DNA of 34,234 nt from Lactiplantibacillus brownii (lineage in GTDB: Bacteria; Bacillota; Bacilli; Lactobacillales; Lactobacillaceae): NCBI RefSeq assembly GCF_031085375.1, contig NZ_JAVCWF010000007.1:1-34234 (forward strand), given 5' to 3'. The position numbers and the translations under genes were made by a program. Under the pieces are notes generated by a model that made no database searches, was not told the origin of the DNA, and was given only the letters and a program-made list of their open reading frames with translations. The first letter of the stretch is position 1; each line of letters begins with the position of its first letter. Shown here piece by piece: positions 1 through 34,234 of this stretch.

Positions 1-1
1 T

Positions 2-142
2 CTAAGGTTCATCATAGAAAAGAAGAATTACACTAGCCTCAAACAAGAAATCAATGATGTTTTGGTCGCTGCTAGTTTGGATTCCTTGGACCTGATAATA
101 TACCTACGGTGTCTTTTTAGCTCGGTTATGTATCCAGCATGA
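2..142 (+). other. partial open frame at window edge, unknown
   Basis: A frame is open from the left edge to a TGA at 140-142. It reads about 46 residues, including a stretch like KQEINDVLVAASLDSLD. I do not recognise it. It could be the tail of a gene that begins outside the window or a decayed remnant. Between it and about 330 I see only AT-rich non-coding sequence. Confidence 0.2.
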
Positions 143-332
143 TTTATAGCTGGAGAAAACGATCCAGATATTTAAAATAGATAAAGAAAATTCAGAAATC
201 ACTTTTAAAGTTGGCGGTGTCTGTGTTTCGAATAAGTAACTAAATGTGACAACTTATCGTTACTTGAATATTTTTGATTAGTTTGCTAGCATATAAGAAG
301 TATTATTAAAACATGAATAAATAAATCAGTTG

Positions 333-404
333 ACGTAAGCTCAAGGTGTTCTCTTTCAGGGGTGTGTAAGAGGTATCTGGGTTTACGTTTTTTGTATGAG
401 GAGG
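333..404 (+). promoter_or_regulatory. leader hairpin with T-run before the antiporter gene
   Basis: ACGTAA at 333-338 can pair with TTACGT at 383-388, and a T-run follows directly at 389-393. The strong Shine-Dalgarno AGGAGG lies at 399-404, just beyond. A stem closing immediately before a T-run and an RBS is the geometry of a leader attenuator. The stem is short and the roughly 45-nt loop was not folded, so a riboswitch or attenuator is only suggested. Confidence 0.3.
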
Positions 405-411
405 TTTTTGT

Positions 412-1566
412 TTGGAATTTTTAGGTACCTTGGTGATCATCTTGATTACAACTAGTCTATTTGGCCATCTAGCCTCTAGGGTTGGTATCCCAGCAGTGAT
501 CGGTCAATTATTTGTTGGAATTATTCTTGGCCCTGCGTTGTTGAATTGGGTTCACGCCAATGATTTCATCCATATTTTTTCAGAGATTGGGGTTATCATC
601 TTAATGTTTATCGCCGGACTTGAGAGTGATCTTACATTGCTTAAAAAATATTTGCGTCCTAGCATAATTGTCGCGTTGTTAGGAGTTTTGATTCCGATGG
701 TACTGATCTATCCAGTTGGTATTGTTTTTGGCTTGACACAATTTGAAAGCTTGTTTTTGAGCGTTATTTTTGCCGCAACGTCGGTTTCAATTTCAGTTGC
801 TGTCATGAAAGAACTAAATTTACTTGATAGTAAGAGCGGTTCAACAGTCCTCGGTGCCGCGGTGGTTGACGATGTGCTAGCTGTCGTTTTACTTAGCATT
901 ATGGTAAGTTTAATAGGTACAAAGGCTGGTACGGATACCCAGATACCGCTAGCTCTGACTTTTTTAGAGCAGCTAATTTACTTTGCCGCAATTTATTTCG
1001 TGATGCGTTTTATCGCCCCTCTCCTCGCTAGACTAGGCACCAAATTATTGAATCCAGTGGGACCTACTATAATGGCGATGATTTTGTGTTTTGGTATGGC
1101 ATATATTGCAAATCTGATTGGACTGAGTGCAGTAATTGGGGCCTTTTTTGCAGGAATTGCGATTGCACAAACTCATGTAGCTCATGAAGTTGATCAAAGT
1201 ATCGAACCAATCGGTTATGCGATTTTCATTCCTGTATTCTTCGTTTCAATTGGTTTAAGTATGTCACTAGCTGGCATAGAACACGATTTGTTATTAATTA
1301 TCGTATTGACAATTGTGGCAACACTGACGAAACTATTAGGAGCGGGGAGTGGGGCTAAATGGGCCGGATTCAGTTCGAATGAAGCTTACCTCGTTGGTGC
1401 AGGGATGGTCTCGCGTGGGGAAATGGCCTTGATTATCGCTCAAATAGGCTACCAATCCAAACTAATCAGTGATGATTACTATTCGGCAATTATCACTGCC
1501 ATTATCCTAACAACGTTATTAGCACCATTACTACTCAAACATGCGGCTCGTCATATAAACTACTAA
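412..1566 (+). CDS. napA: Na+/H+ antiporter, NapA-like CPA2 family
   Basis: Integral-membrane cation/proton antiporter, expected to export Na+ in exchange for protons. The 384-residue protein is almost entirely hydrophobic. It has the family features GQLFVGIILGP near residues 31-41, the TSVSISV unwound-helix segment near 123-129 and the paired aspartates D153-D154 in VVDDVLAVV that carry ions in CPA2 antiporters. The length matches stand-alone NapA proteins, and there is no C-terminal TrkA-N/RCK domain as in KefB/KefC. The TTG start at 412 is set by AGGAGG at 399-404. A chloride/proton exchanger follows 122 bp downstream on the same strand, so the pair looks like a salt/pH homeostasis module. 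The ion (Na+ versus K+) is inferred from family resemblance. Confidence 0.8.
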   Translation: MEFLGTLVIILITTSLFGHLASRVGIPAVIGQLFVGIILGPALLNWVHANDFIHIFSEIGVIILMFIAGLESDLTLLKKYLRPSIIVALLGVLIPMVLIYPVGIVFGLTQFESLFLSVIFAATSVSISVAVMKELNLLDSKSGSTVLGAAVVDDVLAVVLLSIMVSLIGTKAGTDTQIPLALTFLEQLIYFAAIYFVMRFIAPLLARLGTKLLNPVGPTIMAMILCFGMAYIANLIGLSAVIGAFFAGIAIAQTHVAHEVDQSIEPIGYAIFIPVFFVSIGLSMSLAGIEHDLLLIIVLTIVATLTKLLGAGSGAKWAGFSSNEAYLVGAGMVSRGEMALIIAQIGYQSKLISDDYYSAIITAIILTTLLAPLLLKHAARHINY

Positions 1567-1688
1567 AACATTTTAGCGGTATGACACCCCTTCTCTGTGA
1601 AAAATAACTACTAGATTTCATCGAGATATTGCCTAGTTTAATTAAGTACTAAATTATATAATATTGGTTATAATGGAGGATTAGTTAT

Positions 1689-3257
1689 TTGATACAGCTT
1701 GTAAAAGAAAAATTTGACGTTACTCGTTTGCGATTTGTTTTACTCGGCCTGCTTGTGGGTTTAATGAGTGGCACCGTTGTTAGCTTATTTCGCTATTGTA
1801 TTGAGATAGGGCTGCACTATAGTCGATTGGTATATAGATACTTACGAATCGCGCCGTTTGTTTGGTGGGAATGGGCATTGTTGATAGGCATCAACCTTGG
1901 TTTAGCGTTAATTGTGGCTCGACTTCTCAAGAGAGAACCTTATATCGCTGGTTCTGGAATTCCGCAAGTTGAAGGTCAATTGGCTGGTGAATTGGAAATG
2001 CACTGGTGGTCAATTCTTTGGCGAAAATTTATCGGTGGTATTCTGGCATTGGGACCTGGATTATTTCTCGGACGAGAAGGACCAGCGATTCAATTAAGTG
2101 CGTCAGTTGGTCAAGGTTTCGCTTCTGAGTTTAAGTTATCAGGAACTGATCGCCGACTACTAATTGCATCAGGCGCCGCTGCTGGATTAGCAGCAGCGTT
2201 TAATGCCCCCATTGCTGGAACTCTATTTGTCTTAGAAGAGATTTACCATAATTTTTCACCGCTGGTTTGGTTAACAGCATTAGCCGGAGCAATTGGTTCA
2301 AATTTTATTTCGCTGAATGTTTTCGGACTTGTTCCCGTGTTACATTTAAGTTATTCACGTAGTTTACCAGTATCAAATTATTGGCACTTAATTTTACTCG
2401 GCATTGTTTTGGGATTATTTGGTTACTTATATCAACGGGTCTTGTTAGTTATGCCTAGGTGGTATCATCAATTGACACATTTGCCACGCCCAATACAAGG
2501 TATCGTACCATTTCTGCTGGTAATTTTAGTTGGTTACTTTTCGCCAAATTTACTCGGTGGTGGTAATGGCTTAATTTTGGGATTTGGCCAGCATGTTCCA
2601 CCTTTGTTTGTACTAATTGCAATTTTTATTATACGATTCGTCTTTTCAATGATTTCATATGGTTCCGGATTACCTGGCGGTATTTTCTTGCCGATTCTTT
2701 CTTTAGGTGCTGTGATTGGTGCGGTTTATGGCGTCTTAATGAATCAATTAGGATTATTATCGCATGTCTATATCATGAACCTAATCATTTTTTCCATGGC
2801 CGGTTACTTTGCTGGAATCGGAAAAGCTCCCTTCACAGCTATCTTGCTGGTAACAGAAATGGTTGGCAATTTAACACATTTAATGCCATTAGCAGTCATA
2901 TCGTTAACTGCTTACCTTGTTGTTGATTTATTAGGCGGTGCACCAATCTATGAAGCATTGCTTAAGCAGATGACAATGCCTAAAACTGTTCAGCAACTTC
3001 ATCGACCTGATCATTTGGAAATACCGGTTTTCTTTGGCAGTCCCTTAAACGGCAAAATGGTCCGAGACATGCCATGGCCTAAAGAAGCACTGCTCATTGG
3101 AATCCGGCGTGGCGAACAAGAAGTGATTCCACATGGTGACACCTTGATTCATGAAGGTGATACGTTAGTACTGTTAACTGATACAACCCAACGACCCCAA
3201 GTTAAACAACGGATTGATGCATTATTAGCAACCTTAGAAAAAAAGCACCAAGACTAA
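1689..3257 (+). CDS. ClC-family H+/Cl- exchange transporter with RCK_C domain
   Basis: Membrane chloride/proton antiporter of the ClC family, 522 residues. The selectivity-filter signatures are all present: GSGIP at residues 88-92, GREGP at 128-132 with the gating glutamate E130, and GKAPFTAILLVTEM in the C-terminal half. A glutamate at about 184 (VLEEI) occupies the position of the internal proton glutamate of E. coli ClcA, so it should be an exchanger rather than a channel. The last ~75 residues form a soluble TrkA-C/RCK_C-like domain (from about IPVFFGSPL to IDALL). The TTG start is chosen because GGAGGA lies at 1675-1680. It probably works with the antiporter upstream in acid or salt tolerance. 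Confidence 0.88.
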   Translation: MIQLVKEKFDVTRLRFVLLGLLVGLMSGTVVSLFRYCIEIGLHYSRLVYRYLRIAPFVWWEWALLIGINLGLALIVARLLKREPYIAGSGIPQVEGQLAGELEMHWWSILWRKFIGGILALGPGLFLGREGPAIQLSASVGQGFASEFKLSGTDRRLLIASGAAAGLAAAFNAPIAGTLFVLEEIYHNFSPLVWLTALAGAIGSNFISLNVFGLVPVLHLSYSRSLPVSNYWHLILLGIVLGLFGYLYQRVLLVMPRWYHQLTHLPRPIQGIVPFLLVILVGYFSPNLLGGGNGLILGFGQHVPPLFVLIAIFIIRFVFSMISYGSGLPGGIFLPILSLGAVIGAVYGVLMNQLGLLSHVYIMNLIIFSMAGYFAGIGKAPFTAILLVTEMVGNLTHLMPLAVISLTAYLVVDLLGGAPIYEALLKQMTMPKTVQQLHRPDHLEIPVFFGSPLNGKMVRDMPWPKEALLIGIRRGEQEVIPHGDTLIHEGDTLVLLTDTTQRPQVKQRIDALLATLEKKHQD

Positions 3258-3472
3258 GTTAATAGGTAAATTGGTTTATCATAATGGTAGGTATCAGATT
3301 AAGTGGGTCCGTTGGCAGACATAAACATATTGGAAAACTATATACAAATACGGTGAAGTACGAAAAACGCTGAAACAGAATTAGTTGAACCTATTTTGAA
3401 AAATACAAAGATAAATAATATGCCGAAAATGCCTTGCTACCCAATTTTTCATAGTCATGCTATAATGTAGAC

Positions 3473-3600
3473 AGAAAAGGAAGCCTTGCGCTAACAAGAC
3501 TTCCTACGCAAGCCGCTTCAAAGGCGGTGGCGAAGTTAATAAGACAGCATTAAGCTACCCTGTAACCTACCAAAGTTACGCAGGGCGGCTTTTTTATTTG
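3473..3600 (+). ncRNA. antitoxin RNA of Fst/holin-like type I module, copy 1
   Basis: An extended -10 (TGCTATAAT; TATAAT at 3461-3466) would start a short RNA near 3473. The RNA runs convergently into the toxin gene and overlaps its 3' end. It contains hairpins (GAAGC-CTTGCG pairing with CGCAAG-GCTTC, then GCCGC/GGCGG) and ends at a terminator-like stem CCCTGTAAC/GTTAC-AGGG followed by a T-run. Converging toxin mRNA and RNA antitoxin overlapping at the terminator is the layout of the Enterococcus Fst par_pAD1 family. A near copy occurs at 11231-11356. Confidence 0.6.
3558..3597 (+). terminator. terminator of antitoxin RNA, copy 1
   Basis: CCCTGTAAC at 3558-3566 pairs with GTTAC-gc-AGGG at 3575-3585, followed by GGC and a T-run at 3590-3595. 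It ends the plus-strand antitoxin RNA and lies just past the toxin stop codon on the minus strand. Confidence 0.65.
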
Positions 3601-3683
3601 TGGTGCTTGTCGATATAGCTGAGTAGCGCGATTAAAAACGTGCCAAACAGCAACATCAACGAGAGTGCCTGGAAGACGCTCAT
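3594..3683 (-). CDS. Fst/Ldr-like small membrane toxin (putative holin-like toxin), copy 1
   Basis: A 29-residue peptide that begins MSVFQALSLM, has a single hydrophobic helix (LLFGTFLIALLSYI) and ends in the charged tail DKHHK. This is the signature of the lactobacillary 'holin-like toxin' relatives of Fst, short membrane-damaging peptides of type I toxin-antitoxin systems that enforce plasmid maintenance. AGGAAGG lies about 9 nt upstream of the ATG. The mRNA has a good promoter at 3782-3810 (minus) and a ~95-nt leader. The antitoxin RNA converges from the other side. Copy 1 appears intact, in contrast to the copy at 11349-11438. Function is inferred from family resemblance. Confidence 0.75.
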   Translation of the reverse strand: MSVFQALSLMLLFGTFLIALLSYIDKHHK

Positions 3684-3781
3684 TGACTGTGAAACCTTCC
3701 TGAAGATTATTCCATGTTCCCATGGGCCTCACCTCACAAGGGAAAAGACAGCCACCGCCCTTAAACCTTCCTGCGTAATCT

Positions 3782-3810
3782 ATTATACAGGTGAATTAAG
3801 TATTGACCAA
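3782..3810 (-). promoter_or_regulatory. promoter of toxin copy 1
   Basis: On the minus strand, TTGGTC (3805-3810) and TATAAT (3782-3787) are separated by exactly 17 bp, a near-consensus sigma-A promoter. The predicted leader contains GGGCGGTGGC, also found in the antitoxin RNA (GGCGGTGGC), probably part of the RNA-RNA recognition region. Confidence 0.7.
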
Positions 3811-3868
3811 GCACAATAAAAATAGATCATGGAGTTTCATGGGATCCTAAATTTGATCAAATTAAGAA

Positions 3869-3967
3869 TCAGCAAAACATCTTTTGTAGATACCCTTTTT
3901 TGAGTTCCTGGAGTTTTTCAAGCTTACGCTGATGAAGAGCTATAGTATCGTCTAGCTGTTTGAAAAA
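3869..3967 (-). pseudogene. hsdS: C-terminal remnant of type I restriction specificity subunit HsdS
   Basis: The minus strand encodes FFKQLDDTIALHQRKLEKLQ followed by ELKKGYLQKMFC and a TGA. This is the highly conserved C-terminal coiled-coil end of HsdS specificity subunits of type I restriction-modification enzymes. The homology starts exactly at the end of the IS30 element (3968), so the rest of the gene was lost or displaced when the IS inserted or through a later deletion. No hsdR or hsdM is present in the window. It is non-functional by itself, but a useful marker of what once lay here. Confidence 0.75.
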
Positions 3968-5000
3968 GGCAAATTCTATAATTAATCCGAACAGAAATTA
4001 AAAAGCCCAAAGCAATCACTTACAATGGTAGTAGCTAATTCCAACCAATATAGGGAGTGATTACTTTGGGTACATCTACTTTATCACGTTTTCAACGTGG
4101 CGCACTAGCACAACTGGTCAATGAGGGAAATAAATCTTACCAAGTAATGGCTGACGCCTTAGGCGTCGCCAAAGCTACGATTAGCTATGAGTTGGACCGG
4201 GTTAAACCTTATGATCCAGAATTAGCTCAGCAAGATGCAGATCGCAAAAGGCGGAATTGCGGTCGTCGTTCGATGCTGACGGCAGCATTAGCGACTTTAA
4301 TTACCAATCACTTACGATTAACCTGGTCACCAGAAACCATTGCGGCCGCTTATAACTTGAGCACTGCGTCAATTTATAATTGGCTTAATCGTGGCTGGCT
4401 CCCCTTCAAATTGACTGATCTACCCAATCGGAATGTCCGCCAGCACCGAGTGAGCGAAAATCGTGGGAAATTTACAAGTGGGACTTCCATCGAACAACGG
4501 CCAACAACTGTTAATCAACGGTTAGCTTTTGGTCATTGGGAAGTAGATACGGTGCTTTCTAGTCGAAGTGAGCCACGATCATGTCTGGTTACATTCGTAG
4601 AACGTAAGACCCGACTTCTATGGGCCATCAAAGCCCCTAATAGAACGGCTAAGGCTCTAAACACCGCCTTTGGCAAGTTTATGGGGGCCTTCGGTCCCCA
4701 AGTAAAATCCATTACTGTTGATCATGGTAAAGAGTTTGCCAATTATCAGGCCTTAGAACAGGATTATCAGATCAAAGTTTATTTTTGCCATCCATATTCA
4801 CCATGGGAGCGAGGTTCCAATGAATATTTTAATAGACGGTTACGCTGGTTCTTCCCGAAAAAGACCAATTTTAGCCAAGTAACGACTGATGAGATCCTAG
4901 CAGCACTTGAACTAATTAATCAACGACCATTAAAAATACATCATCAACAGACTGCCATTGAAAGATTCCGGGCTTGTTCGGATTAAACTTGTAATTTGCC
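3968..5000 (+). mobile_element. IS30-family element, 1033 bp
   Basis: Terminal inverted repeats of about 25 bp begin GGCAAATT and end TTAATCCGAAC on the left (3968-3992), with the mirror image at 4976-5000. They are related to, but distinct from, the ISLpl1-type ends GGTAGATTG found elsewhere in this window. The transposase fills the element. It interrupts an hsdS tail on its left side. Confidence 0.8.
4066..4986 (+). CDS. IS30-family transposase
   Basis: DDE transposase of about 306 residues (309 if the GTG at 4057 is used). N-terminal helix-turn-helix: YQVMADALGVAKATISYEL. Catalytic triad in HWEVDTVLS (D), TVDHGKEFANY (D) and ERGSNEYFNRRLRWF (E), the normal IS30 arrangement. I prefer the TTG at 4066 because AGGGAG at 4052-4056 is correctly spaced for it and directly abuts the GTG at 4057. 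Full length with both inverted repeats, so probably active. A decayed relative sits at 32306-32441. Confidence 0.85.
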   Translation: MGTSTLSRFQRGALAQLVNEGNKSYQVMADALGVAKATISYELDRVKPYDPELAQQDADRKRRNCGRRSMLTAALATLITNHLRLTWSPETIAAAYNLSTASIYNWLNRGWLPFKLTDLPNRNVRQHRVSENRGKFTSGTSIEQRPTTVNQRLAFGHWEVDTVLSSRSEPRSCLVTFVERKTRLLWAIKAPNRTAKALNTAFGKFMGAFGPQVKSITVDHGKEFANYQALEQDYQIKVYFCHPYSPWERGSNEYFNRRLRWFFPKKTNFSQVTTDEILAALELINQRPLKIHHQQTAIERFRACSD

Positions 5001-5105
5001 AACTGAAAAATTAATTTTACCTTGACCCAGTTACCTGGTGTGCATCAAATAAGTAGTGATTGAGCACCAAACGAAAAGATTTATTAGATTAATAAGTAAA
5101 GCAAA

Positions 5106-5142
5106 CCCCTGAGTTGGAGTAAATCCAAACTCAGGGGTTTTA
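5106..5142. terminator. intrinsic terminator hairpin
   Basis: CCCCTGAGTT-GGA pairs with TCC-AAACTCAGGGG around a short loop, followed by TTTT. It lies between the IS30 element and the recombinase promoter and would insulate the recombinase from IS read-through. Confidence 0.6.
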
Positions 5143-5187
5143 CTGGTCTAACTGTTTTTCAGACCATTCTCTGTAAACTGCATCTTG

Positions 5188-5219
5188 CCACTAGGGTATA
5201 CCCTAGTGGCCGTTTTTGT
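5188..5219 (+). terminator. palindrome plus T-run
   Basis: A perfect 22-bp palindrome, CCACTAGGGT/ACCCTAGTGG (5188-5209), is followed by CCGTTTTTG. It can act as an intrinsic terminator. Because it sits about 70 bp before a serine recombinase start, close to the -10 TATACT at 5228-5233, it could alternatively be a binding site (res/operator) for that protein. Confidence 0.5.
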
Positions 5220-5279
5220 TTCTGTGCTATACTAAGAATTACAAATGTTCATTAGAACTGTCCAAAAGGAGAACTGGAA

Positions 5280-5867
5280 ATGGCTAAAATCGGTTATGCG
5301 CGCGTGAGTTCCAAGGAGCAACATTTAGATCGACAGTTGGCGGCTTTAAAAGGTGTTGATAAATTGTTTACGGATAAATTAAGTGGGGCTAACACGAATC
5401 GGCCAGAACTGCAAAAAATGCTGGTCTATATTCGTGAGGGTGATATTGTAATGGTCACTGAATTAGATCGCTTAGGCAGAAACAACCATGATTTGACTAA
5501 GATCATGAATTCCATTCAAAATAAGGGTGCCACCCTAGATGTGTTGAATTTACCGTCCATGACAGGAATTGCTGACCCAAATTTACGTCAACTGATGACC
5601 AACTTGATTATTGAACTCTATAAGTATCAGGCCGAAAGTGAACGTAAGCGAATCATTGAGCGCCAGCAGCAAGGGATTGCCTTAGCTAAGCAGCAGGGTA
5701 AATATCATGGGCGCAAACCCCAATACACCCAAGACGATCCCCGCTTGCAACATGCTTTTAAGCTTTACGAGGCAGGCATGAGTGATGTCGATGTTGCCCG
5801 TAATACAGGTATTAAACGGACGACCTTTATTCGATACCGTGTGAAATACGGTATTAAAAGAAAATAG
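5280..5867 (+). CDS. serine recombinase / resolvase
   Basis: Small serine recombinase of 195 residues, presumably resolving plasmid multimers or inverting DNA. The catalytic serine is S10 in YARVSS. The conserved TELDRLGRN arginine motif lies near residue 60, followed by the E-helix region NLIIELYKYQAESERKRI and a C-terminal helix-turn-helix (YEAGMSDVDVARNTGIKRTT). The start has AAAAGGAG 10 nt upstream. Terminators bound it on both sides. A degraded close homologue (same TEL-LGRN and NL-P-AGI segments) lies on the minus strand at 12278-12475. Confidence 0.85.
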   Translation: MAKIGYARVSSKEQHLDRQLAALKGVDKLFTDKLSGANTNRPELQKMLVYIREGDIVMVTELDRLGRNNHDLTKIMNSIQNKGATLDVLNLPSMTGIADPNLRQLMTNLIIELYKYQAESERKRIIERQQQGIALAKQQGKYHGRKPQYTQDDPRLQHAFKLYEAGMSDVDVARNTGIKRTTFIRYRVKYGIKRK

Positions 5868-5920
5868 GGCCCCCCTTTTGGTTAGCACATGTTAACTGAA
5901 AGGGTCCCTATTTTCTTTAC
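5861..5920. terminator. bidirectional terminator after the recombinase
   Basis: AAAATAGGG at 5861-5869 pairs with CCCTATTTT at 5906-5914, and the inner CCTTTTGGTTA pairs with TAACTGAAAGG. The long stem overlaps the stop codon of the recombinase and is followed by T-rich sequence. Confidence 0.65.
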
Positions 5921-5941
5921 TTAATAAGTCTAATTAAATTA

Positions 5942-6043
5942 GTGGCCTTGGTCGAAGAAGGCATCAACTATTTTAATCAACTAGATCGTTCACCAGCAAG
6001 AAACGACCTCACCCCAGCGGAATACTGGAATGAGGCCGTTTAA
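5942..6043 (+). pseudogene. C-terminal remnant of an IS3-family transposase (OrfB)
   Basis: The plus strand encodes EEGINYFNQLDRSPARNDLT followed by PAEYWNEAV and a TAA. This is the characteristic end of IS3-family OrfB proteins. No N-terminal part is found upstream, where the recombinase terminator lies instead. The following sequence (around 6074-6100, ACTTGACAGGGACTAGT) may be the matching IS3 terminal repeat. Confidence 0.65.
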
Positions 6044-6171
6044 GCAAAGAAAAACTTATATTATTTCAAATGACAACTTGACAGGGACTAGTACAACTCA
6101 GGGGGCTTTACTTTAATATTTCCTGTAGATATTAGCCTTTTTTTAATTTTAATTATGCCTAGAAGCCTATG

Positions 6172-7122
6172 TTAGAAGTCATAGTCGCCGCTACTCATAG
6201 CTTCAGCATTACCCATTAGATAGCCAGCACCAACTTGTGAAAAGAAATCATGATTGGCCGTTTCGGTTGAAATTCCGTTCATTACGATTGGGTTGATATC
6301 TTTAATCTCAGCATTAGGGAAGCGGGATTCAAAGCCCATATTTTGGAGCGCCTTGTTGGCGTTGTAGTGAACGAATTGTTTAACGTCTTCCGCTAACCCA
6401 ATCGGCGCGTAAACTTCTTCGGTGAACGCAAACTCGTTCTCAAGGAGATCGTCGAGCAACTCATCCATCCACTTTTTGAATGTTTTTTGTTCAGTCGCCG
6501 ATAGCTCGTTATATCCCAATTGAAATTTGTAGCCGAGGTAGGTACCATGAACAGATTCATCGCGGATCACCAGTTTGATAACTTCAGAAAGATTTGCCAG
6601 CTTATTGTTACCACGGTACCAAAGTGGGGTAAAAAAGTTGGTGTAGTACAAAATTCCTTCAAGAAAGACGCTTGCAACTTTCTTTTCAAGGTTGTTTCCC
6701 GTTTGATAAATATCATTGATCCGTTTGGCTTTGTATTGCATTCTGGGATTATTGTTCATCCATTTGAATACTTCGTCAACAGTGGCTTGATCGTTCAAAG
6801 ATGTCAAAATAGTGCCGTAGCTTTTGGCATGAATTGACTCCATCATCAAAAAGTCATTGAGGACTGCTGCTTCTTTTCGTGTCCGAACGTCGGGCCGCAT
6901 CACGTCGACTCCTTCTTCAGATTGGAGTGTATCCAGCAAGGCTAATCCACCCACAACCCGATTGATAACCGATTTTTCGGTGCCAGAGAGTGTCCGCCAG
7001 TCCCGTAAATCATTAGAAACAGGTACTCGCGTATCCAGCCAGTATTGTGCCGTTGCTTTATCCCATACATATTCGTCAAGTTCGTCTTCGATGATGTCCC
7101 AATTAATTGTTTTATAGCTCAT
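6172..7122 (-). CDS. nrdF: class Ib ribonucleotide reductase small subunit NrdF1 (catalytic)
   Basis: Radical-generating beta subunit of class Ib ribonucleotide reductase, 316 residues. All metal ligands are present: D64, E95, H98, E155, E189 and H192. The radical tyrosine is Y102 (HAKSY), with relay aspartate D188. The C-terminal tail contains the tail tyrosine Y301 (GYLMG) and ends SSGDYDF, the NrdE-docking sequence. The start is set by AAGGAG overlapping the stop of the upstream nrdF2, with 14 nt between the two genes, so they are co-transcribed and probably translationally coupled. It needs NrdI to assemble the Mn(III)2-Y cofactor, and nrdI is in the same operon. It is the last gene of the operon; I see no clear terminator after it. 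Confidence 0.95.
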   Translation of the reverse strand: MSYKTINWDIIEDELDEYVWDKATAQYWLDTRVPVSNDLRDWRTLSGTEKSVINRVVGGLALLDTLQSEEGVDVMRPDVRTRKEAAVLNDFLMMESIHAKSYGTILTSLNDQATVDEVFKWMNNNPRMQYKAKRINDIYQTGNNLEKKVASVFLEGILYYTNFFTPLWYRGNNKLANLSEVIKLVIRDESVHGTYLGYKFQLGYNELSATEQKTFKKWMDELLDDLLENEFAFTEEVYAPIGLAEDVKQFVHYNANKALQNMGFESRFPNAEIKDINPIVMNGISTETANHDFFSQVGAGYLMGNAEAMSSGDYDF

Positions 7123-7136
7123 TAGTTGAATACTCC

Positions 7137-8063
7137 TTAAAAGTCGTAGTCGTCATCGGTCATTTTTTCAGTGTCCGATTCATTGTTTGCAGCCGTTACC
7201 TGTTGCAAAAATTGATTTTGGTCAATCATCAGTTCTTTGAGTTGCGCCACTAGTGAAGACGGTTGAACTTCGTAGACAGCGTTAAAGCCAAGTGACATTA
7301 ATGCATGATTGGCACCATAGGAGGCCAGATTGATGGCTTCGGTGGCATCGTCAAGGTTAGCTTCTAAGAAGTCTTTTTCAGTTTGCATGAGTTGATCAAA
7401 CTGTGTATTAATCCAATACTGCAGTTCGGTTTGATCACTTACAGTGAGTTCTTCAAATCTGAGGCGAAATTTGTAACCAATATAAGCACTAAAAAGGGCG
7501 CTACCGCGGAGAATATTAGCCAACATTTGGTAAGTATTGACGAGAGCCTGTGTTTGAAGTATTGTCCAGTATTTACCAAACGAGAGCCCAGTTTCAGTCA
7601 GAATAAAAAGGGCTTTTTTCTGTAAGGCCATATCGCTAGTGCTCATTTGGGCTAGTTGGTCAATTTCAGCTTGCAGATTGGCATTATCATCTGCCCAAGT
7701 AAAACTTTCACCGCCGTTACCCGGAATCAGAGCCCGGAAAATGGTCGTACAGCTTTTGGCATGGACTGATTTCATAAAGGTAATGGTGTTTAATACGGAT
7801 TCTTCTTGTTGAGTTCGCCGATCGTGGCGAATAGCAGGGGTGCCAACTTCTGATTGGTAGACGGCTAACATTGATGTACCTGCCAACATACGAGTAATGG
7901 CCTGTTGTTGAGTATCTGATAGCTGTTGCCAAGCCGTTTGATCATTCGTGATGGGAATCCGAATGTCCAACCAAAAGTTAGTGGTGAGTCGTTCCCACAT
8001 GTATTTATCGAAATTATCTTTAATATCATCCCAGTTAATTGCTTTGTAGTATAAATAGTCCAT
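7137..8063 (-). CDS. NrdF-like paralogue lacking metal ligands and radical tyrosine (NrdF2)
   Basis: This 308-residue protein aligns along its whole length with NrdF1, but its active site is dismantled. The ligand positions read A67 (for D64), K98 (for E95), H101 retained (H98), E157 retained (E155), S188 (for E189) and F191 (for H192). The radical tyrosine Y102 is C105 (HAKSC), the relay aspartate D188 is G187, and the tail tyrosine Y301 is N293. The last residues DDDYDF still match the NrdE-binding tail of NrdF1. The frame is intact and has an AAGGAG ribosome site, so this is not simple decay. I infer a non-catalytic partner subunit, comparable in concept to yeast Rnr4. It does not fit class Ie metal-free R2 proteins, which need the tyrosine for DOPA formation. 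Confidence 0.9.
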   Translation of the reverse strand: MDYLYYKAINWDDIKDNFDKYMWERLTTNFWLDIRIPITNDQTAWQQLSDTQQQAITRMLAGTSMLAVYQSEVGTPAIRHDRRTQQEESVLNTITFMKSVHAKSCTTIFRALIPGNGGESFTWADDNANLQAEIDQLAQMSTSDMALQKKALFILTETGLSFGKYWTILQTQALVNTYQMLANILRGSALFSAYIGYKFRLRFEELTVSDQTELQYWINTQFDQLMQTEKDFLEANLDDATEAINLASYGANHALMSLGFNAVYEVQPSSLVAQLKELMIDQNQFLQQVTAANNESDTEKMTDDDYDF

Positions 8064-8169
8064 CGTTATTTGTTCGTCTCCTTAATTAGGATTCATGGGT
8101 ATATGGGTCTTGTGACCCAATAACGTATGCCGGTGTGTTAAACGGACGGTAAGACCCCAAGTGAATTTC

Positions 8170-10338
8170 CTAGATCATGCATGATTCACATTCATTTGCC
8201 GTTTTAATTTCATCGTCTTCTGTAAACGTTCGAATGTAATAAAGTGACTTAATGCCCTTTGTCCAGGCGTAATTCCGTAACCGGTTAAGGTCTCGGGTTG
8301 TCATCTTTAAATTGTTATTGTCCTTCCACTCGTAAAGGTCAGGTTTCAAAACTGAACGCATAAATAGTGTCAGACTCATGCCTTGATCAATGTGCTTTTG
8401 AGCTACGGCATAGGTGTCAATAATTTTTCGTTGATCAATATCATATGCGGGTGTGTAGTAAGGCAAAGTTTCGTTAGACAGGTAAGGTGCTGGATAGAAG
8501 ATTGAGCCTACCTTATTTTCCTGACGTTGTTCTACTAATTGTGTGATTGGATGAAGTGATGCACTTGTTTCATTGACGTACGAAATTGACCCGTTCGGTG
8601 CCACAGCGAGTCTATTACGATGATAAAGGCCGCCAGTAATCACAGCTTGCTTGAGTGCCTTCCAATCTGTAACAGATGGTAATTTAATATTTTTGAAGAT
8701 TTTTGCAACTTTGGTACTCTTGAATTCAAAGTCTGCGTTCAAGTATTGATCGAAGTAACTGCCATCAGCGTACTTTGATTGGTCAAATTTAGCGAAGGTT
8801 TCGTGGCGTTCACGGGCAATTCGATTGCTCGTAACGAGTGAATAGTAGTTTAAAGCTAGGAAGTAGGCATCAGTAAATTCAAGGGCCTCTGGTGAGCCAT
8901 ACTCAATTTGGTGGCGTGCAAGGGCAGTATGCAGACCCATAGCCCCTAATCCAATCGTGTGGTAAAGTTCGTTACCATGTTTAACAGTCGGTACTTCCTT
9001 AACGTCGGTTGTGTCAGTTACGAGGGTGAGCGCACGAACAGCAACCTCAACTGAGTGACCGAAGTCCGGCGAGTCAATCATATTCATGATATTAGTTGAT
9101 CCGAGATTACATGAAATATCGGTGCCAATTGTCTTGTACGATAGGTCATCATCAAGTTTTGACGGTTCTTGAGGCTGTAAGATCTCACTACAAAGGTTAC
9201 TCATAATAATTTTGCCATCGACAGGGTTAGTTTGGTTGGCCGTATCAATGTTCAAGATGTAAGGATAACCAGATTCTTGTTGGAGTTGAGAAATCTTTTG
9301 TTCTAGTTTCCGCGCGTTAAAAACTGACTTCTTAATATTGGGGTTAGCGACCATGTTGTTATATTCTTTGGTGATATCGATGTAAGCAAATGGCGTACGA
9401 TATTCACGTTCGACATCATAGGGGCTAAAAAGATACATTGGTTCGTTAGTCTTGAGTAATTCATAATATTTATCAGGAACAATCAAACCGAGGGACAAGG
9501 TCTTCACCCGAATTTTTTCGTCCGCATTTTCCTTTTTGGTATCCAGAAAATGTAAGATGTCAGGATGGAAGACGTTGAGATAAACCACTCCGGCGCCGTT
9601 CCGTTGCCCAAGTTGGTTACTGTAGCTAAATGAGTCTTCAAGTAACTTCATCACTGGTACAACGCCAGACGAGGCGTTGGAAATCTGCTTAATAGGATCA
9701 CCTGAGGCGCGCAAGTTTGACAGGTTAACGCCGACGCCCCCACCGATTCGAGATAGTTGAAGGGCAGAATTAACGCCGCGTCCAATTGAGAGCATGGAGT
9801 CGGCCACATCGATTAAAAAACATGATACCATTTCACCGCGCCGTTTTTTACCCGCGTTGAGAAACGTGGGGGTGGCAGGCTGATAACGTTGTGAAATCAA
9901 TTCATCGGCAACGTCATTGGCAAGTTGTTCATCACCATTAGCGAGATAGAGGGCATTGAAGACGACGCGATCGACAAAGTCTTCCAAAAATTGCTGGCCA
10001 TCATTAGTTTTCATGGCATATTGTGTGTAGAACTTGTAGGCACCGAGAAAGCTGCGAAAACGAAAGTGATGGTCTCTCATTTGGTCGAACAAGGACTGCA
10101 CAAACTTGTGAGAGTATTGTTCCAGGATACTTGGATCGATATAATCTTCGTCAACCAAGTAATTTAACTTGGCATTTAACGAATCAAATTGCTTGGTCTT
10201 CGGTTTAACTGTCTCTTCGAAATAAGCCTTTAGGGCTTCTTGATCATAATGTAGCGGAATTTCTCCGTTGCTTGGGATATTTACGAGGTTATTTAAGTAA
10301 AAATAGGTATTTTCCATTTCTGGGGTGCTAGTTACCAT
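8170..10338 (-). CDS. nrdE: class Ib ribonucleotide reductase large subunit NrdE
   Basis: Catalytic alpha subunit reducing ribonucleoside diphosphates to deoxyribonucleotides, 722 residues. It lacks an ATP-cone domain at the N terminus, as expected for class Ib. Active-site residues are visible: C173 (MVSCF) and C410 (SCNLGS) as the redox pair, and the N381-x-C383-x-E385 catalytic group in NLCSE. The swinging-arm pair is C717/C720 in ECESCMI at the extreme C terminus. The ATG at 10338 has AAGGAG inside the end of nrdI. The 106-nt gap to nrdF2 contains a small hairpin (TGGGTC/GACCCA at 8104-8119) that could influence mRNA processing. No nrdH redoxin gene is present, so a chromosomal one must be used. 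Confidence 0.95.
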   Translation of the reverse strand: MVTSTPEMENTYFYLNNLVNIPSNGEIPLHYDQEALKAYFEETVKPKTKQFDSLNAKLNYLVDEDYIDPSILEQYSHKFVQSLFDQMRDHHFRFRSFLGAYKFYTQYAMKTNDGQQFLEDFVDRVVFNALYLANGDEQLANDVADELISQRYQPATPTFLNAGKKRRGEMVSCFLIDVADSMLSIGRGVNSALQLSRIGGGVGVNLSNLRASGDPIKQISNASSGVVPVMKLLEDSFSYSNQLGQRNGAGVVYLNVFHPDILHFLDTKKENADEKIRVKTLSLGLIVPDKYYELLKTNEPMYLFSPYDVEREYRTPFAYIDITKEYNNMVANPNIKKSVFNARKLEQKISQLQQESGYPYILNIDTANQTNPVDGKIIMSNLCSEILQPQEPSKLDDDLSYKTIGTDISCNLGSTNIMNMIDSPDFGHSVEVAVRALTLVTDTTDVKEVPTVKHGNELYHTIGLGAMGLHTALARHQIEYGSPEALEFTDAYFLALNYYSLVTSNRIARERHETFAKFDQSKYADGSYFDQYLNADFEFKSTKVAKIFKNIKLPSVTDWKALKQAVITGGLYHRNRLAVAPNGSISYVNETSASLHPITQLVEQRQENKVGSIFYPAPYLSNETLPYYTPAYDIDQRKIIDTYAVAQKHIDQGMSLTLFMRSVLKPDLYEWKDNNNLKMTTRDLNRLRNYAWTKGIKSLYYIRTFTEDDEIKTANECESCMI

Positions 10339-10344
10339 TAGGGA

Positions 10345-10812
10345 TTACTCCTTCGTTGTTTGAAAACAAAATTGATTGCGATAGGTTAAGATGGCATCGG
10401 CAATGCGAGGAATGTCGTGTGCGGTGCCACGTAGCTCAAAATCGGTAATGTAAGGAAAATCGAAGCGTTTAGCATATTGTTTAGCCGTGAGTGCAAACTG
10501 CTTATTAAAATTACGATTACCGCTACCGATAATACCGTAGCAATGCTGGTAATTGCCTTCGTACGCGAGGTAATCTCCCAAAATAGTGGTTAATATTTCA
10601 GTATAACCGTCATTAACCCCATTACCACCTTTAAGAAAGGCTGGTAGGAAGGTAACAAACGGCTGGTCAAGAGTGGTGAATTCAGGGTGTTCTTTAACAT
10701 TAATTGAACTAACCCGAACATGACGTTCTTTCTCAAAGTATGTTGTCAGTCTGCTAATAAAATATTTCGTGTTGCCACTCAAACTGATGTAGAGAATATT
10801 TATGGTTTCCGT
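10345..10812 (-). CDS. nrdI: NrdI flavodoxin-like protein, start codon uncertain
   Basis: Flavodoxin-like FMN protein that supplies oxidant for Mn2-Y cofactor assembly in NrdF. The FMN phosphate loop SLSGNT is present, along with the later HCYGIIGSGNRNF segment. The first ordinary start, TTG at 10782, would begin inside this loop (MSGNT) and delete the first beta strand. Yet the DNA upstream reads on in frame as ETINILYIS, the expected strand, preceded only by ACG at 10812, where family members have an ATG. AAAGGA lies 12 nt before this ACG. An ATG nearer to the RBS (about 10820) is out of frame. Either ACG (or ATA) is the start, or an ATG-to-ACG change has damaged expression. The annotated 5' end assumes ACG. 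Confidence 0.7.
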   Translation of the reverse strand, partial: TETINILYISLSGNTKYFISRLTTYFEKERHVRVSSINVKEHPEFTTLDQPFVTFLPAFLKGGNGVNDGYTEILTTILGDYLAYEGNYQHCYGIIGSGNRNFNKQFALTAKQYAKRFDFPYITDFELRGTAHDIPRIADAILTYRNQFCFQTTKE

Positions 10813-10829
10813 AACTAATCATCGTCCTT

Positions 10830-10877
10830 TTTCTATATATAGTGTTTAGGCGATAATTATAGCACTATATATGGTGT
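10830..10877 (-). promoter_or_regulatory. tandem NrdR boxes upstream of nrdI
   Basis: Two 16-nt sites, at 10830-10845 (TTTCTATATATAGTGT) and 10862-10877 (GCACTATATATGGTGT), match the NrdR consensus ACACTATATATAGTGT at 13 and 14 positions. Their starts are 32 bp apart, about three helical turns, the spacing known for NrdR targets. They lie directly before nrdI, so the operon should be repressed by the chromosomal NrdR when dATP is high. No nrdR gene is in the window. Confidence 0.85.
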
Positions 10878-11218
10878 CTATGCAAATTGGTGGACGATCT
10901 GATTGATCTACAAATTGTGTTGAATATAAAGATTCATGCGAGGTGGCTAAAATGGGCCCACCGTTGGTATTTTAAGCTGCACTAAGAGACGATAAACGGG
11001 ACTTTTAATGAGTGGAAGCAAGCTCCCAGGACCCAGCTCACAGTTTGCACCAAAGGCCTTGTTATCAATTGAGAAGAGCACACTGTACGGTTCATGATCA
11101 AAAAATATTTTGATTATGTCTACTAGTTTTTACCTTTGTTTTAGTACAAAAAAACGTGCGTCCCCTAGAACTATTAGAAAGTTAATTTAAAATAGTCGAA
11201 GGATAATTAAAGGCATGC
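10878..11218. other. intergenic, no gene seen
   Basis: About 340 bp between the NrdR boxes and the promoter of the second antitoxin RNA. No frame with a credible start and ribosome site, and no strong hairpin with a T-run, was found on either strand. Confidence 0.5.
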
Positions 11219-11230
11219 TATAATGCGGGG

Positions 11231-11356
11231 AAGAAAAAGAAGCCCTGCGTGAACGGAGCTTCTCAGACAAGCCGCTTTAAAGGCGGTGGTCTAGATTACA
11301 AAATACATTGTCGCCTTGTAACCGACCAAAGTTACGCAGGGCGGGTTTTTATTTGG
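11231..11356 (+). ncRNA. antitoxin RNA of Fst/holin-like type I module, copy 2
   Basis: The -10 TATAAT at 11219-11224 lies in the same ATGCTATAATG context as copy 1. The RNA keeps the GCCGCTTTAAAGGCGGTGG hairpin and the terminator-like stem near 11316-11350 with its T-run. It should still be transcribed, although its toxin partner has lost its promoter. Confidence 0.5.
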
Positions 11357-11438
11357 GGTGCTTGTCGATATAGCTGAGGAGCACGATTAAAAACGGGCCA
11401 AACAGCAATATCAACGAGCGTGTCTGGAAGGCGCTCAT
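11349..11438 (-). pseudogene. Fst/holin-like toxin, copy 2, degenerate
   Basis: A 29-residue frame of the same length and frame as copy 1, but altered: it starts MSAFQTRSLILL, so an Arg replaces a Leu at the head of the membrane helix and a Pro appears in the middle (LFGPFLIV); the tail is DKHPK. Upstream, identity with copy 1 stops near 11490, before the promoter and the GGGCGGTGGC leader element, so no equivalent of the 3782-3810 promoter exists. I consider it silent or inactive. Confidence 0.6.
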
Positions 11439-11563
11439 TGGCTGTGAAACCTTCCTGAAGATTATTATATGTTCACATGGCCTCACCTAGCAGGGGATCA
11501 GACTGTCCTTTATTAAAAAGTGCAGCGACTTTTTCGAAATACGATTTATCTAATAGATGCTCA

Positions 11564-12182
11564 TTATGTTTCATCTTTTACACCTGTTTCCATTTGGAAT
11601 TCAGATAAGAAATCACGCATATACTTTGTTCGACGACTGGCTTCTTGCTTTCCCGTTCTGGTATTCATTGAACTTGCTAATTTCAGCAGCTTTTCATAAA
11701 AGTGATTGATGGTTGTACTTTTGTGATGGCGATAATCATCGTGTGTTTTGATTTTCTTCACTGATATTTTGGAATCATATATTTCCTGTCCAGCGTGCCC
11801 GCCGTAAGCAAATGCACGTGCTATGCCGATTGCACCTAGTGCATCAAGTCTATCAGCGTCCTGAACGCATTTACCTTCGTTAGAAAGCTGATAATGGTGT
11901 TCAATGTTGTCAGCATATGACATATGTTGGATAATATCTAAAATGTCTTCTCTAGCCGGAGTTGTAATATTCTCATGGCTAAGTATAATTCGTACTCCTC
12001 TCAGTCTATTCTATCTGCAGTGACTTTTTAGTCTATGGTGTCATGCAAATAGCTAGCTGCTTTCACAACATACAGACCAATATCAGTTTCATTTTTTTAA
12101 AATCTTCTATATATTTTTTTTGAGCTAGCTTAGCCACTCTTTGGGCATGAAGAAAATCATGCCCAGTTGGATCAAAGGCCAT
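11564..12182 (-). pseudogene. broken HD-domain phosphohydrolase
   Basis: One HD-family hydrolase gene can be read across three frames. From the ATG at 12182: MAFDPTGHDFLHAQRVAKLA, where the first His-Asp region is clear. A frameshift in a run of seven A/T follows, then KNETDIGLYVVKAASYLHDT with the diagnostic HD pair, an in-frame TAA in place of a sense codon, and a second frameshift. The remainder is HENITTPAREDILDIIQHMS followed by an uninterrupted C-terminal half to 11564 containing DADRLDALGAIGIARAF. The open frame starting at 11923 has no ribosome site and lacks the metal-binding half. Such proteins hydrolyse phosphate esters of nucleotides, but the substrate is unknown. Confidence 0.75.
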
Positions 12183-12277
12183 ATTTTCTTTAGAAAATGA
12201 TTTTATATACTATATTTAATCTATTTCGTTTAGTATCCTTTACTATATATAATAAGGAGGCCTCTAATGCTAGTTTT

Positions 12278-12475
12278 TCTGTCAACATCATTCATACCAT
12301 CCAATGATAAGATGTGGTCACGAGTTGGCATAAATAAAAATCAACAATTCCCGCCATTGGCAATAGATTTAGGATGACGTTCCCTTAATTTTGAATGGTG
12401 TCCATGGTCTTAGTTAAATTTTTCTTGTTTCTGCCCAATTGATTCAATTCAGTAACTATGACAACACCACCTTAA
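12278..12475 (-). pseudogene. degenerate serine resolvase fragment
   Basis: The minus strand reads GVVIVTELNQLGRNKKNLTK then TMDTIQN, a stop, GNVILNLLPMAGIVDFYLCQ, and further noise. This parallels the intact recombinase at 5280-5867 (VTELDRLGRNNHDLTKIMNSIQNKG and NLPSMTGIADPNLRQL). The catalytic N terminus is missing and stops are present. A plus-strand frame at 12267-12377 is antisense to this remnant. Confidence 0.65.
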
Positions 12476-12564
12476 CAAATCATAATTTGGATAATAGTAT
12501 GTTCCATTTGAAAGCTAAGCCTTATAATTAGCATAGGGTTAATAGCTCTAATCAAAATACCCGC

Positions 12565-12604
12565 AAAAGGCCTGCTCAACTAACAATTGAGTAGGCCTTT
12601 TGTA
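12565..12604. terminator. intrinsic terminator
   Basis: AAAAGGCCTGCTCAA pairs with TTGAGTAGGCCTTTT around a 7-nt loop, an almost perfect stem that gives a T-run on both strands. It separates the pseudogene cluster from the recombinase at 12761. Confidence 0.75.
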
Positions 12605-12760
12605 GTACAAATTAATCCTTATCACAACTAACCTCAATAGCACAACAGGTATAAATAGTGCTTAAAATCCCTAAATAAATTTCTCTCACAACTGTTTAAT
12701 AAAGCGGCAATCCCCGTCGTACGTGATTAATTAAACATTCAATTCTTAAAACACCTATTT

Positions 12761-13315
12761 TTAAATCGACTTAAACCTTCGCTGTTGCGTGCGTTTACTA
12801 ATCCCCGTCTTTCGTTCAATCATCTTATAAGTCATACCTTGTTTTCGCAACTCATAAGCAAATCTGATCTGTTCATCAGAATACGTTTTCGGTCGCCCTT
12901 CCCGAAACAACGGATCATGTTGCTTGGCATACAATTTACCTTCTTGTGTGCGCGTGACAATCATATCGCGTTCAAACTGCGCAAAGGCGCTAAATATTGT
13001 AAAGACTAATTGGCCAGTCGGCGTATTGTCAATTAAGCCCATATTCAAAATGTTGACTTTGACATTTTCTTTAAACAACTCTTGGATAATGGCTAAGGCC
13101 TCGCGCGTGTTCCGTGCAAACCGATCCAACTTAGTAACAATCAAAGTATCGCCTGTTTTTAGAACGCGCAACAGTTTTTGAAACTCCGGTCGTTCAGTAG
13201 TTGTGCCGGTAAACTTTTCTTGAAAGATTTTTTCTGCTCCTGCCAATTTTAGTAACTCAATTTGATTTGCTAATTTTTGATCAGTGGTACTGACCCGCGC
13301 ATAGCCATATTTCAT
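12761..13315 (-). CDS. serine recombinase / DNA invertase-resolvase
   Basis: Small serine recombinase, 184 residues, of the Tn3 resolvase/Hin group. The catalytic serine is S9 in YARVST, and [10 protein letters not shown] carries the conserved arginine motif near residues 60-70. The [19 protein letters not shown] segment is the usual dimerisation helix, and a C-terminal helix-turn-helix ([19 protein letters not shown]) binds the site. The ATG has an AAGGAG site. It differs clearly from the recombinase at 5280, so the plasmid encodes two specificities. Likely job: cointegrate or multimer resolution, or a remnant of a Tn3-like passenger. Confidence 0.88.
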
Positions 13316-13381
13316 CTTTTTATCTCCTTACTTATGTCATTAAGTAATGGCACGGTTCTAACCCTTTAATTATACAGTATC

Positions 13382-13413
13382 AAAAAAGAGGCCACAACTG
13401 TTAAGTTGTGACC
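13382..13413 (-). terminator. minus-strand terminator
   Basis: GGCCACAAC at 13390-13398 pairs with GTTGTGACC at 13405-13413 with one mismatch. On the minus strand the stem is followed by a run of six T (13382-13387). It blocks transcription from the MarR side into the recombinase. Confidence 0.65.
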
Positions 13414-13606
13414 TGACTTGTTCTATCTAAACACTTTACTCATTATATATTCAAGACGTCCAAAAAATTGCATCTAATATATCTAAGCCCTTTAACGGGG
13501 AGACACTTTGATACTTGCAGCGCTCGATTAATTACTTGGGTATACAAAATAATTATTGTCACGAGCCAAAAATAATCTTAATGTTTAAATTTGCTTCAAT
13601 TCAATA

Positions 13607-13652
13607 AAAGACCGGCCTGCTCAAGCCCAAGGGTTTTAACAGACCGATCTTT
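13607..13652 (-). terminator. terminator of the MarR gene
   Basis: AAAGATCGGTCTG pairs fully (with two G-U pairs) with CAGGCCGGTCTTT on the minus strand, followed by a short T-run. It lies 39 bp beyond the stop of the MarR gene. Confidence 0.75.
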
Positions 13653-13690
13653 ATTTACATTAAGGCATCTTTACTTACTTTGAAAAACTT

Positions 13691-14128
13691 TTAATTTATC
13701 TTAGCCAGTTGTTGTGACAAAGCTTCCACTTGTTTAGTCAACTTCTCCAGATTGTGACTCTGGTCGAAAGTTTTTAAGTTCGCTTGCACTTGCCGAACAC
13801 CTTCCTGGACCCTTTCTTGGCCATTAACAGTCAAAGATAGCCAAACAATTCGTCGATCATTTGGATTCACTTGTGATTGAATTAAATTATCTTGAATCAA
13901 TCGCCAAGTATTCCTGGAAATTAGTGTGCGCGTAACCATGAACGCATCAGCTAATTCACTAGCAGTAGCTTGTCCGTGTTGTTCAAGATAGACTAATATT
14001 TCCCACTCACGCATTGAGAACCCAGTTGTGGCCAGCCCTTGCACTAACATCTGGTATGCCTGTTTCTGAATAGCTTGCAGGGTTGCTAAGCTCTCAAACT
14101 GGTTCTTAATTTGCTGCTGATTTAGCAT
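13691..14128 (-). CDS. MarR-family transcriptional regulator
   Basis: Winged-helix repressor, 145 residues. It has the MarR core: MREWEILVYLEQHGQATASELADAF with the recognition helix MVTRTLISRNTWRLIQ, then the wing NPNDRRIVWLSLT. Helices at both ends form the dimer interface. The C terminus is followed by its own terminator. Immediately upstream on the same strand lies the anchor tail of a truncated surface protein, so its native operon partner and promoter have probably been lost. The ligand and targets cannot be told from the sequence. Confidence 0.85.
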   Translation of the reverse strand: MLNQQQIKNQFESLATLQAIQKQAYQMLVQGLATTGFSMREWEILVYLEQHGQATASELADAFMVTRTLISRNTWRLIQDNLIQSQVNPNDRRIVWLSLTVNGQERVQEGVRQVQANLKTFDQSHNLEKLTKQVEALSQQLAKIN

Positions 14129-14139
14129 ATAATATCATC

Positions 14140-14331
14140 CTATTCTTTGCGCTGCCGCTTAGCCATTCCGAAGAGTCCTAACAAACTACTCATGGCTAAT
14201 AGTAATAAACCACTCAGTGTCATGTGTCGTTGATCAGTTTCATCAGTTTGAGGCAACCATTGATCTACAAAATTAGTAGCCTCTGTTTGACCAGCCTGAA
14301 CCGGCTTAGCAGCATCGTTGATTGGCTCGGG
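14140..14331 (-). pseudogene. sortase-anchored surface protein, C-terminal remnant
   Basis: Minus-strand frame ending at 14140 that encodes AKPVQAGQTEATNFVDQWLPQTDETDQ..., then a hydrophobic helix (LSGLLLLAMSSLLGLFGM) and the basic tail AKRQRKE. This is a complete LPxTG-type cell wall sorting signal, in the LPQTxE form usual in lactobacilli. The frame is closed by a TAA at 14332-14334 with no start, so everything N-terminal is gone. It ends 12 bp before marR. Confidence 0.75.
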
Positions 14332-14439
14332 TTAATAGAAACTCTAAAATCTGTCGATAAACTATTTATAATTCTTATTATAATAAATTGATTCAAACTC
14401 ATTATGAACGTTAGAAATATTATTAATATGCATTGAAGG

Positions 14440-14457
14440 TTAATTTTACAATCTACC
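14440..14457. repeat. solitary ISLpl1-type terminal repeat
   Basis: TTAATTTTACAATCTACC is identical over 18 bp to the right terminus of the ISLpl1-like copy ending at 20405. No transposase sequence adjoins it. Together with the opposite-end remnant at 16802-16816 it brackets kup. Confidence 0.55.
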
Positions 14458-14511
14458 TAAAACTAAATATAATTTTTCTAACTTAGTTGTTGCACTTAAA
14501 CTACTGCATAC

Positions 14512-16548
14512 TCATTTTTCAGTCTTGCTTAATCTGCCTCGATGATAAATTTTCTTTTGGATTAAGTATTGATCCTGATCTTGAGTAATAAATAACGGAG
14601 AACTTTCTTCTATGACATTGCTAAACTCCAAACCATACCATGAAATAGGTGAGGCCGTAATTTTCTGCAAGTAGATGCGCCCGCCAATCAATCTTCTATC
14701 TAACGAGCTTAACTTATCATTGGCAATTAAATCTGCTGGTTGTTCCTTTATAATAACAAACTTAAAGTCGCCGACTTTCCGTTGTCGCTCTGTTGAATAC
14801 GTGGGTATTTGTGGTTCTAAAATACCTTGTTCCACTAGATGATTTACAATTTGATGTAAATAGACACTAACGGATTGAGATTTCTTAAACCCTAAGTAAA
14901 ATTGAACGTTAACAACATTATGCGTCTCAAGTAAATCAACTGTATAATTACTTTCATAAGGTGCATTGGTTTCATTGACTGTAACAAACCAATAAACTTT
15001 AGCTCTTTTAGGTTGTCTGTCGAGAATAGAATACATGGTACTACGCTTAATTTGGTAATCACCCTTAATTTTAGTCATATACACTAAGTTAGTCGTGAAC
15101 AAAGGTACTGTATTGTCTGCGCTTAATTTAGAGAGTTGATCACGATAGTCAAGAAGTGAAACATACTCGCTTTCTTTCTCATAATGTTCTCTTCGTTTAT
15201 TTCCAAAGTACCAAAGCCACATAATATAAAGAATGCCCAACATGATTGTTAACGTAACATAACCGCCATGAATAAACTTAACCAAACTTGAAATTAGAAA
15301 GATTAACTCAATAAAACCAAAAAACAAGGCAATTATAAGTGCTGTTCCCTTAGCCAGGTGTTTCTTTAAGAATTCATGCAAAAGCACAGTAGTCATAAGC
15401 ATGGTAATAGTGATCGCTAAACCATACGCGGCCTCCATTTTTTGTGAACTACCAAAGAACCAGACTACACTAATTGTTATTATACATAGTATCCAGTTAA
15501 CAGTTGCAATATAAATTTGATTTTTTATATTACTTGGATGTCTAATAACCATTCTAGGTAAAAATTTTAAGCCAATTGCTTCATCGGCTAAAGTGTAAGA
15601 ACCCGTAATCAACGCTTGAGAGGCAATAATTGCAGCGAGTGTGGCTAGCACAATGCCAACTAGGCGCCAAGTTCCGGGGAGCATTTCATAAAAGGGATTT
15701 AAGTTCGATAAGTTCCTGTAAGCAGTATCACCTGCATGTCTAATTATCCAAGCACCCTGACCTAAGTAATTTAAAAATAGGGTACTATATACTAGTGGCC
15801 ATGTTACATAAATATTCTGCTTGCCAACGTGACCCATATCGGAATATAAAGCCTCTGCTCCTGTGGTTGCCAAAAAGATACTTCCAAGTATAAAGATTCC
15901 CACTTTGTTAACTGGACTGAATAGTATCCTAATTGCATAATAAGGAGAAATAGCCTTCAATATCATTGGATAATTGATTAGATTAACGATTCCAAAGACA
16001 GCCAAAAAGCCAAACCATAAAATCATCACTGGTCCAAAGGATTTCCCAATCACACCTGTTCCAAAACGTTGAATCATAAATAATACGAGTAGAACAACTG
16101 TTGTGATAATCAAGACGTTATGTTGAGAATTACTAAACACCACAGGGCCAAGGTGTTGTTTTTTTAATCCCTCAATGGCTGAAGTCACAGTTACTGCAGG
16201 AGTTAATGTTCCATCGGCCAAAATGGCCGCCCCACCAATCAAGGCTGGCCAAATTAACCATTTTGAATTTTTTCGAACCAATGCATATAAAGCAAAAATT
16301 CCACCCTCACGCTTATTATCGGCTTGCATTGCAATGACAACATACTTCAACGTTGTAATGATCATTAATGTCCAAAAAATCAACGAGATCGATCCAATCA
16401 CGTAATTGGGAGAAATATTTCCCATTTTACCGGCGTCACCAATCAATGCATTCATAACATACAATGGTGAAGTGCCAATATCACCGTACACAATTCCTAA
16501 AGTAACAAGTGCCCCCGCAAAAGAAACACGTTCTAGTTGCTTATTCAT
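14512..16548 (-). CDS. kup: KUP/HAK/KT-family potassium transporter
   Basis: Proton-coupled K+ uptake transporter, 678 residues. It opens with the family signature [20 protein letters not shown] near residues 11-30. About twelve hydrophobic segments run to around residue 450, including [16 protein letters not shown] and [11 protein letters not shown] motifs. A soluble C-terminal domain of roughly 220 residues follows. The length is normal for the family. The start ATG at 16548 has only a G-rich, atypical ribosome site (GGGGG). IS-end remnants flank the gene on both sides, and a possible response-regulator tail lies upstream. With the antiporter and ClC genes it suggests an osmotic/ion function for the plasmid. 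Confidence 0.92.
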
Positions 16549-16713
16549 ATTTGCTTGCCCCCAACGCTAATTATTGAAATATAGCACTGCAAAATAGTAA
16601 GCCTAAACACGAAGAAAAGCAACTATGCCATATACATCATAATGAAATCACTTTAAAGAAGCTCATAATTTACGATATACTGATTGAAACCATAAATTAT
16701 GGGCATTCTATTC

Positions 16714-16801
16714 TTAACTATCTAGTTGAACCATCTGATAACCGACTCCAATATGTGGTAGCGTCAAGAATCTTGGAGAGCGTAAAATATCTTGTGTAAA
16801 T
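16714..16801 (-). pseudogene. possible response-regulator tail joined to an IS256-like end
   Basis: On the minus strand, 16714-16756 reads PHIGVGYQMVQLDS and a stop, which resembles the last strand-turn of OmpR/KdpE-type winged-helix response regulators. Immediately outside it is GGTAGCGTCAAGAATCTTG (16757-16775), repeated at 31907-31925. There the continuation TGTAAATG follows directly, whereas here 19 extra bases intervene. The shared sequence resembles IS256-family termini. The regulator match is only about 13 residues, so this reading is tentative. Confidence 0.3.
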
Positions 16802-16816
16802 GGTAGATTGTAAAAT
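16802..16816. repeat. solitary ISLpl1-type terminal repeat
   Basis: GGTAGATTGTAAAAT equals the first 15 bp of the ISLpl1-like copy at 21825. The sequence diverges after it and no transposase follows. Confidence 0.5.
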
Positions 16817-17588
16817 AGCGCTGCCAATACCGATTAACTAGCTATAAAATCAATAACGACAATGATTAAGCGGGGAAACTAATGATGAAAATTAGCCGCT
16901 TTATCCGATAAAAGTGATCACTTTTGGTCGATTTATGAAAAGTCAACGAGGATTATCGATAATTTTAAGTACTTAACTAGTGAATTTTGACGGGTTAATT
17001 TGTCGGGAAGTCTGATTACAGTGACACTTAACTAGTCATTTTATTGCTTGGAGACGTGGCACTGACTAATTATTTTTCGGTAAAGCAGATAATTGATAGA
17101 AGTTGCGCATCGTGTAGTCAATTGTGGTCGGTTAACGAAGGCGTCGATTAATTAAGTATTACTTATAGTAGGTTTATGCCAAAAGTAGCCCATGACGATC
17201 GCTACTAAAACGTTACTGGGTTAGTATTACGCCATAGCTGAATGGTATGTGGTTGTCGTTGTGGACTAGTCGTCAAACTGTCGGGAGTTCGGGACTGTAC
17301 TTAGTCAGGAAATTAGTTGGATTTTCTCCGTTAAGGTTGGTGAATTGTTAAATAAAAACATGTGGTATTTTGGTTGGGAGAGTGGGTCGTCGATTGGGGG
17401 AGACAACTAGCAGGTCTGGATCGTGTCCGTCTTAAAGCGGTTGCTAGAATAAGCATATCGCATATCTAAATAACGGGTTGTCAGCATGCTCTAAGGCCCA
17501 TTATAAAGTCACTTAGCAACTGAGTAACTTTGTAATGGGTATTGGTGGGGGGACACACGTGCTTCAGCACGGACTTAATAGTAGAAAA
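16817..17588. other. gene-poor region with several hairpins
   Basis: About 770 bp without a credible gene on either strand. It holds a hairpin AAGCGG..CTAAT/ATTAG..CCGCTT (16868-16902), the perfect palindrome AAAAGTGATCACTTTT (16910-16925), an 11-bp repeat ACTTAACTAGT (about 16974 and 17027) and a 13-bp stem CCCATTATAAAGT/ACTTTGTAATGGG (17497-17539). The plus strand is rich in G and T from about 17040 to 17420. Function unknown. Confidence 0.45.
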
Positions 17589-17622
17589 AAAGATTGCGAA
17601 TCAGAAATGATCCGCAATCTTT
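17589..17622 (-). terminator. terminator of the Apf-like gene
   Basis: AAAGATTGCGGATCA pairs with TGATTCGCAATCTTT (one mismatch) around TTTC on the minus strand, and a T-run follows. It lies 29 bp past the stop codon of the LysM protein. Confidence 0.85.
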
Positions 17623-17651
17623 GCATTTATTTATTAATTTAAAGTGGCTTT

Positions 17652-18602
17652 TTAGTACCAGCCATTAGCAAGCCAGTAACTCTTGGCGTTGCTCCATGAA
17701 CCATAACGTGAAGCAACATATCTGTTAGCAACACGTTCTTGGTTGGCAGCGGAGTAGTCACCGTTTAAGTATGAAGCACTTAATTGGTACTTACCGAAGT
17801 ATTGACCGTTACGAGCAGAATATGAACCACCAGATTCTTTACCAGCAATCCAAGCCTTAGCAGCACTATCAGAACCATTGTTGCTATAGTTTGATGTTGA
17901 AACTAGACGTTGAGTCGTCGTCTGAGCAGCAGGTTTGCTAGTTTGTGTTTGACTTGATTGGGTCTGGCTAGCTTGGCTCGGTTGAGTTTGAGTTTGACTA
18001 GTCTGAGCTGATGATTGTGTCGTGGTCGTTTGTTGAGTCGTCTGTGTTGAAGTCGTTGAGGTTGTTGAAGCTGTTGATGATGCAGCTGAGCTAGTAGCAC
18101 TTGATGAAGCTTGACTAGTGGTTGCAGCAGAACTTGAAGCTTGGCTAGCAGCTGATTGCGTTGAGCTTGCTGAAGAAGCAGCACTCGTTGCAACACTTGA
18201 AGTAGCTTGGCTAGCAGCTGAAGAAGTAGCAGCAGAACTAGTAGCTTGGCTAGCAACTGATTGTGAAGAAACACTAGTTGCACTGGCACTCGTTGCAGTT
18301 GAAGCAGCTGAAGAAGTAGCTTGGCTAGTTGCTGATTGTGGTGCAGCACTTGTAGCAGCAGAAGTCGTGGTTATTGTAGTAGTACCATTGACTTCAAGCT
18401 TATCACCAATGAAGATTAAGTTAACATTAGCTAACTTGTTTGCCTTTTCAATGGCTGAAACTGAAGTGTTGTGAGCTTGGGCAATTGCTGAAACAGTATC
18501 GCCGGCCTTAACAGTATAAGTATCAGCGTTGGCAACCGTTGTTGAGATAGCGAATAAAGCTAATGCAGCAGTTGATGATAATACAAGGTTTTTGATTTTC
18601 AT
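17652..18602 (-). CDS. LysM cell-wall protein, aggregation-promoting-factor (Apf)-like, putative peptidoglycan lytic enzyme
   Basis: Secreted cell-wall protein, 316 residues. Signal peptide residues 1-26 (cleavage after VANA). One LysM peptidoglycan-binding domain spans 28-72 (YTVKAGDTVSAIAQAHNTS...). A Ser/Ala/Thr/Gln-rich low-complexity linker occupies roughly 75-235. The C-terminal ~75 residues match the Apf/transglycosylase-like domain, with E256 (AGKESGGSYSARNGQYFGKY) as the probable catalytic acid and the family ending GSWSNAKSYWLANGWY. Such proteins affect cell shape, aggregation and wall turnover and are often highly expressed. The promoter at 18702-18730, a long leader, AGGAGGGTG and a dedicated terminator indicate a single-gene unit. 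The gene looks chromosomal in character, so it may have been acquired by the plasmid. Confidence 0.88.
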   Translation of the reverse strand: MKIKNLVLSSTAALALFAISTTVANADTYTVKAGDTVSAIAQAHNTSVSAIEKANKLANVNLIFIGDKLEVNGTTTITTTSAATSAAPQSATSQATSSAASTATSASATSVSSQSVASQATSSAATSSAASQATSSVATSAASSASSTQSAASQASSSAATTSQASSSATSSAASSTASTTSTTSTQTTQQTTTTQSSAQTSQTQTQPSQASQTQSSQTQTSKPAAQTTTQRLVSTSNYSNNGSDSAAKAWIAGKESGGSYSARNGQYFGKYQLSASYLNGDYSAANQERVANRYVASRYGSWSNAKSYWLANGWY

Positions 18603-18660
18603 AATAATTAATACACCCTCCTATAATTTGCGTGTGTTCGATTATTTACATATATTTTCT

Positions 18661-18690
18661 ATTGGTCGAGCAGTTGATGTCTCAACCAAT
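18661..18690 (-). promoter_or_regulatory. 5' UTR stem-loop of the Apf-like gene
   Basis: ATTGGTTGAG pairs with CTCGACCAAT (one G-U) around a 10-nt loop, near the predicted mRNA 5' end. A 5'-terminal stem of this kind commonly stabilises abundant mRNAs; a role here is inferred. Confidence 0.45.
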
Positions 18691-18701
18691 CAACAGTGAC
18701 T

Positions 18702-18730
18702 AGTATAACTAGTGAGTGTTTGCAGTGCAA
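18702..18730 (-). promoter_or_regulatory. promoter of the Apf-like gene
   Basis: Minus strand TTGCAC (18725-18730) and TATACT (18702-18707) are separated by 17 bp. The leader is then about 90 nt. Between here and 19016 I see only AT-rich non-coding sequence, including an isolated GGTAGATTGTA at 18801-18811 that may be another ISLpl1 end scar. Confidence 0.65.
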
Positions 18731-19016
18731 TAATCAGAACATTACGTTTTTAGGGGGTGCTTGTAATATAAGGCCGTTTTTGTAATGAATTGTAATATTT
18801 GGTAGATTGTATCAACATTATTAGAATAAAAGTAGCGGGATAAATATTTCACGACCAAATAGTATCTAATCTATACGTTCAACACCGCAATCACACACCA
18901 CAACACAGCACACCGTATAGACCCTTTAAAACGTCTTCTAAGCGATTTCAAGGTGCATTGCTTATTATAATATATACCCAAGCATAATAAAACGTCTTAA
19001 AACCGATTTTAACGTA

Positions 19017-19062
19017 ATAAAAACCAGCAAGCTACTTAGTGTAATCTGCTGGCCTATTTTTT
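19017..19062. terminator. bidirectional terminator
   Basis: CCAGCA at 19024-19029 pairs with TGCTGG at 19047-19052, with T-runs outside the stem on both strands (AAAAA before, ATTTTTTA after). It follows the small minus-strand ORF at 19065. Confidence 0.55.
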
Positions 19063-19064
19063 AT

Positions 19065-19328
19065 TTAATTACAAAGGCTCATCACTGATTGATAACCTAA
19101 CAACCTTATTAATTCATCAATTAAATCATTTTTCCTATATCCATGGGCTAAAGAAGTAGCCAAAGAGCACGGTCTAAAATTTAACTCACGATAAAGTTGT
19201 TCTAAAACAGTTAATATTTTTGAATCAATGTTTGAAATACTACTTTTCGGTTGTCCACCCATAGAAGTAATCATTTTTTGTACTAAATCTTTTGTTATCA
19301 TTTGCTGTATTGAATTGTCTAATTCCAT
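19065..19328 (-). CDS. small helical protein, possibly bacteriocin immunity
   Basis: An 87-residue, soluble, mostly helical protein starting MELDNSIQQM, with a ribosome site (AGGAG) shortly before the ATG. The middle, SKILTVLEQLYRELNF, has the ILxVLxxxYxxL pattern seen in EntA-type (class IIa) bacteriocin immunity proteins, and the size fits. No bacteriocin structural gene or transporter is nearby, and the C terminus (LIDELIRLLGYQSVMSLCN) is not diagnostic. It has its own terminator. The ISLpl1 copy begins 35 bp upstream, so an original promoter or partner gene may have been displaced. The assignment is tentative. Confidence 0.4.
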   Translation of the reverse strand: MELDNSIQQMITKDLVQKMITSMGGQPKSSISNIDSKILTVLEQLYRELNFRPCSLATSLAHGYRKNDLIDELIRLLGYQSVMSLCN

Positions 19329-19362
19329 AGTAATTCTCCTAAATGTTTTTTCACTAAAAAAA

Positions 19363-20405
19363 GGTAGATTGCAAATTTAATCCGAATTTTTGGACAAATT
19401 TGTCAGCATAACCTGATACGGTGTTTGCCAATCGAGTATTTTAAGCGGTCGCTGGTTAATTTGAAGTAACGTCGTCGTTAAATCTTGAGCACTAATGTGC
19501 TCAAAACGAGTCCCTTTAGGATAAAAATAACGTAAATTCCGATTAAAGCGTTCATTACTACCACGTTCAGCTGGCGTATAAGCATGGCAGTAATAGGTCT
19601 TAATACCATATTGTGATTCAAGTGATACTAGCCCACTAAACTCAGTGCCACGGTCCACAGTAAAGCTGTGCACCGGACCATTAAAAGTGGTTAGGAACTT
19701 AGTTAGTGCTTCATTAACAGTCGCTGTCGTCCGATCTTTTAACCGGTATGCCCAAAGGAACCGTGATTTGCGATCGATTAAAGTTAATAAAACTGCCTTA
19801 CTATGCCCACGAGGACCAACGACTGTATCTAGTTCAAAATCGCCGATGCGCTTACGTTGATTAATCATCATGGGACGCTGTTCAATTGATCGCCCCAAAG
19901 ATTGATTATATTTGGATCGTTGGTCAACGTTACGCCGTTGGCGTACGCCACGTTCAGGTAGATCATTCAAGGAGAAACCAATTCTCCCCTGATTTAGCCA
20001 ATTATAAATAGATTTAGTAGCTAGTTTAAATTCGTGAGCAATCATTCCTGGTGACCAGCTTAGACGTAAATGGTTGAGAATTTTTTGCTTTAACTCATCG
20101 CTCAGCTTAGTTTTCCGACCACATCGTGATCGCTTGTATTCGGCATCTGTTTGTGCTAATTCAGCCTGATAAGGTTGACATCGAGATAATTCATAAGAAA
20201 TTGTTGACGGTGATCGGTTCAGCCGAACGCCCATTTGGATATTGGACAGCCCTAGTTCACAAAAGGTTTCGATTTTAATTCGTTCGGAATAGGTTATACT
20301 AGACAAAAGATCAGCTCCTAAAAGATGGGTTTGTGGTAAACACCATTTTAAAGGAAGCTGATCTTTTTTGTCCGAACAGCGTTCGGATTAATTTTACAAT
20401 CTACC
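19363..20405 (-). mobile_element. ISLpl1-like IS30-family element, copy A (1043 bp)
   Basis: Bounded by GGTAGATTGCAAATTTAATC at 19363 and the inverse end TTAATTTTACAATCTACC at 20405, exactly the length of copy B (21825-22867), to which it is nearly identical but inverted. No clear target duplication is seen. Confidence 0.9.
19377..20306 (-). CDS. IS30-family transposase (ISLpl1-like), copy A
   Basis: 309-residue DDE transposase from a TTG start preceded by AGGAGC. Helix-turn-helix: LGLSNIQMGVRLNRSPSTIS. Catalytic acids in IGDFELDTVVG, TVDRGTEFSGL and ERGSNERFNRNLRYF. It differs from copy B at only three visible residues (R versus H in LPE-GVRQ, K versus N in NQR-RIGD, R versus C in KGT-FEH), so the two copies are recent relatives. 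Intact, and presumably active. Confidence 0.93.
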   Translation of the reverse strand: MSSITYSERIKIETFCELGLSNIQMGVRLNRSPSTISYELSRCQPYQAELAQTDAEYKRSRCGRKTKLSDELKQKILNHLRLSWSPGMIAHEFKLATKSIYNWLNQGRIGFSLNDLPERGVRQRRNVDQRSKYNQSLGRSIEQRPMMINQRKRIGDFELDTVVGPRGHSKAVLLTLIDRKSRFLWAYRLKDRTTATVNEALTKFLTTFNGPVHSFTVDRGTEFSGLVSLESQYGIKTYYCHAYTPAERGSNERFNRNLRYFYPKGTRFEHISAQDLTTTLLQINQRPLKILDWQTPYQVMLTNLSKNSD

Positions 20406-20485
20406 ACACAACCAAAAAGCCACTCATCTCATCACGAGGTTGAAGTGAACCCCCGAGATTGGACAACAATCTCGGGGGTTTTACT

Positions 20486-21016
20486 ATGACTAAATTTAAT
20501 TTAGAGTTACGGATTTCTATTGTGACACAATATTTAACGGGTATTAGTTCCATTCAATTGGCCAGAAAATACCATGTTGCCAACAATGAAACGATTCTCC
20601 TATGGGTTCATCGCTTTAATCGTTTTGGCATTGCAGGATTAAAACCGAAACCTATGAATTTGGAATACTCTAGTGAGTTCAAGATAGAAGTATTAAACTG
20701 GAAACAACAGCACAAAGCTTCGCTTCCAGAAACAGCACTACATTTCAACCTCTCTTCACCAAGTACTATCTGGCAATGGCAAAGAAAGTTTGATTTAGAG
20801 GGGCTCAGTAGACTAAATAGAGTGAGAGGAAATCCAAAGACTATGTCTAAACATAAAAAAGTGACCAAACCCACAACGGCACAAATCCAAGCACGCCACG
20901 ATAAAGATGAGTTAAAGCAACTCAAGCAAGAAAATAAGATGTTAAGAATCGAGAACGAATTTTTAAAAAAACTCGATGCCTTAGATCACGAAAAATCAGC
21001 TCACGAGAAACCGTGA
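20486..21016 (+). CDS. IS3-family OrfA (DNA-binding)
   Basis: About 176 residues from the ATG at 20486; a TTG nine codons upstream lies inside the terminal repeat hairpin and is less likely. Two helix-turn-helix domains (ISSIQLARKYHVANNETILLW and a second around ALHFNLSSPSTIWQWQ) are followed by a leucine zipper near the end (LKQLKQENKMLRIENEFLKK). The stop overlaps the GTG of orfB (GTGA), where IS3 elements of this type normally make an OrfAB fusion by frameshifting. It binds the IS ends together with OrfB. Confidence 0.85.
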   Translation: MTKFNLELRISIVTQYLTGISSIQLARKYHVANNETILLWVHRFNRFGIAGLKPKPMNLEYSSEFKIEVLNWKQQHKASLPETALHFNLSSPSTIWQWQRKFDLEGLSRLNRVRGNPKTMSKHKKVTKPTTAQIQARHDKDELKQLKQENKMLRIENEFLKKLDALDHEKSAHEKP

Positions 21017-21824
21017 CCTTAATTGATGATCTGAGGCGGGTCTTCAAAACGTCGATTAGTTTTATCCTTAAAGCCGTTAAGGTACCACGTAGCACGTACT
21101 ATTACACTAAGCACAGTCAGGGACGAAAATATGAGGATGACCAGGTTATCCAAGCCATTGATGAAATTCGGCAAACAGATGCCAAGTATACTCAAAAATA
21201 CGGTTACCGTCGCATAACGTTAGTTATGCATGAACAGGGATTTAAAGTTAATCATAAACGCGTCCTCCGAATTATGAAGGAGCAAGGCTGGACATGTCAG
21301 GCCTTTAATAAGCAAACTCGCAAATATAACTCATACAAAGGAACTGTTGGTAGAATCGCCAAAAATAAGTTACACCGTCGATTCAAGACAGATCGACCAT
21401 ATCAAAAACTCGTCGCCGACGTTAGTGAATTTCGATACGGTCAGATGAGTCAAAGCGAGCGAATCTATTTAGAACCCATCATGGATTTATTTTCGGGTGA
21501 AATTTTGGCATTTAACATTAGCGCACACCCAACTCTTGAATTTGCGTTGAAACCACTAAAAGAAGCATTAGATGGATTACCTGAGCTTCCTTATAGAACA
21601 ACGGTACACACAGATCAAGGATTTCAGTATCAACATAAACAGTGGCAAAAAACGCTTAAAACTCATCATACCTTTCAGAGTATGTCCCGTAAGGCGACTT
21701 GCTTAGATAACGCCGCCATGGAATCATTTTTTCATCTCATGAAAGCAGAGATGATGGATGAACACTTCGAAAATTCAGAAAGTCTCGCGCAAGCGATGAC
21801 TGAATGGATTGAATTTTATAATAA

Positions 21825-22867
21825 GGTAGATTGTAAAATTAATCCGAACGCTGTTCGGACAAAAAAGATCAGCTTCCTTTAAAATGGTGTTTACCACAAA
21901 CCCATCTTTTAGGAGCTGATCTTTTGTCTAGTATAACCTATTCCGAACGAATTAAAATCGAAACCTTTTGTGAACTAGGGCTGTCCAATATCCAAATGGG
22001 CGTTCGGCTGAACCGATCACCGTCAACAATTTCTTATGAATTATCTCGATGTCAACCTTATCAGGCTGAATTAGCACAAACAGATGCCGAATACAAGCGA
22101 TCACGATGTGGTCGGAAAACTAAGCTGAGCGATGAGTTAAAGCAAAAAATTCTCAACCATTTACGTCTAAGCTGGTCACCAGGAATGATTGCTCACGAAT
22201 TTAAACTAGCTACTAAGTCTATTTATAATTGGCTAAATCAGGGGAGAATTGGTTTCTCCTTGAATGATCTACCTGAACATGGCGTACGCCAACGGCGTAA
22301 CGTTGACCAACGATCCAAATATAATCAATCTTTGGGGCGATCAATTGAACAGCGTCCCATGATGATTAATCAACGTAATCGCATCGGCGATTTTGAACTA
22401 GATACAGTCGTTGGTCCTCGTGGGCATAGTAAGGCAGTTTTATTAACTTTAATCGATCGCAAATCACGGTTCCTTTGGGCATACCGGTTAAAAGATCGGA
22501 CGACAGCGACTGTTAATGAAGCACTAACTAAGTTCCTAACCACTTTTAATGGTCCGGTGCACAGCTTTACTGTGGACCGTGGCACTGAGTTTAGTGGGCT
22601 AGTATCACTTGAATCACAATATGGTATTAAGACCTATTACTGCCATGCTTATACGCCAGCTGAACGTGGTAGTAATGAACGCTTTAATCGGAATTTACGT
22701 TATTTTTATCCTAAAGGGACTTGTTTTGAGCACATTAGTGCTCAAGATTTAACGACGACGTTACTCCAAATTAACCAGCGACCGCTTAAAATACTCGACT
22801 GGCAAACACCGTATCAGGTTATGCTGACAAATTTGTCCAAAAATTCGGATTAAATTTGCAATCTACC
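21825..22867 (+). mobile_element. ISLpl1-like IS30-family element, copy B (1043 bp)
   Basis: Ends GGTAGATTGTAAAATTAATC (21825) and TTTGCAATCTACC (22867), flanked by the 4-bp direct repeat ATAA (21821-21824 and 22868-22871). Inserted in the orfB of an IS3 element. Confidence 0.95.
21924..22853 (+). CDS. IS30-family transposase (ISLpl1-like), copy B
   Basis: 309-residue DDE transposase, TTG start after AGGAGC. Same domains as copy A: helix-turn-helix near residues 17-36, then the acids in FELDTVVG, TVDRGTEF and SNERFNRN. It has C in place of R in the KGTCFEH segment near the C terminus, outside the catalytic residues. It reads on the plus strand, opposite to copy A 1.4 kb away. Confidence 0.93.
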   Translation: MSSITYSERIKIETFCELGLSNIQMGVRLNRSPSTISYELSRCQPYQAELAQTDAEYKRSRCGRKTKLSDELKQKILNHLRLSWSPGMIAHEFKLATKSIYNWLNQGRIGFSLNDLPEHGVRQRRNVDQRSKYNQSLGRSIEQRPMMINQRNRIGDFELDTVVGPRGHSKAVLLTLIDRKSRFLWAYRLKDRTTATVNEALTKFLTTFNGPVHSFTVDRGTEFSGLVSLESQYGIKTYYCHAYTPAERGSNERFNRNLRYFYPKGTCFEHISAQDLTTTLLQINQRPLKILDWQTPYQVMLTNLSKNSD

Positions 22868-22978
22868 ATAACCGTAGAATCAGGACCAAACTAAAAGGCA
22901 AGTCACCGGTACAATACCGAGAACTTGCCAATCAGTTAGCAGCTTAATTTAGTTGTCCAAACTTGTGGGTTCACTTCA

Positions 22979-22996
22979 GGTGGGTGGCTTTTTTGA
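22979..22996. terminator. right half of a terminator split by the IS3 element
   Basis: GTGGCTTTTTT (22984-22994) is the exact complement of AAAAAGCCAC at 20414-20423, on the other side of the IS3 element. Joining the two flanks at the GGT target gives AAAAAGCCAC, a ~22-nt loop and GTGGCTTTTTT, a normal bidirectional terminator that the IS entered through its loop. Confidence 0.7.
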
Positions 22997-23099
22997 GTAA
23001 GTTAAGTGACAGCATTGATTGTTATATGATTGTGTATGTCCTAAATGGACACAAGCAACGCTCCTAAGCAAAGCCTGTATGTAATGATTTCAGAAAAGC

Positions 23100-23130
23100 C
23101 CTCTATTCCGCATAATAGAGGACTTTTTTG
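23100..23130. terminator. terminator downstream of the partition operon
   Basis: CCTCTATT pairs with AATAGAGG around CCGCAT, followed by a run of six T on the plus strand. It lies between the IS3 element and the convergent parB-like gene. Confidence 0.7.
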
Positions 23131-23201
23131 TGTGCATTCTGCTTAATTTAAACGGACAAGTATACATCTAAAAGGTGAACGTGTCGTCTGAGAGCACGTG
23201 A

Positions 23202-23552
23202 TTATTTACTTTTTACTTTGTTAGCATCGCCGGTTTCCAAAGTCTGTATTTGAGTCGTAAGCGTATTTTGTTCAGACTCAGTTAACGATTCAAAAAAAGT
23301 TTTTTGTAATTGGGCTAATCCGTTTTGTTGAGTTGAGCTATACCCTAAAATTACCATAGCTTTCATAAAGTTTTTTAGATGATTGTCAATTCTGAGCGTA
23401 GTATCAAAAGTAACACCATCTATTTGTTTAGACTTCGTTTTGTTTGATTCGTTTAGAGAAGATATGGAAATTTCTTTTTGGGGCTGGGGCGCCGATTTTC
23501 TAGGAATTATTTTGCTTTTATTTGAGTTAGGATTGTGTAAAAGTTCCACCAT
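23202..23552 (-). CDS. small ParB-like partition protein
   Basis: A 116-residue protein from the ATG at 23552, one base after the parA stop, so the two genes are translationally linked. A longer start at 23570 would overlap parA by 17 bp and is less likely. The N-terminal half is basic and Ser/Asn-rich (NSNKSKIIPRKSAPQ), presumably disordered. The C-terminal half (FDTTLRIDNHLKNFMKAMVILGYSSTQQNGLAQLQKTF) could be a DNA-binding ribbon-helix or helical domain. Position after a ParA ATPase and near iterons indicates the centromere-binding adaptor of a type Ib partition system. No sequence signature proves this. Confidence 0.55.
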   Translation of the reverse strand: MVELLHNPNSNKSKIIPRKSAPQPQKEISISSLNESNKTKSKQIDGVTFDTTLRIDNHLKNFMKAMVILGYSSTQQNGLAQLQKTFFESLTESEQNTLTTQIQTLETGDANKVKSK

Positions 23553-23553
23553 G

Positions 23554-24354
23554 CTAGTCCGCCCTTTCAATAATTTCTTGTGCCACAGAATCGTATAATC
23601 TAATTATTTTTTTATCGAACTGATCTTTTAGAAATACACCTCTGATTGAATATCTTTTGATTCTTTCCATATTACGAATTAGGGTTTTTAACATGTTTTC
23701 TTTCCCAAATTCTTCTTCTGCTACTTCTAATGTGCTGTGATCAACAGGCGCCCCATTCTTTAATAGCACAGGAAGTATACCGAGTAAATTCAAACTAGGT
23801 GCTTCGTATTCATCGATTACCTGTTCCTGTATATATTTTAGAAACGATTCGGCACCCTGAAGACTGTGCTCTTGAGTTTGAAGGATAATCAGAACCCAAT
23901 CTGAAGCGTATAAGGCGCTATCAGAAATTAAGGAAATAGTCGGTGGCAAATCAAATACCACAAAATCATATTTTTCTTTTAGTGAAGCAAGTAGCTTGCT
24001 AAAATATGTAACTCTATCTTTATAATTATTTTTAAACTTTTTTTCCATAATCCGTGGGTACAATGAAAAATCTGCGCTTGATGGAATAAAGTCAATGTTT
24101 TTATCCAAAGTAACCAACGATCTTGATAAGTCCTCTTCTTGGATTGATGCAAGCAAGGTTTGATTAAATTTAATATCATCGTGGCCTAAATTAGCCGCGG
24201 TTTTAAAGTAAATATCTGTAGCGTTTGCTTGAGGATCGAAATCAATTAATAGCGTTTTTTTACCAGCACGAGCTAGTGCCAGGCATGCAAGCGTGGCATT
24301 TGTTGTTTTACCGGTGCCACCTTTAAAATTTCCAAAAGTAATTACTTCACCCAT
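23554..24354 (-). CDS. parA: ParA-family partition ATPase
   Basis: Walker-type ATPase that moves plasmid copies to daughter cells, 266 residues from the ATG at 24354. A TTG five codons upstream (24369) is part of the leader, since TTGGAGG is the ribosome site. The deviant Walker A is FGNFKGGTGKTTNATL near residues 6-21, with LLIDFDPQANAT as the A' motif and FVVFDLPPTIS as Walker B. There is no N-terminal helix-turn-helix, so it is a short type Ib ParA. The iteron cluster directly upstream is probably both centromere and operator. The parB-like gene follows immediately. Confidence 0.92.
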   Translation of the reverse strand: MGEVITFGNFKGGTGKTTNATLACLALARAGKKTLLIDFDPQANATDIYFKTAANLGHDDIKFNQTLLASIQEEDLSRSLVTLDKNIDFIPSSADFSLYPRIMEKKFKNNYKDRVTYFSKLLASLKEKYDFVVFDLPPTISLISDSALYASDWVLIILQTQEHSLQGAESFLKYIQEQVIDEYEAPSLNLLGILPVLLKNGAPVDHSTLEVAEEEFGKENMLKTLIRNMERIKRYSIRGVFLKDQFDKKIIRLYDSVAQEIIERAD

Positions 24355-24372
24355 TATACTGACCTCCAATTA

Positions 24373-24577
24373 AGTATCCTAATATACAAGGATACTTGGA
24401 TACAAGGATGATAACATACAAAGATACTTGGATACAAGGATACAAGGATACATTTCTTCTCAAAAGCCGTTAAATTAAGATTGACTGCAAGTATCCTAAT
24501 ATACTTAGATACAAGGATACAAGGATACTTAGATACAAGGATATGAATATACAAGGATACAAGGATACAAGGATACA
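24373..24577 (-). repeat. iteron array (candidate parS/operator)
   Basis: Two clusters of 8-bp units GATACAAG/GATACTTG (24373-24452 and 24489-24577), each opening with the same AAGTATCCTAATATAC. The units repeat at close to 8 bp, with a few 7- and 9-bp steps and single-base variants (TAGATACAAG, GATGATAAC). A unique spacer of about 36 bp, TTCTTCTCAAAAGCCGTTAA..., separates the clusters. Position directly upstream of parA suggests the centromere and autoregulatory operator. An alternative is a replication-origin iteron set whose initiator gene is absent. Confidence 0.75.
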
Positions 24578-24639
24578 TAAAAAGAAATGTTGATTTATCA
24601 CCAAACAACGAGTAATATTGGTTACATAAAATAGAACAT

Positions 24640-24707
24640 AAAAAAACACCCACCGACGGGAATCGGTGAGCGCCACATAAAAGTCAACTTGTTTAATGAC
24701 TATTATA
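24640..24707 (-). promoter_or_regulatory. promoter and attenuator-like terminator upstream of the iterons
   Basis: Minus strand: -10 TATAAT at 24702-24707 would start an RNA near 24695, and about 30 nt later CACCGATTCCCGTCGGTG forms a 6-bp stem followed by GGTG and seven T (24640-24668). The product is either a ~55-nt small RNA or the leader of the parA transcript with an attenuator. The -35 is weak (TTTAAA). Confidence 0.45.
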
Positions 24708-25073
24708 TCATGGCCGGTGCGATTTTTAAAGCCCTAGGGGACAAGCTGGGGTCTAAATCCAAGGGGACACGTTTGCCAGGGCGACTTCAATAAGTCTGGC
24801 TATACCACAACAAAGCTATCTGTACGGCTGGGTGGTGAATGGTGAGCGCGACCATTAACGGCGCGGGTGGTAAAACGAAGCTTCGGCTTGGTGCCACTGA
24901 TTAGTTGGTGATCGAACAAACATAAATACGTATCATCAACGCCTGTTAGGGCGTTTTTTAGTAGGCTAAACCGAAAACGTAGGTTTATAATGAGTGGTGG
25001 TAGCAATACCGCAATTGTACAGACAAGCGACGGGCGTTAACGACCGACGAACTAAGGGGAAACTTTTAGTAGT
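24708..25073. other. non-coding region, no gene seen
   Basis: No credible gene on either strand. A plus-strand terminator AACGCC-TGTTA-GGGCGTTTTTT lies at 24938-24959, which implies a former plus-strand transcript, and a short palindrome CGAAGCTTCG lies near 24877-24886. Possibly the remains of a replication region. Confidence 0.4.
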
Positions 25074-25127
25074 AGAATTGTACTCTGGTTCAGTTATTCC
25101 AAATAGCTGATTCCAGGGAACAATTCT
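25074..25127. repeat. 54-nt imperfect inverted repeat
   Basis: AGAATTGTACTCTGG at the left pairs with CCAGGGAACAATTCT at the right (13 of 15 positions). Inside, CAGTTATT pairs with AATAGCTG with a mismatch. The whole can fold as one long stem with a short loop CCA. No T-run follows, so it is not an ordinary terminator. A single-strand origin, a recombination site or a protein-binding site are options. Confidence 0.5.
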
Positions 25128-25220
25128 GCGCTCAAAACGTCACTCCCTCTAAACTGAATGGAAAACCATAACCCGTCAAGTCAAAACCAACATTAGAATC
25201 AAGAAAGTTGATGATTTAAA

Positions 25221-25499
25221 ATGCTTGATTTAAGAGATTGTGAGATTGCTTTTACCGGACGTCTAACTACCATGACTCGGGATCAAGCTTTTAGTTTGGC
25301 GAAAGTCTTTGGGGCGAAACCACAAAATTGGGTTACGAAACAGACAGATTATTTAGTGGTTGGGTTAATTGAGACGGCTTTAGGTGAGGAGCCCATCACA
25401 AAAAAGTTATTGACGGGAACACCAACGATTTCAGAACGGGATTTTTTGGACTGGTGTCAGGCACGATTGGCGCAATGGTCTAGGAGTTTAGGCGGTTAA
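25221..25499 (+). CDS. stand-alone BRCT-domain protein
   Basis: A 92-residue protein that consists essentially of one BRCT domain: IAFTGRLTTMTRDQAFSLAKVFGAKPQNWVTKQTDYLVVG, then TKKLLTGTPTISERDFLDWC. This is the fold at the C terminus of NAD-dependent DNA ligase and of some DNA-repair proteins. Stand-alone versions are frequent on lactobacillary plasmids; their role is unknown, perhaps DNA-end or phosphoprotein binding during replication or repair. The conserved glycine (TGR), the GAK turn and the C-terminal Trp (DWC) are present. The ribosome site is weak (AAGAAAG). Confidence 0.8.
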   Translation: MLDLRDCEIAFTGRLTTMTRDQAFSLAKVFGAKPQNWVTKQTDYLVVGLIETALGEEPITKKLLTGTPTISERDFLDWCQARLAQWSRSLGG

Positions 25500-25659
25500 A
25501 TTCACAAAGTGAGTTTACTGATTTTTTGGGGATTTTTCATCTAGACCACTCCTCTACCGTCAAATTTCACAAAGGCCAAATAACGGATCGTTGTTTTATC
25601 AGGGAGTGAGGGGGTTACTTGGGATAAGCCGCCTTATGTGAAGTAGAAATTGGTATACT

Positions 25660-25697
25660 AAAAAAGGCTCCCGGTTTAACACTGGAGGCCTTTTTTC
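25660..25697. terminator. intrinsic terminator
   Basis: AAAAAAGGC-tccCGGTT pairs with AACACTGG-aGGCCTTTTTT with small bulges, giving T-runs on both strands. The region 25500-25659 before it holds no gene. Confidence 0.6.
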
Positions 25698-25802
25698 TAG
25701 GTTATATATTTTGAGGATGAATGTTTTTATCTTCGTAGCTTTTACTTGGGTGCTGTAACATGATGAATACTGCTTAGTTTTTGGTGCCGTACCCCGCAAC
25801 AG

Positions 25803-26111
25803 ATGCGTTGCTTCGTTGGTATTATCTTAAATGCTAAGTACCGAGTTGAGAAGGATCATAAAGATATTGGCGTCATAATCCCACTGGACGACGAAGAACT
25901 TAAATTTTTAATGACTAAAGCCTTGAGACGTTACTTTAACGCCCTAAGAAGCAATGAGAAGCACATCAAGAACGTGGAAAACTACCTGTACGGCACCATG
26001 CAAAACCTATTTGGCGTTTGGTGGAATAAACAAGCGGCTAGAGAACATGCGGCCAAACACCCCGAAGAAGAAAAGTCGGCCGACAACGACAACAGTGGGT
26101 TGTACTACTAG
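25803..26111 (+). CDS. hypothetical protein, possibly the tail of a replication initiator
   Basis: A 102-residue, charged helical protein with no good ribosome site before its ATG and a stop shortly upstream in frame. The central part, LMTKALRRYFNALRSNEKHI followed by KNVENYLYGTMQNLFGVWWN, resembles the C-terminal end of some plasmid replication initiators and DnaD-like proteins, where a Y-xxxxx-LFxxWxN element recurs. The last 25 residues are acidic and probably disordered. If the resemblance is real, the N-terminal DNA-binding part has been deleted. This is a weak assignment. Confidence 0.4.
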   Translation: MRCFVGIILNAKYRVEKDHKDIGVIIPLDDEELKFLMTKALRRYFNALRSNEKHIKNVENYLYGTMQNLFGVWWNKQAAREHAAKHPEEEKSADNDNSGLYY

Positions 26112-26309
26112 TCCTAAAAGGCTACAGAATCCTTTCTAAACAGTTTTAAGACTTACTAACCTCCTTATACTTAAGTTAGATTTAAATGGCTTAAACATAA
26201 GAATAGGGGCTTTTAAATGAGTGCCAGAGCTAACCAGGCTAACCAGCTCAAAAGTTCAGCCTTTAGATTAACGCCAAGCTCAAGTGATTTGAGGCCAGGG
26301 TTTTATCTA

Positions 26310-26338
26310 TTGATAAGGTACTCAAAAGGTAGTATAAC
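26310..26338 (+). promoter_or_regulatory. promoter of relB
   Basis: TTGATA (26310-26315) and TATAAC (26333-26338) with 17-bp spacing; the start codon follows 33 bp later with AAAGGAG at 26353-26359. Confidence 0.6.
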
Positions 26339-26370
26339 GGTAGTAGTAAAAGAAAGGAGATGAGACAATC

Positions 26371-26652
26371 ATGGCAGTTAAGGAAAAGAAACGGGTCCAA
26401 GTCAAGATTGATAAAGATTTGGCCGATGATACCGAAGCAGTTTTAAGCGAATTGGGCTTAAATCCAACCACGGCCATTAACATGTTTTACAAGCGGATTG
26501 TTGCTAATGGTGCTTTACCTTTTAATGCGTCTTTAAGCGAGGAAGAAAGAGCTAATTTACGCTTTTTAAAGGCGACCGAAGGGACACCAGTCACCGAGTT
26601 CAAAGACGCTAAAGAGGTCGCTGATTGGCTCAACGATCCAGATGAGGACTAA
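26371..26652 (+). CDS. relB: RelB/DinJ-family antitoxin
   Basis: 93-residue antitoxin. The N terminus is a ribbon-helix-helix domain (RVQVKIDKDLADDTEAVLSELGLNPTTAINMFYKRIVANGALPF), the RelB/DinJ signature that binds its own operator as a dimer. The C-terminal part is the acidic toxin-neutralising segment ending LNDPDED. A promoter and a good ribosome site precede it. The toxin gene that should follow is broken and interrupted by an IS element (26656-28325), so this antitoxin is probably an orphan. Confidence 0.85.
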   Translation: MAVKEKKRVQVKIDKDLADDTEAVLSELGLNPTTAINMFYKRIVANGALPFNASLSEEERANLRFLKATEGTPVTEFKDAKEVADWLNDPDED

Positions 26653-26756
26653 TGACTTAGTCAGGCTCTTAGTTTTGTAGAAACTAACGGTGGCAAGTCT
26701 CGACCAGTTTTAATTCGTCGGGTATCAGAACAGACGGTCGAGGCTTTTAAAATTAC

Positions 26757-27922
26757 CCGGAATGTCAACTCAAGCGCAACACCATGGAGCCAGGCCGTGA
26801 GCTAGCTTGCAAGCGCGGCCTCAATAAGCTCGGCGGCGTTAGCGTAGCCGAGTGTCATGCGATGTTTTTGATTCAGCGCCTCTTGAACCTTTGCGATGTC
26901 ATCATCAGAGAAACCATGTAGCGATAGACCCTTAGGGATGTACTCTCGAATCAAACCGTTCTGGTTCTCGTTACTGCCACGTTCCCAAGGTGAGTAAGGG
27001 TGCGCAAAGTAGATCTGAGGCCCTTGAATCTGGTCCAACAGTTTGAACTCAGAACCGTTATCAAAAGTGATGGTCTTAAAGTAGCCAGGATGCTGATCAA
27101 TGGTAGCTTGAAGCTCTTTTAAGCAGGTGTCTGCGTGGTAATTGGGAATCTTGACGATGATCTCATAGCGGGTTCGCCGTTCGGTCAGGGTCATCAGTGC
27201 TGGTTCACTAGCCTGACGCTTGCCTTTAATTAGGTCACCCTCCCAATCACCAAAGCGTTCACGGTTATTGATAGTGTCTGGTCGTTCATCAATTGAAGTG
27301 CCAGCCAGACGCTTGTTTTTCCGCGAGTGGTTGTGACGATTGGACTTTACATGGCGTCGGACCTTGGCTGGCAGGTCGATGTTCTTAATGTCTAAGCGGC
27401 CTTGACCAATGTACCGATAAACAGTCGGTGTTGAGGGGCATGGTTTGTCAGGATGAGCCTGTTTAAAGGTATGAACAAAGCCATCAACACTATCAATCCG
27501 TGGCCGGCGTTTAAGTACTGTTTTAAGCATCTTGAAGAACAGCCAGCAGGCTTCCTCTAAGCCTCTGAAACGGCAATTTTGACGGGCTTTTTCGTGGCGA
27601 ATTTGGCTGGTATCCGCAAAGTATTCGGTGAAAAAGAGATAGTCAGAATTACGCTGTTGAACAGTACCACGCCTGATTTCACGTGAGATGGTGCTACGAC
27701 TACGGTCAAGCCGACGGGCAATTTCAGCCTGAGATTCTCCTGCATTCAAATACGCTTGGATTTCGCCTCTTTCTTCCGGGGTAAGTTGTTGATAATGCTT
27801 GGTAGTGCTATTCTTGGATTGGGTCATGGAGATGTCCTTTCTAGAGTTTCAGCACTTTAAGTTTAGGTCTCCATGGCCTATTTGTATAATTTGAACTTGT
27901 TGCACTTAGATTTTAAATCCGG
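26757..27922 (-). mobile_element. IS30-family element with 15-bp target duplication (1166 bp)
   Basis: Inverted termini of 24 bp: the left begins CCGGAATGTCAACTCAAGCG (26757) and the right ends CACTTAGATTTTAAATCCGG (27922). They are flanked by GGCTTTTAAAATTAC at 26742-26756 and 27923-27937. Most IS30 elements duplicate 2-4 bp, so 15 bp is long. Confidence 0.9.
26802..27827 (-). CDS. IS30-family transposase
   Basis: 341-residue transposase, longer than the ISLpl1 enzyme and of a separate subgroup. N-terminal helix-turn-helix: LNAGESQAEIARRLDRSRST (about 27-46). DDE acids: GDWEGDLIKG, TFDNGSEFKLL and ERGSNENQNGLIREYIPKG. ATG start with GGACAT upstream; intact inverted repeats suggest activity. 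It lies antisense to the toxin gene it interrupts. Confidence 0.92.
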   Translation of the reverse strand: MTQSKNSTTKHYQQLTPEERGEIQAYLNAGESQAEIARRLDRSRSTISREIRRGTVQQRNSDYLFFTEYFADTSQIRHEKARQNCRFRGLEEACWLFFKMLKTVLKRRPRIDSVDGFVHTFKQAHPDKPCPSTPTVYRYIGQGRLDIKNIDLPAKVRRHVKSNRHNHSRKNKRLAGTSIDERPDTINNRERFGDWEGDLIKGKRQASEPALMTLTERRTRYEIIVKIPNYHADTCLKELQATIDQHPGYFKTITFDNGSEFKLLDQIQGPQIYFAHPYSPWERGSNENQNGLIREYIPKGLSLHGFSDDDIAKVQEALNQKHRMTLGYANAAELIEAALAS

Positions 27923-28314
27923 GGCTTTTAAAATTACTAGTCAGTATGAAAAGAAGTCGGCTTATATCAAGCAACAATATTATCCGATTCAAGATTGGCA
28001 ATCCGCTGGGTTGAAGAAACCTTCCTGGGTCGATCTTGGTAATATTTATCGCTTTCCCAAAGCCGGTTTAAACTTTAAAGAAATCGGTCATTTAAGTAAG
28101 CTAGATCAAAATAAAATTTCAGATTTTACGCTTGACCTAAAATCAAAAAGAAGAGGTAAGGGTCAAAAGATAATTCAACAGCGATCAAGTAAAAGGAAGC
28201 ACAAAGAAAGTAAAGCAGAGCTTACACAAAGAATTCAAAAACAGTTAAAAGACTTTGCTAAACACAATCCAGAAGTTAAGCCAAAAAACAATCCTGAAAA
28301 TAAAAACGATCGGC

Positions 28315-28593
28315 CTAGTTATTAGGTTGATCGTTTTTGAGTTTATTCGGTTTATGGGCGTTAACATAGTCAGCAATTGTTTTTAAAAGTTCTTCGGTTT
28401 GTTCGACCGAGAGGTTATTAGCTTGAAAGTACTTTTCTAATAAAGCCCCTTTTTGAATTAATCGGCGAGAACGGGCTTTGCGGGCTTGCCGATTTTCATA
28501 GTATTTAGATTGCCGTAATTTAAAATCTTCCCGCTCAATTTTTTGTTTTAAACGCGCTTGCTGCTCGACTAGTTTTTCATATTGATTAGACAT
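28315..28593 (-). CDS. small coiled-coil mobilization-associated protein (DUF3847-like)
   Basis: A 92-residue, basic, helical protein: MSNQYEKLVEQQARLKQKIE, then an Arg-rich segment (ENRQARKARSRRLIQKGALLEKYF) and a helical tail (LSVEQTEELLKTIADYV). Size, the coiled-coil start and the R-x-R-x-LI-x-KGA motif resemble the small proteins encoded divergently to MobA/MobL relaxases on Gram-positive plasmids. It is probably a relaxosome accessory or DNA-binding protein. It overlaps the 3' end of the toxin remnant by 11 bp, tail to tail. The preceding gene is 22 bp upstream, so they form one operon. Confidence 0.6.
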   Translation of the reverse strand: MSNQYEKLVEQQARLKQKIEREDFKLRQSKYYENRQARKARSRRLIQKGALLEKYFQANNLSVEQTEELLKTIADYVNAHKPNKLKNDQPNN

Positions 28594-28615
28594 GGAATTT
28601 TCCTATCTCGTATGG

Positions 28616-28825
28616 CTAATGATCTACGGACTTTACCTTTAAAAATTCAGAAAATTGCTTGGCTAAAATCTTAATCTGATCGTTAGACAAATTAGCATAA
28701 TCTAAATTGGATTGACTGATGATTTGTTTACCTAGCCGTTGTTCAATCTTATTTTTTTCAGCTTTAATCTTTTGATTAAGCTGTTTTAATTTAGCTTCTT
28801 GTTTCTCTAAGTTACTTTGCTGCAT
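28616..28825 (-). CDS. small coiled-coil protein of the mobilization operon
   Basis: 69 residues from the ATG at 28825, chosen because GGAGGA lies 7 nt before it; a start at 28843 would put the ribosome site inside the gene. Residues 5-35 (NLEKQEAKLKQLNQKIKAEKNKIEQRL) form a strong coiled coil, followed by a short helical domain. I do not recognise a family. It is first in a minus-strand operon with the gene at 28315-28593, facing away from oriT and the relaxase, the usual place for MobC-like accessory proteins. Confidence 0.6.
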   Translation of the reverse strand: MQQSNLEKQEAKLKQLNQKIKAEKNKIEQRLGKQIISQSNLDYANLSNDQIKILAKQFSEFLKVKSVDH

Positions 28826-28973
28826 AACTATTCCTCCAATCATCTTAAAATAATCACCGACACTATATCATAATGGAAACGTTAAGTCAAAGGATAAAAG
28901 TTGAAATAGCGAAGCGAAAGTCATACACTAAAAGTAAATTCAGGAGAATCATCAGACCGAGTGAAACGAGGTC

Positions 28974-29005
28974 AATGCGCACTTACACGTCATCTTTGAT
29001 GACGT
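28974..29005 (-). other. oriT: origin of transfer (oriT), MOBQ type
   Basis: On the minus strand a perfect inverted repeat ACGTCATC-AAA-GATGACGT (28987-29005) is followed at once by GTAAGTGCGCATT (28974-28986). The core TAAGTGCGC is the nick-region sequence of the RSF1010/pSK41 class. It sits about 90 bp before the relaxase gene. The nick is expected within or just after TAAGTGCGC. Confidence 0.8.
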
Positions 29006-29094
29006 TGTGCTAAACCAATTAAAACCTGTATTAGAAGTCGCCGATGGCGACAACAAAGTCAAACCCATAAACCCAAAGAAAGGTGGTGACCGAC

Positions 29095-31155
29095 ATGGCA
29101 ATTTTTCACATGAGTTTTAGTAATATTAGTGCTGGTAAAGGACGAAGTGCGATTGCCAGTGCCGCTTATCGAAGTGGTGAAAAGCTATTTGATGATAAGG
29201 AAGGTCGCCACTATTTTTATGCCCGCTCGGTTATGCCAGAAAGCTTTATTTTAACCCCAAAAAATGCACCAGAATGGGCCAGTGATCGAGAACAGTTGTG
29301 GAATGAAGTTGAAAAGAAAGATCGTAAATCAAACTCACGGTATGCAAAAGAGTTTAACGTGGCTTTACCGGTAGAATTAAGTGAATCCGAACAGAAAAAA
29401 TTACTGACAAAATATGTGCAAGAAAATTTTGTTGATGAGGGCATGGTAGCCGATGTAGCGATTCATCGTGATCACCCAGATAATCCACACGCACACGTGA
29501 TGTTAACCAATCGCCCATTTAACCCCGATGGTACTTGGGGACAGAAAACAAAAACCGAATACATTTTAGATAGTCATGGTAATAAAACTAAGACCCCTGC
29601 AGGGAATGTGAGAAACCGAAAAATTTGGTTGGTTGATTGGGATAAAAAAGAAAAAATAACTGAATGGCGGCACAATTGGGCGGCAAGTGTAAATCAGGCT
29701 TTGGAGCAAAAAAACATTCCTGATCGGATCAGTGAAAAATCATTTGTGGAACAGGGAATAGCTGACACACCAATGCAACACGAGGGAATCAATAGCAAAC
29801 GGCATGAAAGAAAGGCATTTAATCAACAAGTTAAGAACTATCGTAAGTCCAAAGCTGGCTATAAAAATATGCAGGAGAAAGTAGTTAATCGAGGCCACTT
29901 GGATAGCCTAAGTAAACACTTCTCGTTTAACGAGAAAAAAGTGGTCAAAGAGTTAAGCCACGAACTGAAAACTTATATCAGTTTGGAGAACTTAGATGAT
30001 AAACGGCGCATGCTATTTAATTGGAAAAACAGCACCTTAATTAAACATGCGGTTGGTGAAGATGTGACTAAACAATTATTGACAATTAACCAACAAGAAA
30101 GCTCACTCAAAAAAGCAGATGAACTCTTAAATAAAGTGGTTGATCGCACGACTAAAAAACTTTATCCAGAGCTTAATTTTGAACAGACCACGCAAGCTGA
30201 AAGACGAGAATTAATTAAGGAAACCGATAGCGAACAAACAGTTTTCAAGGGTAGTGAATTAAACGAACGTTTAATGAACATTCGTGATGATTTGTTGACC
30301 CAACAATTATTGACCTTTACCAAACGGCCATACGTTGGCTGGAAGTTATTAATGCAACAAGAAAAGGAAGTCAAAATCGAGCTTAAATATACGCTGATGA
30401 TTCATGATGATAGCTTAGAAAGTCTAGAACACGTTGATCAAGGTCTACTAGAAAAGTATTCACCAACCGAGCAGCAAAAGATTACTCGCGCAGTCAAAGA
30501 ATTGCGAACAATCATGGCTGTTAAGCAAGTCATTAAAACGCAATACCATGAAGTATTGAAAAGGGCCTTTCCCAAAGGCGATTTAGATGAATTACCAATG
30601 ACTAAACAGGAACAAGCCTATACAGCCGTGATGTACTATGATCCTGTTTTAAAGCCATGTCAGGCTGAAACAATTGAACAGTGGCAAGCAAATCCACCAC
30701 AGGTGTTCAGTCCCCAAGAACATCAACAAGGACTAGCTTATTTATCGGGACAGCTTAGCTTAGATCAGTTAGAAAATCATCACTTACAACGGGTTTTAAA
30801 GCATGATGGCACTAAACAACTCTTTTTTGGCGAATGCAAAGCCGATCCGACGATTAAGAACAGTCAGATCGAGAAAATCCAAAAGCAGTTAAAAGGGCAA
30901 CAAGCCAAGGACGACCAGTACAGAAAAGCAAATATGGGGCATTATCAACCGCTAAATTATAAGCCAGTTAGTCCAGACTATTACTTAAAGACGGCCTTTA
31001 GTGATGCGATCATGACTGTTCTATATGCTCGTGATGAAGATTACCAACGGCAAAAGCAAGAACGTGGACTGAAAGAAACCGAGTGGGAAATGACGAAAAA
31101 GCAACGGCAACACCAAACTCGAAACCGGCATGAAGATGGGGGCATGCACTTGTAA
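29095..31155 (+). CDS. mobA: MobA/MobL-family relaxase
   Basis: Nicks oriT and pilots the strand during conjugative mobilization. 686 residues from the ATG at 29095, set by AAAGGTGGTG; an in-frame GTG four codons upstream is less likely. N-terminal relaxase domain: [20 protein letters not shown], then the candidate nucleophile tyrosine in [10 protein letters not shown] (about residue 25). The metal-binding HUH-type motif is [19 protein letters not shown] near residue 125. The remainder is a long helical region with no helicase motifs, so it is a mobilization rather than a full TraI-like protein. No type IV secretion genes are present; transfer would need a helper. Confidence 0.92.
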
Positions 31156-31268
31156 TCACAAAATTAGCGACTGGTTAATTGGTATGAATGGTAGCCCATA
31201 ATGTATTTTATATTGAGAAAAATTTGGTACGTAGAGCGTGCTCGATTAGTTACGTATAGCTGCCAGCC

Positions 31269-31934
31269 TTGTGTATGGTCTATCAAAGAGACCAGGCAAT
31301 CAAAAACTTTAAGCCGGAACCCTATTTTGAAATAAATGCTGAAATTCTTGCTAATCAGCAAAAATTCGTCGCAAAATTAGACCCCTATCAGCGATTTAAA
31401 GACGAAGCAGGGCTAATGACATTCATGCGAGCTAAACACGTTCATAAAGGCTTGCAGGACGGTTTAATCAAGGACGTCCAAAAACGAGGCAAAAAGCGTG
31501 CTAGTCCCCAACTATTCTCGCTATCCAGTCTGCAAAGTGCCATGAATAAACGTTATCACGCCAGCGCCAGTCAAACCTTAGCGGCCATTCAGAGTTTATA
31601 CGAAGCCAAGTACCTTAGTTATCCCCGCACCGATTGTGCTTACATCACTGATGAAGAATTTGATTATTTAGTGGCTAATCTGACGAAGTATCTGGGTTTA
31701 GTCTCTAAGCCAGTCGCTTTAACCAATACCACCCCAAATAAGCGCTATGTTAATGGAAAAAAGGTTGAAGAACACTACGCCATTATCATGACTAAAGTCG
31801 TCCCGACTAAAGATCAATTAGCTACCTTACCTAAAATACAGCATCAAGTCTATGACTTAGTTTTAAAAACGACGTTAGCGATGTTTGCTGATCCGTATGA
31901 GTACGAGGTAGCGTCAAGAATCTTGTGTAAATGA
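31269..31934 (+). pseudogene. type IA topoisomerase fragment (TopB-like)
   Basis: Central part of a topoisomerase I/III. It includes the active-site tyrosine in AKYLSYPRTDCAYITDEEF and the preceding LFSLSSLQSAMNKRYHASAS and later EEHYAIIMTK motifs. The N-terminal TOPRIM domain is missing: the frame begins at the equivalent of YMVYQRDQAI after an in-frame stop. The C terminus stops abruptly after MFADPYEYEV at the GGTAGCGTCAAGAATCTTG junction (31907), so the toroidal domain and zinc fingers are lost too. Non-functional. Confidence 0.85.
31907..31932. repeat. IS256-like terminal sequence at a topoisomerase breakpoint
   Basis: GGTAGCGTCAAGAATCTTG followed by TGTAAATG begins exactly where topoisomerase homology ends. 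The first 19 bp recur at 16757-16775. The inverse reading, CATTTACACAAGATTCTTGAC, resembles ends of IS256-family elements. No transposase is attached. Confidence 0.4.
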
Positions 31935-31989
31935 AATGCCTTCGTACATATAATATGTATCTAACTTAAATAAGTAATGAGAAAATATC

Positions 31990-32184
31990 ATGTCTAAATT
32001 AACTGAATCTCAAATACGGGCCAATAAAAAATAGGACGATAAAAACAATATATTAACAAGCGGTCAGTAGCACGTAACTTTATTAAGCAACTACCTACCG
32101 ATGATGACCTCGCAAAGTTTCTTAGCCTAATTTCTGATCGTCATAAGTTTTTACATGAAAAAATTAAAGAAAATAACAAATAGC
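31990..32184 (+). pseudogene. decayed small conserved plasmid protein
   Basis: Starts MSKLTESQIRANKK, then a TAG where a Trp codon (TGG) is likely, then DDKNN. After a one-base shift it continues YINKRSVARNFIKQLPTDDD and LAKFLSLISDRHKFLHEKIK ENNK with a stop at 32182-32184. The reconstructed ~64-residue product is a basic helical protein of a type commonly seen on lactobacillary plasmids; its role is unknown. Confidence 0.65.
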
Positions 32185-32305
32185 TACACATTATACATTG
32201 ATTTAATGGAGAAATTAATAGTTTACAGTAAAACACCTGATAATTCACTAAGTAAAGTGAAGGTTGGAAAGAATGAATAATTTTTTGAATATTTTTTTTT
32301 CAATA

Positions 32306-32441
32306 GGCAGATTGTAAAATTAATCCGAATAAGTCCGATAGTTTTCAATGGCCGTTGATTAATAGGTTCAAGTGCTGCTATGATCTCATTAATTGTTACA
32401 TGGTTAAAGTTGGACTGTTTGAGAAAAACCAACATAACCAT
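32306..32441 (-). pseudogene. IS30-family transposase 3' remnant
   Basis: From the terminus GGCAGATTGTAAAATTAATC at 32306, the minus strand encodes SNFNHVTINEIIAALEPINQ RPLK. This parallels TNFSQVTTDEILAALELINQ RPLK of the IS30 transposase at 4066-4986. A small deletion and frameshifts on both sides remove the true C terminus and the WFF motif. The remainder of the element is missing. Confidence 0.7.
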
Positions 32442-32464
32442 CGATTAAAAGATTCATTAGCAAC

Positions 32465-32508
32465 CTACATCTATAAATAGTATGATACCATGTCATTTAT
32501 AGATGTAG
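32465..32508. repeat. 13-bp inverted repeat
   Basis: CTACATCTATAAA (32465-32477) and TTTATAGATGTAG (32496-32508) are perfectly complementary, 18 bp apart. There is no T-run. A regulator operator or a small element end is possible. It lies about 160 bp before the two-gene membrane operon. Confidence 0.6.
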
Positions 32509-32669
32509 TCGGCTATTGTGGCCCAAATTAATAAATACCACGTTGGCGCCCACTGAATTAACTATTAAAATTTCGGTGGTTAAAATCAGCAATAGTATAA
32601 CTCTAACATTCACGATAAGTAACTACCAGCGACTGGATAAGTGTACCTTTTTAAGGAGACCCAAAATTG

Positions 32670-32816
32670 ATGTTACCATTATTGATCTTATTAGTTGAGT
32701 TTGTTTTACTCATATTTCTTGGTAAGATTCGAAAAAAAATTATGGACTATACAAGATCAGACGAGTTATATTTTTGGGGCCTCTTTCTAAAAAAAGCGAT
32801 TCCCGTCAAAAGATGA
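32670..32816 (+). CDS. 48-residue single-span membrane protein
   Basis: Small protein starting MLPLLILLVEFVLLIFLGKI, one membrane helix (residues 2-19) followed by a basic stretch (KIRKKIMDYTRS) and YFWGLFLKKAIPVKR. AAGGAG at 32653-32658 supports the ATG at 32670 (a TTG at 32667 is one codon earlier). Its TGA overlaps the ATG of the next gene (ATGA), evidence of translational coupling and that both are real. I do not recognise the family. Confidence 0.6.
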   Translation: MLPLLILLVEFVLLIFLGKIRKKIMDYTRSDELYFWGLFLKKAIPVKR

Positions 32817-33205
32817 AACAGATCAAGAAAAAAGTCCTTCAAACGTATCGTAGAAGCTCCCTAAAAAACGAACTACTCTTCTGGCTAGAGTTTACAGTTG
32901 TTAGAGGTTGCTTTTATGGTTCGCTCATGTGGCTCTGGTACATAGTTGCTTTCGGAAATAGTATCATCCAAATCCGACCAGCAATCATTGGCTTTATGAT
33001 TGCTATTCCACCCACGATAGCACTTCCCCAACAGCTATATCATTTTTGGAAACAACAACCTATTTGGCATGAGCAGCCTATTGAAAAACAAGCTTTCCTA
33101 CTACCAAACGAACAAGATCACAAAGCCTTATTTAAGTACCATTTACAATCTTACTCTTTATTGTTACTATCGTTGGTTATAGGATGGTTTGGTACAGGAA
33201 TCTGA
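32813..33205 (+). CDS. membrane protein of unknown function
   Basis: 130 residues from the ATG at 32813, which overlaps the stop of the preceding gene; a TTG at 32774 would overlap more and has no ribosome site. A basic N terminus (KQIKKKVLQTYRRSSLKN) precedes about three membrane segments: LLFWLEFTVVRGCFYGSLMWLWYIVAF, PAIIGFMIAIPPTIALP and, near the end, SYSLLLLSLVIGWFG. Between the last two lies a soluble loop (YHFWKQQPIWHEQPIEKQAF...). No family recognised. A strong terminator follows, so this is a complete two-gene operon. Confidence 0.65.
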   Translation: MKQIKKKVLQTYRRSSLKNELLFWLEFTVVRGCFYGSLMWLWYIVAFGNSIIQIRPAIIGFMIAIPPTIALPQQLYHFWKQQPIWHEQPIEKQAFLLPNEQDHKALFKYHLQSYSLLLLSLVIGWFGTGI

Positions 33206-33211
33206 GTGCTC

Positions 33212-33260
33212 AAAGAACAAGGTGAGAAACTAATTTTGGTTTCTCACCTTGTTCTTTTTT
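33212..33260. terminator. strong intrinsic terminator
   Basis: AAAGAACAAGGTGAGAAAC (33212-33230) is perfectly complementary to GTTTCTCACCTTGTTCTTT (33239 on) around an 8-nt loop and is followed by T residues. It ends the membrane-protein operon. Confidence 0.9.
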
Positions 33261-33280
33261 ATCTAAATTTTTTATCTTAT

Positions 33281-34234
33281 GGTAGATTGCAAATTTAATC
33301 CGAATTTTTGGACAAATTTGTCAGCATAACCTGATACGGTGTTTGCCAGTCGAGTATTTTAAGCGGTCGCTGGTTAATTTGGAGTAACGTCGTCGTTAAA
33401 TCTTGAGCACTAATGTGCTCAAAACGAGTCCCTTTAGGATAAAAATAGCGTAAGTTCCGATTAAATCGTTCATTACTGCCGCGCTCAGCTGGCGTATAAG
33501 CATGGCAGTAATAGGTCTTAATACCGTATTGTGCTTCAAGTGATACTAGACCGCTAAACTCAGTGCCACGGTCCACCGTAAAACTATGCACCGGGCCATT
33601 AAAAGTTGCTAGAAACTTATTTAGGGCTTCATTAACAGTTACTGCTGTCCGGTTTTTTAATCGGTAGGCCCAAAGGAAACGTGATTTGCGATCGATTAAG
33701 GTTAATAAAACTGCCTTACTATGCCCACGGGGGCCAACAATTGTATCTAATTCAAAATCACCGATGCGATTACGTCGATTAACCACGATGGGTCGCTGTT
33801 CAATTGACCGTCCTAATGATTGATTATATTTAGAACGTTGGTCAAGGTTACGCCGTTGGCGCACGCCATGTTCAGGCAAATCATTTAAAGAAAACTCAAT
33901 TTTTCCTTGATTTAACCAATTATAAATTGATTTAGTCGCTAGTTTAAATTCGTGAGCTATCATTTCTGGTGACCAACTTAGCCGTAAATGGTTTAAAATT
34001 ATTTGCCTTAATTTGTCATTCAATTTAGTCTTTCGGCCACATCGTGATCGCTTGTATTCGGCATCTGTTTGTGCTAATTCAGCCTGATAAGGTTGACATC
34101 GAGATAATTCATAAGAAATTGTTGACGGTGATCGGTTCAGCCGAACGCCCATTTGGATATTGGACAGCCCTAGTTCACAAAAGGTTTCGATTTTAATTCG
34201 TTCGGAATAGGTTATACTAGACAAAAGATCAGCT
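33281..34234 (-). mobile_element. ISLpl1-like element, copy C, cut by the window edge
   Basis: Starts with the terminal repeat GGTAGATTGCAAATTTAATC at 33281 and runs to the window end inside the transposase leader; about 90 bp and the far inverted repeat are outside. It is more divergent from copies A and B than they are from each other. Confidence 0.9.
33295..34224 (-). CDS. IS30-family transposase (ISLpl1-like), copy C
   Basis: 309-residue DDE transposase, TTG start, same domain plan as copies A and B (helix-turn-helix near 17-36; acids in FELDTIVG, TVDRGTEF, SNERFNRN). It differs from them at a dozen or so positions, for example LNDKLRQIILNH for LSDELKQKILNH and QGKIEFSLND for QGRIGFSLND, so it arrived separately or earlier. 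The frame is intact. Confidence 0.92.
   Translation of the reverse strand: MSSITYSERIKIETFCELGLSNIQMGVRLNRSPSTISYELSRCQPYQAELAQTDAEYKRSRCGRKTKLNDKLRQIILNHLRLSWSPEMIAHEFKLATKSIYNWLNQGKIEFSLNDLPEHGVRQRRNLDQRSKYNQSLGRSIEQRPIVVNRRNRIGDFELDTIVGPRGHSKAVLLTLIDRKSRFLWAYRLKNRTAVTVNEALNKFLATFNGPVHSFTVDRGTEFSGLVSLEAQYGIKTYYCHAYTPAERGSNERFNRNLRYFYPKGTRFEHISAQDLTTTLLQINQRPLKILDWQTPYQVMLTNLSKNSD

Follow-up and report, generated by a model that had tools for sequence, protein, structure and literature searches.

Operon and Contig Organization

The window, meaning the whole stretch of DNA that was analysed, is contig C7 (34,234 bases) of a genome of 3.35 Mb in 11 contigs. Its minus strand carries nrdI, nrdE, nrdF2 and nrdF1, which form a real, conserved class Ib RNR system with two beta genes. 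The features of the window are given in Table 1. NrdE contained the SCFL cysteine, the NLCSE motif, the Tyr-Tyr dyad and the C-terminal CESC, and a motif check found this set intact in 13 two-beta operons. The NCBIfam scores were 1093.8 bits for NrdE (cut-off 750) and 430.3 bits for NrdF1 (cut-off 355), while NrdF2 fell short of the class Ib NrdF cut-off of TIGR04171 with 190.8 bits against 355.

Table 1. Positions, strands and supporting evidence of the features in the window
Feature	Position	Strand	Length and evidence
IS30-type transposase ORF (presumed)	4057..4986		309 residues
nrdF1, complete class Ib NrdF (beta)	6172..7122	-	316 aa; six ligands, Y102, D188, tail Y301
Ribosome-binding site AAGGAG of nrdF1	7133..7138	-	overlaps nrdF2 stop codon
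nrdF2, putatively catalytically dead NrdF paralogue (beta')	7137..8063	-	308 aa; sequence, NCBIfam, alignment, AlphaFold2
Ribosome-binding site AAGGAG of nrdF2	8078..8083	-	14 nt before ATG
nrdE, class Ib large subunit (alpha)	8170..10338	-	722 aa; motifs and NCBIfam
nrdI, flavoprotein activating NrdF	10345..10782	-	sequence, NCBIfam
NrdR-box-like site 2 (ACACTATATATAGAAA)	10830..10845	-	13/16 positions of the NrdR-box consensus; 32 bp from site 1
NrdR-box-like site 1 (ACACCATATATAGTGC)	10862..10877	-	14/16 positions of the NrdR-box consensus
ORF upstream of the operon	11564..11923	-	119 residues; no Pfam match
IS30-type transposase ORF (presumed)	19377..20306		309 residues
IS30-type transposase ORF (presumed)	21924..22853		309 residues
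MobA/MobL relaxase	29083..31155
IS30-type transposase ORF (presumed)	33295..34224		309 residues

Upstream of the conserved ILYISLSGNT of nrdI (10782-10815, minus strand) no ATG, GTG or TTG was present. The start region contained ACG in the window and in loci L001, L040 and L045, and ATG in the relative L043. A non-standard start is likely because ACG occupies the position of the L043 ATG and the usual start codons are missing, and the true start of nrdI is probably 7-10 codons farther upstream.

A second, near-identical nrdI-nrdE-nrdF2-nrdF1 operon was observed on another contig (61 kb) of the same genome (G000:C2:37349-39237), which also encodes a chromosomal nrdE-nrdF. By eye, the ORF upstream of the operon in the window looks like the C-terminal portion of an HD-domain hydrolase, of which we take it to be perhaps a remnant. 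Both of the 309-residue ORFs that were scanned, of the four in the window, gave integrase-core and HTH_38 matches, the domains of IS30-type transposases, and the contig therefore looks rich in insertion elements. The window also encodes a MobA/MobL relaxase.

Sequence and Predicted Fold of NrdF2

The reading frame of nrdF2 was open, had its own ribosome-binding site and encoded the DDDYDF tail, as the original prediction had stated. When NrdF2 was aligned with NrdF1 the identity was 31% over almost the full length (E 2e-57). The six metal ligands are, in NrdF1 numbering, D64, E95, H98, E155, E189 and H192, and the alignment bore out the claimed replacement of four of them in NrdF2 (D64 by A67, E95 by K98, E189 by S188 and H192 by F191), leaving two of six, H101 at the position of H98 and E157 at that of E155. 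The claimed changes along the radical route were likewise recovered; the radical Tyr, the relay Asp and the tail Tyr are all absent, with C105 in place of Y102, G187 in place of D188 and N293 in place of Y301.

The AlphaFold2 model of the NrdF2 monomer had a mean pLDDT of 88.4 and a full R2 (ferritin-like) fold. Comparison of the model with the NrdF of S. sanguinis (PDB id. 4n83) gave a TM score of 0.83 at 36% identity. The N-terminal arm was poorly modelled in the monomer, with pLDDT values below 50 for residues 1-7.

Distribution and Gene Order

Of 441 plasmid records that matched, 165 contained a homologue of NrdF2 (here F2, with F1 for the partner) at 60% identity or more, and NrdF1 at 90% identity or more was found in 167 plasmid records; identical F2 occurred on many Lactiplantibacillus plasmids, which points to this genus as the source of the window. 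An F2 match better than 1e-60 was present in 26 of 397 family genomes, none of the 26 with internal stops, and F1 adjoined F2 in all 26 family genomes with an F2 of clade A (clades as in the phylogeny below). Longer stretches were retrieved for fifteen operons of these 26 genomes, and all had the order nrdI-nrdE-F2-F1 in one direction; within them F2 identity was as low as 41% where that of F1 was 79% and that of NrdE 77%. When F2 patterns were used to scan named genomes, all 34 loci recovered showed the order nrdE-F2-F1. The genera were Loigolactobacillus, Levilactobacillus, Secundilactobacillus, Lactiplantibacillus, Paucilactobacillus, Periweissella, Liquorilactobacillus, Limosilactobacillus, Lacticaseibacillus, Enterococcus, Streptococcus, Desemzia and Leuconostoc, together with a MAG labelled 'uncultured Lactobacillus'.

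The homologues were neither scattered nor truncated; in the loci whose flanks were read, a normal nrdF came right after F2. At one locus, L124 of Leuconostoc fallax, nrdE, F2 and F1 were all broken, and in the two-beta locus of Streptococcus henryi nrdE was split. Two-beta hosts comprised Lactobacillaceae, Enterococcus, Streptococcus, Lactococcus and Desemzia, with the genes on both plasmids and chromosomes. Enterococcus and Lactococcus plasmids had the same gene arrangement with a more distant F2. Another version of the F2-F1 pair occurred on chromosomes of family f2, and the F2 of one of these loci, L069, was identical to that of Desemzia incerta. All fetched loci together gave 116 with adjacent F2 and F1 on the same strand, a count in which many entries repeat a single place or come from near-identical plasmids, and 40 distinct F2 proteins. 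In the reverse search from F1, every one of the 16 F1 copies with at least 69% identity (in 15 of 395 Lactobacillales genomes) adjoined an F2; the next-closest NrdFs among the matches listed (n = 7, 63-66% identity to F1) had no F2 alongside.

A phage origin of F2 was considered and rejected: 593 phage records matched P0001, all below 60% identity, and no close homologue was among them. On one Enterococcus and one Lactococcus plasmid the two-beta operon was preceded, at a short distance and on the opposite strand, by a gene for a Crp/Fnr-family regulator (L002, 1369-2040; L003, 31-702). One F2 that falls between clades C and D, P0113, is labelled Erwinia sp. CPCC 100877; its kin are Lactobacillales, so the name may be mistaken or due to contamination. 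The Lactococcus plasmid pGdh442 is listed with NrdE, NrdF and NrdI in PMC3019208, and the entry itself mentions no second NrdF.

Phylogeny of F1 and F2

When 98 NrdF rows were analysed by maximum likelihood, F2 formed one clade (support 100/99) and the F1 partners formed another (100/100), without a settled branching order among F1, F2 and four single NrdFs. A reduced tree of 65 rows gave 99/97 for F2, 100/99 for F1 and 95/84 for F1 and F2 as one clade. Separate duplications, with F2 grouping with F1 within each clade, were rejected (p-AU 3.5e-06 for clade A and 4e-59 for clade C). As far as the trees go F2 has a single origin; long F2 branches meet in them, a caveat that the tree program flagged, and the gene order and the residue losses held in common agree with the F2 tree.

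Clade B (Limosilactobacillus), a candidate for a further F2 group, was set apart by the tree and left out of the F2 counts. A different degenerate NrdF was observed in the genus of genome G037, putatively Limosilactobacillus (L177, 6073-7008; L180, 5523-6918). It has one or two of the six ligands and no NrdE-docking tail, and is located just behind an NrdI-like gene with no adjacent nrdE or second nrdF. This protein was found in 27 of 61 genomes of that genus (E 1e-10), and NrdE in 1 of 41 (E 1e-60).

Upstream Sites and Translation

Tandem NrdR-box-like sites 31-32 bp apart were present before nrdI in 15 of the 19 operons scanned, from clades A, C and D, although some of these 15 are near-identical plasmids. 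No pair with this spacing was found in the other four (L050, L051, L053 and L113). As a control, the region upstream of the operon in the window was subjected to single-base shuffling, and two or more NrdR-box-like matches at the same cut-off and at any spacing occurred in 51 of 2000 shuffles.

The overlap between the ribosome-binding site of nrdF1 and the stop codon of nrdF2 suggests that translation of the two genes is coupled. The distance from the F2 stop to the F1 start was 9-41 nt in clade A (most commonly 14), 9-930 nt in clade C and 39-65 nt in clade D. Tight coupling is not universal, since the gap reaches 930 nt in two Streptococcus loci. The region between nrdE and nrdF2 was also searched for structured RNA, and its stability was not above that of shuffled sequences (z -0.92).

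Residue Losses Across the F2 Family

The residue table contained 119 F2 rows, 40 with genomic context and 79 that were protein records only; the latter were called F2 by similarity, and 27 of the 79 were placed in the tree. Excluded were 15 class Ia-like loci (L142-L155 and L157), eight fragments shorter than 295 aa, P0005 (99% identical to P0001), the broken locus L124 and the later-fetched loci L161-L183.

By alignment D64 was lost in 119/119 F2, and D188 and Y301 in 118/119 each; we take these three residues to be D84, D237 and Y356 in E. coli numbering. All six ligands, Y102, D188 and Y301 were intact in every F1 (39/39) and every single NrdF (26/26). W28 and the tail residues D305 and Y306 were retained in 119/119 F2, and E155 in 114/119.

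The remaining ligands varied by clade. Five were retained in clade D (n = 7) and in four intermediates. In clade C four were retained in 64/66 and five in 2/66, with His98 gone in 64. Clade A kept two in 33/42 and three in 9/42; Glu189 and His192 were gone in 42/42, and Glu95 was replaced by Lys in 27/42. The radical Tyr, Y102, was retained in 64/66 of clade C and 7/7 of clade D and was absent from 31/42 of clade A, where site 105 was occupied by Cys (17), Tyr (11), Val (8), Ile (3), Thr (2) or Ala (1). Read off the clades, the order of losses would place D64, D188 and the tail Tyr first.

The losses listed in the original prediction hold for the window protein, and a loss of all ligands is not a trait of the family. 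Judged from the alignments, the family-wide trait is the loss of one ligand (D64) together with the radical exit route (D188 and the tail Tyr). C105 and K98 proved variable: P0006 and P0007, near relatives at 88 and 87% identity, have Tyr at 105. The variability of this site ruled out Cys105 as a functional residue. The proposed salt bridge between Lys98 and Glu157 did not survive as a general feature either, Lys being found in 27/42 of clade A and 0/77 of the other F2 clades and thus absent from 92/119 F2. Glu157 was present in 27/27 F2 with Lys98, and the bridge is possible within this Lys-bearing subset.

Conservation of the N-Terminal Arm and Tail

Conservation in F2 was concentrated at the N-terminus, where 20/48 positions in residues 1-48 were at least 90% conserved compared with 15/252 in residues 49-300 (redundancy-weighted odds ratio 11, p 1.6e-9, positions being taken as independent). 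Single NrdFs leaned in the opposite direction, with 8/48 against 78/252 (p 0.055). The effective sequence numbers were 16.8 for single NrdFs, 4.4 for F1 and 44.2 for F2, the single NrdFs being more diverse than F1. In the NrdF dimer of B. anthracis the monomers swap N-termini, helix B lies at the heart of the dimer interface, and the C-terminus plays an important part in contacting R1 (PMC6754363). Helix B (F1 residues 49-75) was without special conservation in F2, with 3/27 positions at 90% or more. The residues of B. cereus R2b that contact NrdI are M16, F17, Q20, I197 and V200 (PMC9462851), and an alignment comparison of F1 with F2 at these positions gave no clear contrast. The simplest reading of the conserved ends would be that F2 must still dimerise and dock on NrdE, and a kept N-terminal arm and C-terminal tail combined with a lost active site would fit a heterodimer partner.

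Selection and Recombination

The median pairwise dN/dS was 0.12 for F2 (40 pairs), 0.037 for F1 (36 pairs) and 0.040 for NrdE (40 pairs), as calculated by the Nei-Gojobori method with our own script from only those pairs with dS between 0.05 and 1.0, out of 66 pairs from 12 loci. The F2 median is far below 1, showing purifying selection. In clade D the values were 0.11-0.26 for F2 and 0.02-0.05 for F1, and in close clade-C pairs 0.13 to 0.18 for F2 and 0.04 to 0.11 for F1. The pair L040-L041, outside the dS range at 0.02, gave an F2 dN/dS of 0.55.

Comparison of locus L044 with the operon of the window (6172-10782) gave a dS of 0.014 for F1, 0.51 for F2 and 0.32 for NrdE. Such differing dS within clade-A operons indicates that two-beta operons have recombined, so that one F1 stands with different F2s. 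The pairing of near-identical F1 with F2 that are only 88% identical argues against a very exacting fit between F1 and F2.

Discussion

The small subunit of this class Ib RNR is probably asymmetric (beta-beta'), with F2 as the catalytically dead partner. NrdF1 and NrdF2 may form this beta-beta' heterodimer, as the residues kept at the two ends of F2 suggest. An old duplication of nrdF in Lactobacillales would have given NrdF1 (beta), carrying the dimetal and tyrosyl-radical site, and NrdF2 (beta'). NrdF2 would first have lost D64, the radical-relay D188 and the tail Tyr, and in the lineage of the window Glu189 and His192, and frequently Glu95 and Tyr102, would have gone later. It could have been kept through pairing with NrdF1 via the N-terminal arm and the dimer face, and also through docking of its C-terminal peptide on NrdE. 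NrdI would activate NrdF1, and one radical would be in use per beta-beta' dimer. The F2 tail may dock on NrdE, NrdI may act on NrdF1 only, and F2 may have a stabilising or metal-loading effect on NrdF1. It is also fairly likely that this is an obligately asymmetric class Ib RNR of Lactobacillales, a plasmid-mobile and convergent counterpart of Rnr2/Rnr4, with living intermediates of a stepwise loss.

Four other explanations were weighed. An unlikely one is that NrdF2 forms a homodimer and acts as a regulatory decoy, competing against NrdF1 for the pocket in which NrdE, either that of this operon or the chromosomal one, takes up the tail, and so tuning or lowering activity. The NrdE-docking tail present in all F2 compared would serve such a protein, radical transfer through F2 looks impossible, a chromosomal nrdEF is also present in the genome of the window, and near-identical F1 was found with clearly different F2. 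A decoy would however not need to adjoin nrdF1, as F2 does in the loci read, and would not need the N-terminal arm as its most conserved part.

There is a small chance that NrdF2 is an assembly factor, which would attach for a short time to apo-NrdF1 or NrdI while manganese is loaded and stay outside the working holoenzyme. Class Ib enzymes require NrdI for activation (PMC3267527), and F2 could keep NrdF1 ready to accept metal, as has been said of Rnr4 and Rnr2 (PMC2704937, PMC3267527). This role leaves the kept NrdE-docking tail of F2 without an explanation, and the NrdI-contact positions have no clear pattern.

It is very improbable that NrdF2 works as class Ie R2 does, as a radical subunit without metal that relies on DOPA or another residue. 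Class Ie R2 proteins (the QSK and VPK NrdFs) are, like NrdF2, derived from NrdF and have substituted metal ligands, and in NrdF2 too several ligands are replaced, one of them by Lys; the retention of Y102 throughout most of clade C and all of clade D would also suit such a role. In class Ie the three glutamates are replaced by Q or V, S or P, and K, the Tyr is modified to DOPA, and the protein is itself the radical subunit (PMC11846895). The F2 pattern differs from this in that the Asp ligand D64 is always gone, the glutamates are retained in clades C and D, with E155 kept in 114/119 F2, and the Tyr is gone in 31/42 of clade A. The F2 of the window has Cys at the Tyr site and neither relay Asp nor tail Tyr, and NrdF2 sits beside a complete NrdF.

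Passive carriage of nrdF2 in the operon as a decaying pseudogene can be dismissed with near certainty, because the dN/dS of F2, although about three times that of F1, has a median that already contradicts decay, none of the 26 genomes had internal stops, and one clade across several families retains the same residues, the broken copy of L124 being the one such sign seen.

The asymmetric beta-beta' enzyme most closely resembles Rnr2/Rnr4 of yeast, a class Ia beta-beta' in which R2 is likewise duplicated and one copy has lost metal ligands, three of them in Rnr4 (PMC2704937). As in F2, Rnr4 has evolved faster and retained its dimer surface; in a table of the same paper, a column that we take as dN/dS has values of 0.119 (RNR2) and 0.497 (RNR4) (PMC2704937). 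NrdF2 shares with Rnr4 that it is a paralogue of an active R2 of the same system, has lost ligands and is under selection. The differences are that NrdF1 and NrdF2 are bacterial, belong to class Ib with NrdI and are encoded by tandem genes of one operon, that F2 is recognised across the family by its missing D64, D188 and tail Tyr, and that the heterodimer is here one that we infer. An origin independent of Rnr4 is suggested by the branching of F2 with class Ib NrdF of Lactobacillales, in a tree that contained no Rnr4.

The R2_e2 proteins of apicomplexans are similar in being a divergent extra clade of R2 next to a single orthodox R2, and in lacking the radical Tyr in several genera while the C-terminus is conserved (PMC3824934). 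They differ from F2 in that the six iron-coordinating residues are retained bar a few exceptions and in being eukaryotic and class Ia (PMC3824934). With the class Ib NrdFs of S. sanguinis (4n83) and E. coli (3n37) NrdF2 shares the predicted fold and the operon context, but unlike them it has lost most of the metal site, the radical Tyr, the relay Asp and the tail Tyr. A search confined to the open-access literature found no earlier description of a two-beta class Ib RNR with a dead NrdF.

Many plasmid genes of lactic acid bacteria that are annotated as 'ribonucleotide-diphosphate reductase subunit beta' are unlikely to encode radical subunits. RNR supplies the precursors of DNA, and it has long been asked whether the R2 dimer needs its two halves. 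With a bacterial pair that is widespread and has one apparently long-dead half, this question becomes testable with simple purified proteins. If the obligate asymmetry is true, half-site use of R2 could be studied in a system where the genes themselves encode the asymmetry.
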